Of a stretch of 64,000 nt of DNA, positions 1 to 64,000 are shown piece by piece. The translations under genes were made by a program, and so were the position numbers. The notes beneath the pieces were generated by a model. It was not told the DNA's origin and made no database searches. It worked only from the letters and a program-made list of their open reading frames with translations. Origin of the DNA: Anaeromicrobium sediminis (GTDB lineage Bacteria > Bacillota > Clostridia > Peptostreptococcales > Thermotaleaceae). The first letter of the stretch is position 1. Every line of letters starts with the position of its first letter. The stretch is taken from the NCBI RefSeq assembly GCF_002270055.1, contig NZ_NIBG01000002.1, forward strand, positions 310,001 to 374,000, written 5' to 3'.

Positions 1-201
1 TTATTTAAATTAAAGGAGCATATGGAAGCTGGACGAGTTAAACCTGCTTTAATTATAGGTGTTCCTGTAGGATTTGTGGGAGCTGCAGAATCTAAAGAGG
101 AACTTGAAAAATTAGATGTACCTTATATAACTATAAGGGGAAGAAAAGGTGGAAGTACAGTGGCAGCTGCCATAATGAATGCCATTTTATACATGATATA
201 G
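1..201 (+). CDS. cbiC: Cobalt-precorrin-8 methylmutase, C-terminal end (partial)
   Basis: The window opens inside a reading frame of 66 codons ending at TAG 199-201. It contains GVPVGFVGAAESKEEL and PYITIRGRKGGSTVAAA, the conserved C-terminal part of CbiC/CobH, which moves a methyl group from C11 to C12 on cobalt-precorrin-8 to give cobyrinate. The start lies outside the window. The next gene, cbiD, begins within 9 bases of the stop, so they are surely co-transcribed. Family assignment is firm; only about a third of the protein is visible. Confidence 0.92.
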   Translation, partial: LFKLKEHMEAGRVKPALIIGVPVGFVGAAESKEELEKLDVPYITIRGRKGGSTVAAAIMNAILYMI

Positions 202-209
202 GTGTGACC

Positions 210-1322
210 ATGCTAGATAAATATATAGTTAAAAATGGGAAAAAAATGAGATATGGATACACTACAGGTTCTTGTGCAGCAGCTGCTGCCAAGGCTTGTG
301 CCATAATGATTAAGACGGGTAAAATTATTGATCACGTGACTATAGATACTCCAAAGGGGTGGACATTAAATCTTGAAGTTTTAGAGCCAAACCTTGATGC
401 TGGGGAAGCTACTTGTGCCATCAGAAAAGATGGAGGGGATGATCCTGATAACACAAATAACATGCTCATTTATGGAAATGTTAAGCTAAATGATCATGAA
501 AAAATCAACATAACAGGTGGAGTTGGAGTGGGTCTAGTAACTAAAGATGGACTTCAAATTCCTAAAGGAGAATATGCCATAAATCCTGTGCCAAGAAAAA
601 TGATAAGAAAAGAAGTAAGAGAAGTCATTGGAGAAAAGATTGGAGCAGATGTGAAGATTTATGCACCAGAGGGTGTTGAAATAGGGAAAAAAACCTTTAA
701 CCCAAGACTTGGTATCATAGGAGGTATATCCATATTAGGTACATCTGGAATTGTGGAACCCATGTCAGAGGAAGCCTTTAGAGAATCCTTAAATATAGAG
801 CTTAAGGTGGCTGTTAAAGACAATAAGGATTATATAGTATTAGTTCCTGGAAATTATGGAGAAGATTTGGCACTTAATCACTATAAAATACCTGAGGAAA
901 AAATAGTAAAAACCAGCAATTTCATTGGATATATGCTAGAAAAATGTGTAGAACAAGAAGTTAAAAAAGTATTATTGATAGGCCACATTGGAAAAATGGT
1001 AAAGTTAGCAGGTGGGATTTTTTATACTCACAGTAAAATGGCCGATGGAAGAGTTGAGATACTTGCTTCAAATTTAGCCTATTTAGGAGCTCCAACCAAC
1101 ATGATAAAGGAAATTTTTGATTGTGTAACTACAGAGGCTGCTCTAGATATTATAGAAAAAAGTCCTTATAAAGAAGTATATAATCTCTTAATAGACAAAT
1201 GTGAGAAAAGAGCTAATATGAGAATTTATGAGGAATTAGAAGTTGGGGTAATAACCTTTTCTATGACAAAGGGCGTCCTTGCAGTAGGGGAAAAAGCTAA
1301 AAAAATGTTGGAGGAAATATAA
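210..1322 (+). CDS. cbiD: Cobalt-precorrin-5B C1-methyltransferase
   Basis: CbiD methylates C1 of the corrin ring after CbiG has opened the delta-lactone in the anaerobic cobalamin route. The 370-residue product has the family N-terminus YGYTTGSCAAAAAKA and the motif GGVGVGLVTKDGLQIP with AINPVPRKMI just after it. A GTG at 204 could add two residues (V-T), but the AGGTG at 200-204 is better placed for the ATG at 210. The stop at 1322 is followed immediately by the cbiE start. Length is normal for the family. Confidence 0.95.
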   Translation: MLDKYIVKNGKKMRYGYTTGSCAAAAAKACAIMIKTGKIIDHVTIDTPKGWTLNLEVLEPNLDAGEATCAIRKDGGDDPDNTNNMLIYGNVKLNDHEKINITGGVGVGLVTKDGLQIPKGEYAINPVPRKMIRKEVREVIGEKIGADVKIYAPEGVEIGKKTFNPRLGIIGGISILGTSGIVEPMSEEAFRESLNIELKVAVKDNKDYIVLVPGNYGEDLALNHYKIPEEKIVKTSNFIGYMLEKCVEQEVKKVLLIGHIGKMVKLAGGIFYTHSKMADGRVEILASNLAYLGAPTNMIKEIFDCVTTEAALDIIEKSPYKEVYNLLIDKCEKRANMRIYEELEVGVITFSMTKGVLAVGEKAKKMLEEI

Positions 1323-1952
1323 ATGTCAAAATTTTATGTCCTAGGAATGGGACCAGGAAACGAAAAATACATTTTACCCATAACTAAGGAAATTATTAGT
1401 GAGTGTCATGTATTAATCGGAGGAAAGAGAAATCTACAATATTTTGAACACCTAAATAAGGAAAAACTTTATATATCAGCAGATTTAAATAAAATAGTTG
1501 ACTATGTTAAAAATAACTATAAAAGAAAGAAAATATGTTTTTTACTTTCTGGGGATACGGGTTTTTATAGTATGACTACATTTATAAAAAAACACTTTTC
1601 AAAGGATGACATGATAGTTATACCTGGAATTAGTTCATTTCAATATATGGCAGCTAAAATTGGGGAAGAATACAATGATGCACTCCTTGGTAGTGTTCAT
1701 GGAAGAGATTTTGATTATATAAGTAAATTAAAGGAATATAATAAAATATTTTTGTTAACAGATAAAAAAAATTCTCCTAAAAGTATAGCTAAAAATTTAA
1801 TAGAAAATAAGATGGAAGATTGTCTTTTAGCAGTTGGAGAAAATTTGTCCTACGAAAATGAGAAAATAACTTTGGGAAGTCCCAAAAATATTTTAGATAT
1901 AGATGAATTTAGTATGTCGGTGGTGATGATAAAAAGACATGTGGAATTATAA
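1323..1952 (+). CDS. cbiE: Cobalt-precorrin-7 C5-methyltransferase
   Basis: A 209-residue tetrapyrrole methylase of the CbiE type, which methylates C5 in the late corrin stage. The N-terminal SAM-pocket loop reads VLGMGPGNEKYILPIT, and a second binding segment LLSGDTGFYSM sits near residues 73-83. It starts directly after the cbiD stop and overlaps cbiT by 14 bases. In some bacteria CbiE and CbiT are fused as CobL; here they are separate overlapping genes, which fits coupled translation. Confidence 0.92.
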   Translation: MSKFYVLGMGPGNEKYILPITKEIISECHVLIGGKRNLQYFEHLNKEKLYISADLNKIVDYVKNNYKRKKICFLLSGDTGFYSMTTFIKKHFSKDDMIVIPGISSFQYMAAKIGEEYNDALLGSVHGRDFDYISKLKEYNKIFLLTDKKNSPKSIAKNLIENKMEDCLLAVGENLSYENEKITLGSPKNILDIDEFSMSVVMIKRHVEL

Positions 1953-2523
1953 AACTTTTGGCATTCCTGATGAAGAATTCATTAGGGGCAAGGTGCCTAT
2001 GACTAAAGAGGAAGTTAGAACTATTACCATATCAAAATTAAGGTTACAAGAAGACCATACGGTAGTAGATATAGGAGCAGGAACAGGTTCCCTATCCATA
2101 GAAGCCGCATTGGTTTGTAAAAATGGAACGGTTCTTTCCATAGAGAGAAAAGAAGAGGGAATAGATCTTATTAAAAAGAATATGGAAAAATTTCATATTA
2201 ACAATTTAATACCTATTCATGGGAAAGCTGTAGAGGCTTTAAATGACATAGATTTTTTCCATAGGGCTATCATAGGTGGTAGTGGAGGTCAATTGGAAGA
2301 AATAGTTAGAATGTGTCATGAAAAATTAGTAGATGGTGGTATTTTAGTAGTAAATGCCATTACCATAGAAACCTTATACAATTCCATTAAGTTTATGGAA
2401 AAGGAAGGGTTTGAAAAGATAGAAACTATATGTGTAAACATATCTAGGGGAGATAAACTAGGGAATTACACATTGATGAAGGGATTAAATCCCATATATA
2501 TAATTACGGGAAAAAAACAATAG
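1939..2523 (+). CDS. cbiT: Cobalt-precorrin-6B C15-methyltransferase (decarboxylating)
   Basis: A 194-residue Rossmann-fold SAM methyltransferase with motif I VDIGAGTGSLSIEAA (residues about 44-58) and the family N-terminus GIPDEEFIRGKVPMTKEE. CbiT methylates C15 and removes the C12 acetate carboxyl. The ATG at 1939 lies inside the end of cbiE in another frame. The TAG at 2521-2523 is followed by the only long break in this otherwise gap-free operon. Confidence 0.94.
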   Translation: MWNYKTFGIPDEEFIRGKVPMTKEEVRTITISKLRLQEDHTVVDIGAGTGSLSIEAALVCKNGTVLSIERKEEGIDLIKKNMEKFHINNLIPIHGKAVEALNDIDFFHRAIIGGSGGQLEEIVRMCHEKLVDGGILVVNAITIETLYNSIKFMEKEGFEKIETICVNISRGDKLGNYTLMKGLNPIYIITGKKQ

Positions 2524-3002
2524 GGAGCTAGGTTTATGTGAACCTATTTCAGTCAACCATATTAAAAATTATTTCCATTGGAGTCGCTGTCACATGCGAA
2601 AGTATAAATCTCTAAAATAGGTTCATGTTTCATATTGAGGAATCCTATGATGTTGTGACGCTCCTACAATTCCAATAATTTTTAATATAGTTTCCCTCAT
2701 AGGTATTCAGAGGTTATTGTTAAATAAGGTTGAAAGATTAGGGGGAAGGGTTTTAATCACTAAACTCTAGCTACTTACAAGGGAATATGAATGAAAAATT
2801 TTTAGAAGGTGGAACATCAGAACATCCTATGCTGTAAACAATTGTGAACCTTCTATCGTGAGTATAATATTCACACTCTATAGTCTGATAGTGAATTACC
2901 TTATAAACGTTTTTATTTATATGACCGAAGTAAGTTCCGATACATTTAGATTGGACATGGTTTATCTATAACAAGGTACATATATAATTAGGAGGAAGAG
3001 AA
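2524..3002 (+). other. 479-bp non-coding spacer with nested inverted repeats
   Basis: No reading frame of useful length is seen on either strand. The spacer has several complementary segments. ATATTAAAAATTATT at about 2559-2573 pairs with its complement at about 2677-2691, and the similarity continues through GTCGCTGTCAC against GTGACGCTCC. CCTATGA (about 2644-2650) can instead pair with TCATAGG (about 2697-2703). GTGAACCTATTT (about 2538-2549) pairs with AAATAGGTTCA (about 2615-2625). Further on, TAGAAGGT (2803-2810) pairs with ACCTTCTA (2848-2855), and ATTCAC (2869-2874) with GTGAAT (2891-2896). A ribosome binding site AGGAGGAAGAG precedes cbiF. I do not see the conserved boxes of a cobalamin riboswitch. 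Confidence 0.6.
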
Positions 3003-3752
3003 ATGGTTTATTTTATAGGAGCAGGACCGGGAGATCCGGATTTAATAACGGTTAAGGGAAGAAAAATAGTAGAGAAGGCAGATGTAATAATATATGCTGG
3101 TTCTTTAGTTAATAAAGAAATAATAGGTTGCAGAAGAGAAGATGCTAAAGTATATAATAGTGCATCTATGACTTTAGAAGAAGTAATTGAAGTTATGGAA
3201 GATTCAGTTGAAAAAGGTCTATTAGTGGCTAGGGTTCATACGGGAGATCCTAGTATATATGGAGCTATAAGAGAACAAATGGATATATTAGAAGAAAAAA
3301 ATATTGAGTATAGTGTAATCCCAGGGGTAAGTTCTTTTGTTGGAGCTGCGGCAGCAATAAAGAAGGAATTTACATTACCTGGAGTAACGCAAACAGTTAT
3401 ATTAACTAGATTAGAGGGAAGAACTCCAGTGCCTGAGAAGGAGCAATTAGAAAAATTAGCAGCACACAAAGCATCCATGTGTATATTCTTATCAGTACAT
3501 ATGATAGACCAGGTAGTTGAAAGATTACTTGTACATTATGAAAAGGAAACTCCTATAGCTATAATCCAAAGGGCTACTTGGGAAGACCAAAAGGTTGTAA
3601 TGGGAACATTAGAGAATATAGGAGAGAAAGTTAAAGAAGCTAACATAACTAAAACAGCTCAAATACTAGTTGGTCATTTCCTGGGAAATGAGTACGAGTT
3701 GTCAAAGTTATATGACAAGACCTTTAGTCACGAATTTAGAAAGGCTAAGTAA
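3003..3752 (+). CDS. cbiF: Cobalt-precorrin-4 C11-methyltransferase
   Basis: A 249-residue tetrapyrrole methylase with the N-terminal loop FIGAGPGDPDLITVKG and the substrate/SAM motif ARVHTGDPSIYGAIREQ (residues about 77-93), both typical of CbiF/CobM. It methylates C11 before ring contraction is completed by CbiG. The start ATG has a strong AGGAGG six bases upstream. The stop TAA shares its final A with the ATG of cbiG, so the two are translationally coupled. Confidence 0.95.
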   Translation: MVYFIGAGPGDPDLITVKGRKIVEKADVIIYAGSLVNKEIIGCRREDAKVYNSASMTLEEVIEVMEDSVEKGLLVARVHTGDPSIYGAIREQMDILEEKNIEYSVIPGVSSFVGAAAAIKKEFTLPGVTQTVILTRLEGRTPVPEKEQLEKLAAHKASMCIFLSVHMIDQVVERLLVHYEKETPIAIIQRATWEDQKVVMGTLENIGEKVKEANITKTAQILVGHFLGNEYELSKLYDKTFSHEFRKAK

Positions 3753-4798
3753 TGGACATAGGAATAATAGCTTTAACTAAGAATGGAGCTAATTTAGGAT
3801 ATAAACTACATAAAATGATGAATTATTCATCATTTTATGTAAAAGACAAATTTTATAGGGAAGGTCCTAATGTTATATCCTTCACTGAAAAAATGAAAGT
3901 TCTTGTAAAAGACATATTTAAAAAACATGATTGTCTAATATTTATCATGGCAACGGGTATAGTAGTAAGAAGTATAGCTCCCTTTATAAATGATAAAAAA
4001 ACAGATCCCGCTGTACTGGTTATGGATGAGAGGGGGACCCATGTAATAAGTCTACTTAGTGGTCATTTAGGTGGGGCTAATGAATATACCCATAGGGTGG
4101 CAAACTTATTAGGGGCAAATCCTGTTATAACCACAGCTTCTGATGTATCAGGTACAATAGCTGTAGATACATTGGCAATGAAATTAAACTGCAAAATAGA
4201 AGATTTTAGTGAAGCTACTAAAGTAACAGCCCATATAGTAAATGAGGAAAGAGTAGGTATTAAATCTCAAATACCAATAGATTTTCATTTGCCTAAAAAT
4301 ATAGAAGTACAACAGGAAAAAATAGATAATTCTTTAAAGGGATTAATACTTATAACAAATAAGGAAGAAGTAAATAAGCCCATTGATGATACAGTAGTTT
4401 TAAGACCTAAAAACCTGATAGTGGGAATTGGTTGTAGACGTAATAAAGAATATGAAAAAATACAGGAAGCCTTAGAGGAATCTTTTAGAGATTTAAATTT
4501 ATCTACAAAGTCTATTAGACATTTTGCAACTGTTGATGTTAAAAAGGATGAAGTGGGTATTAAAAAATTAGCAGATAAATTTGAGAGACCACTAAAGATT
4601 GTTGCTAGGGAAAAAGTTAAAAGGGTAGAAGATAAATTTATAGGTTCTGACTTTGTAAAAAAAACTATAGGAGTAAGTTGTGTGTGTGAGCCAGTGGCTT
4701 TTTTAACTAGTAATAAAGGGAATTTTATTCAAAGAAAAAGGGCTTTTGATGGAATAACCATAGCTATATTTAAAGAAGGTGATAAGAATTGGACATAA
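3752..4798 (+). CDS. cbiG: Cobalt-precorrin-5A hydrolase
   Basis: CbiG opens the ring-A delta-lactone of cobalt-precorrin-5A and releases acetaldehyde, a step unique to the oxygen-independent route. The 348-residue protein has the N-terminal/central domain with FIMATGIVVRSIAPFI and ISLLSGHLGGANE (about residues 70-120) and a separate C-terminal domain beginning LIVGIGCRRNKEYE (about residue 223). Both expected domains are present. The last 10 bases overlap the TTG start of hemA. Confidence 0.94.
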   Translation: MDIGIIALTKNGANLGYKLHKMMNYSSFYVKDKFYREGPNVISFTEKMKVLVKDIFKKHDCLIFIMATGIVVRSIAPFINDKKTDPAVLVMDERGTHVISLLSGHLGGANEYTHRVANLLGANPVITTASDVSGTIAVDTLAMKLNCKIEDFSEATKVTAHIVNEERVGIKSQIPIDFHLPKNIEVQQEKIDNSLKGLILITNKEEVNKPIDDTVVLRPKNLIVGIGCRRNKEYEKIQEALEESFRDLNLSTKSIRHFATVDVKKDEVGIKKLADKFERPLKIVAREKVKRVEDKFIGSDFVKKTIGVSCVCEPVAFLTSNKGNFIQRKRAFDGITIAIFKEGDKNWT

Positions 4799-6087
4799 TA
4801 GTAGTAGGTATTAATCACAACAACTCTCCCATTGAAGTGAGAGAAAAGGTTTCATTTTCAAAAACTGACCTGGACATAGCTTATAATAGATTAAAAGAAT
4901 ATGATGAAATAGTAGAATCTGTGATCATATCTACATGTAATAGAAGTGAAATAGTTTCATATGTTACTAAAGTAGATGATGGCATAAAAGGATTAAAGGC
5001 TTTTTATAGTGGATTTTTTGATATACCTATGGAAAGTATGGAAGACTACTTTTTCATAGAAGAGTCAGATAAGGCTGTAAAACATGTATATAAGCTAGCA
5101 GTAGGGTTGGATTCTCTCATATTAGGGGAGGACCAAATAATAGGACAAGTGAGATCTTCCCATATGTATGCCCTAGAAAGAGGTGCCACGGGGAAAGTTT
5201 TAAATACATTATTTAGAGAATGTATAACTACAGCAAAGAAAATAAAAAGAGAAACTTTAATATCTCAAAATTCTCTATCTATAAGTTCAATAGCAGTAAA
5301 ATTTATTGAAAATAGATTTGAGGACTTAAGGAACAAAAAAGTATTAGTCATTGGTGTGGGAGAGATGAGTCGAATTGCCATTGAAAATCTTTTGTATAAG
5401 GGTGTCAGTGAAATTTATGTAACTAATAGAACTGTTGGTCATGCCATTGACTTGTCTAATAGATACAAAGAGATAAAGGTAGTGGAGTTTAAAAAGAGAT
5501 ATGACTTAATAGGAGAAGTGGATATTGTAATTTCATCCACAAGTGCACCACACTATGTACTAAAAAAAGAACGTATGGAAAAATATCATAACAAGGAAAG
5601 GGAACTATGCATAGTAGACATTGCATTGCCTCGAGATGTGGATCCAGAAATTAATAATATGGAAAAAATCCATGTATATGAATTAGATGAACTGAAAAAA
5701 GTAGCACTGGATAATATGGAAATTAGAATGGAAGCTGCTAAAAATGCCATGGAAATAATAATAGAAGAGGCAGTAAAGTTTCAAAATTGGTATAATTGCT
5801 TACCTGTATTTCCAGTTATTGATAATCTTAAAAAAACTACTAAAGAAATACTAGATGAAGAAATAGATAGTTTAATGTATAGACTAGATGGAGCTACTGA
5901 TAAAGATAAGGCTTTAATTAAAATAGTCATGAATTCCCTGGTGAAGAAAATCATAAAAAAGCCTATACACAATTTGAAAATGGCAGGAGAAGACAAACAG
6001 GGAGAACTATATGCAAAGGTTACAAATGAGTTGTTTAGTATGAAAGAATATAGTTGTAAAGGAAAAGGTGAAAGTTATGGAAAATAA
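4789..6087 (+). CDS. hemA: Glutamyl-tRNA reductase
   Basis: This enzyme reduces glutamyl-tRNA to glutamate-1-semialdehyde, the first step of the C5 route to aminolevulinate. The 432-residue product starts at TTG 4789, as shown by homology at the N-terminus (MDIIVVGINHNNSPIEVREK) and a GGTGA-type ribosome binding site inside the end of cbiG. The catalytic cysteine is C50 in STCNRSE. GEDQIIGQVR and an NADPH-binding stretch KVLVIGVGEMSRIA follow. Its place inside the cbi genes ties precursor supply to corrinoid synthesis. It overlaps cbiH. Confidence 0.95.
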   Translation: MDIIVVGINHNNSPIEVREKVSFSKTDLDIAYNRLKEYDEIVESVIISTCNRSEIVSYVTKVDDGIKGLKAFYSGFFDIPMESMEDYFFIEESDKAVKHVYKLAVGLDSLILGEDQIIGQVRSSHMYALERGATGKVLNTLFRECITTAKKIKRETLISQNSLSISSIAVKFIENRFEDLRNKKVLVIGVGEMSRIAIENLLYKGVSEIYVTNRTVGHAIDLSNRYKEIKVVEFKKRYDLIGEVDIVISSTSAPHYVLKKERMEKYHNKERELCIVDIALPRDVDPEINNMEKIHVYELDELKKVALDNMEIRMEAAKNAMEIIIEEAVKFQNWYNCLPVFPVIDNLKKTTKEILDEEIDSLMYRLDGATDKDKALIKIVMNSLVKKIIKKPIHNLKMAGEDKQGELYAKVTNELFSMKEYSCKGKGESYGK

Positions 6088-6817
6088 AGGGAAAATATAT
6101 GTAATAGGAATAGGACCTGGAAATTTAGAACACATGAGTCAAAGGGCAAAGGATGCCATAAGTGAATCGGAAGTAATCATAGGATATAAAACATATACTA
6201 ATTTAGTTAAGGACTTAATAGAAAATAAAGAAGTAATAGATTCAGGAATGAGAAAAGAGATTGAAAGGTGTAATCTTACTTTAGATAAGGCCCTAGAAGG
6301 AAAAGTAGTGGCCATAATTAGTAGTGGAGATTCTGGCATATATGGAATGGCAGGAATTATGCACGAAGTTGTCTTTGATAGAGAAGCTTCTATAGAGGTG
6401 GAAGTAGTACCTGGAATAACTGCATCAAATGCAGCAGCAGCAAGTCTAGGAGCACCTATTATGCATGATTCATGTACTATTTCTCTAAGTGATTTATTGA
6501 CAGATTGGGATTTAATAAAGAAGAGATTAGAATGTGCAGCCATGGGAGACTTTGTAGTTTCTCTATATAATCCAAAGAGTAAGGGACGAGTTACTCAAAT
6601 AGAAGAAGCCCGTGAAATAATGCTAAAGCATAAAAAGAAGGATACGGTTGTAGGTATAGTTAAAAACGCTAAAAGAGAAGGTGAGAACATAGTTATCACT
6701 GATTTAGAACATATGTTAGAAGAAGATATAGATATGGTTACTATGGTTATAATAGGAAACGAAAAGACTTATGTTAAAAATAATAAAATGGTAACTCCAA
6801 GGGGCTACAAAATATGA
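6077..6817 (+). CDS. cbiH: Cobalt-precorrin-3 C17-methyltransferase (ring contraction)
   Basis: CbiH methylates C17 and drives ring contraction. The product (246 residues from the ATG at 6077) has IYVIGIGPGNLEHM near its start, SSGDSGIYGMAG in the middle and VVSLYNPKSKGR typical of CobJ/CbiH. A GTG at 6068 would add three residues, but AAAGGTGA just before 6077 makes the ATG the better start. It overlaps hemA by 11 bases and cbiJ by 4 (ATGA). Confidence 0.94.
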   Translation: MENKGKIYVIGIGPGNLEHMSQRAKDAISESEVIIGYKTYTNLVKDLIENKEVIDSGMRKEIERCNLTLDKALEGKVVAIISSGDSGIYGMAGIMHEVVFDREASIEVEVVPGITASNAAAASLGAPIMHDSCTISLSDLLTDWDLIKKRLECAAMGDFVVSLYNPKSKGRVTQIEEAREIMLKHKKKDTVVGIVKNAKREGENIVITDLEHMLEEDIDMVTMVIIGNEKTYVKNNKMVTPRGYKI

Positions 6818-7566
6818 TATTAATATTAGGTGGCACTAAAGATTCTAGGAATTTGTATGAAATTTTAAAAAAAGAATCTATTCCATTTATATTTACTACG
6901 GCAACAGCATATGGAAAAAAGTTAGTAGGAGACAAGGAGGACAAGGTCCTCTCAAAAAGGCTTACTAAGGAAGAAATGGTTAGTTTAATAGAAAAAGAGA
7001 GCATAAGCATGGTTGTGGATACTACCCATCCTTATGCGGCGGAAGTATCGTTAAATGCCATGGCTGCTTGTAGACAATCGAATATAGAATATATAAGGTT
7101 TGAAAGAAAAGAAGAGGAATTAAGTAAGTATGAAAGTATAATAACTTATGTGGATGACTATGAAAGTGCAGCTATTGAAGCTAAGAAAATAAATGGCAAC
7201 ATTTTACTTACTACGGGAAGTAAAACCTTAAATATATTTGTAGATAAAATAGATAAAGGTAGATTATATCCTAGAGTCCTGCCAACTAGTAATATGATAA
7301 AAAAATGTGAAGATTTAGGCTTAAAAGCATCTCAAATAATAGGTATGCAAGGCCCCTTTTCCACTCCTATGAATGAGGTTATGATAGATAAATATAATAT
7401 TGGGGGACTAGTCACTAAGGATAGTGGTAAAATAGGAGGACTACTTGAAAAACTGGAGGCAGCCCATAATAAAAATATAAGGGTCATATTTATTAAAAGA
7501 CCTAAAATAGAGTATGAAAATCTATATGATAATATGGAGCATTTAATAAAAAAGTTGGTGAAGTAA
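6814..7566 (+). CDS. cbiJ: Cobalt-precorrin-6A reductase
   Basis: A 250-residue CbiJ/CobK reductase, which reduces the macrocycle of cobalt-precorrin-6A with NAD(P)H. Visible signatures are the N-terminal ILILGGTKDSRNLYEIL, VVDTTHPYAAEVS (about residue 67) and the C-terminal GGLVTKDSGKIGGLLEK. Start and stop interlock with the neighbours: ATGA overlap with cbiH upstream, and the next ATG begins right after its TAA. Confidence 0.93.
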   Translation: MILILGGTKDSRNLYEILKKESIPFIFTTATAYGKKLVGDKEDKVLSKRLTKEEMVSLIEKESISMVVDTTHPYAAEVSLNAMAACRQSNIEYIRFERKEEELSKYESIITYVDDYESAAIEAKKINGNILLTTGSKTLNIFVDKIDKGRLYPRVLPTSNMIKKCEDLGLKASQIIGMQGPFSTPMNEVMIDKYNIGGLVTKDSGKIGGLLEKLEAAHNKNIRVIFIKRPKIEYENLYDNMEHLIKKLVK

Positions 7567-8238
7567 ATGGACAAGTATTATCCAATTATGGTTAACATAC
7601 AAAATAAAAGATGTATAGTTATAGGTGGAGGCAAGGTTGCCTTAAGAAAGACTAAGACCTTACTCAAATATGGTGCCAAAGTAACTTTGGTTAGTCCAGA
7701 GATAGATGAAGAAATAAAAAAATTATTTCACAAAAACAAAATAGAAATTATAAAGAGAAATTATGAGTATGGAGATCTAGAAGGGGCGACTCTAGCATAT
7801 ATAGCTACGGATAATGAACAGGTAAATGAATTAGTTCTAAAAGAATCTAATAGTAAAAATATTTTAGTAAATTGTGCTAAAAATCCTGAAGATAGTGACT
7901 TTATAATTCCTTCATCCATAAAAAAAGGGCCCCTTAGTATTTCCATAAGCACAGAGGGGAAAAGCCCTATGCTTGCAAAAAAGATAAAAGAAGATTTAGA
8001 ACTTATATTTAAGGACGAATATGAAACTTTTATAGAAGAATTAGGAAAAATAAGAAAAATGGCAATAGATAATATAGATGATATAAAAGTAAGAAGAGAG
8101 CTTTTTAAGGAATTGGTATATGGATCTTTGTTAGATGACTTTATGGATAATGATATAGATGACCTAGAAGATGAAATGAGAAGGATTTATATGAAATATA
8201 AGATGGGCTCTAACACTAAAACACATAGAAAAAGGTGA
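7567..8238 (+). CDS. Precorrin-2 dehydrogenase (sirohydrochlorin-forming, CysG-B/Met8 type)
   Basis: A 223-residue protein with an N-terminal NAD-binding Rossmann fold (CIVIGGGKVALRKTKTLLK) and the family segment ISTEGKSPMLAKKI (about residues 128-141). It oxidises precorrin-2 to sirohydrochlorin (factor II), the point where cobalt or iron is inserted. No methylase domain is attached, since that activity is in the separate cobA-hemD gene. The C-terminal part is acidic (MDNDIDDLEDEM) and then basic. Some members also act as ferrochelatase; that cannot be judged here. Confidence 0.88.
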   Translation: MDKYYPIMVNIQNKRCIVIGGGKVALRKTKTLLKYGAKVTLVSPEIDEEIKKLFHKNKIEIIKRNYEYGDLEGATLAYIATDNEQVNELVLKESNSKNILVNCAKNPEDSDFIIPSSIKKGPLSISISTEGKSPMLAKKIKEDLELIFKDEYETFIEELGKIRKMAIDNIDDIKVRRELFKELVYGSLLDDFMDNDIDDLEDEMRRIYMKYKMGSNTKTHRKR

Positions 8239-8242
8239 AAAT

Positions 8243-9172
8243 ATGGATAAAATAATAAAGGTAGGTTCTAGATGTAGTGAGCTTGCACTGAAGCAAACTC
8301 ATATAGTCATTGGAGTATTAAAAGAACATTTTCCAGAGTATGAATATGAAATAGTTGAGATAAAGACTATTGGAGATAAAATATTAGATAAGACATTAGA
8401 TAAAATAGGTGGTAAAGGATTATTTGTAAAGGAAATAGAAAGTGCCCTTTTAAATAAGGAAATAGATTTGGCAGTACACAGTATGAAGGACGTTCCAACA
8501 GTTATGGTTGAAGGCTTAAAGATAGGAGCCATAACTAAGAGGGAAGATGTGAGAGATGTATTTATAGGAAAAAATAATTTGAAAATAGAAGAGTTAAAAA
8601 GTGGAGCTAAGGTGGGAACTAGTAGTTTGAGAAGAAAGGCTCAGCTTTTAGCTTATAGAAATGATTTAGACATAGTACCTATTAGGGGAAATATAAGAAC
8701 TAGAATAGGTAAAATAGAGGAAATGGATCTAGATGGAATAATTTTAGCTGCTGCTGGAATCCATAGAATGGATTGGAATGAAAAAATTAATGACTACATT
8801 AGTGAAGATATATGTACACCAGCTGTAGGTCAAGGCGCACTAGGTATTCAAATAAGAGAAAATGACCCTTTGATGGATGGAATAATTTCAGTATTAAACC
8901 ATAGGGAAACAGAATATACCATAAAAGCAGAGAGAAGTTTCATGAGAGTGCTAGAAGGTGGATGTCACGTACCTATGGGAGCATTTTGTGAAATCAAAGA
9001 CGGTATGTTAAGTATGATAGCCGTAGTGGCATCATTAGATGGGAAAGAAATTATTAGACTTGGACAAAGTGCCGATTTAGAAGAATATACAAAACTAGGA
9101 GAAAGCCTTGCAAAGGAAGCACTAGATAAAGGAGCTAGACATATATTAGACAAGATTGAAGGGAATGATTAA
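8243..9172 (+). CDS. hemC: Hydroxymethylbilane synthase (porphobilinogen deaminase)
   Basis: HemC joins four porphobilinogen units into hydroxymethylbilane. The 309-residue product begins KVGSRCSELALKQT and has HSMKDVPTVMVEGL, RRKAQLLAYR and the cofactor-binding EGGCHVPMGAF, in which C241 carries the dipyrromethane primer. Length and motifs are standard. A GGTGAAAAT ribosome binding site precedes the ATG four bases after the previous stop. Confidence 0.96.
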   Translation: MDKIIKVGSRCSELALKQTHIVIGVLKEHFPEYEYEIVEIKTIGDKILDKTLDKIGGKGLFVKEIESALLNKEIDLAVHSMKDVPTVMVEGLKIGAITKREDVRDVFIGKNNLKIEELKSGAKVGTSSLRRKAQLLAYRNDLDIVPIRGNIRTRIGKIEEMDLDGIILAAAGIHRMDWNEKINDYISEDICTPAVGQGALGIQIRENDPLMDGIISVLNHRETEYTIKAERSFMRVLEGGCHVPMGAFCEIKDGMLSMIAVVASLDGKEIIRLGQSADLEEYTKLGESLAKEALDKGARHILDKIEGND

Positions 9173-9173
9173 G

Positions 9174-10700
9174 ATGGCAAAGGTGTACTTAATAGGGGCA
9201 GGTCCTGGAGATCATAAACTTATTACTTTAAAGGGAATGGAAGCCATAAAAAAAGCCCACGTAGTATTATACGATAGATTGGCAAATCCAAAACTTCTTA
9301 AGTATGCTAAAGAAGATGCAGAAATTATTTATGTGGGTAAAGCCCCTAATAATCATGCTTATACTCAAGATGAAATAAATGAATTATTAGTAGAGAAGGC
9401 AAAGGGAGATAAAATAGTTGCTAGATTAAAGGGAGGAGACCCTCTAGTATTTGGTAGAGGTGGAGAAGAAGCTAAAAGACTATTTGAAGAAAATATAGAC
9501 TTTGAGTTTGTACCAGGTGTTACATCTGCCATTTCAGTACCAGCTTATGCAGGTATTCCCGTTACCCATAGAAATGTGAGTACATCTTTTCATGTAATCA
9601 CAGGAAGTGAAGACCCTACTAAGGAGGAAAAGACTGTACAATATGAGGCCCTTGCAAAACTTGAAGGAACATTAATATTTTTAATGGGTGTTAAGAATTT
9701 AAGCAAAATTTCTACACAACTTATTAAATACGGTAAAGATAAGAATACACCTGTTGCTGTAATAATGAGAGGAAGTACTAAGGAACAAAGGATGGTAAAG
9801 GGTACTTTGGAAAATATCTATGATATAGTTATAGAAAATAACATTAAAAATCCATCCATAATAATAGTAGGAAATGTGACAAACTTATCTGATACTTTAA
9901 GATGGTTTGATAAAAAAGAACTATTTGGGAAGAAAGTTTTAGTTACAAGAACTAGAAAACAGGCAAGTCGTCTATCTGAAAAGCTAGAAGGACTTGGAGC
10001 TGAAACTGTGGAATTCCCAACTATAGAAATAAAAAGACCAGATGATTTTAAAGAAATAGATAAAGATATGAAAAAAATGGATACATATGATTGGATAATA
10101 TTTACTAGTGTCAATGGAGTAAATAGTTTCTTTGAAAGAATGAAAGCGTTAAAGATGGATATAAGACATATGGGACAAGGTAAGATTTGTGCCATAGGTC
10201 CTGCAACTAAAGATGCCTTAGAAGAAAAGGGCCTAATTGTAGAATATATGCCAGATGTATATAGGGCGGAAGCCATAGTAGAGTTAATAAAGGACAAGAT
10301 AAAACCGGGTGAAAAGGTTCTTCTTCCAAGGGCTGATATAGCTAGAACAGTTCTAATAGAGGAATTGAAAAAGTTAGGAGCACAGGTTACAAATATGGCC
10401 ATATATGAAACTATTGTTCCTGATAGTAAAAGGGAAGAGTTAATAGATACACTACAGAATAATAATATAGATATAATAACTTTTACCAGCGCATCTACAG
10501 TAAGAAACTTCATTACCATATTAGGTGAAGAAAATAAGGGGTTACTAAAAGATTCAAAGTTAGCTATGATAGGACCTATAACGGCAGATGCGGCTAAGGA
10601 TTTAGGATTGACTTGTCATATAGAAGCTGATAAATACACTATAGATGGATTAGTTAAGGCCATAAGAAATTATAGTGAGGAGGATGGGAAAAATGCTTAG
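9174..10700 (+). CDS. cobA-hemD: Uroporphyrinogen-III C-methyltransferase / uroporphyrinogen-III synthase fusion
   Basis: A 508-residue bifunctional protein. Residues about 1-245 form a SUMT (CobA) methylase with [32 protein letters not shown] and [15 protein letters not shown], making precorrin-2. Residues about 250-505 form the HemD cyclising synthase, with [14 protein letters not shown] at its start and [10 protein letters not shown] near the end. One polypeptide thus closes the ring and methylates it. In-frame starts at TTG 9156, ATG 9165 and ATG 9174 are possible; GAAGGGA at 9158-9164 best fits 9174. It overlaps hemB by 8 bases. Confidence 0.95.
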
Positions 10701-11661
10701 ACCTAGAAGGCTTAGAATGAATGAAGGAATAAGAAGTTTAGTAAGGGAGACTACGTTAAACGTTAATGATTTTATTTATCCATTATTTGTAGTAGAGGGA
10801 GAAAATATAAAAAAAGAAATAGAAACTCTACCTGGAGTATATCATTTCTCTGTGGACATGCTTGAAGATGAAATAAAAGAAATTAAAGATTTAGGAATTA
10901 AATCTATCATATTATTTGGAGTGCCAGAGTCTAAGGATGAAGTGGGAAGTAGTGCCTATGACAATGAGGGAATAGTACAAAGGGCCATAAGAAAGGTTAA
11001 AGAAATAGATAAGGACATGTTCGTAGTTACAGACGTATGTATGTGCCAGTATACTAGCCACGGTCATTGTGGAATACTAAAGGATAAATATGTAGACAAT
11101 GATGAAACCTTAGAATACTTATCTAAAATAGCCCTATCCCATGCTGTAGCAGGAGCAGATATGGTGGCACCATCAGATATGATGGATAGAAGAATAGAGG
11201 CCATGAGAAATACCTTAGACGATAATGGATTTGAAAACATATCTATAATGTCTTATAGTGCTAAATATGCATCTGCCTTTTATGGACCATTTAGAGCTGC
11301 TGCAAACTCAGCACCTGGATTTGGAGATAGAAAAACTTATCAAATGGACCCAGCTAACAGGTTAGAGGCTGTGAAAGAAGTAGAACTAGATCTACTTGAG
11401 GGTGCTGATATAGTTATGGTGAAGCCAGCTTTAGCTTATTTAGATATAATAAGGGAAGTAAAGGACATGACAAATGTACCTGTGGCAGCCTACAATGTAA
11501 GTGGTGAATATGCTATGATAAAGGCAGCTGCAAAGGCTGGTCTTGTTAATGAGAAAAACATAATACTAGAGACACTAACTTCCATAAAAAGGGCAGGCGC
11601 AGATATTATAATTACATATCATGCAAAGGAAGCGGCAAAATGGTTAAAGGGGGAAATTTAA
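10693..11661 (+). CDS. hemB: Porphobilinogen synthase (delta-aminolevulinate dehydratase)
   Basis: HemB condenses two aminolevulinates into porphobilinogen. The 322-residue protein begins [19 protein letters not shown]. It has the cysteine-rich zinc-type metal site [13 protein letters not shown] and two Schiff-base lysines, K191 in [15 protein letters not shown] and K244 in [14 protein letters not shown] 10675 and ATG 10684 are also in frame, but GAGGAGGA at 10676-10684 is the ribosome binding site, leaving ATG 10693 at proper spacing. Confidence 0.95.
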
Positions 11662-11663
11662 AG

Positions 11664-12956
11664 ATGAATTTAGAAAAATCTATGAATGCTTTTGAAGAAG
11701 CAAAAAAATACATACCAGGGGGAGTAAATAGTCCAGTAAGAGCCTTTGGTGGAGTTGGAATTAATCCTCCATTCATAAAAAATGCAAAGGGAAGCAAAAT
11801 ATATGATGTGGATGGAAATGAATATGTTGATTATATAGGTTCTTGGGGTCCACTTATTTTAGGACATGCCAATGAAATTGTAACAGAAGAATTAAAAAAA
11901 GTTATAGATATGGGTACTAGTTATGGTGCTCCTACAGAGATAGAAACTAAGCTTGCAAAGCTTGTGTGTGAAGCTGTAGACTCGGTAGATATGGTTAGAA
12001 TGGTTAACTCTGGTACAGAGGCTACTATGAGTGCCCTAAGACTTGCTAGAGGATATACGGGAAGAGATAAGATAGTGAAGTTTGAAGGGAATTATCATGG
12101 TCACTCAGATAGTTTACTTATAAAAGCAGGATCTGGTGCCCTACACTTTGGAGTTCCAAATAGCCCAGGAGTACCTGCTGATATAGCTCAAAACACTATA
12201 ACAGCCACATATAATAGCATAGAGGATATAACTAACATATTTAAAGAAGTTGGAGAAGAAATAGCAGCCGTTATAATAGAGCCTATAGCAGGAAATATGG
12301 GAGTAGTACCAGCCACTCAAGAATTTATGGATACATTATCTAAATTAACAAAGGAATATGGGGCACTTTTAATTATTGATGAAGTTATGACAGGCTTTAG
12401 AGTGGCATATAAGTGTGCTCAAAGTCTTTACAATGTAACTCCTGACTTAACTACCTTTGGTAAAATAATAGGAGGAGGATTGCCAGTAGGGGCTTATGGT
12501 GGTAGACGTGACATAATGGAGAAAATATCACCAATTGGTCCTGTTTATCAAGCAGGAACATTATCTGGAAACCCTCTTGCTATGATGGCAGGTTATATTA
12601 CTCTTAAAACGTTAAGGGACAATCCTGAAATTTATGATGAATTAGAAGAAAAAGCAAAAAAATTAGAAAAGGGATTTGAAGAAAATGCTAAGAATTTAGG
12701 AGTAAAGGTTACTACTAATAGAGTAGGGTCTATGCTTTGTACTTTCTTCAATGAAAATCCGGTTGTAGACTTTGAAAGTGCTACAAAGAGTGATGTAGAT
12801 AAATTTAATATATACTTCAGAGAAATGCTAAAAGAAGGTGTATATATAGCCCCATCACAGTTTGAAGCATCCTTCATATCTATAAAACATACAGATGAAG
12901 ATATTGACAAAACTATAAAAGCAAATTATAATTCACTTAAAAAGACTATTAAGTAA
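11664..12956 (+). CDS. hemL: Glutamate-1-semialdehyde 2,1-aminomutase
   Basis: A PLP enzyme that turns glutamate-1-semialdehyde into 5-aminolevulinate, the second C5-pathway step after HemA. From ATG 11664 the 430-residue product contains [34 protein letters not shown] and the PLP lysine K267 in [18 protein letters not shown]. An in-frame ATG at 11640 lies inside hemB; the AAAGGGGG at 11645-11652 supports 11664. This is the last gene of the tetrapyrrole run, closed by a hairpin terminator. Confidence 0.95.
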
Positions 12957-12962
12957 CTAGAA

Positions 12963-12995
12963 GATGTTGGCAAAGCTTTTTGCTTTGTCAACATC
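12963..12995 (+). terminator. Hairpin terminator of the tetrapyrrole operon
   Basis: GATGTTGGCAAAGC and GCTTTGTCAACATC pair around TTTTT, with only one mismatch. It lies 7 bases after the hemL stop. The downstream sequence is T-rich but lacks a clean T run, so termination may be incomplete. Confidence 0.75.
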
Positions 12996-13059
12996 CTAAT
13001 AGTTTTAATAAAATTATTGAATACTAATAATTAAGAAATCAAACAAAGGAGTTATAGAC

Positions 13060-13557
13060 ATGAGTTTATTTGAAAATTGGAAAGATATGGCGTACAAGCA
13101 TACATCAAGAGATACTTTTGAAAAGTTCTGGGGAGACTATGCTAAAGTAGAAGGAAAAATATATGCTAACCTTCTTGAGAACCATGAAGAAAAGTTTGAG
13201 GGAACAGTTAAAGGTTTAGCAGAAAAATTTGAAACTACTAATGAATATATAGTAGGTTTCTTAGATGGAATAAATGAAAGTATTAAAGAAGGCATGGATT
13301 TAGAAGGGGCAACTGAAGATACAGCAGTAAGCCTAGAAGTAAATTATGAAAAATTATTCTTTAACATGTTAGAAGCTAGAGCTGACTACCTATACAACTT
13401 ACCTCAGTGGGCAGGAGTTTTAAGTGTAGAAGAGAGAGAGAACATTGTTAAGAAGTTTAAAAAATCAAAAACTGTTGTTAACGAAAATAAGGTTGGAAGA
13501 AACGACCCTTGTCCATGTGGAAGCGGAAAAAAACATAAAAAATGTTGTTTAAAATAA
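13060..13557 (+). CDS. SEC-C motif protein
   Basis: A 165-residue soluble protein ending in the SEC-C zinc-binding motif [18 protein letters not shown], the same metal-binding tail found at the end of SecA. The first 140 residues are mostly helical and acidic/aromatic ([13 protein letters not shown]) and are not recognised beyond this family of small SEC-C proteins. AAGGAG precedes the ATG. It is a single-gene unit with its own terminator. Function is unknown; metal binding is the only safe statement. Confidence 0.85.
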
Positions 13558-13587
13558 TCACTTTTCTTTGAAAAGTGATTTTTTTTT
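13556..13587 (+). terminator. Intrinsic terminator after the SEC-C gene
   Basis: AATCACTTTTC pairs with GAAAAGTGATT around a short TTT loop, followed by a run of T. It begins at the stop codon of the SEC-C gene. Confidence 0.92.
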
Positions 13588-13873
13588 GTTTGGAATAGAT
13601 TATTATGTATTTGTCAATTGGAAACTAGCCTGGTGTAAGTCTATAAATAATATGAAAAGAAAAGGTTTTCTTGTGGAATTTCAATACTTTTGTCCTTATT
13701 TTTTATAAAAAATTCAAAAAAAACTGGTATAAAATATGGTTGTTGTGGTAAAATATTTTAGGTTATTTAAAAAATATATTAAAGTAGTAATTATATTGTT
13801 ATGAATACAGTTTTTTTAAACTGTATTTTTTAGTTTAGGAATTATTTTATGTTTATAAAAAAGGAGAAGAATT
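13588..13873 (+). other. Intergenic region with an orphan terminator-like hairpin
   Basis: No gene is seen. At 13804-13831 AATACAGTTT pairs with AAACTGTATT followed by TTTTTT, a complete intrinsic-terminator shape, yet no reading frame ends ahead of it. It lies 43 bases before the transglycosylase start, so it could be a leader attenuator for that gene or the end of a small RNA transcribed from within 13590-13800. AAGGAG at 13861-13866 is the ribosome binding site of the next gene. Confidence 0.5.
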
Positions 13874-14566
13874 ATGAAAGTCAAAAGTAAGAAGTTAATA
13901 GTTGTACTACTAATTTTAAGTTTAATGTCTATGGGGACTGTCTATGGAGAGGGCGAGTCTGAAGAAGAAGTAGTAGAAATATTAGACGAAAAGATATTGA
14001 ATTTAGAGGAACTTATAAAAGAAATAGAAAGAAAGCAAAAAGTACTTAATAAAATAAGTAGGGTTCAAAACTATGTTAAAATGGATTTGAGAAGCAATAT
14101 AGATAAAGTATTAGAAATAGAAAAAAACACTCCGCTAGATATGGAGGCTGCTGCTGTAGTGGTGGCTTATTCAGAAAAGTTTAATATAAATCCATCTTTA
14201 ATATTAGCTGTAATAAAACAGGAGAGTAATTTTAATAAGTATGAAGTAGGTGCTGATGAAGATAGGGGTTATATGCAGGTAATTCCTAGCACAGAAAAAT
14301 GGTTGGCAAATAAATTTGGAAAATCAATTGGAATAAAGTATGATCCAAGTAAAATTTACGATCCAGAATACAATATTGGATTAGGTACCATATACTTAAG
14401 TATACTTAAGAAAAATTACGGAGAGAACTACAATAAGATATTATCTGAATACAATAGGGGTCCTTATAATCTAAAGGCCTATTATAATAAACACAAGACG
14501 TATACAACTTCCTATTCGAGGGGAGTTCTTACGAAGGAAAAGAAATTTCTAAAGTTTAATAAGTAA
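13874..14566 (+). CDS. Secreted lytic transglycosylase (SLT domain)
   Basis: A 230-residue exported murein hydrolase. Residues 1-26 are a signal peptide (KKLIVVLLILSLMSMGTVYG). A charged helical linker follows (about 30-70), then an SLT/goose-lysozyme-like domain: AVIKQESNFNKYEVG, where the glutamate is the catalytic acid, then GYMQVIPSTEKW and LGTIYLSILKKNYG. It should cleave glycan strands in the wall without hydrolysis. It is monocistronic, with a strong AAGGAGAAG site and a terminator behind it. Confidence 0.88.
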   Translation: MKVKSKKLIVVLLILSLMSMGTVYGEGESEEEVVEILDEKILNLEELIKEIERKQKVLNKISRVQNYVKMDLRSNIDKVLEIEKNTPLDMEAAAVVVAYSEKFNINPSLILAVIKQESNFNKYEVGADEDRGYMQVIPSTEKWLANKFGKSIGIKYDPSKIYDPEYNIGLGTIYLSILKKNYGENYNKILSEYNRGPYNLKAYYNKHKTYTTSYSRGVLTKEKKFLKFNK

Positions 14567-14577
14567 TTTAAAAATTA

Positions 14578-14607
14578 TAAAGAATTGGGGAGACCCAATT
14601 CTTTATT
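14578..14607 (+). terminator. Intrinsic terminator after the transglycosylase
   Basis: AAAGAATTGGG and CCCAATTCTTT pair around GAGA, followed by ATTAAT. Confidence 0.85.
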
Positions 14608-14760
14608 AATAGCTAAATTTGGATTAATAACCGTACATAACTACTTCAGCCATATGCTACACCTCATTGTATGTTAAGATAGTATTTAAGTGTGTCTTAA
14701 TATACAAGAACCATAATAGATTATTTTGTTACATAAATTAATAGGAAAAAAGGTGATAAT

Positions 14761-16020
14761 ATGAGACCGTTGGCCGATTTGATAAGACCTGACACCATAG
14801 AAGATGTGGTAGGACAAAAGCATATATTGGGAGAAGGTAAACTTCTGAGAAGACTAGCAGAGAATGGTCATATACCTAATATGATATTTTATGGACCACC
14901 GGGCACAGGAAAAACTACAGTGGCAAATATAATAGCCAATAAAACAGATAAAAGGCTTTATAAGCTAAATGCTACTAATGCATCCATAAGTGATATAAAA
15001 GACATAATAAAAGAGTTAGGTAGTATGTTTTCAGCTGGTGGAGTCTTGTTGTATTTAGATGAGATTCAAAATTTTAATAAAAAGCAACAGCAATCATTGC
15101 TTAAATTTATAGAAAATGGTGAAATTACTCTTATATCTAGTACTACAGAGAATCCCTATTTTACCATATTTGGTGCCATATTAAGCCGCTCTAGTATATT
15201 TGAATTTAAGAAATTGGAAGAAGAAGATATATTAATGGGACTTAAAAGAGGTATTAATATATTAGAGGAATATACAAAAAAAGAAATAACCTATGATGAG
15301 AATGCTCTACTTTATATGGCAAGGGTAGCCAATGGGGATTTGAGAAGAGGTCTTAATAATTTAGAGTTAGCAGCCTATTCAGGTACTGATAAGGTGATCA
15401 GAATAGATATGGATCTGGCAAAGGAATGTACTCAGACTAGTGGGTTCAAATACGATAAATTTGGTGATAATCACTATGATACCCTAAGCGCTTTTCAAAA
15501 ATCCATAAGGGGAAGTGATCCAGATGCTGCTATACATTATTTAGCCCGCTTAATAAAATCGGGAGACCTACTTAGCATATGTAGAAGATTATTAGTAATA
15601 GCATCAGAGGATATAGGTCTTGCCTACCCAAATGGAATAACCATAGTAAATAATTGTGTAGAAGCTGCTATGAAGTTAGGGTTTCCAGAGGCTAGGATTC
15701 CATTAGCACAAGCTGTCATACTACTTGCCAGTGCACCTAAATCCAATTCAGCAATGAATGCCATAAATAAGGCATTGAGGGATATAGATACAATGGACAT
15801 AGGTGATGTACCTCTCCATTTAAAGGATGCCCATTACAAAGGAGCATCTAAACTTGGGAGAGGAGTAGAATATAAGTATCCTCATGATTATCCTTGTAAT
15901 TATGTTAAGCAAGAATATTTACCTGAAAAACTTAAGAATAGCATATATTATGAACCTTCAAACAACAAAATGGAAAATAGATTTAAAGAACATTTAGGAA
16001 ATATAAAGGGTAAAAAATAA
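14761..16020 (+). CDS. rarA: Replication-associated recombination ATPase RarA (MgsA)
   Basis: A 419-residue clamp-loader-like AAA+ ATPase acting at stalled replication forks. It opens RPLADLIRPDTIEDVVGQKH, has Walker A GPPGTGKTT (about residues 46-54), Walker B LLYLDEIQNF, sensor 1 SSTTENPYF and the C-terminal tetramerisation region with LHLKDAHYKGASKLG. Length and domains match the family. GGTGATAAT immediately precedes the ATG. Confidence 0.94.
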   Translation: MRPLADLIRPDTIEDVVGQKHILGEGKLLRRLAENGHIPNMIFYGPPGTGKTTVANIIANKTDKRLYKLNATNASISDIKDIIKELGSMFSAGGVLLYLDEIQNFNKKQQQSLLKFIENGEITLISSTTENPYFTIFGAILSRSSIFEFKKLEEEDILMGLKRGINILEEYTKKEITYDENALLYMARVANGDLRRGLNNLELAAYSGTDKVIRIDMDLAKECTQTSGFKYDKFGDNHYDTLSAFQKSIRGSDPDAAIHYLARLIKSGDLLSICRRLLVIASEDIGLAYPNGITIVNNCVEAAMKLGFPEARIPLAQAVILLASAPKSNSAMNAINKALRDIDTMDIGDVPLHLKDAHYKGASKLGRGVEYKYPHDYPCNYVKQEYLPEKLKNSIYYEPSNNKMENRFKEHLGNIKGKK

Positions 16021-16043
16021 AATAAATAGATTTATTTAACCTA

Positions 16044-16054
16044 TATGGTATAAT
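16044..16054 (+). promoter_or_regulatory. Candidate promoter of trmL
   Basis: TATGGTATAAT contains an extended -10 (TGG before TATAAT, 16049-16054) 47 bases ahead of trmL. A good -35 is not visible, as is usual for extended -10 promoters. Confidence 0.45.
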
Positions 16055-16100
16055 CAATAGGGTGAAAAATCATAATAAAATAAGAAGGGTGTGAAAAAAT

Positions 16101-16571
16101 ATGCCTGTTAATGTAGTATTATATCAACCAGAAATACCACCAAATACAGGAACCATAGCTAGAACTTGTGCTGCAACGGGAACAAGTTTGCATCTTATAA
16201 AACCTTTAGGATTCTCTATAGAGGATAAACATCTAAAGAGGGCAGGATTAGATTATTGGCATTTATTAGATTTACATATTTATGAGAATGTGGAAGAATT
16301 CTTTGAGAAAAACAAGGGTAAAAGGATTTATTTTGGAACAACAAAGGCAAAGTCATATTATACGGATATGACTTATGAAGAAGACTGCTTTATTATGTTT
16401 GGTAAAGAAACGGCTGGAATACCAATGGACATATTAAATAAACATATGGACACTTGTATTAAAATACCTATGGTAAAGAATGAGAAGGCTAGATCCCTTA
16501 ATCTATCTAATTCTGTAAATATTGTTTTATACGAAGTTTTAAGACAACTTGGATTTAAAGATCTAGTATAA
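16101..16571 (+). CDS. trmL: tRNA (cytidine(34)-2'-O)-methyltransferase, SPOUT family
   Basis: A 156-residue SPOUT methyltransferase that 2'-O-methylates the wobble base of leucine tRNAs. Motifs are the N-terminal YQPEIPPNTGTIARTCAATG, FGKETAGIP in the middle and the C-terminal trefoil-knot segment IPMVKNEKARSLNLSNSV. It is full length for TrmL, whose members are little more than the knot domain. It is a short stand-alone unit. Confidence 0.93.
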   Translation: MPVNVVLYQPEIPPNTGTIARTCAATGTSLHLIKPLGFSIEDKHLKRAGLDYWHLLDLHIYENVEEFFEKNKGKRIYFGTTKAKSYYTDMTYEEDCFIMFGKETAGIPMDILNKHMDTCIKIPMVKNEKARSLNLSNSVNIVLYEVLRQLGFKDLV

Positions 16572-16622
16572 ACTACGATTTATTGTCAAAATGTGATTTT
16601 ATTTTACAATTTATTAATAAAA

Positions 16623-16659
16623 TTGACATTCTGTTAATAAATTTAACATTCTCTTAACA
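16623..16659 (+). promoter_or_regulatory. Pho-box-like array of TTnACA repeats
   Basis: Four hexamers on one strand: TTGACA 16623, TTAATA 16634, TTAACA 16643 and TTAACA 16654, stepping 11, 9 and 11 bases, about one helical turn each. Direct TT(A/T)ACA repeats with this period are the known PhoP/PhoB binding pattern in Gram-positive bacteria. The array sits 68 bases before a Na/phosphate symporter gene. TATTAT at 16675-16680 could be the -10. Confidence 0.65.
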
Positions 16660-16726
16660 AAAGAAGAAGTTAAATATTATATTATTAATCTAGATAAAAC
16701 ATAGAATATTGTTAGGAGGTCAGCAA

Positions 16727-18352
16727 ATGAAAATTCTCTTTGGAGTATTAGGAGGATTAGGTTTATTCCTCTATGGAATGAGCATTATGGGAGATGGTTT
16801 ACAAAAATCTGCCGGAGATAGAATGAAAAGGATTATAGAAATCCTGACTAGTAATAGAATTATGGGTGTGTTCGTTGGTGCTATAGTAACGGCGGTAGTC
16901 CAAAGTTCAAGTGCAACAACTGTAATGGTTGTAGGTTTTGTAAATGCTGGAATAATGAATTTAACTCAAGCAACTGGAGTTATTATGGGAGCAAATATTG
17001 GAACAACCATAACAGCTCAAATAGCGTCCCTAAAATTAAGTGAGATAGCTCCTATAGTTGTAGCAATAGGTGTAGGGGTTTGGTTATTTGCCAATGATAA
17101 AAAGATCAAAAACATGGCAGAAATATTAATTGGTTTTGGTATATTATTCATCGGAATGGATTTAATGAAGGATTCAGTAAAGCCATTAAGAGAGTATAGT
17201 GGATTTAAAGACATGCTTCTTTCTTTTGGAAATCATACATTTGTAGATTCTTTAATGGCCATATTCACAGGATTCTTTATAACAGCAGTAGTCCAAAGTT
17301 CAAGTGCCACAACGGGTATATTAATAGCCCTTGCTAGTGAAGGTTTACTACCTATAGAGGCAGCACTTCCGATTTTATTCGGTACAAACATAGGAACCTG
17401 TGTAACGGCTATGTTGTCAAGTATTGGTGCTAATAAAACTGCTAAAAGAGCCGCAATTATACATTTAATGTTTAACGTAACAGGTACAGTTTTATTTATG
17501 ATAGCATTTAAAGGTCTTACAATAGACTTTGTTACAAAGATGACTTCACTTCCAGAGAGACAGCTTGCAAATGCCCATACTATATTTAATATAGCGAATA
17601 CATTAATATTATTACCTTTTGCACCACTATTAGTTAGATTAGCAAATAAGCTAATACCAATACAAGATATAGAAGAAACAGAGCAAAAGGGTATTAAGTA
17701 CCTTGATGATAGAATGTTAGAAACTCCATCAATAGCTATGGTTCAGGTAAATAAAGAAATATTAAACATGGCAAATATAGTGTTAGAAAGTTATGAGTTA
17801 TCTATAAAAGCATTCTTTGAGGGTAGTGAAAAAATTGCTAAAGAAGCCTTTAAGCTTGAAAAGATTATAAATAATATGGAAAGATCCATAGGAGAATATT
17901 TAGTTAAATTATCAAATACATCCCTATCAGCGAGACAACATGAAATTGTAGATGGAATGTTTAATACTATAAACGATATTGAAAGAGTTGGAGATCATGC
18001 AGATAACATTGCAGAATTGGCCGTATATAAGAAAGACAATAAATTAGTATTTAGTGATAAAGGTATCAAGGAATTAGAAGAGATGCACGAGAGAGTTCTA
18101 AAGTCTTATAAGGAATCTATTTTAGCCCTAGAAACAGCTGACTTAAATACAGCAAGAAGAATATTAGAACGAGAAGGCGAAATAGATCATATGGAAAAAT
18201 CATTAAGAGCTAGCCACATTGGTAGACTTAATAGACAAGAATGTACTACATCTTCTGGAGTTATATTCCTAGATATTATAAGCAATTTAGAAAGAATAGG
18301 AGATCATACAGCTAAGATTGCCTTTGCCGTATTAGATTTTCCAGATAGATAA
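16727..18352 (+). CDS. Na+/phosphate symporter with C-terminal PhoU-like domain
   Basis: A 541-residue inner-membrane protein. The first 310 residues hold two inverted copies of the Na/Pi cotransporter repeat, each with the signature VVQSSSATT (about residues 55 and 189) and GANIGTT or GTNIGTC. The last 200 residues are a soluble two-repeat PhoU-like helical domain (NDIERVGDHADNIAEL and SNLERIGDHTAKIA). The ATG at 16727 follows AGGAGG; an upstream in-frame TTG at 16709 is not supported. The upstream Pho-box-like repeats suggest induction by phosphate limitation. Confidence 0.92.
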   Translation: MKILFGVLGGLGLFLYGMSIMGDGLQKSAGDRMKRIIEILTSNRIMGVFVGAIVTAVVQSSSATTVMVVGFVNAGIMNLTQATGVIMGANIGTTITAQIASLKLSEIAPIVVAIGVGVWLFANDKKIKNMAEILIGFGILFIGMDLMKDSVKPLREYSGFKDMLLSFGNHTFVDSLMAIFTGFFITAVVQSSSATTGILIALASEGLLPIEAALPILFGTNIGTCVTAMLSSIGANKTAKRAAIIHLMFNVTGTVLFMIAFKGLTIDFVTKMTSLPERQLANAHTIFNIANTLILLPFAPLLVRLANKLIPIQDIEETEQKGIKYLDDRMLETPSIAMVQVNKEILNMANIVLESYELSIKAFFEGSEKIAKEAFKLEKIINNMERSIGEYLVKLSNTSLSARQHEIVDGMFNTINDIERVGDHADNIAELAVYKKDNKLVFSDKGIKELEEMHERVLKSYKESILALETADLNTARRILEREGEIDHMEKSLRASHIGRLNRQECTTSSGVIFLDIISNLERIGDHTAKIAFAVLDFPDR

Positions 18353-18360
18353 TATAAAAT

Positions 18361-18398
18361 AGGTGTAATAGGGGTTAGGACCCTTATTACACTTTTTT
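18361..18398 (+). terminator. Intrinsic terminator after the Na/phosphate symporter
   Basis: GTGTAATAGGGG and CCCTTATTACAC pair around TTAGGA, followed by six T. Confidence 0.9.
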
Positions 18399-18505
18399 AA
18401 TTAGAATATTAAAATTTTAACATACTAAATAAAAAATGTTGTAAAAGACAAATCCTAATAATAAGATTATCTATAAGTAGGTACAAAATGAAAGGAGCAT
18501 ATTTC

Positions 18506-19345
18506 ATGAAGATAAAAATAATAACAGATAGTTTGTCTGACATTCCCAAAGAAGTAGCCCAAAAATATGATATATGTGTATTACCCCTTAAAGTAAGATT
18601 TGGAGAAGTAGAATATGAAGATCAGGTGACAATAACTATAGATGAATTTTTTGAAAAGTTGGAAAAAAGTACAGAACTTCCTAAAACAGCGCAAGTTATA
18701 CCTAGTGCATATATTGAAAAAATAGAAAAATATTTAAGTGAAGGTTATGAAATCATAATTATAAATGGATCCTCAAAGGTAAGTGGAACTCATCAATCGG
18801 CCTTAATAGCTAAGGATGCAACAGATCCAGAGAAAGTTCATGTGATAGATACTCTATCACTATCCTATGGATGTGGAATGATGGCTGTAGAGGCAGCTAG
18901 AATGGCTAAAGAAGGTAAAACAAAAGAAGAAATAATTGAAAAAATTAATAGTATGATAGATAGGGTGGAAGTATTATTTTCTGTAGAAACTCTAGAATAT
19001 CTAAAAAAAGGTGGAAGATTAAGTCCTGCTAAAGCCATGATAGGAAATTTATTAAATTTAAAACCCATATTACATATTGAGGGTGGAGAAATAGAAGTTA
19101 TGGATAAAGTAAGGGGTAGTAAAAAAATAATAAGGAAAATGATAGATATGTGTAGAAGTATGTCGCTTGATGGAAAAATAGGTTCAATTACCCTGATACA
19201 TGGTAAAAATGAAAAAAGTTTCGAAAAAATGAAGGAAGAAGTGAGAGAAGAGTTAAAACCTGTGGAAATCCTTGAAAGTCGCATAGGGCCTACAATAGGC
19301 ACGCATACTGGACCAAGCCTAATCGGGATTATATTTTTAAAGTAA
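18506..19345 (+). CDS. DegV family fatty-acid-binding protein
   Basis: A 279-residue DegV protein; characterised relatives bind a fatty acid and present it to fatty acid kinase. The N-terminus IKIITDSLSDIPKEVA and the segment YLKKGGRLSPAKAMIGNLLN (about residues 166-185) with LKPILHIEGG after it are diagnostic. The C-terminus IGPTIGTHTGPSLIGIIF contains the conserved lipid-cradle residues. An in-frame ATG at 18488 is less likely because AAAGGAG at 18490-18496 serves the ATG at 18506. The exact lipid and partner are not shown. Confidence 0.9.
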   Translation: MKIKIITDSLSDIPKEVAQKYDICVLPLKVRFGEVEYEDQVTITIDEFFEKLEKSTELPKTAQVIPSAYIEKIEKYLSEGYEIIIINGSSKVSGTHQSALIAKDATDPEKVHVIDTLSLSYGCGMMAVEAARMAKEGKTKEEIIEKINSMIDRVEVLFSVETLEYLKKGGRLSPAKAMIGNLLNLKPILHIEGGEIEVMDKVRGSKKIIRKMIDMCRSMSLDGKIGSITLIHGKNEKSFEKMKEEVREELKPVEILESRIGPTIGTHTGPSLIGIIFLK

Positions 19346-19376
19346 AAAAAACTTGCATACTTGCATAAAAAAGATA

Positions 19377-19405
19377 TTGATAAATTTTAAACTTTGTTCT
19401 ATAAT
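19377..19405 (+). promoter_or_regulatory. Strong sigma-A promoter of the glycine reductase operon
   Basis: TTGATA (19377-19382) and a perfect TATAAT (19400-19405) are separated by exactly 17 bases. Transcription would start near 19412 and run into the glycine riboswitch. Confidence 0.85.
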
Positions 19406-19459
19406 GAAATTGTGATAAGGACATAGAAAAAATTGTATAAAAAAATCGATTTCTGATTG

Positions 19460-19650
19460 ATGGGTGTGGGAGAGAACTAAAATTAGTCGCCGAAGGGACA
19501 AACAAACTATGTTATTGCCAACTGGTTTGTGAATTTTTCAGGCAAAAGGACCGTACTCTGACAGAACTCTGGAAAGCTTTTTAAATAAAAAGCACCGAAG
19601 GAGCAATCCCCTATGGGGAGAATCTCTCAGGTTTACGACAGAGAAGCGTG
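19460..19650 (+). ncRNA. Tandem glycine riboswitch
   Basis: Two glycine aptamers lie in series. The first (about 19465-19563) has GGGAGAG, GCCGAAGGG and the second-half core CAGGCAAAAGGACCG. The second (about 19565-19648) has CTCTGGAAAGC, GCACCGAAGGAGCAA and CTCAGGTTTACGACAGAG. The order and the conserved GCCGAAGG / CAGG-AAAAGGACC elements match the glycine riboswitch family. It controls grdX and the downstream glycine reductase genes, so transcription can be tied to glycine supply. Family precedent suggests an ON switch. Confidence 0.93.
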
Positions 19651-19674
19651 GCATAATTATTTGCCATGCTTTTA
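19644..19674 (+). terminator. Riboswitch expression-platform terminator
   Basis: AAGCGTGGCA pairs with TGCCATGCTT around TAATTATT, followed by a T-rich stretch. The 5' strand begins at the closing stem of the second aptamer (GACAGAGAAGC), so ligand binding could decide whether it forms. Confidence 0.8.
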
Positions 19675-19736
19675 TTTTATTCAAAAGTGTCATAAAATAA
19701 AAATGATTGTGACTTTTTAGAAAGTTGGAGGATGAG

Positions 19737-20105
19737 ATGAAAAGAATATTAGTGACGAATAACCCAAAAGTGAATGAAGAATTTTCCAAGGAAATAGATA
19801 CTATTTACATGAAGGAAAAGGATTTCATTAAAGTACTAGAATTAGTTAGAGATAAGATTCATGGGGGACATAAGTTGCTTACACATCCACTATCATCAAG
19901 TATTAAACCAAATGAAACTCCTTATAAATCTGTATTGATTTCAAAAGAAGTGGCTAAACTAGATATGGAATCCTTAATGATTATAGAGAATTCATTAGAA
20001 AGTGCTAAAAAATTAATAAATGATAGGAAAACTCCTAATTGGACAGAAAGTATTTTAGAAGATTTTCAAGTCATTGATTTGTCAATAATAAAGAGTGCTA
20101 TATAG
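19737..20105 (+). CDS. grdX: GrdX family protein
   Basis: A 122-residue protein with the family pattern ILVTNNPKVNEEF, GGHKLLTHPLSSSIKPNETP (about residues 42-61) and a C-terminal acidic helix. GrdX proteins are found only as the first gene of glycine (and related) reductase operons; their biochemical role is not established. The TTG at 19725 is in frame, but GGAGG at 19727-19731 serves the ATG at 19737. It is the first gene after the riboswitch. Confidence 0.88.
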   Translation: MKRILVTNNPKVNEEFSKEIDTIYMKEKDFIKVLELVRDKIHGGHKLLTHPLSSSIKPNETPYKSVLISKEVAKLDMESLMIIENSLESAKKLINDRKTPNWTESILEDFQVIDLSIIKSAI

Positions 20106-20137
20106 TAAGAAAAAAGTAAAGTTTAAGGAGGATTAAA

Positions 20138-21085
20138 ATGCAAAACTTATATGATGTGGTAATAGTAGGAGCAGGACCAGCTGGATTAGCTGCTGGGCTT
20201 TATGCATCAAGAGCAAAGTTAAAAACATTAATTCTTGAAAAGGGTAAAGTTGGAGGACAAATAGTTACTACAAATGAAGTAGCTAACTATCCAGGATCAA
20301 TTGCAGATGCAACAGGACCTAGCTTAATTGCAAGAATGGTAGAGCAAGCAGAAGAATTTGGAGCAGAGAAGAAAATTGATTCAATAGTAGATGTAGATTT
20401 CACTGGAAAAGTTAAAGTTTTAAAAGGTGAAAAAGAAGAGTACCATGCAAAGGCAGTAATCATTGCAACTGGAGCACAACCAAGAAAGATTGGATGCAAA
20501 GGTGAAGTAGAATTAACAGGTAAGGGAGTTTCTTACTGTGCAACTTGTGATGCTGACTTCTTTACAGACTTAGAAGTATTCGTAATCGGTGGAGGAGACT
20601 CTGCAGTAGAAGAAGCAATGTACTTAACTAAATTTGCTAGAAAAGTAACAATTGTACATAGAAGAGATGAATTAAGAGCTGCTAAGTCAATTCAAGAAAA
20701 AGCATTTAAGAATGATAAAATGGAGTTTATGTGGGATACTACTGTAGATGAGATTAAAGGTGATGGAATTATTGAGTCTATAGTATTCAAAAACACTAAA
20801 ACTGGTGAATTAACTGAGTATGAAGCACACGAAGATGATGGTACATTTGGAGTATTCCCATTCATTGGATTCTTACCTATAAGTGAATTATATAAAGGTA
20901 AAGTTAAGATGAACGAAGGTGGATACATTATGACAGATGATGATATGAACACAGACGTTGATGGTGTATTTGCAGCAGGAGATATTAGAGTAAAATCATT
21001 AAGACAGGTAATCACTGCGGCAGCAGATGGTGCAATTGCAGCTGTAACTGCAGAGAAATATATTGAACACAATTTTGGAGAATAA
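20138..21085 (+). CDS. trxB: Thioredoxin reductase of the glycine reductase system
   Basis: A 315-residue NADPH flavoprotein: FAD site [19 protein letters not shown] at the N-terminus, redox-active C134-A-T-C137 (CATCDADFF), NADPH site [15 protein letters not shown] and the C-terminal FAD motif [16 protein letters not shown]. It passes electrons from NADPH to the thioredoxin encoded next, which in turn reduces selenoprotein A. The operon position shows a dedicated reductase. AAGGAGG precedes the ATG. Confidence 0.95.
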
Positions 21086-21101
21086 AAAGGAGGTAAACAA
21101 A

Positions 21102-21422
21102 ATGTTAGCTGTTGATAAGAATACTTTCCAAGAAGAAGTTTTAGAATCAGATGGTTTTGTTTTAGTAGATTATTGGAGTGATGGTTGTGAGCCATGCAAG
21201 GCTTTAATGCCAGATATTGAAGCTTTAGCTGAGCAGTTTAGTGGAAAAGTAAAATTCACAAAACTTAATACAACTAAGGCTAGAAGATTAGCTATAGGAC
21301 AAAGAGTTTTAGGACTTCCTACAATCGCTCTTTACAAAGGTGGAGAAAAGATTGCAGAAGTAACTAAAGACGATGCAAACAGAGCTAATATTGAAGCTAT
21401 GTTAAATAATAACATTGGTTAA
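21102..21422 (+). CDS. trxA: Thioredoxin with atypical active site GCEPC
   Basis: A 106-residue thioredoxin. Its active site is C29-E-P-C32 in [12 protein letters not shown], instead of the usual WCGPC. Thioredoxins of amino-acid-fermenting clostridia also have a non-standard GCxPC site (for example GCVPC), so this is a functional-group signature rather than decay. The conserved cis-proline region is [12 protein letters not shown]. It begins after AAGGAGG, 16 bases past trxB. It should reoxidise by reducing GrdA after each glycine reduction cycle. Confidence 0.95.
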
Positions 21423-21481
21423 TAACTTATATAAGTGGGAGCCCCACTTATATAAGCTACAATAAAAGGGAGGTGAGCTTT

Positions 21482-22768
21482 GTGCGATTAGAATTAGGTA
21501 AAATTAAGATCTCTGATATACAATTCGGAGAAGCTACAAAGGTAGAAAATGGAGTTTTATTCGTAAACAAAGACGAAATCGTTAACTTGGTTTTAGAAGA
21601 CGAGCATATTAAATCAGTAGAGGTTGATATTGCAAAACCAGGTGAGGAGACAAGAATAACTCCGGTTAAAGATGTTATAGAACCTAGAGTAAAAGTTGAA
21701 GGAAATGGGGGAATATTCCCAGGAGTAATCAGCAAGGTAGACACTGTAGGTTCAGGTCGCACACATGTTTTAGAAGGAGCTGCTATTGTTACTTGCGGTA
21801 AGATTGTTGGTTTTCAGGAAGGGATTATCGACATGTCTGGCCCAGGTGCTGAGTATACACCATTCTCAAAGTTAAACAACTTATGTTTAGTAATTGAGCC
21901 AGTTGATGGTTTAAAGCAACATGAGTATGAGCATGCTGCAAGAATGGCAGGACTTAAAATAGCTACTTTCGTAGGACAAACTGGTAAGGATGTAACACCA
22001 GATGAGGTTGATGTTTATGAAACTAAGCCTTTATTAGAAGCAGTAAATGAATATCCAGATCTTCCAAAGGTTGGTTATGTATACATGCTTCAAACTCAAG
22101 GTCTTCTTCATGATACATATGTATATGGAGTAGATGCTAAGAAAATTGTTCCAACTATGTTATATCCAACAGAGATTATGGATGGAGCAATCTTAAGTGG
22201 TAACTGTGTATCTGCTTGCGATAAGAACACTACATATCATCACTTAAACAACCCAATCATCAAAGATTTATATGCTAAGCATGGTAAAGAGTTCAATTTT
22301 GTTGGAATCATTGCTACTAACGAAAACGTATACCTAGCAGATAAGGAAAGATCATCTAACTGGACTGCTAAGTTATGCAAGTACTTAGGATTAGATGGAG
22401 TTATCGTATCTCAAGAAGGTTTTGGTAACCCAGATACTGACTTAATAATGAACTGCAAGAAGATTGAAAACGAAGGCGTTAAAACTGTAATCGTTACTGA
22501 CGAATATGCTGGTAGAGATGGTGCATCTCAATCATTAGCAGATGCTGATGCAAAGGCTGACGCAGTTGTTACAGGTGGAAATGCTAACGAAGTAATCACT
22601 TTACCACCTATGAAGAAGATTATTGGTATGTTAGATTACACTGATAAAATTGCTGGTGGATTTGATGGAAGTTTAAGCGAAGATGGAAGCATTACTGCTG
22701 AAATCCAAGTAATTACAGGTGCTACTAACGAATTAGGATTTAACAGATTATCTGCAACAGAATATTAA
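21482..22768 (+). CDS. grdE: Glycine reductase component B, subunits alpha/beta proprotein
   Basis: GrdE is made as one chain and cleaved into two subunits, leaving a pyruvoyl group from a cysteine that forms a Schiff base with glycine. The cleavage cysteine is C242, in ILSGNCVSACDKN. From the GTG at 21482 the product is 428 residues, beginning RLELGKIKISDIQFG as in known GrdE. A GTG at 21473 is also in frame but overlaps the ribosome binding site GGGAGGTGAG. Residues on both sides of the cleavage site are intact. Confidence 0.95.
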   Translation: MRLELGKIKISDIQFGEATKVENGVLFVNKDEIVNLVLEDEHIKSVEVDIAKPGEETRITPVKDVIEPRVKVEGNGGIFPGVISKVDTVGSGRTHVLEGAAIVTCGKIVGFQEGIIDMSGPGAEYTPFSKLNNLCLVIEPVDGLKQHEYEHAARMAGLKIATFVGQTGKDVTPDEVDVYETKPLLEAVNEYPDLPKVGYVYMLQTQGLLHDTYVYGVDAKKIVPTMLYPTEIMDGAILSGNCVSACDKNTTYHHLNNPIIKDLYAKHGKEFNFVGIIATNENVYLADKERSSNWTAKLCKYLGLDGVIVSQEGFGNPDTDLIMNCKKIENEGVKTVIVTDEYAGRDGASQSLADADAKADAVVTGGNANEVITLPPMKKIIGMLDYTDKIAGGFDGSLSEDGSITAEIQVITGATNELGFNRLSATEY

Positions 22769-22792
22769 GAATTAGTAGAGAGGATGGTAACA

Positions 22793-23263
22793 ATGAGTTT
22801 ATTTGATGGTAAAAAAGTCATCATCATTGGTGACAGAGATGGTATACCAGGACCTGCTATGGAAGAATGCGTTAAGACTACAAATGCAGAAGTGGTATTC
22901 TCATCTACAGAGTGTTTTGTCTGAACGGCTGCAGGAGCAATGGATTTAGAAAATCAAAATAGAGTTAAGTCAATGACTGATCAATATGGCGCAGAAAACA
23001 TGTTAGTACTTTTAGGAGCTGCAGAAGCTGAATCAGCTGGATTAGCTGCTGAAACTGTAACTGCTGGAGACCCAACATTTGCTGGTTGTCTTGCAGGAGT
23101 TGCATTAGGATTAAAAGTATACCACGTAGTTGAAGAAGATGTTAAATCTCAATTTGACGCTGACGTATACGAAGACCAAGTTGGTATGATGGAAATGGTT
23201 CTAGATGTGGATGAAATCGCATCTGAAATGTCTTCTATCAGAGACCAATTCTGCAAGTACTAA
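22793..23263 (+). CDS. grdA: Glycine reductase complex selenoprotein A (Sec at UGA codon 44)
   Basis: The frame starts at ATG 22793 after GAGGATGG and reads through an in-frame TGA at 22922-22924, codon 44, in TECFV-U-TAAGAMD. This is the known position of the redox selenocysteine in selenoprotein A, which takes up the carboxymethyl group as a selenoether. The full product is 156 residues, [20 protein letters not shown] at the start and [13 protein letters not shown] at the end. Read naively, only the part from an internal ATG at 22940 would be called. It needs SelA/B/C/D, which are not in this window. Confidence 0.97.
22922..22960 (+). promoter_or_regulatory. Candidate SECIS element of grdA
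   Basis: The bacterial selenocysteine insertion signal should lie just 3' of the UGA. ACGGCTGCAGGAGCAATGG directly follows it and can form a short GCT/AGC stem with a GCAGG loop. Position is dictated by the mechanism; the exact fold is inferred. Confidence 0.5.
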
Positions 23264-23507
23264 AAAGCCATATTTAGTATAAGCATTTAATTTTTAAATA
23301 ATTTTTTAATAAAAATTATTAACTCTAAATTTTGATTATAAAACAAATTCATTGAACGAATCTCGTTGAGATTCAAAACATTACAATTGATTAGAAGTAA
23401 ATTAAACGTGAAATTTAAAATAAATGTCTCATGGAGATTATCTACGTGAGAGCAAAATCTCTAAATTACAATTAATTTCCCAATAAAAATTAGAGAGGGG
23501 GGGAAAT

Positions 23508-24818
23508 ATGAGCAAGCTTAGAGTTGTTCATTATATAAACCAATTCTTCGCAGGTATAGGTGGAGAAGAAAAGGCTGATTACAAACCAGAAGTTAGAGAA
23601 GGTTTTGTTGGGCCAGGAATGGCTATCAACAATTTAATGAAAGAAGAAGCTGAGATCGTTGCTACAATCATTTGTGGTGACTCATATTTCAACGAAAATG
23701 TAGAAGAGGCTAAGGCCGAAGTTATAAAAATGGTGAAGGATGCAAACCCTGACCTATTTGTAGCAGGACCAGCATTCAATGCAGGAAGATATGGTGTTGC
23801 GTGTGGTACTATTTGTAAAGCTGTACAAGAAGAATTAAACATTCCTGTAGTAACAGCTATGTACCCAGAAAACCCAGGTTCAGACATGTACAAGAAAGAC
23901 TTATACATATTAGAGACTGGAAACTCTGCTGCCGCAATGAGAAAAGCAGCACCTGCTTTAGCATCACTTGCACTTAAATTAGGTAGAGGAGAAGAAATTG
24001 GATCTCCTGAAGCTGAAGGATACATTAAAAGAGGTGTAAGAAAGAACATCTTTAGAGAAGAAAGAGGAGCTACAAGAGCAGTAAACATGCTTGTTAAAAA
24101 GTTAAAGGGTGAGGAATTCGAAACTGAATACCCAATGCCTACTTTTGATAATGTAGAGCCAGGAAAGGCAATTGTAGATTTATCTAAAGCAAAGATTGCT
24201 TTAGTAACATCTGGTGGTACAGTACCTAAGGGTAACCCAGATCGTATAGAATCTTCAAGTGCATCTAAGTATGGTAAATACGATATTGATGGAGTTATGG
24301 ATTTAACTGAAGAAACTTACGAAACTGCACATGGTGGATATGATCCAGTATATGCAAACGAAGATTCTGATAGAGTATTACCAGTAGACGTATTACGTGA
24401 CTTAGAAAAAGAAGGAGCTATCGGTGAATTACACAGATACTTCTATACTACAACTGGAAATGGTACTTCAGTTGGTAACTCTAAACAATTTGCTGCTGAA
24501 TTTGCAAAAGAATTAGTAGCAGATGGCGTAGATGCTGTTATCTTAACTTCTACGTGAGGTACTTGTACTCGTTGCGGTGCAACGATGGTTAAAGAGATTG
24601 AAAGAACTGGTATTCCAGTAGTTCATATCTGTACAGTAGTACCTATTTCATTAACAGTTGGAGCTAACAGAATAGTTCCAGCAATAGCTATCCCTCATCC
24701 ATTAGGAAACCCAGCATTAGATGCTGCAGATGAGAAGAAGCTAAGAAGAGAGATTGTTGAAAAATCTTTACATGCATTAACTGTTGAAGTAACAGATCAA
24801 ACTGTATTTGAAGATTAA
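23508..24818 (+). CDS. grdB: Glycine reductase component B, gamma subunit (selenoprotein, Sec350)
   Basis: GrdB is the substrate-specific selenoprotein subunit of protein B. The frame opens at ATG 23508 after GAGAGGGGGG and continues through TGA 24555-24557 at codon 350 without changing frame: ILTST-U-GTCTRCGATM. This gives the U-x-x-C-x-x-C motif and a total of 436 residues. N-terminal LRVVHYINQFFAGIGGEEKA and HRYFYTTTGNGTSVGN are typical. Without Sec decoding it would appear as two genes, 23508-24557 and 24585-24818. Confidence 0.97.
24555..24595 (+). promoter_or_regulatory. Candidate SECIS element of grdB
   Basis: The sequence just after the Sec codon, GGTACTTGTACTCGTTGCG then GTGCAACGATGG, can form a stem between CGTTGC and GCAACG directly 3' of the UGA, as expected for a bacterial SECIS. 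The pairing is visible; function is inferred from position. Confidence 0.6.
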
Positions 24819-24855
24819 TATATGTCAGCTGCTTTGCAGCTGGCAGATGGAGACT

Positions 24856-24887
24856 AAAAGGGTGGTCTAGTATCACCCTTTTATTTT
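24856..24887 (+). terminator. Intrinsic terminator between grdB and grdC
   Basis: AAAAGGGTG and CACCCTTTT pair around GTCTAGTAT, followed by ATTTT. A second perfect hairpin CAGCTGC-TTT-GCAGCTG lies just ahead (24826-24842). It may reduce read-through from the A/B genes into grdC and grdD. Confidence 0.8.
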
Positions 24888-24953
24888 AAAAAAAAGTCTA
24901 TAACTGCGAGCTGCAAAGAGAGGCAGCTTATAAAAAAACCGGAGGTGGAAATT

Positions 24954-26492
24954 ATGAGCTTTCCAGTAATTAAGGGAGCTGGATATGCACTAGTGCATAC
25001 ACCAGATATGATAATGCATAATGGAACTACTCAAACTACTGAAAAAATAACTAATCCAGATTCAGAATATTTAAAAAAGGCACCAGAGCATATAAGACCA
25101 TATGAAGAAGTATTAAACTATGCTCCAAACCAAGTTTACATAGGAAACATGACTCCAGCAGAATTAGGAGAAATGGCAATGCCATGGTTTGACAAAGATG
25201 CAAAATCTAAGGATCGTTATGGTAAGTTCGGGGAAATAATGCCTCAAGACGAATTCATCGCTTTAATGAAGTTTAGTGATGCCTTTGACTTAGTAAAGTT
25301 AAGCAAAGAATTTACTGCACAAGTTAAAGCTAAAATAGAAGCACATCCTCTTTTCAAAGACGAAGTTGCAAAGCTTAAAGAAGGAGAAGAGTTTGAAGAA
25401 ATAGAAAAGCTTGTAAATGAACAACATTCAGAAGCTTTATATCATGATGGAAAATTAGTTGGATGCGTAAAGAGAGCTCATGATGTGGATGTTAACTTAA
25501 CTTCTCACATTATATTTGAAAACTTAGTAGTTAAGGCTTCAGGAGTATTAGCATTCAAACACTTAGTAGACAAAAACAACATTAACGTATCTGATATTGA
25601 TTATGTTATTGAGTGTTCAGAAGAAGCTTGCGGAGACATGAACCAAAGAGGTGGAGGAAACTTTGCTAAGGCTATCGCAGAAATGTGTGGAGCTGAAAAT
25701 GCAACAGGTTCTGATACTAGAGGATTCTGTGCTGCACCTACTCATGCATTAATCGAAGCTGCTGCTTTAGTTAAGTCTGGAGTATATGATAACGTTGCTA
25801 TCGTAGCTGGTGGAGCTACTGCAAAATTAGGAATGAATGGTAAAGACCACGTTAAGAAGGAAATGCCAATCCTAGAAGACGTATTAGGAGCTTTTGCTGT
25901 ATTAATCAGTAAAAATGATGGAGTAAATCCAATACTTAGAACTGACTTAGTTGGTAAGCATACAGTTGGAACTGGATCTTCACCACAAGCAGTTATTACT
26001 GCACTTATTACTGCTCCTCTTGACAAGGGTGGACTTAAGATTACTGACGTAGATAAGTACTCAGTAGAAATGCAAAACCCAGACATCACTAAGCCTGCTG
26101 GAGCTGGAGATGTACCAGAAGCTAACTACAAGATGATAGGAGCTTTAGGTGTTAAGAGAAAAGAATTAGAAAGAAAAGAATTACTTAACTTTGTTAAAGG
26201 TCATGGTATGCCAGGCTGGGCTCCAACTCAAGGACATATTCCATCAGGAGTTCCATACTTAGGATTTGCTATGGATGATTTATCAAATGGTAATGTTAAT
26301 AGAGCTATGATCGTTGGTAAGGGAAGTTTATTCTTAGGAAGAATGACTAACTTATTTGATGGAGTATCTATAGTTATAGAAAGAAATAGTGGTGTTGTTG
26401 AAGATAATAAGCCAGGAGTATCAGAAGATGCAATCAGAAGCATGATAGCTGAGTCTATGAAAGATTTCGCATCACATCTTTTAGGAGAATAG
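24954..26492 (+). CDS. grdC: Glycine reductase component C, beta subunit
   Basis: A 512-residue thiolase/KAS-like protein that, with GrdD, releases acetyl phosphate from the carboxymethyl-selenoether on GrdA. It begins SFPVIKGAGYALVHTPDMI and contains YVIECSEEACGDMNQRGGGN (about residues 219-238) with FAKAIAEMCG following, and GHGMPGWAPTQGHIPSGVPY. A GTG at 24945 is in frame but overlaps the GGAGGTGG ribosome binding site. It is separated from grdB by a terminator and coupled to grdD (11 bases apart). Confidence 0.95.
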   Translation: MSFPVIKGAGYALVHTPDMIMHNGTTQTTEKITNPDSEYLKKAPEHIRPYEEVLNYAPNQVYIGNMTPAELGEMAMPWFDKDAKSKDRYGKFGEIMPQDEFIALMKFSDAFDLVKLSKEFTAQVKAKIEAHPLFKDEVAKLKEGEEFEEIEKLVNEQHSEALYHDGKLVGCVKRAHDVDVNLTSHIIFENLVVKASGVLAFKHLVDKNNINVSDIDYVIECSEEACGDMNQRGGGNFAKAIAEMCGAENATGSDTRGFCAAPTHALIEAAALVKSGVYDNVAIVAGGATAKLGMNGKDHVKKEMPILEDVLGAFAVLISKNDGVNPILRTDLVGKHTVGTGSSPQAVITALITAPLDKGGLKITDVDKYSVEMQNPDITKPAGAGDVPEANYKMIGALGVKRKELERKELLNFVKGHGMPGWAPTQGHIPSGVPYLGFAMDDLSNGNVNRAMIVGKGSLFLGRMTNLFDGVSIVIERNSGVVEDNKPGVSEDAIRSMIAESMKDFASHLLGE

Positions 26493-26503
26493 GAGTGATG
26501 ACA

Positions 26504-27685
26504 ATGGAAAACATGGAAATCAAAAAACTTATTGGTAAGACCTTTTTAGATATATCTGAAGCTATTCAAAGTGGTCACTTTGGTACAAAAGTTAAGGTTG
26601 GTTTAACTACACTTGGAAGTGAGCATGGAGTAGAGAACCTAGTTAAGGGTGCTGAACTTGCAGCTAAGGATTCTTCAGACTTTGAAATAGTTTTAATAGG
26701 ACCAAAGGTTGATACAGAACTTGAAATTGTAGAAGTTAACTCAGAAGATGAAATGCATAAGAAAATGGAAGAATTACTTGATTCTAAGTACATTGCTTCT
26801 TGTGTAACTATGCATTACAATTTCCCTATAGGAGTATCTACTGTAGGTAGAGTTATAACTCCAGCTAGAGGGAAAGAAATGTTCTTAGCTACAACTACAG
26901 GAACTGCTTCAGCTCATAGAACAGAAGCAATGGTTAAAAATGCACTATATGGAATTATAACTGCAAAGGCAATGGGAAATCCAAATCCTACTGTAGGTAT
27001 ACTTAACTTAGATGGTGCAAGACAAGTTGAAAGAGCTTTAAGAGAATTAGATACAAACGGTTACAAAGTCAACTTTGCTGAATCAATGAGAAGTGATGGC
27101 GGAGCTGTAATGAGAGGAAATGACTTACTTGCAGGTACTGCTGATGTTATGGTAACTGATACCTTAACGGGTAATATCATGATGAAAGTATTCTCTTCTT
27201 ACACTACAGGTGGAAGCTATGAAGCTATGGGATATGGATATGGACCAGGAATAGGTATTGACTATGAAAGAGCTATCCTTATTTTATCAAGAGCTTCAGG
27301 ATCTCCAGTAGTTGCTAATGCAATCAAGTATGCTGCAAAGTTAGCTCAGGGTAACTTAGCGGAAGTATCTAAGAGAGAAGTAAAAGCTGCACGTGCTGCT
27401 AAATTAGATGAAATTTTAGCTGGATTTACAAAAGAAACTAAAAAGGAATCATCTGATGAAGAAGTGGCAATGCCTGAAAAGGAAGTAGTAACAGGATCTA
27501 TCTCTGGTATAGATATTATGGATTTAGAGGATGCAGTGCAAGCCCTATGGAAAGCAGGAATATATGCTGAAAGTGGAATGGGTTGTACAGGTCCAATCGT
27601 ACTTGTAAATGAAGGAAAAATGGTTGAAGCAACTGAAGCTTTAGCTAAAGCTGGATTTATAGCAGGTAGCGGATCTCCATGCTAA
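26504..27685 (+). CDS. grdD: Glycine reductase component C, alpha subunit
   Basis: GrdD is the acetyl-transferring subunit of protein C, related to phosphate acyltransferases (PlsX-like), and yields acetyl phosphate for ATP synthesis. The 393-residue product shows NLDGARQVERALRELDTNGY and GGAVMRGNDLLAGTADVMVT (about residues 190-230). The C-terminus has ESGMGCTGPIVLVNEGK, whose cysteine is the probable acetyl carrier, and ends in SGSPC. ATG 26498 is another possible start; AGGAG at 26491-26495 favours 26504. Confidence 0.95.
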   Translation: MENMEIKKLIGKTFLDISEAIQSGHFGTKVKVGLTTLGSEHGVENLVKGAELAAKDSSDFEIVLIGPKVDTELEIVEVNSEDEMHKKMEELLDSKYIASCVTMHYNFPIGVSTVGRVITPARGKEMFLATTTGTASAHRTEAMVKNALYGIITAKAMGNPNPTVGILNLDGARQVERALRELDTNGYKVNFAESMRSDGGAVMRGNDLLAGTADVMVTDTLTGNIMMKVFSSYTTGGSYEAMGYGYGPGIGIDYERAILILSRASGSPVVANAIKYAAKLAQGNLAEVSKREVKAARAAKLDEILAGFTKETKKESSDEEVAMPEKEVVTGSISGIDIMDLEDAVQALWKAGIYAESGMGCTGPIVLVNEGKMVEATEALAKAGFIAGSGSPC

Positions 27686-27693
27686 TATAAATG

Positions 27694-27729
27694 AAAGACT
27701 TAGGTCCTTATGGGGACCTAAGTCTTTTT
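27694..27729 (+). terminator. Terminator of the glycine reductase operon
   Basis: AAAGACTTAGGTCC and GGACCTAAGTCTTT form a perfect 14-bp stem around TTATGG, followed by T residues. It closes the grd operon 8 bases after grdD. Confidence 0.95.
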
Positions 27730-27799
27730 AAATTGTATTTTTTTATTCTTTTTAGAAAATTTGAAATAGTGCCACTTTGCAATAAAACGGTAAATATAC

Positions 27800-27828
27800 T
27801 TACTATTTCCAAAATAAAGTGTTATAAT
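27800..27828 (+). promoter_or_regulatory. Candidate promoter of the BMP transporter operon
   Basis: A perfect TATAAT (27823-27828) lies 110 bases before the lipoprotein gene. The matching -35 at 17-base spacing, TTACTA (27800-27805), is weak. Confidence 0.5.
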
Positions 27829-27938
27829 AATAATGTACAAAATACACTAAATTTATTTTTTTTTGGTATTTCACAAAAAATGAATATTTTTTTTATGTTA
27901 TGCCAAAACTGAAAGAGAAAGTGAGGAGGAAGTAAACT

Positions 27939-28973
27939 ATGTTAAGAAAGATAACATCTTTACTATTAGTAGGATTATTATTAGTTGGCCTATTAGCAGG
28001 TTGTGGTGCTAAACCAGAAGAACCACAAACTGAAGAGCCAGCTAAGGAAGAAGCATTAAAGATAGCAATGGTTACTGACGTTGGTGGAGTAAACGACAAG
28101 TCATTTAACCAATCTGCTTGGGAAGGTTTACAAAAAGCAGAAAATGAATTAGGAGTTAAACCTGGATATCAAGAATCTAAGCAAGAAGCTGATTACTCTT
28201 CTAACTTAGAACTTTTAACAGATGCTGGAAATGATTTAGTATGGGGTATTGGATTCTTAATGGGATCTCAAGTTGAGCAAGCTGCTAAAGATTACCCAGA
28301 ACAAAAATTCGCTATAATAGACAACTACTATGAAAATCCATCTGAAAACCTATTAGGAATTACTTTTAAAGAGCAAGAAGCATCATTCCTAGTTGGATAC
28401 ATAGCTGGAAAAATGACTAAGACTAACAAGGTTGGATTCATAGGTGGTATGGATTTCGCTGTTATTCACAGATTTGATTATGGATTTAAAGCTGGAGTTA
28501 AGCATGCTAACCCAGATGCTGAAATATTATCTCAATATGCAGGAGCATTTGATAAGCCTGCAATTGGTAGAAGTATAGCTGAATCTATGTATGCTAAAGA
28601 TGCAGATATTATCTTCCATGCAGCTGGAGATACTGGAAACGGTATGATCGAAGTAGCTAAGGAAAAAGGTAAGTATGCAATCGGTGTTGATAAGGACCAA
28701 AATCCTGATGCTCCGGAAAACGTAATCACTTCTGCAGTTAAGAGAGTTGACAATGCAATATACAATGTTGCTAAAGACTTAAAAGAAGGAAACTTCAAAG
28801 GTGGTACTAATATCACTTACGGATTAGCTGAAGGCGGAGTTGACATTGCTCCATCATCTGACAAGTTAGTTCCAAAGGAAATATTAGATGAAGTTGCTAA
28901 ATTAAAAGAGCAAATCATTGCTGGAGAAATTAAAGTTCCTGCTAATAAGGAAGAATTTGAGGCAATGAAGTAA
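27939..28973 (+). CDS. BMP-family ABC transporter substrate-binding lipoprotein (probable nucleoside)
   Basis: A 344-residue lipoprotein of the basic membrane protein (PnrA/BmpA/NupN) family, which bind purine or other nucleosides. The signal peptide ends at lipobox LAGC with C22. The mature part shows ALKIAMVTDVGGVNDKSFNQ, FAIIDNYYENP and FHAAGDTGNGMIEVAKEKG. The three downstream genes encode the ATPase and two permeases of the same system. AGGAGGAAG precedes the ATG. Which nucleoside it binds cannot be read from sequence alone. Confidence 0.92.
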   Translation: MLRKITSLLLVGLLLVGLLAGCGAKPEEPQTEEPAKEEALKIAMVTDVGGVNDKSFNQSAWEGLQKAENELGVKPGYQESKQEADYSSNLELLTDAGNDLVWGIGFLMGSQVEQAAKDYPEQKFAIIDNYYENPSENLLGITFKEQEASFLVGYIAGKMTKTNKVGFIGGMDFAVIHRFDYGFKAGVKHANPDAEILSQYAGAFDKPAIGRSIAESMYAKDADIIFHAAGDTGNGMIEVAKEKGKYAIGVDKDQNPDAPENVITSAVKRVDNAIYNVAKDLKEGNFKGGTNITYGLAEGGVDIAPSSDKLVPKEILDEVAKLKEQIIAGEIKVPANKEEFEAMK

Positions 28974-29018
28974 TTAGCAAAGTTGCATAAAAACTTACGT
29001 TAAAAAAGATAAATAATT

Positions 29019-29044
29019 AAACCCAGAACTATAGTTCTGGGTTT
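29019..29044 (+). terminator. Hairpin between the binding protein and the ABC ATPase
   Basis: AAACCCAGAACT and AGTTCTGGGTTT are perfectly complementary with almost no loop. It lies 45 bases after the lipoprotein gene, where partial termination or 3'-end protection would make more binding protein than membrane components. Confidence 0.75.
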
Positions 29045-29116
29045 AATGTTCCTTTTAAATACATGTAAAATTATGAGAATAGAGTAAAAAATATGAATAA
29101 AGAAGGAGGTATAAAA

Positions 29117-30658
29117 GTGAGTGGCAGTAAACAATTTAACGAAGTAGTAGTAGAGATGAAACAAATTGTGAAAAAGTTTGGTGACTTCGTAGCAAATGAT
29201 CATATAGACCTGACAGTTCATAAAGGAGAAGTACATGCACTATTAGGAGAAAACGGTGCAGGAAAATCTACTTTAATGAATATCCTTTATGGATTATACA
29301 CTCCTACCAGTGGAGAAATCCACATAAATGGAAAATACGTAGATATAAAAAACCCGAATATAGCTATAGAAAATGGAATAGGAATGGTCCACCAACACTT
29401 TATGCTAGTAAAGCCTTTTACAGTTGCAGAGAATATTGTATTAGGGATGGAGCCTACTGGCTTTGCCAACAAGATAAATATGGATAAGGCTACTAAGGAT
29501 GTTACGGCAATATCTGAAAAATATGGACTACATGTGGATCCTAATGCAAAAATTGAAGATATATCAGTAGGTATGCAACAAAGGGTGGAAATATTAAAGG
29601 CACTATATAGAGGTGCTGAAATACTAATATTTGATGAACCAACAGCCGTACTAACACCTCAAGAGATTAAGGAATTCATTCAAATAATAAGAAACTTAAC
29701 TAATGAGGGTAAATCAATTATACTAATTACTCACAAGCTTAAGGAAATTAAAGAGACTTCAGATTTTTGTACTATCATAAGACGTGGTAAAAGAATCGGA
29801 ACAGTTAATGTGGAGGAGTCTACTGAAGATGATCTAGCATCAATGATGGTAGGTAGAGAAGTAAGCTTTGAAGTTGAAAAGGAAGAAAGAAAAGCTAAAG
29901 GTGAAGTGCTAAAAGTAGAGAATCTTGTGGTACAAGACCATAGAGGTATAAGTGTAGTTGATGGATTAAATCTTTCAGTAAGAGCTGGAGAAATACTAGG
30001 TATTGCTGGAGTAGATGGTAATGGTCAGAGTGAATTAATTGAGGCAATTACAGGTCTTAGACCATCAAAATCTGGAAAAGTATTAATAAACGGAAATGAT
30101 GTTACTAACAAAACACCTAGGGAAGTATTCGAGTCAGGTATATCAAATATTCCTGAAGATAGACAAAAACATGGACTTGTATTAGATTTTACCGTTGAAG
30201 AAAATATGGTTTTAGAAAACTATAGAAAAGAACCTTTCTCAAAGGGAGTTAGGATAATGGAAGAGGAAGTTAATTCCTTTGCTAAAGAATTGATGGAGAA
30301 ATTTGACGTAAGACCTAGAAATGAGAAAAATAAAGCTAGAGCACTATCTGGTGGTAATCAACAAAAGGTTATTATTGCTAGAGAAGTAACTAATGATCCG
30401 GACTTGTTAATTGCTACTCAGCCTACAAGAGGGTTAGATGTTGGTGCTATAGAGTTTGTTCATAAATCACTAGTGGAACAAAGAGATAAGGACAAGGCAG
30501 TACTTTTAGTATCCTTTGAGTTAGATGAAATTATGAGTGTATCAGACAGAATTGCCGTTATCTATGAAGGAAAAATAGTTGATGTAGTAAACGCTAAAGA
30601 AACTAATGAAAATGAATTAGGACTTATGATGGCAGGAGGTGGCAAAGTTGAAGAATAA
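29117..30658 (+). CDS. ABC transporter ATP-binding protein (two nucleotide-binding domains)
   Basis: A 513-residue tandem ABC ATPase of the NupO/YufO (RbsA-like) class. Domain 1 has Walker A GENGAGKST, signature SVGMQQRVEIL and Walker B ILIFDEPTAVL. Domain 2 (from about residue 265) has the atypical Walker A GVDGNGQSEL, signature LSGGNQQKVIIAREV and TQPTRGLDVGA, so the second site is degenerate as in sugar/nucleoside importers. The GTG at 29117 follows a perfect AAGGAGGT; the ATG at 29093 would place that site inside the gene. Confidence 0.92.
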   Translation: MSGSKQFNEVVVEMKQIVKKFGDFVANDHIDLTVHKGEVHALLGENGAGKSTLMNILYGLYTPTSGEIHINGKYVDIKNPNIAIENGIGMVHQHFMLVKPFTVAENIVLGMEPTGFANKINMDKATKDVTAISEKYGLHVDPNAKIEDISVGMQQRVEILKALYRGAEILIFDEPTAVLTPQEIKEFIQIIRNLTNEGKSIILITHKLKEIKETSDFCTIIRRGKRIGTVNVEESTEDDLASMMVGREVSFEVEKEERKAKGEVLKVENLVVQDHRGISVVDGLNLSVRAGEILGIAGVDGNGQSELIEAITGLRPSKSGKVLINGNDVTNKTPREVFESGISNIPEDRQKHGLVLDFTVEENMVLENYRKEPFSKGVRIMEEEVNSFAKELMEKFDVRPRNEKNKARALSGGNQQKVIIAREVTNDPDLLIATQPTRGLDVGAIEFVHKSLVEQRDKDKAVLLVSFELDEIMSVSDRIAVIYEGKIVDVVNAKETNENELGLMMAGGGKVEE

Positions 30659-31736
30659 GGAAAAAAAGTTTTTAAGTGCAGTAAAAAGTGATACGTTTAT
30701 GTACACTATGTTAGCCATCCTAATGGGTCTTTTAGTTGGAGCTGTCATAATTACCATATCAGGATATAATCCTGTAGAAGCTTATAGTACTATGCTAAAG
30801 GGAATTTTCTCAAAACCTAAGTATATGGCTAGAACTATTATTCGCTCAACGCCCCTTATACTAACTGGTTTATCTGTGGCATTTGCCTTTAGAACAGGAC
30901 TATTTAACATTGGAGTTGAAGGTCAATTTATTATAGGTGCCCTAGTAGCTTCCCTATTAGGTTACTTTCTAGATTTACCTGCAATTATTCATATACCAAT
31001 CGTTTTCTTAGGAGCCACAATAGCTGCAGCCCTATGGGGAGCTATTGCTGGATACTTAAAGGCAAGATTTGGAGTTCATGAAGTTATTGCAACCATCATG
31101 TTAAACTGGATAGCCCTATATACTTCAAACTACATAATAACCATGGAGGGCGTAAAAAAGCCAGGAACTGAATCTACATATGATATATTAGAATCGGCTA
31201 GAATTACTATAACAGGTTTTAGACATGTGGTAGGACCTGCTAGAATACACTGGGGAACTTTAATAGCTATTATTATAGCAATAATAGTTTCTTACATATT
31301 ATTTAAAACTACTATTGGTTACGAATTGCGTGCAGTTGGATATAACAAGGATGCTGCTAAATATGGTGGTATCAATGTTAATAAAAACATGATCCTAGCA
31401 ATGGCAATTGCTGGTGCTTTAGGTGGAGCAGCTGGAGCCTTAAACATTATGGGTGAAGGATATCACGTATCCGTATTGGCAGCTACAGAAGGTTATGGAT
31501 TTAATGGAATTGCAGTAGCCTTAATAGGAAATAACAGTCCTTTAGGAGTAGTATTATCTGCGTTTTTATTCGGAGGTATAACATTTGGTGGTATGAGAAT
31601 GCAACAGCTAGGAATACCAACGGAAGTTATAAATATTGTTATAGGTTCTATAGTATTCTTCATAGCAACTTATAGAATATTCGAATATACAAAGAAATAC
31701 TTTAAGAAGAAAAAACTCCAAAAGGAGGTTAAGTAA
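30648..31736 (+). CDS. Nucleoside-type ABC transporter permease 1
   Basis: A 362-residue permease of the NupP/BPD_transp_2 family with about 9-10 membrane helices. Segments include TGLSVAFAFRTGLFNIGVEG (about residues 71-90) and TTIGYELRAVGYNKDAAKYG with a GAAGALNIMGEGY core afterwards. The TTG at 30648 follows AGGAGGT at proper spacing; GTG 30639 overlaps that site. It overlaps the ATPase gene by 11 bases. Confidence 0.9.
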   Translation: MKNKEKKFLSAVKSDTFMYTMLAILMGLLVGAVIITISGYNPVEAYSTMLKGIFSKPKYMARTIIRSTPLILTGLSVAFAFRTGLFNIGVEGQFIIGALVASLLGYFLDLPAIIHIPIVFLGATIAAALWGAIAGYLKARFGVHEVIATIMLNWIALYTSNYIITMEGVKKPGTESTYDILESARITITGFRHVVGPARIHWGTLIAIIIAIIVSYILFKTTIGYELRAVGYNKDAAKYGGINVNKNMILAMAIAGALGGAAGALNIMGEGYHVSVLAATEGYGFNGIAVALIGNNSPLGVVLSAFLFGGITFGGMRMQQLGIPTEVINIVIGSIVFFIATYRIFEYTKKYFKKKKLQKEVK

Positions 31737-31738
31737 TT

Positions 31739-32701
31739 ATGGAATTAAGAGATTTAGCAATTATACTTGGAACTACCCTTATGTATTGCACACCACTTAT
31801 ATATGGAGCCTTAGCAGGTGTATTTTCAGAAAACAGTGGTGTTGTAAATATTGGGATAGAAGGTATGATGACTATAGGAGCCTTTGCAGGAACTGCATCA
31901 GGATTTTTATTACAAGAAGCATTTGGTAATGTTTGGTGGGTACCCCTATTAGGATTCATAATAGCTGGTATTGCAGGTGGCTTATTCGGATTACTTCACG
32001 CTGTGGCATCTGTAACCTTTAAGGCAGACCAAGTTATATCAGGTATTGCAATTAACTTCTTAGGTGGGGGTGTAGGAATATTCTTAGCTCGTAGAATATT
32101 TGCATCTACAACTACTCCAGCATTACCACTTGAGTCTAAAATATCAAGACCACTTCATGGTTTATTAAAGGATAGTCCAATCCTTGCATCTGTATTTGAC
32201 CAATTTTCAACTGTATACTTTGCATTTTTCTTAGTAGCTCTATCTTGGTATGTACTATATAGAACTAAGCTAGGTCTTAGAATAAGAGCTGTAGGTGAGC
32301 ATCCAAAGGCAGCTGATACATTGGGTATTAACGTATACAAGATTAGATACTTTTCAGTTATCTTATCTGGTATATTAGCAGGTTTTGGTGGAGCATCATT
32401 AAGTATGGCCATTGTTGCCAACTTTAGACCAACATTAATATCAGGTCAAGGTTTCATCGCCCTGGCAGCTATGATATTTGGTAAGTGGAAACCACAAGGA
32501 GCATTAGTAGCATGTTTACTATTTGGTGCAACTACTGCAATACAAATTTATTTAGGTGGAACAGAAGCAGGAGCGGGAATTTCAACTCACCTGTTATCAA
32601 TGATCCCATATGTAGTAACCATATTTGTATTAATCGGGTTTGGCGGAAAGACATCTGCGCCAGCTGCTAGTGGTGCAGCATATGAAAAGGATGAAAGATA
32701 A
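31739..32701 (+). CDS. Nucleoside-type ABC transporter permease 2
   Basis: A 320-residue permease of the NupQ type, the partner of the preceding permease. Visible are GVFSENSGVVNIGIEGMMTI near the N-terminus, TKLGLRIRAVGEHPKAADTLG on the cytoplasmic side (about residues 174-194) and several hydrophobic helices. The ATG lies two bases after the preceding stop, with AAAAGGAGG upstream. It ends the transporter operon. Confidence 0.9.
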   Translation: MELRDLAIILGTTLMYCTPLIYGALAGVFSENSGVVNIGIEGMMTIGAFAGTASGFLLQEAFGNVWWVPLLGFIIAGIAGGLFGLLHAVASVTFKADQVISGIAINFLGGGVGIFLARRIFASTTTPALPLESKISRPLHGLLKDSPILASVFDQFSTVYFAFFLVALSWYVLYRTKLGLRIRAVGEHPKAADTLGINVYKIRYFSVILSGILAGFGGASLSMAIVANFRPTLISGQGFIALAAMIFGKWKPQGALVACLLFGATTAIQIYLGGTEAGAGISTHLLSMIPYVVTIFVLIGFGGKTSAPAASGAAYEKDER

Positions 32702-32710
32702 AGACAAAAT

Positions 32711-32741
32711 AAAGATAGGTTTTTAAACCTATCTTTTTTTT
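32711..32741 (+). terminator. Terminator of the nucleoside transporter operon
   Basis: AAAGATAGGTTT and AAACCTATCTTT form a perfect stem around TT, followed by eight T. Confidence 0.95.
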
Positions 32742-32783
32742 GTCCTTTTGTCTAACGACCTTTAATTAGGACTGGTTTAATGC

Positions 32784-32789
32784 TATAAT
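32784..32789 (+). promoter_or_regulatory. Candidate -10 element upstream of rpoN
   Basis: A perfect TATAAT lies 63 bases before the rpoN start. No good -35 hexamer is seen at the right spacing, so this is tentative. Confidence 0.4.
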
Positions 32790-32851
32790 TATAGTGTAGG
32801 CAAAAAAGCTTATTAAAGAAATGAAGGGACAGAAGAGGACGGTGATTTAAG

Positions 32852-34258
32852 GTGCATTTAGGTATTAGTTTGAATGTGGCACAAATTCAAAAGCTAGTTA
32901 TGACACCGGAGTTGAAGCAATCTATACAAATCCTTCAATTCAATTATCAAGAATTAAATCAGTTTATTAATGAAGAAATAATGACTAATCCTGTTATAGA
33001 TGTGCCTAATCTGCAAGGGAACGTACAAGAAAAAGTTGCTGAATTAGGAAAGCAAAAGGAAGAAAAGCAAGAAAAGAATGATATAGATTGGAAAGAATAC
33101 TTTAAAGAATATGATGATATAAGTTACAAAAGCACTTATAATAAATCTAAAGATGAGGAAGTTTCTTTTGAACAATTTGTTTCCTCTGAGACATCTTTAA
33201 CAGATCACTTGTTATTTCAATTACAATTTTCTATGCTAAATGAAGATGAAATGGAAATAGGAAGATATTTGATAGAATCTTTAAATAATAATGGATATTT
33301 AAATACAACCATAGAAGAAATTAGTAAAAGCATTTTAAAGGATGAAGAAATAATAGAAAATATTTTATGTTTAATACAAACCTTTGACTCTGTAGGAGTT
33401 GGGGCTAGAAGTTTAAAGGAATGTCTTTTAATACAAGTACAGCAAATGGGTATTGAGGATGATAATATAAAGAAGGTTATAGAAGACCATTTAAATGATA
33501 TTGCTGATAACAAACTTGCTAATATAGGAAAAAATTTAAATATAGATATAAAAAAAATACAACAAATATCAGATTTCATAAAGACTCTAGAGCCTAAACC
33601 AGGACGATTGTTTGCATCTAAGAAGGATATAAAATATATAACACCTGATGTTACAGTAGAAAAGATCGATGATGAATATGTGGTACTTGTTAACGACTCT
33701 ACAGCACCAAGATTATCTGTAAGTCCGTACTATAAGAGGATATTATTAAACGAGGAAAAGAGTTCAAATACGTCTAAGTTCTTAAATGAAAAATTAAATT
33801 CGGCCATGTGGTTAATAAAAAGTATAGAACAAAGAAGACAGACCATATTCAATGTGGTAAATGCCATAATAGAATACCAAAAGGAGTTCTTTGATTACGG
33901 AAGAAAGTATCTAAAGCCACTTACACTAAAGCAAATAGCTAATGAAGTTGGAGTTCATGAATCTACTGTGAGTAGAGCTGTAAATGGAAAGTACATGCAA
34001 ACTCCAAGGGGAGTTTTTGAAATAAAATTCTTCTTCTCAAGTGGAGTGTCTAATCAGATGGGTGAAGGTGTCTCATCACAAAGTATAAAGACTATAATAA
34101 AAGACTTAATAGACAATGAAAATCAGAAGAAGCCCCTTAGCGACCAGGCCATATCAGATGTATTAAAGAAAAAGGGAATAAATATATCTAGAAGGACTGT
34201 TGCTAAATATAGGGATGAGATGAATATACAATCATCATCAAAGAGAAAGCGATTTTAA
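32852..34258 (+). CDS. rpoN: RNA polymerase sigma-54 factor
   Basis: A 468-residue sigma-54. Region I is glutamine-rich (LVMTPELKQSIQILQFNYQE, about residues 16-35), followed by an acidic region II, a core-binding domain (SLNNNGYLNTTIEEIS) and the helix-turn-helix IANEVGVHESTVSRAVNGKY. The C-terminal RpoN box is ISRRTVAKYRDEM, a close match to the ARRTVAKYRE consensus. Translation starts at GTG 32852. The gene lies directly upstream of cggR-gap, a usual order in Clostridia. No enhancer-binding activator is in this window. Confidence 0.95.
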   Translation: MHLGISLNVAQIQKLVMTPELKQSIQILQFNYQELNQFINEEIMTNPVIDVPNLQGNVQEKVAELGKQKEEKQEKNDIDWKEYFKEYDDISYKSTYNKSKDEEVSFEQFVSSETSLTDHLLFQLQFSMLNEDEMEIGRYLIESLNNNGYLNTTIEEISKSILKDEEIIENILCLIQTFDSVGVGARSLKECLLIQVQQMGIEDDNIKKVIEDHLNDIADNKLANIGKNLNIDIKKIQQISDFIKTLEPKPGRLFASKKDIKYITPDVTVEKIDDEYVVLVNDSTAPRLSVSPYYKRILLNEEKSSNTSKFLNEKLNSAMWLIKSIEQRRQTIFNVVNAIIEYQKEFFDYGRKYLKPLTLKQIANEVGVHESTVSRAVNGKYMQTPRGVFEIKFFFSSGVSNQMGEGVSSQSIKTIIKDLIDNENQKKPLSDQAISDVLKKKGINISRRTVAKYRDEMNIQSSSKRKRF

Positions 34259-34260
34259 TA

Positions 34261-34303
34261 AAAAAGGTACAATAAAGAAATATTTCTTTATTGTACCTTT
34301 TTT
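34261..34303 (+). terminator. Terminator of rpoN
   Basis: AAAAAGGTACAATAAAGAAA and TTTCTTTATTGTACCTTTTTT form a long perfect stem just after the rpoN stop. Confidence 0.95.
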
Positions 34304-34540
34304 AGTTTTTTGAAACAGGTATAATTTTTCAGTTATTATACCATAATCTACAGATAGAAGATAAGATTATGAAAAAAATGGGTAAGAAAAGTATGAAGAA
34401 TAATATATTTTAATTTACTAAAACTAATTTATAGATTGGCTAAAAAACGTGAAAAGCTTTTCCTTTACGAATTCACAAGGGTCTGTAAATAGGCCAATTT
34501 AAAACTGTAATAGGAGCACCTTGAAATTAAAATTTTCGTG
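34304..34540 (+). other. Intergenic region with a long-range inverted repeat
   Basis: No gene is seen between the rpoN terminator and the cggR promoter. ATTGGC (34435-34440) and GGCCAAT (34492-34498) are complementary and enclose about 50 bases containing GTGAAAAGCTTTTCC and TTCACAAGG, which can also pair (GTGAA/TTCAC). The arrangement suggests a folded RNA or a protein-binding site, but I match it to no known riboswitch. Confidence 0.35.
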
Positions 34541-34567
34541 TTGCCATTTTAATTTATTTATGATAAT
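34541..34567 (+). promoter_or_regulatory. Candidate promoter of the cggR-gap operon
   Basis: TTGCCA (34541-34546) and GATAAT (34562-34567) lie 15 bases apart, immediately upstream of the CggR operator. The short spacing makes it a weak match. Confidence 0.5.
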
Positions 34568-34576
34568 CTATTTACA

Positions 34577-34616
34577 GGCGGGACAGTAAATGACTATATG
34601 GACTCAAATTGTCCCA
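34577..34616 (+). promoter_or_regulatory. CggR operator
   Basis: GCGGGACAGTAAATGAC followed by TATGGACTCAAATTGTCCC reproduces the two-part architecture of the known Bacillus CggR operator (GGGAC-N6-TGTC twice). It lies between the -10 and the cggR start, so a bound CggR tetramer would block elongation. In the characterised system fructose-1,6-bisphosphate relieves this. Confidence 0.8.
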
Positions 34617-34645
34617 GTATAAATCGTCAGAAATGAGGAGTTAAA

Positions 34646-35701
34646 TTGCTAAACTATGAAAATAGCAATGAATACATGGAAGAAATCATTCATATAGGAA
34701 AAAAATTAGTACCAGAAGTGAATGAGGTCTTTACTAGAAGATATGAAATTTTAAGGCAAATTGAAAAAAATCAACCTATTGGAAGAAGAAGTCTTTCTCA
34801 AATTTTAGAAATTGGAGAAAGGATAGTCAGGTCAGAAGTAAATATGCTAAAGGAACAAGGTTTTATAGAAATACATCCTAGTGGAATGAATACTACCGAA
34901 TTTGGGGAAAATAGTCTAGGAGTGTTAAAAAATTTCGTATATAACAGTAGAAAGCTACATGACCTTGAGGAACTTCTAAGGGATAGATTAAATATAAAGA
35001 AAGTTTTAATTGTAATGGATTCCTATGACGAAGACGAATCTGTTATAAAAGAAGTTGGAAAGGCAACTGCTAGTTATTTTAAAAGCATATTGGCTAAAGA
35101 TATGATAATAGGTATTACTGGAGGAAAAACCATGCAAATGGTTGCCGAAGGTGTAGGCTCTGATAATAGTAAAAATAACAATGTGGTAGTAGTTCCTGGT
35201 CGTGGAGGCCTTGGTAGAAGTGTTGAAAAGCAATCTAACACCATAGCAGCCACCTTGGCAGAAAAATTAAAAGCAAGTTATAGATTACTACATGTATCTG
35301 ATAATATATCAAAGGAACTAATAGATAAGTTGATTAAAGATCCACATACTAAAGAAGTAGTAGAGTACATAAAGAAAATCCAAACCCTAATATTTGGTAT
35401 AGGTAGAGCCGACGAAATGGCCAATAATAGGGGAACAGAAGAGGATAAGATAGAAAATATTATCAAAAAAGGTGCAGTAGCAGAGGCCTTTGGATACTAT
35501 TTTGATAAAAATGGAGAAATAGTAGAAGAGGTAAATACTATTGGTGTAAGTTTAAACCATTATAAGGAATTAGAACATCCAATAGGAGCTGCATGTGGAA
35601 ATCAAAAGGCAGAGGCAATTATTGCAATTAGCAAATTAAATAAAAACCTGGTCTTGGTCATAGACGAGGGATTGGCAAAAGAAATTTTTAAAAAAATTTA
35701 A
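34646..35701 (+). CDS. cggR: Central glycolytic genes regulator
   Basis: A 351-residue SorC/DeoR-family repressor. The N-terminal winged helix (about residues 25-75: RYEILRQIEKNQPIGRRSLS with EIGERIVRSEVNMLKEQGFI next) binds the upstream operator. The C-terminal sugar-phosphate-binding domain contains IIGITGGKTMQMVAEGV and VVVPGRGGLG. It represses its own operon and gap. Translation starts at TTG 34646 behind TGAGGAG. It is located 27 bases before gap, as in other Bacillota. Confidence 0.93.
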   Translation: MLNYENSNEYMEEIIHIGKKLVPEVNEVFTRRYEILRQIEKNQPIGRRSLSQILEIGERIVRSEVNMLKEQGFIEIHPSGMNTTEFGENSLGVLKNFVYNSRKLHDLEELLRDRLNIKKVLIVMDSYDEDESVIKEVGKATASYFKSILAKDMIIGITGGKTMQMVAEGVGSDNSKNNNVVVVPGRGGLGRSVEKQSNTIAATLAEKLKASYRLLHVSDNISKELIDKLIKDPHTKEVVEYIKKIQTLIFGIGRADEMANNRGTEEDKIENIIKKGAVAEAFGYYFDKNGEIVEEVNTIGVSLNHYKELEHPIGAACGNQKAEAIIAISKLNKNLVLVIDEGLAKEIFKKI

Positions 35702-35728
35702 GTTTTAGAAAATTTAAGGAGGATTAAC

Positions 35729-36742
35729 ATGACTGTAAAAGTTGCTATTAACGGTTTTGGAAGAATTGGAAGAAATGCATTTAAAATTGCTATGGAGAGA
35801 GCAGACAAGAAATTTGAGGTAGTTGCTATAAACGATTTAACTGATGCTAAGACATTAGCTCACTTATTAAAGTATGACAGTTGTTTTGGAAAGTTTGATT
35901 CAAGTGTAGAAGTTAAAGAAGGAGCTATCGTAGTAGATGGTAAAGAAATTAAGATCTTCGCTGAAAGAGATCCTGAAAACTTACCTTGGGGAGAACTAGG
36001 AATAGACATCGTAGTTGAATCTACTGGATTCTTCAGAGAAAAAGCTAAAGCTGAAAAGCACATTAAAGCTGGAGCTAAGAAAGTAATCATTTCTGCACCT
36101 GCTAAGAACGAAGATGTTACTGTAGTATTAGGAGTTAACGAAGGAGACTACAATCCTGAGACAGATCACGTTATCTCAAATGCATCTTGTACTACTAACT
36201 GCTTAGCACCATTTGCTAAAATAATAGATGAAAACTTTGGAATCAAAACTGGATTAATGACTACAGTTCATGCTTATACTAATGATCAAAATACATTAGA
36301 TGCACCGCATGCTGACTTAAGAAGAGCAAGAGCTGCTGCTGAGTCTATTATCCCAACAACTACTGGAGCTGCTGCAGCAGTTGCATTAGTATTACCTCAA
36401 TTAAAGGGTAAATTAAACGGAATGGCTATGAGAGTTCCAACTCCTACAGTTTCTGTTGTAGATTTAGTAGTTGAATTAGAAAAAGAAACTACTGCTGAAG
36501 AAATTAACGCTAAGTTAAAGGCAGCTGCTGAAGGTCCATTAAAGGGAATCTTAGGATTCAGCGAAGAGCCTTTAGTATCTATTGACTATAGAAAAGATTC
36601 AAGATCTTCAATCGTAGATGGATTATCAACTATGGTTATGGAAGGAAAACTTGCTAAAATCGTATCTTGGTATGACAATGAGTGGGGATACTCTACAAGA
36701 GTAGTAGACTTAATCAGCTACCTAATCGAAAGAGGTCTTTAA
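35729..36742 (+). CDS. gap: Glyceraldehyde-3-phosphate dehydrogenase, type I
   Basis: A 337-residue NAD-dependent [24 protein letters not shown] at the N-terminus and the catalytic cysteine in [17 protein letters not shown] (about residue 153). [18 protein letters not shown] closes the C-terminus. It has AAGGAGG before the ATG and codon use of a highly expressed gene. It is followed by a hairpin, so gap may be partly uncoupled from pgk-tpiA-eno. Confidence 0.97.
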
Positions 36743-36752
36743 GAAATATAAG

Positions 36753-36781
36753 GAGTCCAATTCCTAGGTTGAATTGGACTC
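36753..36781 (+). terminator. Hairpin after gap
   Basis: GAGTCCAATTC and GAATTGGACTC are perfectly complementary around CTAGGTT. Only a short AT-rich tail follows rather than a T run, so it may be a leaky terminator or a processing site. Confidence 0.65.
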
Positions 36782-36919
36782 TATATAATATAGATTTATT
36801 AATTGTAAACTACTTTTATACAAATTGATTTTAGAAAAATATATGGAATTGGTGACTGATTACAGATGGCAAAAAGAAATTTAGAATATGCTATTTACCA
36901 TAATTAGTCACGAAAGTTG

Positions 36920-36947
36920 TTGATTTACATCCAAAATATAGTATACA
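36920..36947 (+). promoter_or_regulatory. Candidate internal promoter of pgk-tpiA-eno
   Basis: TTGATT (36920-36925) and TATACA (36942-36947) are 16 bases apart, 70 bases before pgk. Just upstream, GTGACTGATTA (from about 36852) is nearly complementary to TAATTAGTCAC (to about 36911), a long inverted repeat of unknown role. Confidence 0.5.
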
Positions 36948-37016
36948 ATTAAGTGTGTAGAGCTAGTTTTAATGCTAAATCTATAGCTTCAAATATATTA
37001 CATAGAGGTGAACGAA

Positions 37017-38204
37017 TTGCTAAAAAAAACTATAGAAGATATCCAAGTTAATGGTAAAAAAGTTTTAGTAAGATGTGATTTTAATGTACCTATGGACGAA
37101 AACAAGAATATCACTGATGATATTAGAATTAAAGGTGCATTACCAACTATTAAATACTTAGTTGAAAATAAGGCTAAGGTTATTTTAATGTCTCACTTAG
37201 GTAGACCAAAGGGAGAACCTAAAAAGGAATTCAGTCTTGAGCCAGTGGCTATGAGATTAGCTGAATTATTAGGTCAAGAAGTAACTTTTGCTTCTGATGA
37301 TGTGGTAGTTGGAGAAAGTGCTAAGAAAGCAACTTCTGAAATGAAAGAGGGCGACGTTGTATTACTTGAAAATGTTCGTTTCAGAAAGGACACTAAGAAT
37401 GACCCTGAGTATGCTAAAGAATTAGCATCTCTAGCTGACGTGTTTGTAAATGATGCATTCGGAACTGCACATAGAGCTCACTCTTCTACAGCAGGAGTAG
37501 CTGACTATTTACCAGCTGTAGCAGGATACCTAATAGAAAAAGAAGTAAAGATTATGGGAGATGCACTATCTACTCCACAAAGACCTTTCGTTTCTATCTT
37601 AGGTGGAGCTAAGGTAAGTGATAAAATAGGAGTAATCCAAAACTTAATTGAAAAGGTAGATGCATTAATCATCGGTGGAGGAATGGCATTTACTTTCTTA
37701 AAGGCTAAAGGATATGAAGTAGGAACTTCATTACTTGAAGCTGATAAAATAGATTTAGCTAAAGAATTAATGGCTAAGGCTGAAGAAAAGGGAGTAAAGA
37801 TGTTACTACCTGTAGACGTAGTTGTGGCTAAAGAATTCAAAGCTGATGCTGAGCATAAGACAGTTGCAGATGACAATATGCCAACAGATATGATGGGATT
37901 AGATGTTGGACCTGAGTCAGTAGCTTTATTCTCAGATGCAATTAAGAATGCTAAGACTGTTGTATGGAACGGACCAATGGGAGTATTTGAAATGCCTGCA
38001 TTTGCAGTAGGAACTAAAGATGTGGCAAAGGCTGTTGCAGAATGCGCGGGAACTACTATTATAGGTGGTGGAGATAGTGCTGCTGCAGTTGAACAATTAG
38101 GATATGCTGATAAGATGACACATATATCAACTGGTGGTGGAGCATCTTTAGAATTCTTAGAAGGAAAAGAACTTCCAGGAATTGCAGCACTTGAAGATAA
38201 GTAA
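37017..38204 (+). CDS. pgk: Phosphoglycerate kinase
   Basis: A 395-residue glycolytic kinase transferring phosphate from 1,3-bisphosphoglycerate to ADP. Motifs are [48 protein letters not shown] and the nucleotide site with [13 protein letters not shown] at the C-terminal end. A GTG at 37008 is in frame but sits on the ribosome binding site AGAGGTGA; the TTG at 37017 has proper spacing. It is full length. Confidence 0.96.
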
Positions 38205-38234
38205 GACTACATAAGTTTGCAGGAGGGGAAAATG

Positions 38235-38981
38235 ATGAGAAAACCAATAATAGCTGGAAACTGGAAAATGCACAAGACTATTGGTGAAGCAGTAGATTTT
38301 GTAAATGGTATTAAAGACCAAGTTAAGGATTCTACAGTAGATGTGGTAATTTGTGCACCAGCTCTTTTATTACCAGCATTAAAGGAAGCTACAAAGGGAA
38401 CTAATATTAATGTGGCTGCACAAAATATGCACTGGGAAGAAAAGGGTGCATTTACTGGTGAAATATCTCCAATAATGTTAAAAGACTTAGGAGTTGAGTA
38501 CTGCGTACTTGGACACTCTGAAAGAAGACAATACTTTAATGAAACAGATGAAACTGTAAACAAAAAAGTATTATCTGCTTTATCTCATGGAATTTTACCA
38601 ATCATGTGTATTGGAGAAACTCTAGAAGATAGAGAAGAAGGAAAAACTAATGATGTAGTTAATGCACAAGTAATCGCAGGTCTTGAAAATGTATCTGCTG
38701 ATGACATTGAAAAGGTAGTATTAGCTTATGAGCCTATTTGGGCTATTGGAACAGGTAAAACTGCAACTCCAGAACAAGCTAACGAAGTTATTGCTGAAAT
38801 TAGAAACACATTAGTTAAATTATATGGACAAGAAAAAGCAGACAAAGTAAGAATTCAGTATGGTGGAAGCGTGAAGCCTGCAAATGTATCTGAAATCATG
38901 TCTCAATCAGACATTGATGGTGCATTAGTAGGAGGAGCAAGCTTAAAGACTGATGATTTTGTAGCTTTAGTAAAATATTAA
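38235..38981 (+). CDS. tpiA: Triose-phosphate isomerase
   Basis: A 248-residue TIM barrel. It begins [14 protein letters not shown], has the catalytic histidine in [11 protein letters not shown], the catalytic glutamate in [19 protein letters not shown] and the phosphate-gripping [12 protein letters not shown] and [12 protein letters not shown] 38232 and 38235 are adjacent; AGGAGG at 38221-38226 spaces better to 38235. It follows pgk by 30 bases. Confidence 0.96.
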
Positions 38982-38987
38982 TATTAA

Positions 38988-40307
<1,320 letters not shown>

Positions 40308-40336
40308 TTAGTATAACTTTTACAGATTTTAGTAAT

Positions 40337-40373
40337 AATAAAAGGGTAATGGAAGTTACCCTTTTATTTTTTT
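40337..40373 (+). terminator. Terminator of the glycolytic operon
   Basis: AATAAAAGGGTAA and TTACCCTTTTATT pair around TGGAAG, followed by T residues, 30 bases after eno. Confidence 0.93.
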
Positions 40374-40476
40374 ACAAAATAAAATTAGATGGTACGTTAA
40401 TGGAAAAATATCTATAAATTCCTAAAAATAGGAACAAATGCAGAAAAACAAAGGGTTCTATAAACATAGAATAATG

Positions 40477-40505
40477 TTGATTTTACTAAGTTCCTGTGTT
40501 AAAAT
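40477..40505 (+). promoter_or_regulatory. Promoter of secG
   Basis: TTGATT (40477-40482) and TAAAAT (40500-40505) are separated by 17 bases, 34 bases before the secG start. Confidence 0.6.
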
Positions 40506-40539
40506 AGGTATGTTGATGATGCGAGGGGGTGTAATACTA

Positions 40540-40773
40540 ATGAAGACTTTCTTTATGGTTATCCAGGTATTGGCAAGTTTAGTGCTTATAGCTAGTATCT
40601 TATTACAATCTGGAAAAAGCGCAGGTTTATCAGGTTCTATAACTGGTGGAGCTGAGCAATTAATGGGAAAGAAAAGAGGACGAGGACTAGAAGATACTTT
40701 AAGTAAAATTACTTCTATCGGTGCTTGTGCTTTTATAATTACATCTATAGTATTAGTTTACTTGCAAAAGTAG
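40540..40773 (+). CDS. secG: Preprotein translocase subunit SecG
   Basis: A 77-residue membrane protein with two hydrophobic helices (about residues 3-24 and 54-74) around a glycine-rich loop GLSGSITGGAEQLMGKKRGRG. That layout defines SecG of the SecYEG channel. An in-frame ATG at 40438 would add 34 residues that overlap the promoter and lack a ribosome binding site; GAGGGGGTGTAA before ATG 40540 decides the start. hppA follows 39 bases later. Confidence 0.92.
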   Translation: MKTFFMVIQVLASLVLIASILLQSGKSAGLSGSITGGAEQLMGKKRGRGLEDTLSKITSIGACAFIITSIVLVYLQK

Positions 40774-40812
40774 ATCAAACAATTGACGTATATTGAGGGA
40801 GGTAAATAACAA

Positions 40813-42798
40813 ATGAATATGGTTGTTATTGCACCATTAGTTGGTGTAGTGGCTTTAATTTTTGCGTTTATGTTAACGTCAAGAATTAATAGCGTTGATG
40901 TAGGGACAGACAGAATGAAAGAAATCTCTACATACATACAGGAAGGTTCTATGGCTTTCTTAACAAGAGAGTACAAAACATTAGTAATCTTCGCTGGAGT
41001 TTTAGCTGTAGTGTTAGCATTTGGAATCAATATGTTAACTGCAGTATGTTTCTTAATAGGAGCAACATTCTCTGCTTTAGCAGGATTTGCAGGAATGAAG
41101 GTTGCTACTAAAGCAAACGTAAGAACTGCAAATGCAGCAAGAGAAAGTGGTATGAACAAGGCATTATCTGTAGCATTCAGTGGTGGTGCTGTAATGGGTA
41201 TGTCTGTTGTTGGTTTAGGATTACTAGGAATAGGAGCTTTATATTATACAATTGGAGATCCTGAAGTAATCACTGGATTTGGACTAGGAGCTTCTTCTAT
41301 CGCATTATTTGCACGTGTTGGTGGAGGTATCTACACTAAGGCTGCAGACGTTGGAGCTGACTTAGTTGGTAAGGTAGAAGCAGGAATCCCTGAAGATGAT
41401 CCAAGAAACCCTGCAGTTATCGCTGATAACGTTGGAGACAACGTTGGAGACGTGGCTGGTATGGGAGCTGACTTATTTGAGTCATATGTAGGTTCTATCA
41501 TATCTGCAATCACATTAGGTTTAGTTGCAGTAGGACCAGAAGGAGCAGTTTTCCCATTAGCATTAGCAGCATTAGGAATTATAGCATCTATTATAGGTAC
41601 TACTTTTGTTAAAGGTGGAGACGGAAACACTAACCCAGCTCATGCATTAGAAAGAGGAACTTACGTAAGTGGTGCTCTTGTAGTGGCTGGAACATTCTTC
41701 TTAAGTAACTCTTTAATCGGAGACTTAAGAGCATTTGCAGCAGTAGTTGCAGGATTAATTGCTGGTATTATAATTGGTAAGATTACAGAGGTTTACACTT
41801 CTGGAGATTATGCATCAGTTAAGAAGATTGCTTCGCAATCTGAAACAGGATCAGCTACAACTATTATTAGTGGTTTAGCAGTAGGTATGTACTCAACTGC
41901 ATGGCCAGTATTAGTTATCTCAGTTGGTATTTTAGTAGCATTTAAATTCTTTGGATTATACGGTATTGCATTAGCAGCAGTAGGTATGTTATCAACAGCT
42001 GGTATTACGGTTGCAGTTGATGCTTATGGACCTATCGCTGATAACGCTGGTGGTATTGCAGAAATGTCAGAACTACCAGGTGAAGTAAGAGAAATTACTG
42101 ACAAGCTAGATGCAGTAGGAAACACTACAGCTGCTATGGGTAAAGGATTCGCTATCGGATCTGCTGCTTTAACTGCACTTGCATTATTTGCATCTTACTC
42201 ACAAGCTGTTAACTTAGAAATGATCGATATATTACAACCAACAGTTGTTGTTGGATTATTAATTGGTGGTATGTTACCATTCTTATTCTCTGCTATGACT
42301 ATGGAATCAGTTGGTAAGGCTGCATTCGAAATGATCGAAGAGGTAAGAAGACAATTTAGAGAAATCCCAGGAGTTATGGAAGGTAAAGCTACTCCAGATT
42401 ACGCTAGATGCGTAGACATCAGTACTGGATCTGCTTTAAAAGAAATGATGGTTCCAGGAGTTATGGCAGTACTTGCACCAATTGTTACAGGTATTATATT
42501 AGGACCTGAAGCATTAGGTGGATTATTAGCTGGAGCTCTAGCATCAGGAGTATTACTTGCTATCATGATGGCAAACGCTGGTGGAGCTTGGGATAACGCT
42601 AAGAAGTACATTGAAGAAGGACACCACGGTGGAAAAGGAAGCGACGCTCACAAGGCTGCTGTAGTTGGAGATACTGTTGGAGATCCATTCAAAGATACAT
42701 CAGGACCATCTATCAACATCTTAATCAAGCTTATGACTATCGTATCATTAGTATTCGCACCATTATTCATGAAGTTTGGTGGATTAATTACGTTTTAA
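40813..42798 (+). CDS. hppA: Membrane-bound ion-translocating pyrophosphatase, K+-dependent type
   Basis: A 661-residue polytopic pump that couples pyrophosphate hydrolysis to H+ and/or Na+ export. The active site is intact: [40 protein letters not shown] and [15 protein letters not shown] near the C-terminus. The cation-selectivity motif reads [10 protein letters not shown] (residues about 436-445), with alanine rather than lysine in the deciding position, the pattern of K+-dependent enzymes. Whether it moves Na+, H+ or both cannot be told safely from sequence. GAGGGAGGT precedes the ATG. Confidence 0.93.
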
Positions 42799-42809
42799 TT
42801 AAACTATTA

Positions 42810-42839
42810 AGAGAGTGTATTTTATACACTCTCTTTTTT
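42810..42839 (+). terminator. Terminator of hppA
   Basis: AGAGAGTGTAT and ATACACTCTCT form a stem around TTT, followed by T residues. Confidence 0.93.
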
Positions 42840-43010
42840 AATGCATATATTCATTTCCTGGGAAACATTGATTAGCAATATAAGGTATAATTTCCAAAAA
42901 GATGTACATAATATAATATTCTTTAAAAGAAGTGTGATATAATACTAATGTTATTCTGAAAAAATAGGAACAATAAATTATGTTTCTTTACAATATAGAA
43001 GGTGATTAAG

Positions 43011-43292
43011 ATGGAATTTAATATGAAAAATGTCATAATTTTATATTTATTGTCCATAAATATTTTGGCATTTTTAATAATGGGTATAGATAAACATAAG
43101 GCAAAGAAAAATAAATGGAGGATACAAGAAAAAACATTATTTATATATAGTCTAATTGGAGGGGTATATGGTATCTTTTTGGGAATGAAAATTTTTCATC
43201 ACAAAACGAGAAAGAAAAAATTTAGTATAGGAATTCCTTTTATTTTAATAATTAATGTTCTTTGCATAATTTACCTTATTAAGATTTCGTAG
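43011..43292 (+). CDS. DUF1294 family small membrane protein
   Basis: A 93-residue protein with two or three hydrophobic segments and the family core MGIDKHKAKKNKWRIQEK, then YSLIGGVYGIFLGMKIFHHK. The conserved arginine/glutamate pair and the HHKTRKKKF after it are typical of DUF1294, whose function is unknown. A GTG at 43002 is in frame but overlaps the GAAGGTGATT ribosome binding site. TATAAT with an upstream TG (42938-42943) is a likely -10. It may be co-transcribed with rnr, 83 bases downstream. Confidence 0.8.
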   Translation: MEFNMKNVIILYLLSINILAFLIMGIDKHKAKKNKWRIQEKTLFIYSLIGGVYGIFLGMKIFHHKTRKKKFSIGIPFILIINVLCIIYLIKIS

Positions 43293-43375
43293 ATGATACC
43301 TAAAAAGAAGATTAACTGGAAAAAATAAAATACATATACTATTATTAGATAGTTGCAGGAAATGGAGTGAATAAA

Positions 43376-45502
43376 TTGATTACTAAATCAGATATTATAG
43401 AAAAAATGAGAGAAGATGATTATTCAGCAAAGTCGGAACACGAATTAGTAGAAATATTTAATATAGGAAATGAAGACGTTGGACACTTTTTTACTATGCT
43501 TGATGAAATGAAGGCAAAGGGTCAAATAATCAAAGTTAAAAAGAATAAATATACGATTCCAGAGAAGAAAAATCTATTAGTCGGAAAAATTCAAATGGGA
43601 AATCGTGGATTCGGATTCTTAGTATTAGAAAATAGGGATGACGCATTCATATCTGCTGATGACATGAATGGGGCCATGAATAATGACCTAGTACTGTGTA
43701 GACCTATTAAGAAGAAAAAGGAAGGTAAGAGAGAAGAAGCGGAAGTTTTAGAAATATTAGAAAGGGCTAACACGGAAATAGTAGGTATATTTGAAAGTAG
43801 TAAAAACTTTGGTTTTGTAGTTCCAGATGATAAAAGGATTAGAAAGGATATCTATATTCCAAAGGGACTTACTAACGGTGCTAAAGATGGAGATAAGGTA
43901 GTTATAGAAATTACTAGATGGCCTGGAGAAAGAAGAAATCCAGAAGGAAGAGTAACGGAGATATTAGGTCATAAGGATGATGTGGGAACAGATATAGTAT
44001 CTGTTATAAGGCAGTTTAAATTACCACAAGAATTCCCTAAGAACGTATTAGAGGAAGCAGATAAAGTTCCTCAAGAAGTAAGTGAAGAGCATATTAAGGG
44101 AAGACGTGACCTAAGAAATGAAAAGATAATAACTATAGATGGAGCAGATGCAAAGGATTTAGATGATGCCGTATGCGTAAAGAAATTAGATAATGGTAAC
44201 TACTTACTTGGAGTTCATATAGCAGATGTTACCCATTATGTAACAGAACATACCAAAATGAATAAGGAAGCTCTAAAAAGAGGTACTAGTGTGTACTTAG
44301 TAGATAGGGTTATACCTATGCTTCCTAAGAGATTATCTAATGGTATTTGTAGTTTAAATCCAAAGGTTAATAGATTAACTCTATCTGTTAATATGGAAAT
44401 AAACAAGGATGGTAAAGTAGTAAATCATGAAGTATATGAAAGTGTAATTAAAACTTGTGAAAGAATGACTTACACAGACGTATCAGATATATTAGAGCAT
44501 GAAGATGCAGAACTTATGAAAAAATATGATTATCTATTAGATGATTTTAAAAATATGGAACAATTAGCCAAGATACTTAGACATAGACGTGATGTTAGAG
44601 GAAGTATAGATTTTGATTTTGATGAGTCTAAAATAATACTTGATGAAGCGGGTAAGCCTGTGGAAATTAGAAAGGCAGAAAGAAGAACAGCAAATAGAAT
44701 CATAGAAGAATTCATGCTAGTATGTAATGAAACTGTGGCTGAGAACTTCTATTGGACAGAAACTCCATTTGTCTATAGAATCCATGAGGAGCCAGATTTA
44801 GAAAAGATTGAAAGCTTTAATAAATTTATTCATAACTTTGGATATCACCTAAAGGGGATTACTAATGAAATCCATCCTCGTTCTCTACAGGACTTACTTG
44901 GTAAGATAGATGGAAAGAAGGAAGAGAGAATTATAAATACTCTCATGTTAAGATCCCTTAAAAAGGCTAGATATGCTCATACCAATAGTGGACACTTTGG
45001 TTTAGCGGCAACAAACTATTGTCACTTCACATCTCCTATAAGAAGATATCCAGATTTAATGATACACAGAATCATTAAGGAATTCTTACATGGAAAGTTA
45101 GATTCTAAGAGAATTAAAGCATTAAAATCCATAGTTCAAGAAGTATCAGATATATCTTCAGAAAGGGAAAAAGTTGCAGTTGAAGCGGAAAGAGAAACGG
45201 ATGATTTAAAGAAAGCAGAATATATGTTACAATTTATTGGTCAAGAGTTTGAAGGTATCATAAGTAGTGTAGTATCATTTGGTATGTTTATTGAATTAGA
45301 AAATACTGTGGAAGGTCTAATAAGAGTTGCCGAAATGGACGATGATTATTATGTATATGATGAAGACAATCTAGCTTTCATAGGTGAGAGAACTAAGAAA
45401 ATCTATAGAATAGGTGACACGGTTAGAATAAAAGTTGATAAGGTAGATATAGAAAGACGTGAAGTTGATTTTAAATTACTGAAGGAAAAAAATAATAAAT
45501 AA
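43376..45502 (+). CDS. rnr: Ribonuclease R
   Basis: A processive 3'-5' exoribonuclease of 708 residues. Order: N-terminal helix-turn-helix (about 1-60), two cold-shock domains (MGNRGFGFLVLENRDDAFIS and SKNFGFVVPDDKRIRKDIYI), the RNB catalytic domain with IDGADAKDLDDAVCVK carrying the metal-binding aspartates, and a C-terminal S1 domain (FEGIISSVVSFGMFIELENT). A GTG at 43367 is an alternative start; GGAG at 43364-43367 supports the TTG at 43376. RNase R works with SmpB/tmRNA in decay of non-stop mRNA, and those genes follow nearby. Confidence 0.94.
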   Translation: MITKSDIIEKMREDDYSAKSEHELVEIFNIGNEDVGHFFTMLDEMKAKGQIIKVKKNKYTIPEKKNLLVGKIQMGNRGFGFLVLENRDDAFISADDMNGAMNNDLVLCRPIKKKKEGKREEAEVLEILERANTEIVGIFESSKNFGFVVPDDKRIRKDIYIPKGLTNGAKDGDKVVIEITRWPGERRNPEGRVTEILGHKDDVGTDIVSVIRQFKLPQEFPKNVLEEADKVPQEVSEEHIKGRRDLRNEKIITIDGADAKDLDDAVCVKKLDNGNYLLGVHIADVTHYVTEHTKMNKEALKRGTSVYLVDRVIPMLPKRLSNGICSLNPKVNRLTLSVNMEINKDGKVVNHEVYESVIKTCERMTYTDVSDILEHEDAELMKKYDYLLDDFKNMEQLAKILRHRRDVRGSIDFDFDESKIILDEAGKPVEIRKAERRTANRIIEEFMLVCNETVAENFYWTETPFVYRIHEEPDLEKIESFNKFIHNFGYHLKGITNEIHPRSLQDLLGKIDGKKEERIINTLMLRSLKKARYAHTNSGHFGLAATNYCHFTSPIRRYPDLMIHRIIKEFLHGKLDSKRIKALKSIVQEVSDISSEREKVAVEAERETDDLKKAEYMLQFIGQEFEGIISSVVSFGMFIELENTVEGLIRVAEMDDDYYVYDEDNLAFIGERTKKIYRIGDTVRIKVDKVDIERREVDFKLLKEKNNK

Positions 45503-45509
45503 ATAATCT

Positions 45510-45531
45510 AGTGGGAAATTTATTTCCCACT
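45510..45531 (+). terminator. Weak terminator hairpin after rnr
   Basis: AGTGGGAAAT and ATTTCCCACT pair around TT. Only TTAAATATT follows, so termination may be partial. Confidence 0.6.
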
Positions 45532-45572
45532 TTAAATATTACACAATAGATAAAGGAAAGAGGGAAATTAGT

Positions 45573-46394
45573 ATGTACAAACTTGTAGTAAGTGACATGG
45601 ATGGAACATTATTAAACTCTAATCATGAAGTAACAGAGGAAAACAAAGTAGCATTAAAAGAAGCAATAGATAAGAATGTACGTGTGGCCATAGCTACAGG
45701 TAGAATATATACATCAGCTAAGGTATATGGAAAAAACCTAGGATTACTAACTCCAATTATAGCTTGTAATGGAGCAATAGTTAGGGACATGGCAACGGAT
45801 GAAATATTATACGAAAATCACCTGGAAAAGGAAGATGTATTAAAAGTAATAGAAGTAGCTAGAAAACATGGGGTATATTATCATTATTATACGGCTGATA
45901 AATTCTACACAGAAGAATTAGTATATAGTTCTCTTAAGTATTCTGAATGGAATGATGAGCAAAAGGAAGAAGACAGAATAGACATTATAATAGTAGAAGA
46001 TGGTTATGAATGTGCTAAAAATCTAGAAGAGCATATTTATAAAGTTCAATTAATAAGTGAAGATAGTGAGCTTATGGAAAAGGTAAGAAAAGAATTAGAT
46101 GACATGCCAACAGTAGAATGTTGTAAGTCATGGTACAACAACTTAGAAGTTATGAATAGGGGTGTATCTAAGGCAAGTGCCATTATGCAATTGGCTAAAT
46201 TATATAATGTGGATAAGGAAGAAATTATTTGCTTTGGTGATAATGAAAATGATATTACTATGCTTAGATATGTAGGCAAAGGAGTTGCCATGGATAATGC
46301 AGATGATTATGTAAAAGAACATGCAGATTATATTACAAAATCAAATGATGAAAGTGGAGTAGCTCACGGAATACGAAAATTTGTTCTTAACTAA
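45573..46394 (+). CDS. Cof-type HAD-IIB family phosphatase
   Basis: A 273-residue haloacid dehalogenase hydrolase: motif I VVSDMDGTLLNSNHEVTEEN with the nucleophilic aspartate at residue 8, motif II VAIATGR, and motif IV CFGDNENDITMLRYVGKGVA near the C-terminus. The cap (about residues 85-185) is the Cof type. Such enzymes dephosphorylate small phosphosugars or flavin/pyridoxal phosphates; the substrate here is unknown. AGAGGGAAA precedes the ATG. Confidence 0.9.
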   Translation: MYKLVVSDMDGTLLNSNHEVTEENKVALKEAIDKNVRVAIATGRIYTSAKVYGKNLGLLTPIIACNGAIVRDMATDEILYENHLEKEDVLKVIEVARKHGVYYHYYTADKFYTEELVYSSLKYSEWNDEQKEEDRIDIIIVEDGYECAKNLEEHIYKVQLISEDSELMEKVRKELDDMPTVECCKSWYNNLEVMNRGVSKASAIMQLAKLYNVDKEEIICFGDNENDITMLRYVGKGVAMDNADDYVKEHADYITKSNDESGVAHGIRKFVLN

Positions 46395-46395
46395 T

Positions 46396-46424
46396 TTGAC
46401 AAGGTGCAGAATTTATGTTATTAT
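46396..46424 (+). promoter_or_regulatory. Strong promoter of smpB-ssrA
   Basis: A perfect TTGACA (46396-46401) and TATTAT (46419-46424) with 17-base spacing start just after the phosphatase stop. As only 20 bases separate smpB and ssrA and no promoter is visible there, this promoter may drive both. Confidence 0.85.
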
Positions 46425-46459
46425 TAGATTCGATTACCAGTAGTGAAGTAGGTGTTTAA

Positions 46460-46927
46460 ATGGGATCTGGAAAATTAGTAGCAAGTAATAAAAAAGCAAG
46501 ACATGAGTATTTTATAGAAGAAACCTTTGAAGCAGGAATTGTTTTAAAGGGAACGGAAGTAAAATCCATAAGACTTGGAAAAATTAATTTAAAAGAAGCT
46601 TTCGCAAGGATTGAGAATGGTGAAGTATTCATATATGGAATGAATATAAGTCCTTATGAAAAGGGAAACATATACAATGTTGATCCTATGAGAACAAGAA
46701 AACTACTTTTAAACAAAAAAGAGATTACAAAACTTATTGGTTATACTGCTCAACATGGATTAACATTAGTTCCATTAAAAGCATATATAACTGCTAAGGG
46801 TTTAATAAAAATAGAAATTGGAGTAGCTAAAGGTAAAAAGCTACATGATAAGAGACAAGATATAGCTAAAAAGGATGCACAACGTCGAATACAAAAAGAA
46901 CTAAGAAATAGACAAAAGTCTTATTAA
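46460..46927 (+). CDS. smpB: SsrA-binding protein
   Basis: A 155-residue RNA-binding protein that brings tmRNA to stalled ribosomes. It shows [57 protein letters not shown] and the basic C-terminal tail [20 protein letters not shown] that enters the empty mRNA channel. It is full length and directly upstream of its RNA partner. Confidence 0.96.
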
Positions 46928-46947
46928 AGACTTTTGTTCCCATACAT

Positions 46948-47572
46948 GGGGGCGTACAGGTTTCGACGGGGGTCTGAATCTTATAGCAGCGAGTGGAGGT
47001 TTTTCCTTGGGGTCCGCCTTAAAAAACTGGGGATATAAATATAAACGCAAACGAAAATTACGCATTAGCAGCTTAATATAGTTGCTTGTTCACCCTAGAG
47101 ACCCACGATCTAGGCTTGAACATCATTTAAGTGGGGAACTACTTTTAGGGGTTGCCTTGACCTATTAGTTGATTAACTGGGGCTGGTAGAGATAAAAGCC
47201 TGTCATTGGGCGCTTTGATCTACGAGATTTAAAACAATGACTGCACTCGGAGAAACTATTTTTGCAGGGCTTTCGGACGTGGGTTCGATTCAAAAAGAGT
47301 CGCCCTATGAAGTGATTCATAGGTGAAAATCTGGCTTTATCGGTGAAGGCTAAGGTATAAAGATATGCTAAGCTAATACCGAGGGGTATGTGAAGAAATT
47401 CAACAGCTCCTTATCGACTCATAGGCTGCTAAGTCATTAGATAAGCAGTACTAGGATGGAAGATACAAACTAAACTAAGCTTCCATAACACGCCGGAGGA
47501 CTTCAATGAAGTTCATGATATAGTCAGTACTATAAGGAAACTTATGGAGCATATGTCCCACCGCCTCCACCA
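46948..47572 (+). ncRNA. ssrA: Transfer-messenger RNA gene, interrupted by a group I intron
   Basis: The 5' end GGGGGCGTACAGGTTTCGAC pairs with the 3' end CGCCTCCACCA to form the alanine-type acceptor stem. The tag frame is at 47047-47076 (GCA resume codon to TAA) and encodes ANENYALAA, a normal degradation tag. The T-arm is cut: GTGGGTTCGAT ends at 47289 and TCCCACCGCC resumes at 47556. Joining these gives a normal T-stem and loop and a mature RNA of about 359 nt, the usual size. It lies 20 bases after smpB and ends with encoded CCA at 47572. Confidence 0.96.
47290..47555 (+). other. Group I self-splicing intron in the tmRNA T-loop (266 nt)
   Basis: The 5' exon ends CGAT, and the intron segment GTCG (47299-47302) pairs with it to form P1 with the required U-G wobble at the splice site; GGG and CCC extend the helix. 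CTATGA (47305-47310) and TCATAG (47317-47322) form P2. P7 strands are GACT (47416-47419) and AGTC (47522-47525), the latter inside the classic S element GATATAGTC. The last intron base is G (47555) and the 3' exon starts T-CCCAC. There is no internal gene. Splicing is predicted from these features, not shown. Confidence 0.88.
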
Positions 47573-47635
47573 ATAAATACAACCGTATTGGATTATCCAA
47601 TACGGTTTTTTAGTGTTCAGAAATATAATTTATTT
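47564..47635 (+). repeat. Left copy of the 72-bp island-flanking repeat (attL-like), including the ssrA terminator
   Basis: It begins in the tmRNA acceptor stem (CCTCCACCA), includes the perfect terminator hairpin AACCGTATTGG/CCAATACGGTT with its T run (47581-47611), and ends in ATATAATTTATTT. The copy at 53906-53977 is identical at 66 of 72 positions with no gaps; all six differences are transitions and 31 consecutive bases are identical. This is the layout left by integration at a tmRNA 3' end. Confidence 0.9.
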
Positions 47636-47652
47636 CATAGAATTCTTTTTTT

Positions 47653-47853
47653 TATTTTAATGCCTCATCTGAAGATCTCCCTTTTCTAGGAGTAAATGAT
47701 TCATATTTATTAAGAATTAATTGTGCCCTTTTCCTTTTAGATTCAATTACTAAATAAGGTTCTATATATTTTATAAATTTAATAGCATTTCTATATTTAG
47801 CTATATAGGTATATGAGTTTTTATGATTGTTAGGATTATAATTTTTTGTTACT
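47653..47853 (-). pseudogene. C-terminal remnant resembling an intron homing endonuclease
   Basis: On the minus strand, 66 codons are open down to a stop at 47653-47655. The peptide has YIAKYRNAIKFIKYIEPYLV, then ESKRKRAQLIL and a basic tail YESFTPRKGRSS. The pattern of a K-AI-FIK-I-PYL stretch followed by a K-R-Q-L/I-IL helix resembles the C-terminal part of LAGLIDADG-type homing endonucleases. There is no start or N-terminal part, so it is a fragment. Its place 80 bases from the split tmRNA is suggestive. Identification is from pattern only. Confidence 0.4.
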
Positions 47854-47924
47854 TACTATATTCCCTAAGTTAATTTTATTTGTTATTCATCGTAATAATA
47901 ATTGGATAGGTTATACTTAATTAG

Positions 47925-48215
47925 ACAAAACATGAGATACAAATATTACATACAGATAGGGGAAATGAATTTAGAAATAAGGCTATAGATAAACTATTAA
48001 GCACCTTTAAAATCCAGCGTTCACTGAGCAAAAATGGGTGTCCTTTTGATAATGCCTTATCAGAAGCTATATTTAAAGTAATAAAAACAGAATTTGTTTT
48101 CAATAGAATTTTTCACAGCTTTGAGCAATTGAAATATGAGGTATTTGACTATGTGAATTTGTATAATAAACACAAGTTACATGGGTCATTAGATTACCTA
48201 ACCCCTGTAGAATAA
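47925..48215 (+). pseudogene. IS3-family transposase (OrfB), C-terminal remnant
   Basis: A 96-codon frame with no start codon of its own context and a stop codon just upstream (47922-47924). It encodes the end of an rve/DDE integrase domain: ILHTDRGNEFRNKAIDKLL and GCPFDNALSEAIFKVIKTE, where the second aspartate and the glutamate are separated by exactly 35 residues as in IS3 transposases. FEQLKYEVFDYVNLYNKHKL and YLTPVE close it, normal for the family. The N-terminal part and OrfA are missing. TGTCCGATAAAAAAAGGGCCC downstream may be a remnant IS end. Confidence 0.85.
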
Positions 48216-48273
48216 AGATGTCCGATAAAAAAAGGGCCCTAAAAAGTGTTGATAATCCCATATGCCCTTCTTC

Positions 48274-48432
48274 TTAGTCAATAATAAGGCGTTGTAAAGC
48301 GTCTCGATTCATATCCTTACCACTAACTTGATCTTGATATAGTTCATCATATCCATATCCTTTTAATTGATTCAAATATCTTGACAAATTCTGAGAAGTT
48401 TAACTCGTCCTTGCGTAAGCTCTAATAGTCAT
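48274..48432 (-). pseudogene. Serine resolvase/invertase, N-terminal remnant with a stop codon
   Basis: Read on the minus strand from ATG 48432 (preceded by AAGGTGGGG), the peptide is TIRAYARTS-stop-TSQNLSRYLNQL, then GYGYDELYQDQVSGKDMNRD. It matches the resolvase catalytic N-terminus (YARVSTxxQ, ExVSGK). The stop codon replaces the residue after the nucleophilic serine (codon 11), and the frame ends at codon 53 against about 190 in active enzymes. A truncated, dead gene from an earlier mobile element. Confidence 0.8.
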
Positions 48433-48922
48433 TTATATTACCCCACCTTAAATATAATTTTGTATGTAATTTATACAACATATTCTGAGACAAGTCTACA
48501 GGGATAGTGCTCTAGCTTGATTTATCTAGGCATAGCAAAAGTATCTTTTGGGTGTACTGTATTGAGAAACATTGTTATTGAATTCTAAGAGTCAAATAGT
48601 TTTTTGTTCATATCTTTATATTAGAAAATTTTTATAATAATATTCTAATTCGATATAACATATGGAAAAATTACTTAATTATCAAATTGTAGAATCATAA
48701 TTACTATGAAATTAACTTTATTAACTTCAACGTACAAAGCAGAAAAAACCATAGAATACTTATAATTTTTAACTTTGTATTAAATTTAATTAAAGTAATA
48801 ATGAATAAATATTTTGAATAGTATTTAGTAATTATAGGCCTGTTTACCACTGAGGTATATCCTTTTTATTAATTAATACCTTTAAAAAGTTAATATTTAT
48901 GTCAAAGAGGGAAGGGAGTAAA
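48433..48922. other. AT-rich intergenic region, no gene seen
   Basis: About 490 bases of very AT-rich sequence between the resolvase remnant and the DUF4007 gene. I see no coding frame, no convincing terminator and no clear promoter pair. GGAAGGGAGT at 48911-48919 is the ribosome binding site of the next gene. Confidence 0.5.
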
Positions 48923-49801
48923 ATGAATTTTGGATTGCATCAAACATTTTGTATGAGACAAGACTGGATTTATCAAGGTTTAAGAAATTTTAAAAAAAAC
49001 AATAAATTATTCTTAGAAAATAATACAACTATTATGGATGAAACAGGATTAGGACCAAATAGTGTTAAATCTATTAAATTTTGGATGGAATCAACAGGCC
49101 TGATGAAAGAAGAAAAACATAGAGGAGTTAGTTATCACAAACTTACTGATTTTGGTGATTTAATATGGTCGCACGATAGACTATTAGATGAATATGGAAC
49201 CCTATGGTTTATGCATTACAAGTTAACGGAAAATAGAGAGTTTGCTACAACATGGTATTGGTTTTTTAATAAATATAAAAAAACAATATTTTCAAAAGAT
49301 ATTTTTATTAAAGATTTGATACGGGATTTAAAGCTAAATGAGAGTAAATATACATTGCCTTTAAGAACATTAGAAGCTGAGTATTATTGCTTAGTTAAAA
49401 CATATGTATCTGAAAACAACAGAATAAGTGATAACTTTTATTGTTCTTTATCAAAGTTAAATTTATTAAGTTTTATTCAGGGTAGTAGAGGAAGATTGAA
49501 GAAAGAAAGTTTAAAAAAAGAGATTTTACATCCTTTGGTTTTTCTAGCTATTCTAATAGAAAAGTATATTGATGGAAGTGAATGTAAATATATTCGTAGA
49601 ATTGATTTGTCAAATCTGTCATACAATGTTAAAAATATTTTTAATATGGATAACCAAACAATAAACTACTATTTGGAATATCTAAAGGAATCAAATTATA
49701 TAAACATTAGACAAAAAGAAAGTCGAAAATTAATAGAGTTATCTCATAATATAGATTCTATGGATATTCTTAAAAAGTATTACAATCAAATCAATTTATA
49801 G
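48923..49801 (+). CDS. DUF4007 family protein
   Basis: A 292-residue soluble protein. The N-terminal half matches DUF4007: HQTFCMRQDWIYQGLRNF, TGLGPNSVKSIKFWMESTGL (about residues 40-59), GTLWFMHYKLTENREFATTW (about 96-115) and YWFFNKYKK. The C-terminal half is helical with no motif I know. Function is unproven. From memory, DUF4007 genes often neighbour PAPS-reductase-like genes in defence-type loci, as here. The ATG at 48923 follows GGGAAGGGAG; an in-frame ATG at 48899 precedes that site and is unlikely. Confidence 0.85.
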   Translation: MNFGLHQTFCMRQDWIYQGLRNFKKNNKLFLENNTTIMDETGLGPNSVKSIKFWMESTGLMKEEKHRGVSYHKLTDFGDLIWSHDRLLDEYGTLWFMHYKLTENREFATTWYWFFNKYKKTIFSKDIFIKDLIRDLKLNESKYTLPLRTLEAEYYCLVKTYVSENNRISDNFYCSLSKLNLLSFIQGSRGRLKKESLKKEILHPLVFLAILIEKYIDGSECKYIRRIDLSNLSYNVKNIFNMDNQTINYYLEYLKESNYINIRQKESRKLIELSHNIDSMDILKKYYNQINL

Positions 49802-49953
49802 ATGTTGGTAAACTTGCAGTTATTATAATGAATCTCTTAAAAAGTTACAAACGATAAAAAAGAAAAAATCTATATAAGGTCTCGTGTCTTTATTTACTTA
49901 AATAATAAGGTAGTAGTTTAAATTATAATAGCTAAGAGTAAGGGGGAGTACAA

Positions 49954-50703
49954 ATTGATAATTTAAAACTTTCTCAAGTAATAAAAAAAATTTTTGAAGA
50001 TAATGATCTTCCAGAAAACTTTTTCAAAGTTCATCCAAAGAATTGCTGGGGACCCGTAGAAATATATACCAACATTTACGAAATAACTTTTTCGTATAGC
50101 ACTATACGTGGCAATGAAAAGAGCAAAAAAATTATTATTTCTTGTTACTACAAAAACATACGCTCTCATTTTATATATCTCGTTAATTTATATAATTTAA
50201 TATTCCCTTATAGAAAATATATTAATCCTATAATAAAAGAGGTGAGAAATAAAGGAAGTATAATAACAATTGTTGATGAAAAATTCCTGAATAGATATTT
50301 AGAGTTTAGAAGTAGGACGAAAATAAAAAAAGACTCTTTTTTTTCGTTAAAAGAGAAACTGTGTAACTTATTTCAAAATGAGCTGCACTTAAGTAGGGAA
50401 CTAAATAAGTTAGTAGAAGAACATTATAAAAGTTTTTGGGGTCCATTATTCATTGCAACTGAACTTGCTACATTAGATATATATTACACAACTATGAGAG
50501 GGAATAAAAAACAAAGAACTATATATTTTACTTGTTGGACTTGGGAAAAGCTAAGATTTGGTTATTTAGATGATACAATACGTAGAGTAATTGAAAATCA
50601 TATAAAAAAACTTAATGATAGTACAGAAAATTTTTATAAAAAACATATAGACTTGAAGTGGAATTTAGGTAACTACAATAAAACATTAATAAGTTATATT
50701 TAG
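49954..50703 (+). CDS. Unrecognised protein with two copies of a WGP...RGN...C module; apparent AUU start
   Basis: An uninterrupted frame of 249 codons follows a strong AGGGGGAG (49941-49948), but the first codon at start distance is ATT 49954; the first standard start in frame is GTG 50242, which would delete the first 96 residues. Those residues are clearly coding, because they repeat the second half. NCWGPVEIYTN with STIRGNEKSKKIIISC (W32, R52, C64) matches FWGPLFIATEL with TTMRGNKKQRTIYFTC (W162, R182, C194), each exactly 130 residues apart. I recognise no family. Either AUU initiation or a recent loss of ATG would explain the start. A terminator follows. Confidence 0.75.
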   Translation: MDNLKLSQVIKKIFEDNDLPENFFKVHPKNCWGPVEIYTNIYEITFSYSTIRGNEKSKKIIISCYYKNIRSHFIYLVNLYNLIFPYRKYINPIIKEVRNKGSIITIVDEKFLNRYLEFRSRTKIKKDSFFSLKEKLCNLFQNELHLSRELNKLVEEHYKSFWGPLFIATELATLDIYYTTMRGNKKQRTIYFTCWTWEKLRFGYLDDTIRRVIENHIKKLNDSTENFYKKHIDLKWNLGNYNKTLISYI

Positions 50704-50722
50704 CAGTGTATAAGGGGGTGAC

Positions 50723-50743
50723 AAACATATTACGTATGTTTTT
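50723..50743 (+). terminator. Terminator after the two-module gene
   Basis: AAACATA and TATGTTT pair around TTACG, followed by TT. It lies 20 bases after the stop codon, separating this gene from the PAPS-reductase-like gene. Confidence 0.7.
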
Positions 50744-50906
50744 AATAAATTGCTAAATGTAGACATTCTTAGCAACTTTAATTATAAAATAAGGTATTAG
50801 AAAATCAATACACTCACTATATTTAATTATATTAATCCTTTTCATTACAATTTGAAAAAGGTTGGTACAGGGAAGCTAATGTATGCCCATCAACGCTGAC
50901 CGTTAT

Positions 50907-50939
50907 TTGAATCAAACTATAAAATTATCATTGATTCAA
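50907..50939 (+). promoter_or_regulatory. Perfect 9-bp inverted repeat in the leader of the PAPS-reductase-like gene
   Basis: TTGAATCAA (50907-50915) and TTGATTCAA (50931-50939) are exact complements 15 bases apart, 98 bases before the GTG start. It could be an operator or a leader RNA hairpin. The 315 bases from 50704 to 51018 hold no gene. Confidence 0.55.
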
Positions 50940-50995
50940 GGGTAGACTACCGTAAAATATTTCACCCAGATTTTTATATCTTAGAAAAATATTCT

Positions 50996-51028
50996 CCTCA
51001 ATCAGATGGCAAATAAATTTGATTGAGG
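50996..51028 (+). promoter_or_regulatory. Hairpin covering the ribosome binding site of the PAPS-reductase-like gene
   Basis: CCTCAATCA (50996-51004) is a perfect complement of TGATTGAGG (51020-51028). The second strand contains the Shine-Dalgarno GAGG used by the GTG start at 51037. Folding would hide the site, so translation probably depends on opening this stem. Confidence 0.65.
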
Positions 51029-51036
51029 TTAATATA

Positions 51037-52395
51037 GTGGGGAAGAGAAAATTTTCAGGCATAAGGCCTGTTTTTGAACAAGAAATAAAGTATCTTAAAG
51101 ATAAACTAGGGATAGAAATACCTTCAAATAAATGCTTTATGGAGCGATTGCAAATTAAGGCATTTACAGGCAAAGAGAAAACAAAAATTTTATATAAAAT
51201 AAAAGTTAATAGAGAAGAGATGAAGTTGGAAGTAAAAGAAAGTTGTAATTATGATGAAAGTAAGCTTTTAAATTGGGATGAAATTATTCAATTATATAGC
51301 GATAAACTATTAAATTTAGAGAAAGAAAGCATTAGTCTCATTACAAATAAGTTAAATCAATATTATGAACACCATCCACTAGTACTAACAAGTGGTGGTA
51401 AAGATAGTACTGTATTATTGCATCTAGTTCGCAGTGCAAACCCAAATATCAAAGCCATTTGTAATAACACTTCAAATGAGGCTGGAGAACACTATATACA
51501 TTTGAAAAAAATTCCTAATCTTGAATGGATTCATCCTAAAGTAGCATTTCTAAAGTATTGCGAACAAGAGAATTTTATACCATCAGTATTTGGCAGAAAT
51601 TGCTGTAGAGTATATAAGCATGAAACAACTATAGAAAAGTTAGAACAGGAGAAGAAGTATTTGTTTTTTATGGGTATGAGAAATGTAGAAGGACAAAAAA
51701 GAGCAGAATATATAGATGAACATAACGCAGATTACTATCCTGTAACATGGAAAGGTATATTACCAATACGAAAGTGGAATACACTAGATATATGGTTATA
51801 TATACTAGATAAAAAATTAGAATTTAGTCAGATATATATAAAAGGCTATAGTCGTTGTGGTTGCTTAATATGTCCTTATCGTACACTTTATGAAGATATC
51901 TTAACAAGAGAGTATTTCTTAAAGCGTATAAAAAGATTTGAAAAGATACAAGAAAATAACTTTAAAACCAAAAAACGTTGGATATATTTAAATTGTACTT
52001 TACAAGAATTTATAGATTATGGATGGAAAGGCAGAAGAGTGAGGGAAGAACCCACTCAAGAAGTTATAGAAGAGTTTGCAGATTATATGGGAATTAAAGA
52101 AGAGATTGCAAAGAAATATTTCAATCAAGTTTGTAACTGTCAAAGAAATAAAGAAAAACAATTATTTTTAAAGGATTTTGAAGTAGCTTTAAATCTTAAG
52201 TATTTGGGTAGAAAAACGAATAAGCTTTTATGTATAAACTGCCTAGCTGAATATCTTGCTCAATCAGAAATTGAAGATATTAAAAGAAGAAATAAAAGGC
52301 ATAAAACAAAAGTAAAAAATGCTATTGGGAATAAGAAAAAAGAACTAGAAAAGAATATAGAACAATTTAAAAGTCAAGGTTGTCAACTATTCTAG
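51037..52395 (+). CDS. PAPS-reductase-like PP-loop ATPase with extra cysteine clusters
   Basis: A 452-residue protein. Residues about 1-110 are unrecognised. The PAPS reductase/DndC-like domain follows, with the PP-loop SGGKDST at 119-125, FGRNCCRVYKH (C189-C190), GMRNVEGQKRAEY and YSRCGCLICPYRT (C274, C276, C279), a likely Fe-S or metal site. The C-terminal third adds CNC (366/368) and CINC (399/402), suggesting a zinc finger, and a basic coiled region. Enzymes of this group activate substrates with ATP for sulfur transfer, as in DNA phosphorothioation. GTG 51037 is favoured over TTG 51019 by TTGAGG spacing. Confidence 0.85.
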   Translation: MGKRKFSGIRPVFEQEIKYLKDKLGIEIPSNKCFMERLQIKAFTGKEKTKILYKIKVNREEMKLEVKESCNYDESKLLNWDEIIQLYSDKLLNLEKESISLITNKLNQYYEHHPLVLTSGGKDSTVLLHLVRSANPNIKAICNNTSNEAGEHYIHLKKIPNLEWIHPKVAFLKYCEQENFIPSVFGRNCCRVYKHETTIEKLEQEKKYLFFMGMRNVEGQKRAEYIDEHNADYYPVTWKGILPIRKWNTLDIWLYILDKKLEFSQIYIKGYSRCGCLICPYRTLYEDILTREYFLKRIKRFEKIQENNFKTKKRWIYLNCTLQEFIDYGWKGRRVREEPTQEVIEEFADYMGIKEEIAKKYFNQVCNCQRNKEKQLFLKDFEVALNLKYLGRKTNKLLCINCLAEYLAQSEIEDIKRRNKRHKTKVKNAIGNKKKELEKNIEQFKSQGCQLF

Positions 52396-52460
52396 CATGA
52401 ATTTAATTTAGAAGTTTAAATCTTAAAATAAGTACAATTCTAAAATTTATAGATAGAAAA

Positions 52461-52524
52461 TTATCAAAAACCGAGTAATTTATAGGCATATGCCAACAAG
52501 TTACTCGGTTTTTGTTTTTGATAA
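52461..52524. terminator. Long bidirectional-type terminator
   Basis: TTATCAAAAACCGAGTAA pairs with TTACTCGGTTTTTG and, after a few bases, TTTTTGATAA; the loop is about 22 bases. T runs are present on both strands. It ends the PAPS-reductase-like transcription unit. Confidence 0.85.
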
Positions 52525-52674
52525 TTTGAAAGATTTTATGGATTAATTATTTATCAAATATAAAAATCATTATTTTTACGAATATAAAAGTTAAACGAGA
52601 AAAAAATAATAATAAAATGTTCAATATATTTTCAACTAATGAAAAACTTTGAATTACAAAGGAGTAAACACAAA

Positions 52675-53844
52675 ATGAATAGTGAGCTAACATTAGAAAA
52701 ATATAAAAAAGCAATTTCTAGAAATCAAAATTCATATAAATTTGCTTTAGGGTTAGCACTTATACAAACAATTAATAATAATAGAAGAGTTTACTATGAA
52801 GAAATAATAAGAAAGGTAGCAGATATTTATTTTAAGCACCATTTTATATACAAGATTAATGAGTCGAATAACCCCAATCAGGTTCCTATAGTTATAACTA
52901 TATTAGAAGAATATTTAAAAAATGTATATGGGAACATTAGCAATATAAAAAAGCTGTCTAAAGAAGATTTAAATGCTTTGTCAGTATATTTGATTAACCC
53001 TAAAAAAATTACAAATATAATTAATAGCCCATTAGTTGCTACAAAATTAACAACCAATAAAGGTTTTTTCTATTATACATTACCATGCTGGCAAAAGGCA
53101 GAGAAAATAAAAGGAAAGAGTTATTATGATTATTCTAATAGTGGTGAGAATGATTTCTTTTTATATGATTCAAATAAAAAAGTATTACTAATAAAGGAAG
53201 ATTTCATAAATCTAATAAATACTAGAAAAGAATTGCTAACTGATATTACTGTAGGGCAATGGGTTAAATTTACAGAAAAATTCAACTTAATTCCAAGATT
53301 ATATCAAAAAATTAGTCTTGATAAACCTAATAGAACTACAAGTAAGTTTAATGATATATTTGATAATTTAGCAGTGTTAGAAGGAGATGCATGTATCATT
53401 TGTAACAAGAAAATATATAAAGATAAGACTTTAGACCATTTAATTCCTTTTTCATATATTTTTTCTTGTGAATTATGGAATCTAGCAAGAGCACATAGAA
53501 CATGTAATAGTAGTAAAAATGATAAAATTGGTAGTCAAGAAATGATTGATAAATTGGTAAGAAGAAATATAAGATTATGGAAATTAGAGGACGAAATTCC
53601 TAGTAAGTATAAAAACATTTATTTGAATCATTTTAAGAGTAATTTTATATCAATTAATGATATGGTGCAAAAAATTTATAAGGCAGTATTAGAATGTAAA
53701 AGCGCAGGATTCGAACAGATGAAAGATAGAGAAAGCAAAAGACAAAAGCATGAAGTGGAAGATATTAATATCATATCAAGTATACCTGATTTTACAGAAG
53801 TATTTACTAATGGAAGTTTGGATAATAATAAAATAATTTATTAA
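52675..53844 (+). CDS. HNH endonuclease domain protein
   Basis: A 389-residue protein. The first 230 residues are mostly helical and unrecognised (KYKKAISRNQNSYKFALGLA near the start). The C-terminal part holds a complete HNH nuclease: CIICNKKI (C240, C243), KTLDHLIPFSY with H255, ELWNLARAHRTCNSSKND with N at about 269, H274 and C277. The two CxxC-type pairs would bind structural zinc. It could cut modified or unmodified DNA, or tRNA; the target is unknown. AAAGGAGTAA supports ATG 52675 over ATG 52639. It is the last gene of the island. Confidence 0.82.
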   Translation: MNSELTLEKYKKAISRNQNSYKFALGLALIQTINNNRRVYYEEIIRKVADIYFKHHFIYKINESNNPNQVPIVITILEEYLKNVYGNISNIKKLSKEDLNALSVYLINPKKITNIINSPLVATKLTTNKGFFYYTLPCWQKAEKIKGKSYYDYSNSGENDFFLYDSNKKVLLIKEDFINLINTRKELLTDITVGQWVKFTEKFNLIPRLYQKISLDKPNRTTSKFNDIFDNLAVLEGDACIICNKKIYKDKTLDHLIPFSYIFSCELWNLARAHRTCNSSKNDKIGSQEMIDKLVRRNIRLWKLEDEIPSKYKNIYLNHFKSNFISINDMVQKIYKAVLECKSAGFEQMKDRESKRQKHEVEDINIISSIPDFTEVFTNGSLDNNKIIY

Positions 53845-53905
53845 ACTATTAAACCTTTCATATAGTTTAATTTTAGAAATTGTGGTTTCGATACAATACG
53901 CTCCA

Positions 53906-53977
53906 CCTCCGCCAATAAATATAACCGTATTGGATTATCCAATACGGTTTTTTGATGTTTAAAAATATAATTTATTT
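53906..53977 (+). repeat. Right copy of the 72-bp island-flanking repeat (attR-like), with a duplicate ssrA terminator
   Basis: It matches 47564-47635 at 66 of 72 positions and includes the same terminator hairpin (53923-53953). Upstream, TGTGGTTTCGAT (53881-53892) resembles the tmRNA T-arm GTGGGTTCGAT, but here it is not followed by intron sequence; ACAATACGCTCCA then leads to CCTCCGCCA. This is either a worn, displaced tmRNA 3' end or a partial imitation carried by the island. The terminator could also serve the HNH gene. Confidence 0.85.
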
Positions 53978-54169
53978 GGGCTGTATGTCAAATGTTGGGG
54001 TGTCAGTATTTATCTAGATACTAGCACCATTATTTTTTGAGTTTAAAGAATATATATTGCCAAGATGAACTGTCCCTACGGATAAAAAACATAGAGAATT
54101 CAGAAAAAACGGATATTCTTCACAAGTACTGAATATATCTATAACATAAAAGTTTACACAGTAGACACA

Positions 54170-54186
54170 TGTTCACATAATGAACA
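54170..54186 (+). promoter_or_regulatory. Inverted repeat, candidate IclR operator
   Basis: TGTTCA-CATAA-TGAACA is a perfect 6-bp palindrome with 5-base spacer, ending 15 bases before the regulator start. Its position suits autoregulation by the IclR protein. Confidence 0.5.
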
Positions 54187-54201
54187 AAAAAGGAGAGGAA
54201 T

Positions 54202-54951
54202 ATGATAAATGATAAAATATCTTCAATTAATAAAGCCATAAATATTCTAAAAAGGTTGGCAGAAGAACCCTTTGAAATGACAGTTTTAAATTTAAGTAAT
54301 GAACTGCAAATAAATAGAAGTACAGTACATCGGATAATAAATATTTTAAAAGATGAATCCTTAGTTTTACAAAATCCTTATAATAAAAAATATTGTTTAG
54401 GACCTACTGCATATCATATTGGAGCTTCATATGTTAATAATTATGACCAAATAAGATATATGATTAATGATATTGCATTAGATATAAATCAATCTGTTGG
54501 CTTTGTTAAATTAGAAGGTGAAAAAATTATAAATATTTATGAAGTAGAGACTTATCAACCAATAAGAATGGGATATAGGCAAGGACAATACTATCCAATT
54601 CATTGTGGAGCATACGGAAAGTGTACAATGGCTTTTTATGAGCCTAAAGAAAGATTAGAAAAGATAGTGTATTCTACAGAATTAGTAAAAAACACACCAA
54701 ATACAATTACAGATCCAGAAAAGTTACTTAAGGAGTATGAAAAAATTCGTAAAGATGGGTATGCAATTAGTGATGAAGAAAATGTAATAGGACTTATTGG
54801 AATAGGAGCACCAGTGTTTAATTTTAATGGTAAGATTATTGGAACTATAGCATCAGCTCTTATTAAAAGTAGCACTACAAAAGAAGATATTGAAAAGGTT
54901 AAAATGACCATGATAAATGGAGCTAAAAGAATTAGCAAATTATTAGTTTAG
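54202..54951 (+). CDS. IclR family transcriptional regulator
   Basis: A 249-residue regulator: N-terminal winged helix (about residues 6-68, with LSNELQINRSTVHRIINILK and an intact recognition helix) and a C-terminal IclR effector domain containing IHCGAYGKCTMAFYEP and GYAISDEENVIGLIGIGAPV. Such proteins sense small organic acids or amino-acid derivatives. It precedes the transporter and two amidohydrolases, which it probably controls. AGGAGAGG precedes the ATG. Confidence 0.92.
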   Translation: MINDKISSINKAINILKRLAEEPFEMTVLNLSNELQINRSTVHRIINILKDESLVLQNPYNKKYCLGPTAYHIGASYVNNYDQIRYMINDIALDINQSVGFVKLEGEKIINIYEVETYQPIRMGYRQGQYYPIHCGAYGKCTMAFYEPKERLEKIVYSTELVKNTPNTITDPEKLLKEYEKIRKDGYAISDEENVIGLIGIGAPVFNFNGKIIGTIASALIKSSTTKEDIEKVKMTMINGAKRISKLLV

Positions 54952-55109
54952 AGGGGGGATGCTAAAAAAATTTGAGTTATCTAAAAAGGAGGGGATAAAA
55001 TATTAAAGCCCTAGAACTTATCAGTAAAAAGGTCCTTCAAGTAGAACAGAAATCATTTAAATAATATAGTATTTTTAAGAAAATTAAATATTAATGAGGA
55101 GGTTTTTTT

Positions 55110-56522
55110 ATGAGTGGAAAAGCTATGGACAAAAGAAAATTTAAAGTTCCCCATACCTACGTTATTTTATTTTCAGTTATTATTGTGATGGCATTATTAA
55201 CATATGTGATACCTGCAGGAGAATTTGATAGGGTAAAAGATGAGGCTACAGGAAGAACTGTTGTAGATCCTGTTTCTTTCCATAGTGTAGACCAAAATCC
55301 AACTAAATTTTTTGATTTGTTCAAATCAGTACCTAATGGAATGAAAGCCGCTTCAGGTATAGTTTTCTTTATATTTATTGTTGGCGGTTCATTCCAAATA
55401 ATTACGGGCACTGGCGCTGTGGAAGCGGGAATAGGAAAAATTGCAGTAGGACTTAAAGGTAAGGAAAAGATTATGATTCCAATATTTATAGGATTATTTG
55501 CAGTAGGTGGTGGAACATTTGGCATGGCCGAAGAGGTAATAGTCTTTGTTCCTATAGGAATAGCCCTTGCAAGAGCTTTAGGATATGATGCAATAACAGG
55601 AACGGCAATGATAACTTTAGGTGCAGCTGTAGGATTTACTTCTGGTTTTATGAATCCATTTACAGTAGGAGTGGCACAGGGAATATCTGAATTACCGTTA
55701 TTCTCAGGTATAGGCTTTAGACTTGTAATACTAGGAGTCATGTTTATTATAACTACATGGTATGTTATAAGATATGCAAATAAAGTTAAAGGCGACCCTA
55801 CAAAGAGTATAGTTAGGAGTCTTGAGATAGAAGAGAAAGATAAGGTTATAGATTTATCAAATATACCAAAGATGGAAAAAAGACATCATTTAGTATTATT
55901 AACTATTGTAGTTGGATTTGGATTTATAATATATGGAGTATTTGAGTTAGGTTGGTATATAACAGAAATAGGTTCTACATTCTTGGCTATGGGCATAATT
56001 GGTGGATTCTTAGGCAAATTAGGACCTAGTAGGATAGCTCAGGAATTTGTTGTAGGAGCTAAATCTATAGTATTTGGAGCATTAGTTGTTGGTATTGCAA
56101 GAGGTATATTAGTAGTAATGCAGGATGGTCTAATTATAGATTCGATTATTAATGGTTTAGCCTCAGGAATAAAGACATTACCAAAATCTATTGCGGTTAT
56201 AGGAATGTATATAGTTCAAATCATAATAAACTTCTTCATACCATCAGGCAGTGGTCAGGCAGCAGCTACTATGCCAATAATGGCACCGTTAGCAGATGTA
56301 ATAGAAGTAAATAGGCAAGTTGCAGTTACTGCTTATCAATTTGGTGATGGATTTACAAATTCTATAATACCAACATCAGCATCACTTATGGCAGTATTAT
56401 CAATAGCTAAAATATCTTATGAAAAATGGGTTAAATTTTTATGGCCATTAATGTTAATTTGGATAGGTACAGGAGCCGCATTTTTAATTATTGCAAATGC
56501 AACTAATTATGGGCCTTTCTAG
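55110..56522 (+). CDS. YfcC family membrane carrier
   Basis: A 470-residue transporter with about 11-12 membrane helices, of the YfcC/DcuC-related group (ion transporter superfamily). It opens with KFKVPHTYVILFSVIIVMAL and LTYVIPAGEFDRV. VGGGTFGMAEEVIVFVPIGI (about residues 130-149) and FFIPSGSGQAAATMPIMAPL (about 371-390) are the two family signatures, probably the substrate site. Members move amino acids or C4/C5 acids. With hydrolases next door, N-acyl amino acids or dipeptides are plausible. AGGAGG precedes the ATG. Confidence 0.88.
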   Translation: MSGKAMDKRKFKVPHTYVILFSVIIVMALLTYVIPAGEFDRVKDEATGRTVVDPVSFHSVDQNPTKFFDLFKSVPNGMKAASGIVFFIFIVGGSFQIITGTGAVEAGIGKIAVGLKGKEKIMIPIFIGLFAVGGGTFGMAEEVIVFVPIGIALARALGYDAITGTAMITLGAAVGFTSGFMNPFTVGVAQGISELPLFSGIGFRLVILGVMFIITTWYVIRYANKVKGDPTKSIVRSLEIEEKDKVIDLSNIPKMEKRHHLVLLTIVVGFGFIIYGVFELGWYITEIGSTFLAMGIIGGFLGKLGPSRIAQEFVVGAKSIVFGALVVGIARGILVVMQDGLIIDSIINGLASGIKTLPKSIAVIGMYIVQIIINFFIPSGSGQAAATMPIMAPLADVIEVNRQVAVTAYQFGDGFTNSIIPTSASLMAVLSIAKISYEKWVKFLWPLMLIWIGTGAAFLIIANATNYGPF

Positions 56523-56568
56523 TTTATCTATTCTAAGGTAGGTTGAAAATTTTATAATTAAAATAATT

Positions 56569-56590
56569 AGACAGGGCTTAAGCCCTGTCT
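56569..56590 (+). terminator. Palindromic hairpin after the YfcC gene
   Basis: AGACAGGGCTT and AAGCCCTGTCT form a perfect palindrome. A weak AT tail follows, so it could be a partial terminator or a transcript stabiliser within the operon. Confidence 0.65.
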
Positions 56591-56647
56591 AAATTAAAAT
56601 AAATAGGCTAAAGACTTTAAAGTGATAGATTTAGAGGAGGTGGTATT

Positions 56648-58030
56648 ATGTACGACATAAAAATTATAAATGGAAAAATAATTGATTTTAATACAGAAGA
56701 TCTTGTATTAAGTAATATAGGTATTAAAGATGGAAAAATTGTATCAATTGGTGATTGTGATGAAGAAGCAAATGTTGTGATAGATGCAAAAGGGAAAATT
56801 TTATCACCTGGATTTATTGATATACATATGCATGAGGAAGTTATTGGTCATAGTCCTGATGGTGATTCATATGACATAGCTAATAGAATGCTTCTTATGG
56901 GAGTTACTACAGCTGTAGGTGGAAATTGTGGAAACAACAGGCAGAATATAAATGAGTTTTTTGATTTTATAGATTATAACGGCTCTCCATTAAATTACTT
57001 GCTTTATGTTGGACATAATTTTCTTCGGAATAAAGTGGGCATAAAAGATAGATATAGAAATGCTTCAGTATCAGAAATAGAAGAAATGAAAAGATTGGTT
57101 AATGATGCAATAGAGAAAGGGGCTATAGGAATATCCTTTGGTTTAGAATATAGTCCAGGAGTTACATTTGAAGAGATAATAGAAGTTATTAATGGAGCAA
57201 AAGGTAAAAAGATGATTCTATCAGCCCATTATAGAGAAGATGGTGACAAATCCATAGAATCCATAAAAGAAATGATAGAAATATCAAAGAAAACAAAATT
57301 TCCTATGCAAATATCACACTTAGGAAGTTGTATTGATAGGGGTATGATGAAAGAATTTTTAAAAGTAATAAAAAAAGCAATTGATGAAGGGGTAGATGTT
57401 CAAGCTGATTGTTACCCATATGATGCTTTTAGCACTTTTATAGGTTCAGCAGTATTTGATGAGGGATGTTTTGAAAAATGGAACAAATCATATGATAGTA
57501 TTTTATTAACTGAAGAGCCTTATAGAGGGAAAGTATGCAATGAAGAGTTATTTCATAAAGTTAGAAAAGAACATCCAAACATGATAGTAGTAGCGTTTGT
57601 CATGAATGAGGATGAAGTTATAGAAGCTATTAAAGCTCCATTTGTGTTAGTTGCAAGTGATGGACTTTATACTAAAGGACAAGGTCATCCTAGAGGTGCA
57701 GGAACATTTCCTAGAGTATTAGGAAGATATGTGAGAGAAAAAGAAGAACTAAACTTAATAGAGGCTATTAAAAAAATGACATTACTACCAGCTAAAAGAC
57801 TTGGTCTTAATAATAAAGGAAAAATTGGGATTGGGTTAGACGCTGATTTAGTAATACTAAATCCAGATACAATTATAGACAAAGCTACCTTTGAAAATCC
57901 TACAGAACCACCAAGCGGTATAGACTTTGTAATATTAAATGGTAAAATTACAGTTAAAAATAATATAATTATTGAAAATAGAGTAGGTAGAGTCATAAGA
58001 AGACAAGAACTTTCAAAATGGGGGAATTAA
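56648..58030 (+). CDS. D-aminoacylase / N-acyl-D-amino-acid deacylase family amidohydrolase
   Basis: A 460-residue metal-dependent amidohydrolase. It starts YDIKIINGKIIDFNTEDLVL, has the metal-ligand motif PGFIDIHMHEEV (about residues 54-65), EKGAIGISFGLEYSPG, a histidine in LSAHYRED, and FVLVASDGLYTKG with the catalytic aspartate. The C-terminal beta-sandwich closes with GRVIRRQE. It should remove acyl groups from N-acyl-D-amino acids or a related amide. It is coupled to the next gene (1-base gap) and preceded by GGAGGTGGT. Confidence 0.88.
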   Translation: MYDIKIINGKIIDFNTEDLVLSNIGIKDGKIVSIGDCDEEANVVIDAKGKILSPGFIDIHMHEEVIGHSPDGDSYDIANRMLLMGVTTAVGGNCGNNRQNINEFFDFIDYNGSPLNYLLYVGHNFLRNKVGIKDRYRNASVSEIEEMKRLVNDAIEKGAIGISFGLEYSPGVTFEEIIEVINGAKGKKMILSAHYREDGDKSIESIKEMIEISKKTKFPMQISHLGSCIDRGMMKEFLKVIKKAIDEGVDVQADCYPYDAFSTFIGSAVFDEGCFEKWNKSYDSILLTEEPYRGKVCNEELFHKVRKEHPNMIVVAFVMNEDEVIEAIKAPFVLVASDGLYTKGQGHPRGAGTFPRVLGRYVREKEELNLIEAIKKMTLLPAKRLGLNNKGKIGIGLDADLVILNPDTIIDKATFENPTEPPSGIDFVILNGKITVKNNIIIENRVGRVIRRQELSKWGN

Positions 58031-58031
58031 C

Positions 58032-59195
58032 ATGATAAATAGAGTAGATAATGTATTGGATGATATAAAAAAAGAATTAATAAACTTAAGTGATTTTATA
58101 TTAGAAAATCCTGAACTAGGTTATGAAGAAGTGAAATCATGCAATGCTCATGTTCAATTATTAAAAAAGTATGGATTTAAAGTTGAAGAGGAGTATATGA
58201 ATATAAAAACTGCATTTAAAGGTACTTTTAATAGTGGGAAAGAAGGACCTACTATAGCTTATTTAGCAGAATATGATGCATTGCCTGGTATAGGCCATGG
58301 ATGTGGCCATAATATTTTAGGGGCTACTAGTACAGGAGCAGGAATAGTACTTAGTAAGCTAATAAATGACCTAGGTGGTAAAGTTATAGTCTATGGAACT
58401 CCAGCTGAGGAAACTAGTGGAGCAAAAGTACATATGGTCAATAATGGTTCCTTTGATGATGTAGATATAGCAATGATGGCACATCCTGGAGATAAGCACT
58501 ACAAAAGTGGGAAATCATTAGCTATGGAAGCAATACAATTTACCTTTAGAGGAAAATCAGCTCATGCTGCAGCTTGTCCAGAACAAGGAATAAATGCACT
58601 AGATGGAGTCATAAATACATTTAATAATATAAATGGATTAAGAGAGCATGTAAAATCTGATTCTAGGATACATGGAGTTGTAATTGAAGGAGGAAAAGCT
58701 GCTAATATAGTACCAGATTTAGCAATAGCCCAGTTTTATGTAAGAGCAACATCTAAAAAGTATCTAAAGGAACTTGTTGAAAAAGTTAAAAATTGTGCTA
58801 GAGGAGCATCCCTTGCAGCAGGGACACAATTAGATATATCTAATTATGAAGTATCATATGATAATTTAGTGACTAATAAAATACTTTCAAATATGTATAC
58901 TAAAAAGCTTAATGAAGTTGGAGTAGAAAATGTATATGACCCTAGAGAAAGTTATGGCTCGTTAGATGCAGGGAATGTAAGTCAAGTATGCCCAACAATT
59001 CATCCATATTTTAGTATAAGTGATGAAAATATTGTAGCTCATACTAAGGAATTTGCAGAAGCTACAAATAAACCTAAAGCATATGAAGGAATGCTAAAAA
59101 CTATAAAAGCACTAGTTCTAACTGCAGTAGAGATTATAAGTGATGATAAATTATTAAATGAGATTAAAGAAGAGTTTATAAACACTGAAAAATAG
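58032..59195 (+). CDS. M20 family amidohydrolase (AbgB/aminoacylase type)
   Basis: A 387-residue zinc amidohydrolase of the M20D group. Visible: NPELGYEEVKSCNAHVQLL, AYLAEYDALPGIGHGCGHNI with the first metal histidine/cysteine cluster, PAEETSGAKVHMVNNGSFDD, the dimerisation/lid domain from about residue 170 (FRGKSAHAAACPEQGINALDG is in that lid start) and SLDAGNVSQVCPTIHPYF near the end. Members split N-acyl or N-aminobenzoyl amino acids. Together with the preceding deacylase it covers both stereoisomers of such substrates, by inference. Confidence 0.9.
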   Translation: MINRVDNVLDDIKKELINLSDFILENPELGYEEVKSCNAHVQLLKKYGFKVEEEYMNIKTAFKGTFNSGKEGPTIAYLAEYDALPGIGHGCGHNILGATSTGAGIVLSKLINDLGGKVIVYGTPAEETSGAKVHMVNNGSFDDVDIAMMAHPGDKHYKSGKSLAMEAIQFTFRGKSAHAAACPEQGINALDGVINTFNNINGLREHVKSDSRIHGVVIEGGKAANIVPDLAIAQFYVRATSKKYLKELVEKVKNCARGASLAAGTQLDISNYEVSYDNLVTNKILSNMYTKKLNEVGVENVYDPRESYGSLDAGNVSQVCPTIHPYFSISDENIVAHTKEFAEATNKPKAYEGMLKTIKALVLTAVEIISDDKLLNEIKEEFINTEK

Positions 59196-59216
59196 ATATG
59201 TTGTAGGGTGTAAGTT

Positions 59217-59691
59217 AGGGACAGTTAATCGTGGTAAATGAATAGTGAAGATATCCTATTAAAAGTTAAATAAATGAGATGCTATAAACAGCTATCTCAT
59301 TTTATTTTTTTGTAAATAAGACATGTTAGGGAGAAGATGAACGGTCCTTTCCTTCACAAGATTTTGTAGTAGGAAATTTAAACAAAGAATAAAAAATAGT
59401 TATAATCATAAAAGTATAGTAATATATAAATGATACACTTGAAATGTTATAATATGGAAGAATGGATTTTTGAAGGAATAATAGTAGAGCAATTATTAAG
59501 ATAATTTAAAAATATGACCCAGAGTTATGATAAGGATGAGGCATATGGATGAAGAAACGTTATGTAATAGTTATAGGATTAATATGCATGATGCTGAACA
59601 TTTAGCAGTATGATCTATCTATTTGTATATGGATTATATTCATTTGTTTCATTAATAATTTAATAAAAAATTGAAAATTCGGAGGAAATAT
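59217..59691 (+). other. Intergenic region: terminator, repeat-like motifs, one tiny frame
   Basis: A terminator (AAATGAGAT/ATCTCATTT with a T run) lies at 59272-59311. It is flanked by GGGACAGTT (59218-59226) and the near-complementary AACGGTCC (59340-59347), like ends of a small palindromic element. AAGATGAACGGTCC also occurs as AAGATGAACTGTCC at 54062. ATG 59549 opens an 18-codon frame KKRYVIVIGLICMMLNI that looks like the start of a signal peptide and then stops; probably a gene relic. CGGAGGAAAT at the end serves the next gene. Confidence 0.45.
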
Positions 59692-60594
59692 ATGGACATA
59701 AAACAAGTGAAGGGAAATACATTTTGTATTGATACTGGAATGACATACATCCCTTTTTATAAGATTAATGATAAAGAAATTATTATGTTGGATTCAGGGT
59801 GGGCAGAAGGAGAGCGAGAAGGAATAGATGAGCTTTTGGAAAAAAACAACTTTAAGGTAGTTGGTATAGTATGCAGTCATGCCCATATAGACCACATAGG
59901 AAATACTGCATATTTTAAGAAAAAATATAATTGTATTGTTGCTATGTCAGCCTATGAGGCTCTTATTTGCAGCTCGACTGTCAATCTAAAGGTTTATTAT
60001 AATAGACAGACATTATCTGATGTAACAGATCATTTTGGACATATGGTTTGCAAAACAGATATTATGATTTTGGATAACCAAGATAGTATAGATGTGTGCC
60101 ATGTTAAATTTAAAATTCTTCATACACCTGGACATAGTCCTGGGCATATATGCATTATCACTCCCGATGATGTTGCTTATGTAGGAGATGCCCTCATAAG
60201 CTATGGAGTCATGAAAGGGGCAAAAATGCCCTACGCATTTATACTTAAAGAAGATTTGAAAAGCAAAAAAAAGCTTTATGACTTAAGATGTAGCAAGTAT
60301 GTAGTGGCACACAAGGGCATATATAATGATATTACAAAACTGATAACTGATAATATAGATTTCTATAAGAATAGAGCGGCAAGGGTATATGATGTGATAG
60401 ATGGGACTATGACAATGGAAGATATTATGAAGGCTGTTATTAAAAATTGGAATATCAGTGTAAAAAGCATATATAAATATGCCATAATGGAAAAAATGTT
60501 AAGGTCCTATGTTGAATATTTAAATGAAACAAGAATGATAGAGTTAATTATGGAGGACGGATTTCTTAAATATACAAAGGGTAGTCCCAACTAG
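59692..60594 (+). CDS. MBL-fold metallo-hydrolase
   Basis: A 300-residue metallo-beta-lactamase-fold enzyme with the two-metal motif CSHAHIDHIGN (about residues 62-72), FKILHTPGHSPGHICII with metal histidine, VGDALISYG and a C-terminal VVAHKG. The last third is a helical extension with a winged-helix look (SVKSIYKYAIMEKMLRSYVE). Substrate unknown; glyoxalase II-like or lactonase activity is possible. The ATG at 59692 follows CGGAGGAAAT; an in-frame TTG at 59671 is less likely. Confidence 0.88.
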   Translation: MDIKQVKGNTFCIDTGMTYIPFYKINDKEIIMLDSGWAEGEREGIDELLEKNNFKVVGIVCSHAHIDHIGNTAYFKKKYNCIVAMSAYEALICSSTVNLKVYYNRQTLSDVTDHFGHMVCKTDIMILDNQDSIDVCHVKFKILHTPGHSPGHICIITPDDVAYVGDALISYGVMKGAKMPYAFILKEDLKSKKKLYDLRCSKYVVAHKGIYNDITKLITDNIDFYKNRAARVYDVIDGTMTMEDIMKAVIKNWNISVKSIYKYAIMEKMLRSYVEYLNETRMIELIMEDGFLKYTKGSPN

Positions 60595-60657
60595 TGGATA
60601 AAATTAAAATAATAAGTAAATTAAAAGATATATAGCTTTAGTGAAAGGGGAATCTTT

Positions 60658-60921
60658 ATGTATGAGGAGAAGTTTTTGAATCGGTGGAGTAAGATAAGAA
60701 AATATGGAATAGTTATGTATATGTTACTAATTGGCCTTTGTGGAGGTACTGGAGGATTTGTATTTACTGGAGGTACTCAGTTTTTTACAACAGGATATAT
60801 AGGAACAGGTATATGGGGTGCTACTATAGGAGGATTCATTGGAGGCACTATAGGTGCATATATAGATTGGAAGAAAAAAGAAAGAAAATATGAGGATTTA
60901 ATAAATCAGAGCAAATTATAG
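60658..60921 (+). CDS. Small glycine-rich membrane protein, function unknown
   Basis: An 87-residue protein with two hydrophobic helices (about residues 17-37 and 46-69) joined by FTGGTQFFTTGYIGTG, and charged ends. The GxxxG-rich second helix (GIWGATIGGFIGGTIGAYI) suggests tight helix packing. AAAGGGGAA precedes the ATG. I do not recognise the family. Confidence 0.6.
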   Translation: MYEEKFLNRWSKIRKYGIVMYMLLIGLCGGTGGFVFTGGTQFFTTGYIGTGIWGATIGGFIGGTIGAYIDWKKKERKYEDLINQSKL

Positions 60922-61036
60922 CATATGACCTATATACTACTTAAAAACTGTGATTGAAACATGAAAAAGAGTTTAAAGGGTGAATAGAACTAAAGGGGAT
61001 TATGTTGTGTGTAAAATTTAATTAATATTAAAGAAG

Positions 61037-61067
61037 TGAGCTTAAATAATAGGCTCATTTTGTTTTT
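61037..61067. terminator. Terminator hairpin between convergent genes
   Basis: TGAGC (61037-61041) pairs with GCTCA (61053-61057), followed by TTTTG and TTTTT. It lies between the small membrane gene and the minus-strand DUF421 gene. Confidence 0.6.
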
Positions 61068-61175
61068 ATAACATATGTTGAAATGGGAAGGCTAGAATAA
61101 ATAAGAAATATAAGAGTATTTGTTGCTTATTCTGGCCTGATCTCTTTTACATAATCAATGATTAACTAATGAGGT

Positions 61176-61877
61176 CTAAATATGGTCCCATTCAAAATTA
61201 TAGGGTGAAATATAGATATTCTTTTTCTTATCCATTGAAGCAAAGAAAATTTCTTTATAATCATTAAATCCTTCTTTCTGAATTAATTCTAGGGTCTCTT
61301 CTTTGCTTATACCAATAACTCCTAAATTTCTATCTTGTAATTTACCCTCGAGAATAATTGTATAACTAAGATTAACATCTTCCATGCTATGGGTTATATC
61401 TTCATTAGATAAGGTCTGAACAGAATTCTTACGTAATATAGAAATTTCTCCATTTGGTTCTAAAATAGCATATCTCACTTCACTTATATTAAAAATGTCC
61501 TTTTGCCTTAAAAGCATTAGAACTTCATCTATAGTGTATTTAACACTTTTTATATTCTTATAAATCATTTTTCCATCTTGAACTAAAATTATGGGAGGGA
61601 AGGTGGTTAATCTTCTAAAGGTAATTGATTTTAAGTGCATTATGTTTAGAAACTTTTGAAGTAAGTAGGTCATGACAATGGCAAAAGTGATATGAAAATG
61701 ATGAACTTTTGGCTCTGCAATATCAGCCCCAGTAATGGCACCTATAACAATAATAGTGAGAAAATCAAATACTGGTAGTTGGTCAAGGGTACGTCTTCCA
61801 GAGATAATGAGTGTTGATATTAATAAAATAAGCATAATAGTTACAACTCTAAATGCGATTGTAAAATATATAGTCAT
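61176..61877 (-). CDS. DUF421 (YetF/YcaP-like) membrane protein
   Basis: The only clear minus-strand gene. The 233-residue product has three N-terminal membrane helices (FTIAFRVVTIMLILLISTLI at the start, then IVIGAITGADIAEPKVHHFH) and two soluble DUF421 repeats: PPIILVQDGKMIYKNIKSVK and EVRYAILEPNGEISILRK. Related proteins in spore formers are made in the forespore or under stress, but the molecular role is unknown. AGAGGAG precedes the start on its strand. Confidence 0.88.
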   Translation of the reverse strand: MTIYFTIAFRVVTIMLILLISTLIISGRRTLDQLPVFDFLTIIVIGAITGADIAEPKVHHFHITFAIVMTYLLQKFLNIMHLKSITFRRLTTFPPIILVQDGKMIYKNIKSVKYTIDEVLMLLRQKDIFNISEVRYAILEPNGEISILRKNSVQTLSNEDITHSMEDVNLSYTIILEGKLQDRNLGVIGISKEETLELIQKEGFNDYKEIFFASMDKKKNIYISPYNFEWDHI

Positions 61878-62283
61878 TTTTAAATACTCCTCTTTTTAGT
61901 ATTATTTACTATTTTATGAATCTTATTTTTTGTAAGTATTCTAAAAAATAATCCTAATTATACAATCTATTAAGTTTTTAGTGTTTTTTAATTAGAGAAG
62001 TAATAAAAAGGAATGAACATAAAGAATAGTAGGAGAGAGCTATTTAAGGGAAAAATTGAAGGAATTTCACAAATTTTGTATAGAGATATAGTAATATATA
62101 CAATCTGGGAAAGTTAATTCTGGCCTATGAATAAGAATTTGAGTTTTACAAAGAATACCCTCCTAATAAAAGATAGTAGGGTATTTTTTTATTTATTATA
62201 TTAGTTAGTACTATTTGTAACATTCATGTAACCTAGGACGGTTATACTGTTTTCAATAGATTATTCAATATGGAGGATTAGAG
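61878..62283. other. Intergenic region between divergent genes
   Basis: No gene is seen. A terminator-shaped hairpin, AATACCCT (62154-62161) with AGGGTATT and a T run (to about 62190), sits inside it although no gene ends there; it may end a short leader or small RNA. TATACT at 62243-62248 is a possible -10 for the lipoprotein gene, without a clear -35. GGAGG at 62272-62276 is its ribosome binding site. Confidence 0.5.
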
Positions 62284-64000
62284 ATGAAATATAAAAATTT
62301 AATTAGTTGCATCCTTATACTTACACTCCTAACAGGATGCGGTTCTACAGCAATAAGTAATAACAAAGATGTTCATGGGCAAAAGGATAAAAATATATTA
62401 AGAGTAGATAAGAGAAAAGAGGAGGCAACTAAGGTACTCGTAGAAGAAAATAAAATTTATTTAAGCAATAGTAGGATGTCAATTTGCATGGATGCAAAAA
62501 ACTTAGAAGTTATTAATATTGATAATAATGAGAATAAGGTTAGTTTATCGGACCCAGTGGGCAACTATAACGTGAGCCAAATAAAAACTACTGAAGAAGG
62601 GGTTAAATTTCAAATCATAGATGAGGCTGTAGAAGTAAATGTTTCGCTAAAGGATAACAGACTAAACATCCATTTCTCTACAGGAAAAGAAATGAGCTTC
62701 ACATGGCCAAGAGTACAATCAACAAAAGGCTTTGACTCATATATTATGCCACACTATGAAGGCAAGTATATACCGAAAAAGGATAAAATATTTAGAACGT
62801 TTTTCACCCAGCATGAGAGTTGGGATACACTGGAGTTCTTGTCTATGCCATTTGTAGGTATCAAGAATGAATTAAACACGTATACCTATATTATGGAAAA
62901 TGGTTACAACAATGAAATTGTCTTTACAGATGATAATGAGAATCTAGGATTTAGTATTAATCATGAATTCACTAGTAATCACCATATAAAAGAGTTTTCA
63001 TACGAAATTGTTGTTGATGAGAATGATTATATAAAGCCTGCAAAAGTATATAGAGAATACTTAATGGAAACAGATCAATTCGTATCCTTGGAGGAGAAAG
63101 GTAAGAAAGCTAAAGACTTAGATAAGCTTTATGGAGGGGTGCAGATTTATCTGTGGAGTAGTGGTGTTCTTGATACAAGGGATATTGGAAGATGGTTAGG
63201 TTTTGTAAAAGAAATTAATAATAGTAAGAATAGTATGTCTATATCAAAGCGATTATGGGAGTTGCTTCCAGAGGAATCGGAGACAAAGAATCTCATTTTT
63301 CAGTATAGCAATGATGGTTATGTAGATCAATATGGTAGGAAAACAATAATCAGAGATATTAATGGTATTTTAAAAAGAAAAGATTTCTATGAAGAATCAG
63401 TGTTTAAGAGCCAAGGAAAGAGTAAGGAGGTGGAGAGCCTTCTTAATAAAGGACTAATAAATTTAAGTGATACTGAGATTTATGAGTTGAATCTGCGTCT
63501 CTTCTATGAAGGGTTTGAAGAATATTTTCATGTTAAATTTGAAGATGTAGGTAATGGATTTTCAACAAAAATGCTAAATAAGCTGCAAGAATTGGGAATC
63601 AAAAAAGCATGGCTTAGTGGGGATAATATGGCTCAAAACTGGATGTTAAATGAGTCAGTAGCTAAGAAAGCAATTGATGCTGGTTACTTAATCGGTGCAT
63701 ATGATTCTTATCATAGTATGCATAAGCCAGGAATTGAAAAGTGGGATACTGCTAAATTTGATAAAAATCTGTGGGAAACAGGAGGGATAATGAGAAAAAA
63801 TGGGAGCTATTTTGATGGATTCAAGCGTATAGGAAGAAAAGTCAGTCCACTAGCGGCCATGCCATATGTAAAAAATAGAATGGGAAAAATTATGGATAGT
63901 ATAACAGTTAATTCTTGGTTCGTTGATTGTGACGCTGCAGGAGAATTATACGAAGATTATAATCCACTGCACCCTGCAAGCAAAGAAGATGATGCAAATG
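62284..64000 (+). CDS. Putative glycoside hydrolase lipoprotein (partial, runs off the window)
   Basis: An open frame of 572 codons from ATG 62284 to the window end. The signal peptide has lipobox LTGC with C19, so the protein is membrane-anchored on the outside. The first part is beta-rich, then a region of barrel-like character with YGGVQIYLWSSGVLDTRDIG, LGIKKAWLSGDNMAQNWM, GYLIGAYDSYHSMHKPG and NSWFVDCDAAGELYEDYNPL. The last resembles a catalytic aspartate strand of large polysaccharide-degrading enzymes, perhaps of the DUF5696/GH101-like type. The family is tentative and the end is missing. Confidence 0.6.
   Translation, partial: MKYKNLISCILILTLLTGCGSTAISNNKDVHGQKDKNILRVDKRKEEATKVLVEENKIYLSNSRMSICMDAKNLEVINIDNNENKVSLSDPVGNYNVSQIKTTEEGVKFQIIDEAVEVNVSLKDNRLNIHFSTGKEMSFTWPRVQSTKGFDSYIMPHYEGKYIPKKDKIFRTFFTQHESWDTLEFLSMPFVGIKNELNTYTYIMENGYNNEIVFTDDNENLGFSINHEFTSNHHIKEFSYEIVVDENDYIKPAKVYREYLMETDQFVSLEEKGKKAKDLDKLYGGVQIYLWSSGVLDTRDIGRWLGFVKEINNSKNSMSISKRLWELLPEESETKNLIFQYSNDGYVDQYGRKTIIRDINGILKRKDFYEESVFKSQGKSKEVESLLNKGLINLSDTEIYELNLRLFYEGFEEYFHVKFEDVGNGFSTKMLNKLQELGIKKAWLSGDNMAQNWMLNESVAKKAIDAGYLIGAYDSYHSMHKPGIEKWDTAKFDKNLWETGGIMRKNGSYFDGFKRIGRKVSPLAAMPYVKNRMGKIMDSITVNSWFVDCDAAGELYEDYNPLHPASKEDDAN

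What the first reader, a model, noticed from the sequence alone, without database searches (positions are those of the whole stretch)
48923..53844. Candidate undescribed sulfur-linked defence or modification system: DUF4007, two-module protein, PAPS-reductase-like enzyme, HNH nuclease
Four maintained genes fill an otherwise decayed island. A PP-loop enzyme with PAPS-reductase motifs plus three cysteine clusters could transfer sulfur, as DndC/SspD do in DNA phosphorothioation; the HNH protein is a candidate effector; DUF4007 is a recurrent partner. The usual Dnd/Ssp genes (DndB, DndD, DndE, cysteine desulfurase) and BREX genes (pglZ, brxC) are absent, and the two-module protein matches nothing I know. 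This is the best candidate in the window for a new compact system.
Basis: inference. Interest (0 to 1): 0.82.

Follow-up and report, generated by a model that had tools for sequence, protein, structure and literature searches.

The report
Mosaic island with phage sulfur-enzyme cassette
The four genes are not one new defence system: they are a patchwork in a small mobile island, of an orphaned DNA-nicking protein, a nuclease that travels with defence systems, and a phage-type pair of genes separated by a previously unlabelled, apparently structured RNA that probably controls the second gene.

Summary
The four ORFs are real. They fill a 6.3-kb island bounded by a 75-bp, 91%-identical copy of the tmRNA 3' end. 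The reading as one undescribed compact system is not supported. (1) DUF4007 is SspB, the nickase of SspABCD phosphorothioation. It nests among SspBs of complete cassettes, but its partner ATPase SspC is absent from island and genome, whereas every other full-length DUF4007 gene fetched from the order and phylum samples has it. (2) The PAPS protein is not SspD (AU p=0.005). It belongs to a family of 450-473 aa PP-loop proteins of large phages and a clostridial plasmid (clade support 99/97). (3) The 'two-module' protein is a tandem duplication of a small protein encoded just upstream of that enzyme in four of these loci. (4) The HNH protein, behind a strong terminator, belongs to a family found beside Ssp and BREX loci, but 0 of 41 DUF4007 genomes in the phylum carry it near DUF4007. 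Unexpectedly, the gap between small protein and PP-loop gene holds a conserved structured RNA (no Rfam match) ending in a hairpin that would cover the ribosome-binding site. A pattern scan of 2.9 million viral contigs for this RNA alone recovered one new locus, with the same two gene families around it.

The parts
46956..47572 (+). tmRNA gene (ssrA), integration site of the island; its T-loop is split by an insert of about 250 nt, consistent with the known tmRNA group I introns
   Evidence: Rfam tmRNA 46956-47292, 126 bits; 3' exon TCCCACCGCCTCCACCA read directly near 47556-47572; intron class described in PMC11915505
47561..47635 (+). left boundary: tmRNA 3' end plus terminator (att-like repeat, copy 1)
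   Evidence: 75-nt direct repeat, 91% identity, spacing 6342; only two copies in the window
47925..48215 (+). IS3-type transposase remnant (integrase core, C-terminal part)
   Evidence: Pfam rve_2 4e-13, rve_3 5e-11
48277..48399 (-). serine resolvase N-terminal fragment (weak match)
   Evidence: Pfam Resolvase E 0.003, below the curated cut-off
48923..49801 (+). SspB (DUF4007), diverged orphan
   Evidence: Pfam PF13182 4e-53, PADLOC SspB 2e-40, PDB 6juf SspB 2e-8; nested among SspB of D-B-C-A cassettes, end branch 1.9 against 0.23-0.34 in its sisters
49954..50703 (+). ORF2: tandem duplication of the small protein that precedes the phage-type PP-loop gene; no standard start codon, ATT 49954 after GGGGGAG
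   Evidence: halves match each other 2e-10; HMM of four phage/plasmid small proteins hits this frame only, E 4e-8 in six frames of 64 kb, both modules
50835..50970 (+). leader-RNA core, diverged copy: stem P1, AGGTTG-G-TACAG, stem P3 around CGTAAAA
   Evidence: motif found at only five distinct places in 3.7 Mb of held sequence, all upstream of PP-loop genes; stems pair; covariance model R1 does not detect this copy
50996..51028 (+). terminal hairpin CCTCAATCA..TGATTGAGG covering the GAGG ribosome-binding site of the PP-loop gene
   Evidence: 9 of 9 pairs; equivalent hairpins before the start codon in L292, L293, L302 and less perfectly in L296
51037..52395 (+). phage-type PP-loop (PAPS reductase-like) enzyme with C-terminal CxC..CxxC..GCxLF; frame open from 50956, TTG at 51019
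   Evidence: full-length match to L276 2e-57; clade with phage proteins 99/97; AU test rejects placement in SspD, p 0.005
52458..52526 (+). strong intrinsic-terminator-like hairpin between the PP-loop and HNH genes
   Evidence: -28.2 kcal/mol, z -7.6 against shuffles
52675..53844 (+). HNH nuclease of a family found beside Ssp and BREX loci; frame open from 52588, other ATG at 52639
   Evidence: HNH motifs intact (C252, D266 H267, N281, N290); relatives beside ssp genes in L036/L159, L041 and L283 and beside BREX in L040
53903..53977 (+). right boundary: displaced copy of the tmRNA 3' end and terminator (att-like repeat, copy 2)

Best explanation
The locus is a mosaic, partly decayed island inserted at the tmRNA 3' end, carrying separate fragments of the phage-bacterium conflict and not one system. 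Part A is an orphan, fast-diverging SspB nickase that has lost its SspC ATPase and SspD/SspA partners, so it cannot make phosphorothioate on its own by the known route. Part B is a phage-type cassette: a small protein (here tandemly duplicated), then a structured leader RNA, then a PP-loop enzyme. Shown: the cassette recurs, the RNA stems covary, and a hairpin covers the ribosome-binding site of the enzyme gene. Inferred: the leader sets how much enzyme is translated, the small protein (predicted beta-beta-alpha-beta fold) is its regulator or the enzyme's partner, and the enzyme uses ATP to activate a substrate for sulfur transfer or a similar change. Part C is an HNH nuclease, separately transcribed, of a family that accompanies Ssp and BREX loci as an auxiliary nuclease.
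For: Island boundaries: 75-bp repeat of the tmRNA 3' end, 6.3 kb apart. SspB identity. SspC present beside every other full-length DUF4007 gene fetched in the order and phylum samples; the two loci without it (L099, L105) have truncated SspB. No SspC/SspA remnant in the island, no SspC found in the genome. PP-loop protein in the phage clade, further members. Small protein upstream of the PP-loop gene in L284, L286, L292, L298 and L302. RNA: model built from L296, L292 and L302 finds L293, not used in the model, at 1.4e-6; a pattern scan of viral contigs with the RNA alone returned two places, the known L296 contig and the new L302, which encodes both gene families; compensatory changes in P1 (CG/GC/TA) and P3 (AT/GC/TA, AT/GC, CG/TA). 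Terminator before HNH. HNH association.
Against: All four frames are intact, which a pure relic need not be. SspB and an HNH of an Ssp-associated family on one island beside a sulfur-type enzyme is a suggestive combination. The window copy of the RNA is not detected by the covariance model and rests on motifs and stems alone. The own-genome SspC search had no positive control in the same run. The RBS hairpin of L296 pairs poorly in the version tested (7 of 15).
Confidence: 0.75

Rival explanations
1. A reduced but working Ssp-type system: SspB nicks, the phage-type PP-loop enzyme replaces SspD, a housekeeping IscS replaces SspA, and the HNH protein is the effector; the missing SspC is dispensable or replaced.
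For: Frames intact; SspB keeps 15 of 22 near-invariant columns; the HNH family sits beside ssp genes in three other phyla; IscS can replace SspA (PMC8092258).
Against: SspC beside every other full-length DUF4007 gene fetched; PP-loop enzyme from another clade without the ferredoxin-like cysteines of SspD; gaps of 140-315 nt and a terminator between genes; no second occurrence found.
Confidence: 0.12
2. A plain decayed SspABCD locus: SspB, the PAPS protein and HNH descend together from one ssp locus that lost SspC and SspA.
For: SspB is nested among SspBs of the same bacterial family and order; the HNH family accompanies ssp loci; island with IS debris.
Against: The PAPS protein is not SspD (AU p 0.005) and has its own phage-type neighbour and leader RNA; gene order differs from D-B-C-A and B-C-D.
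Confidence: 0.08
3. A novel compact four-gene sulfur-linked defence system.
For: Four intact genes in one small island; families linked to sulfur chemistry and defence.
Against: No co-occurrence found in 297 order genomes, the 398-genome phylum sample, plasmids, phages or related loci; separate transcription units; each part better explained by other neighbours.
Confidence: 0.04

Closest known systems
SspABCD (single-strand DNA phosphorothioation) with SspE or SspFGH
   Same: SspB/DUF4007 is a true member, nested among SspBs of complete cassettes.
   Different: No SspC ATPase, no SspA, PAPS enzyme not SspD, other gene order, separate transcription units.
[quoted passage not shown]
   Same: Both domain types side by side; best PADLOC match of the PAPS protein is BrxP (4.5e-29).
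   Different: Not fused; no pglZ, brxC or brxL; PAPS protein outside the BrxP clade, which has 100/100 support.
Phage PAPS reductase-like proteins (PHROG 424)
   Same: Window enzyme and its nearest relatives match it.
   Different: PHROG 424 also matches SspD, BrxP and archaeal enzymes, so it is a superfamily; the 450-473 aa subfamily with C-terminal CxC..CxxC..C-LF, small partner and leader RNA has no label of its own there.
Translation-controlling leader RNAs (riboswitches, protein-bound leaders)
   Same: Conserved stems with compensatory changes and a hairpin covering the ribosome-binding site.
   Different: No Rfam match; ligand or binding protein unknown; lies between two genes of one cassette.

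Membership tests
SspABCD | SspB (DUF4007) nickase | tested here: met
   Pfam 4e-53, PADLOC SspB 2e-40, tree position
SspABCD | SspC ORC/Cdc6-type ATPase | tested here: not met
   no match in six frames of the island; none in the genome (no positive control in that run)
SspABCD | SspD-clade PAPS enzyme | tested here: not met
   AU test rejects, p 0.005; 47 of 104 SspD-conserved columns kept, ferredoxin-like cysteines largely lost
SspABCD | SspA cysteine desulfurase (may be replaced by IscS) | tested here: inconclusive
   none in the island; a housekeeping desulfurase could substitute
SspABCD | phosphorothioate in DNA | not testable with these tools
   needs mass spectrometry
Type 4 BREX | PglZ and BrxC with BrxP | tested here: not met
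   no such genes among the ORFs of the island; PAPS protein outside the BrxP clade
Assimilatory PAPS/APS reductase (CysH) | scores above CysH model cut-offs | tested here: not met
   36-46 bits against cut-offs of 154-165
Phage-type PP-loop cassette (small protein, leader RNA, enzyme) | enzyme in the phage clade with C-terminal CxC..CxxC..GCxLF | tested here: met
Phage-type PP-loop cassette (small protein, leader RNA, enzyme) | small-protein module immediately upstream | tested here: met
   ORF2, HMM E 4e-8, duplicated module
Phage-type PP-loop cassette (small protein, leader RNA, enzyme) | leader RNA in the gap | tested here: inconclusive
   motif, P1, P3 and RBS hairpin present; covariance model does not detect the window copy

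The most novel reading that the evidence does not exclude
The small protein, leader RNA and PP-loop enzyme form an undescribed self-regulated phage module (RNA-sensing or protein-bound leader controlling a nucleic-acid sulfurating or otherwise modifying enzyme), and in this island it has been combined with an SspB nickase and an HNH nuclease into a phosphorothioation-like defence that works without SspC.
Probability: 0.08. Interest if true: 0.8.

Novelty: new variant of a known kind. Interest (0 to 1): 0.45.

Why it matters
The four-gene 'system' is probably an accident of an integration hotspot, and saying so spares effort. What the follow-up uncovered is testable: a recurrent phage/plasmid cassette in which a conserved structured RNA without an Rfam entry precedes a PP-loop enzyme and follows a small protein family without a Pfam entry. 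Phage PAPS reductase-like genes are usually listed as auxiliary metabolic genes; a dedicated partner and an RNA switch would point to a regulated and specific chemistry. The locus also separates the HNH family that travels with Ssp and BREX loci as a candidate auxiliary nuclease.

Tried and rejected
ORF2 as an orphan: protein searches of order genomes, plasmids, genome contigs and viral contigs found nothing; only neighbour comparison beside the phage PP-loop genes solved it. ORF2 as an SspC remnant: no match. PAPS protein as SspD, BrxP or CysH: rejected. Single-sequence fold of ORF2: pLDDT 35, useless. Fold of the small protein from five sequences: beta-beta-alpha-beta core with pLDDT above 90, but the best PDB match is E 0.14 (ribosomal protein eL20 type), a lead only. 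DUF4007 in viral contigs: nothing. MAFFT alignment of whole leaders was poor, so helices were compared by hand. Weak covariance-model hits in other genomes (E 0.03 and worse) had no cassette genes in the stretches fetched (L305-L307) and were set aside.

Full report
What is there. The window contains smpB, then a tmRNA gene (46956-47292 plus a 3' exon ending near 47572), then a 6.3-kb stretch bounded by two copies of the tmRNA 3' end and terminator (47561-47635 and 53903-53977, 91% identical over 75 nt; no further copy in the window). This is the usual signature of an island integrated at ssrA. Inside are an IS3 transposase remnant and a weak resolvase fragment, and the four genes of the finding. 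Details corrected from the sequence: the PP-loop gene probably starts at GTG 51037 behind GAGG, the HNH gene at ATG 52675 behind AGGAG, and ORF2 has no ATG, GTG or TTG before residue ~100 of its frame, only an ATT behind GGGGGAG.

Gene 1 is SspB. DUF4007 matches Pfam at 4e-53, PADLOC SspB at 2e-40 and the solved SspB 6juf at 2e-8. In a tree of 41 DUF4007 proteins it nests with SspBs of cassettes from the same family and order, on an end branch of 1.9 against 0.23-0.34 in its sisters; it keeps 15 of 22 near-invariant columns. In those relatives SspB sits in a tight operon SspD-SspB-SspC-SspA or SspB-SspC-SspD. Across the stretches fetched around DUF4007 genes in the order and phylum samples (12 of 297 and 31 of 398 genomes with a match, the window's genome counted in both), every full-length DUF4007 gene except the window's has SspC; the two loci without it have truncated SspB (L099, L105). 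The island holds no SspC or SspA remnant, and an SspC profile found nothing in the genome (no positive control in that run). SspB nicking is essential for phosphorothioation but works with SspC and SspD (PMC8092258; PMC12707154).

Gene 3 is a phage-type PP-loop enzyme. It matches the PAPS_reduct domain, scores best in PADLOC on BrxP, and is far below the CysH cut-offs. Broad scans found only relatives of about 25-33% identity. The nearest are proteins of large viral contigs: L276, L277/L285/L295 (166-kb contig), L284/L293 (103 kb), L286/L296 (196 kb), L294, L297, L298, and one on a clostridial contig with a replication-initiator gene (G196, L292). They align over the full length (blastp 2e-57), share NTSN/NTTN, RNCCxxYK, RxGCLxCP and a C-terminal CxC..LCxxC..C-LF, and form a clade with the window protein (99/97); placing the window protein in SspD is rejected (p 0.005). 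Of the columns conserved in SspD it keeps 47 of 104 and lacks most of the ferredoxin-like cysteines.

Gene 2 belongs to gene 3. Database searches had found no relative. The neighbours of the phage enzymes did: a protein of 100-128 residues lies just upstream of the PP-loop gene in L284, L286, L292 and L298. An HMM of these four hits one frame in the 64-kb window, ORF2, at 4e-8, with both halves matching, and no decoy above chance among the held loci. ORF2 is a tandem duplication of this module. Not all members have it: none was seen upstream in L294, L295, L297, L299 or L300.

A leader RNA lies between them. The gap between small protein and enzyme is 229-315 nt in L293, L296, L292 and the window, and the gaps share a pattern: stem P1 (CCTC/GAGG, CCTG/CAGG, CCTT/AAGG), AGGTTG-TATAG, stem P2 with a TAG[CT]CA-like loop in the non-window copies, stem P3 (AGGC/GCCT, TGGT/ACCA, GAGT/ACTC, GGGT/ACCC) around TAAAA-CGTAAAA, and a last hairpin that covers the ribosome-binding site. 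Several P1 and P3 positions show changes on both sides, although in single sequences a P3-like stem is not rare by chance (2-22% of shuffles). Two tests used data not fitted: a covariance model from L296, L292 and L302 detects L293 at 1.4e-6 in 628 kb, and a pattern scan of viral contigs with the RNA alone returned two places, the known L296 contig and a new one, L302. L302 encodes the small protein (73 bits on an HMM built without it) before the RNA and a different PAPS-domain enzyme (373 aa) after it. No Rfam family matches. The window copy has the motifs, P1, P3 and a perfect 9-bp RBS hairpin, but longer inserts, and the model does not detect it; its assignment rests on the motif, which occurs at five distinct places in 3.7 Mb of held sequence, all in such gaps. 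The motif was widened to admit the window copy, so that count is not independent evidence for it.

Gene 4 is an HNH nuclease of a defence-associated family. Its HNH residues are intact. Relatives lie beside complete ssp genes in Treponema (L036, L159), beside ssp genes in Hymenobacter (L041), on the same plasmid as DUF4007, SspC and a cysteine desulfurase in Leptolyngbya (L283), beside BREX genes in Acinetobacter (L040), and elsewhere without either. Only 41 of 72,556 plasmid records match the window SspB, so three of 19 HNH-bearing records is far above chance. In the window's own phylum the link is absent: none of 41 other DUF4007 genomes has a relative near DUF4007. A hairpin with z -7.6 followed by T-rich sequence lies between the PP-loop and HNH genes.

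How it most likely works. Shown by computation: island boundaries, family assignments, absence of SspC from the island, recurrence of the small protein/RNA/PP-loop cassette, covarying stems. Inferred: the leader controls translation of the enzyme; the small protein binds the leader or the enzyme (its predicted fold resembles RNA-binding eL20 only weakly); the enzyme activates its substrate with ATP, as PP-loop enzymes do; SspB is an orphan on its way out or reused; HNH is an independent auxiliary nuclease.

Novelty. DUF4007/SspB and HNH are known kinds. The phage PP-loop subfamily with a dedicated small partner and an RNA leader is, as far as the libraries and one paper search (no paper) show, not described; it is a new variant of known kinds (phage PAPS-like gene, cis-regulatory RNA).

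Noticed in passing
window 46956-47572: The tmRNA gene is split in its T-loop by an insert of about 250 nt ending in G before TCCCACC, fitting the known tmRNA group I introns (PMC11915505); ARAGORN misses the gene and Rfam gives no intron match.
   Followed up: partly
L278 (MT835493) and L081 (MT835506): Two 'Bacteriophage sp.' scaffolds from human faeces carry complete SspD-SspB-SspC-SspA cassettes; either phage-borne ssp systems or misassigned bacterial scaffolds.
   Followed up: partly
L036/L159, L041, L283, L040: The HNH family of the island recurs beside ssp loci in Spirochaetota, Bacteroidota and Cyanobacteriota and beside BREX in Acinetobacter, suggesting an unnamed accessory nuclease.
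   Followed up: partly
L302 1-3054: The same small protein and leader RNA precede a different, shorter PAPS-domain enzyme (373 aa, SGGLDST), so the leader and partner are not tied to one enzyme subfamily.
   Followed up: partly
window 47655-47852 minus strand: A 66-residue open frame just after the tmRNA 3' end (IEPYLVIESKRKRAQLILNKYESFTPRKGR) looks like a gene fragment of unknown origin.
   Followed up: no
window 24558-24595 and 19457-19563: SECIS_4 element and glycine riboswitch matches above Rfam cut-offs, outside the island.
   Followed up: no
L099 (G376) and L105 (G350): Two other ssp loci in the phylum without SspC both have truncated SspB, examples of decay of the system.
   Followed up: no
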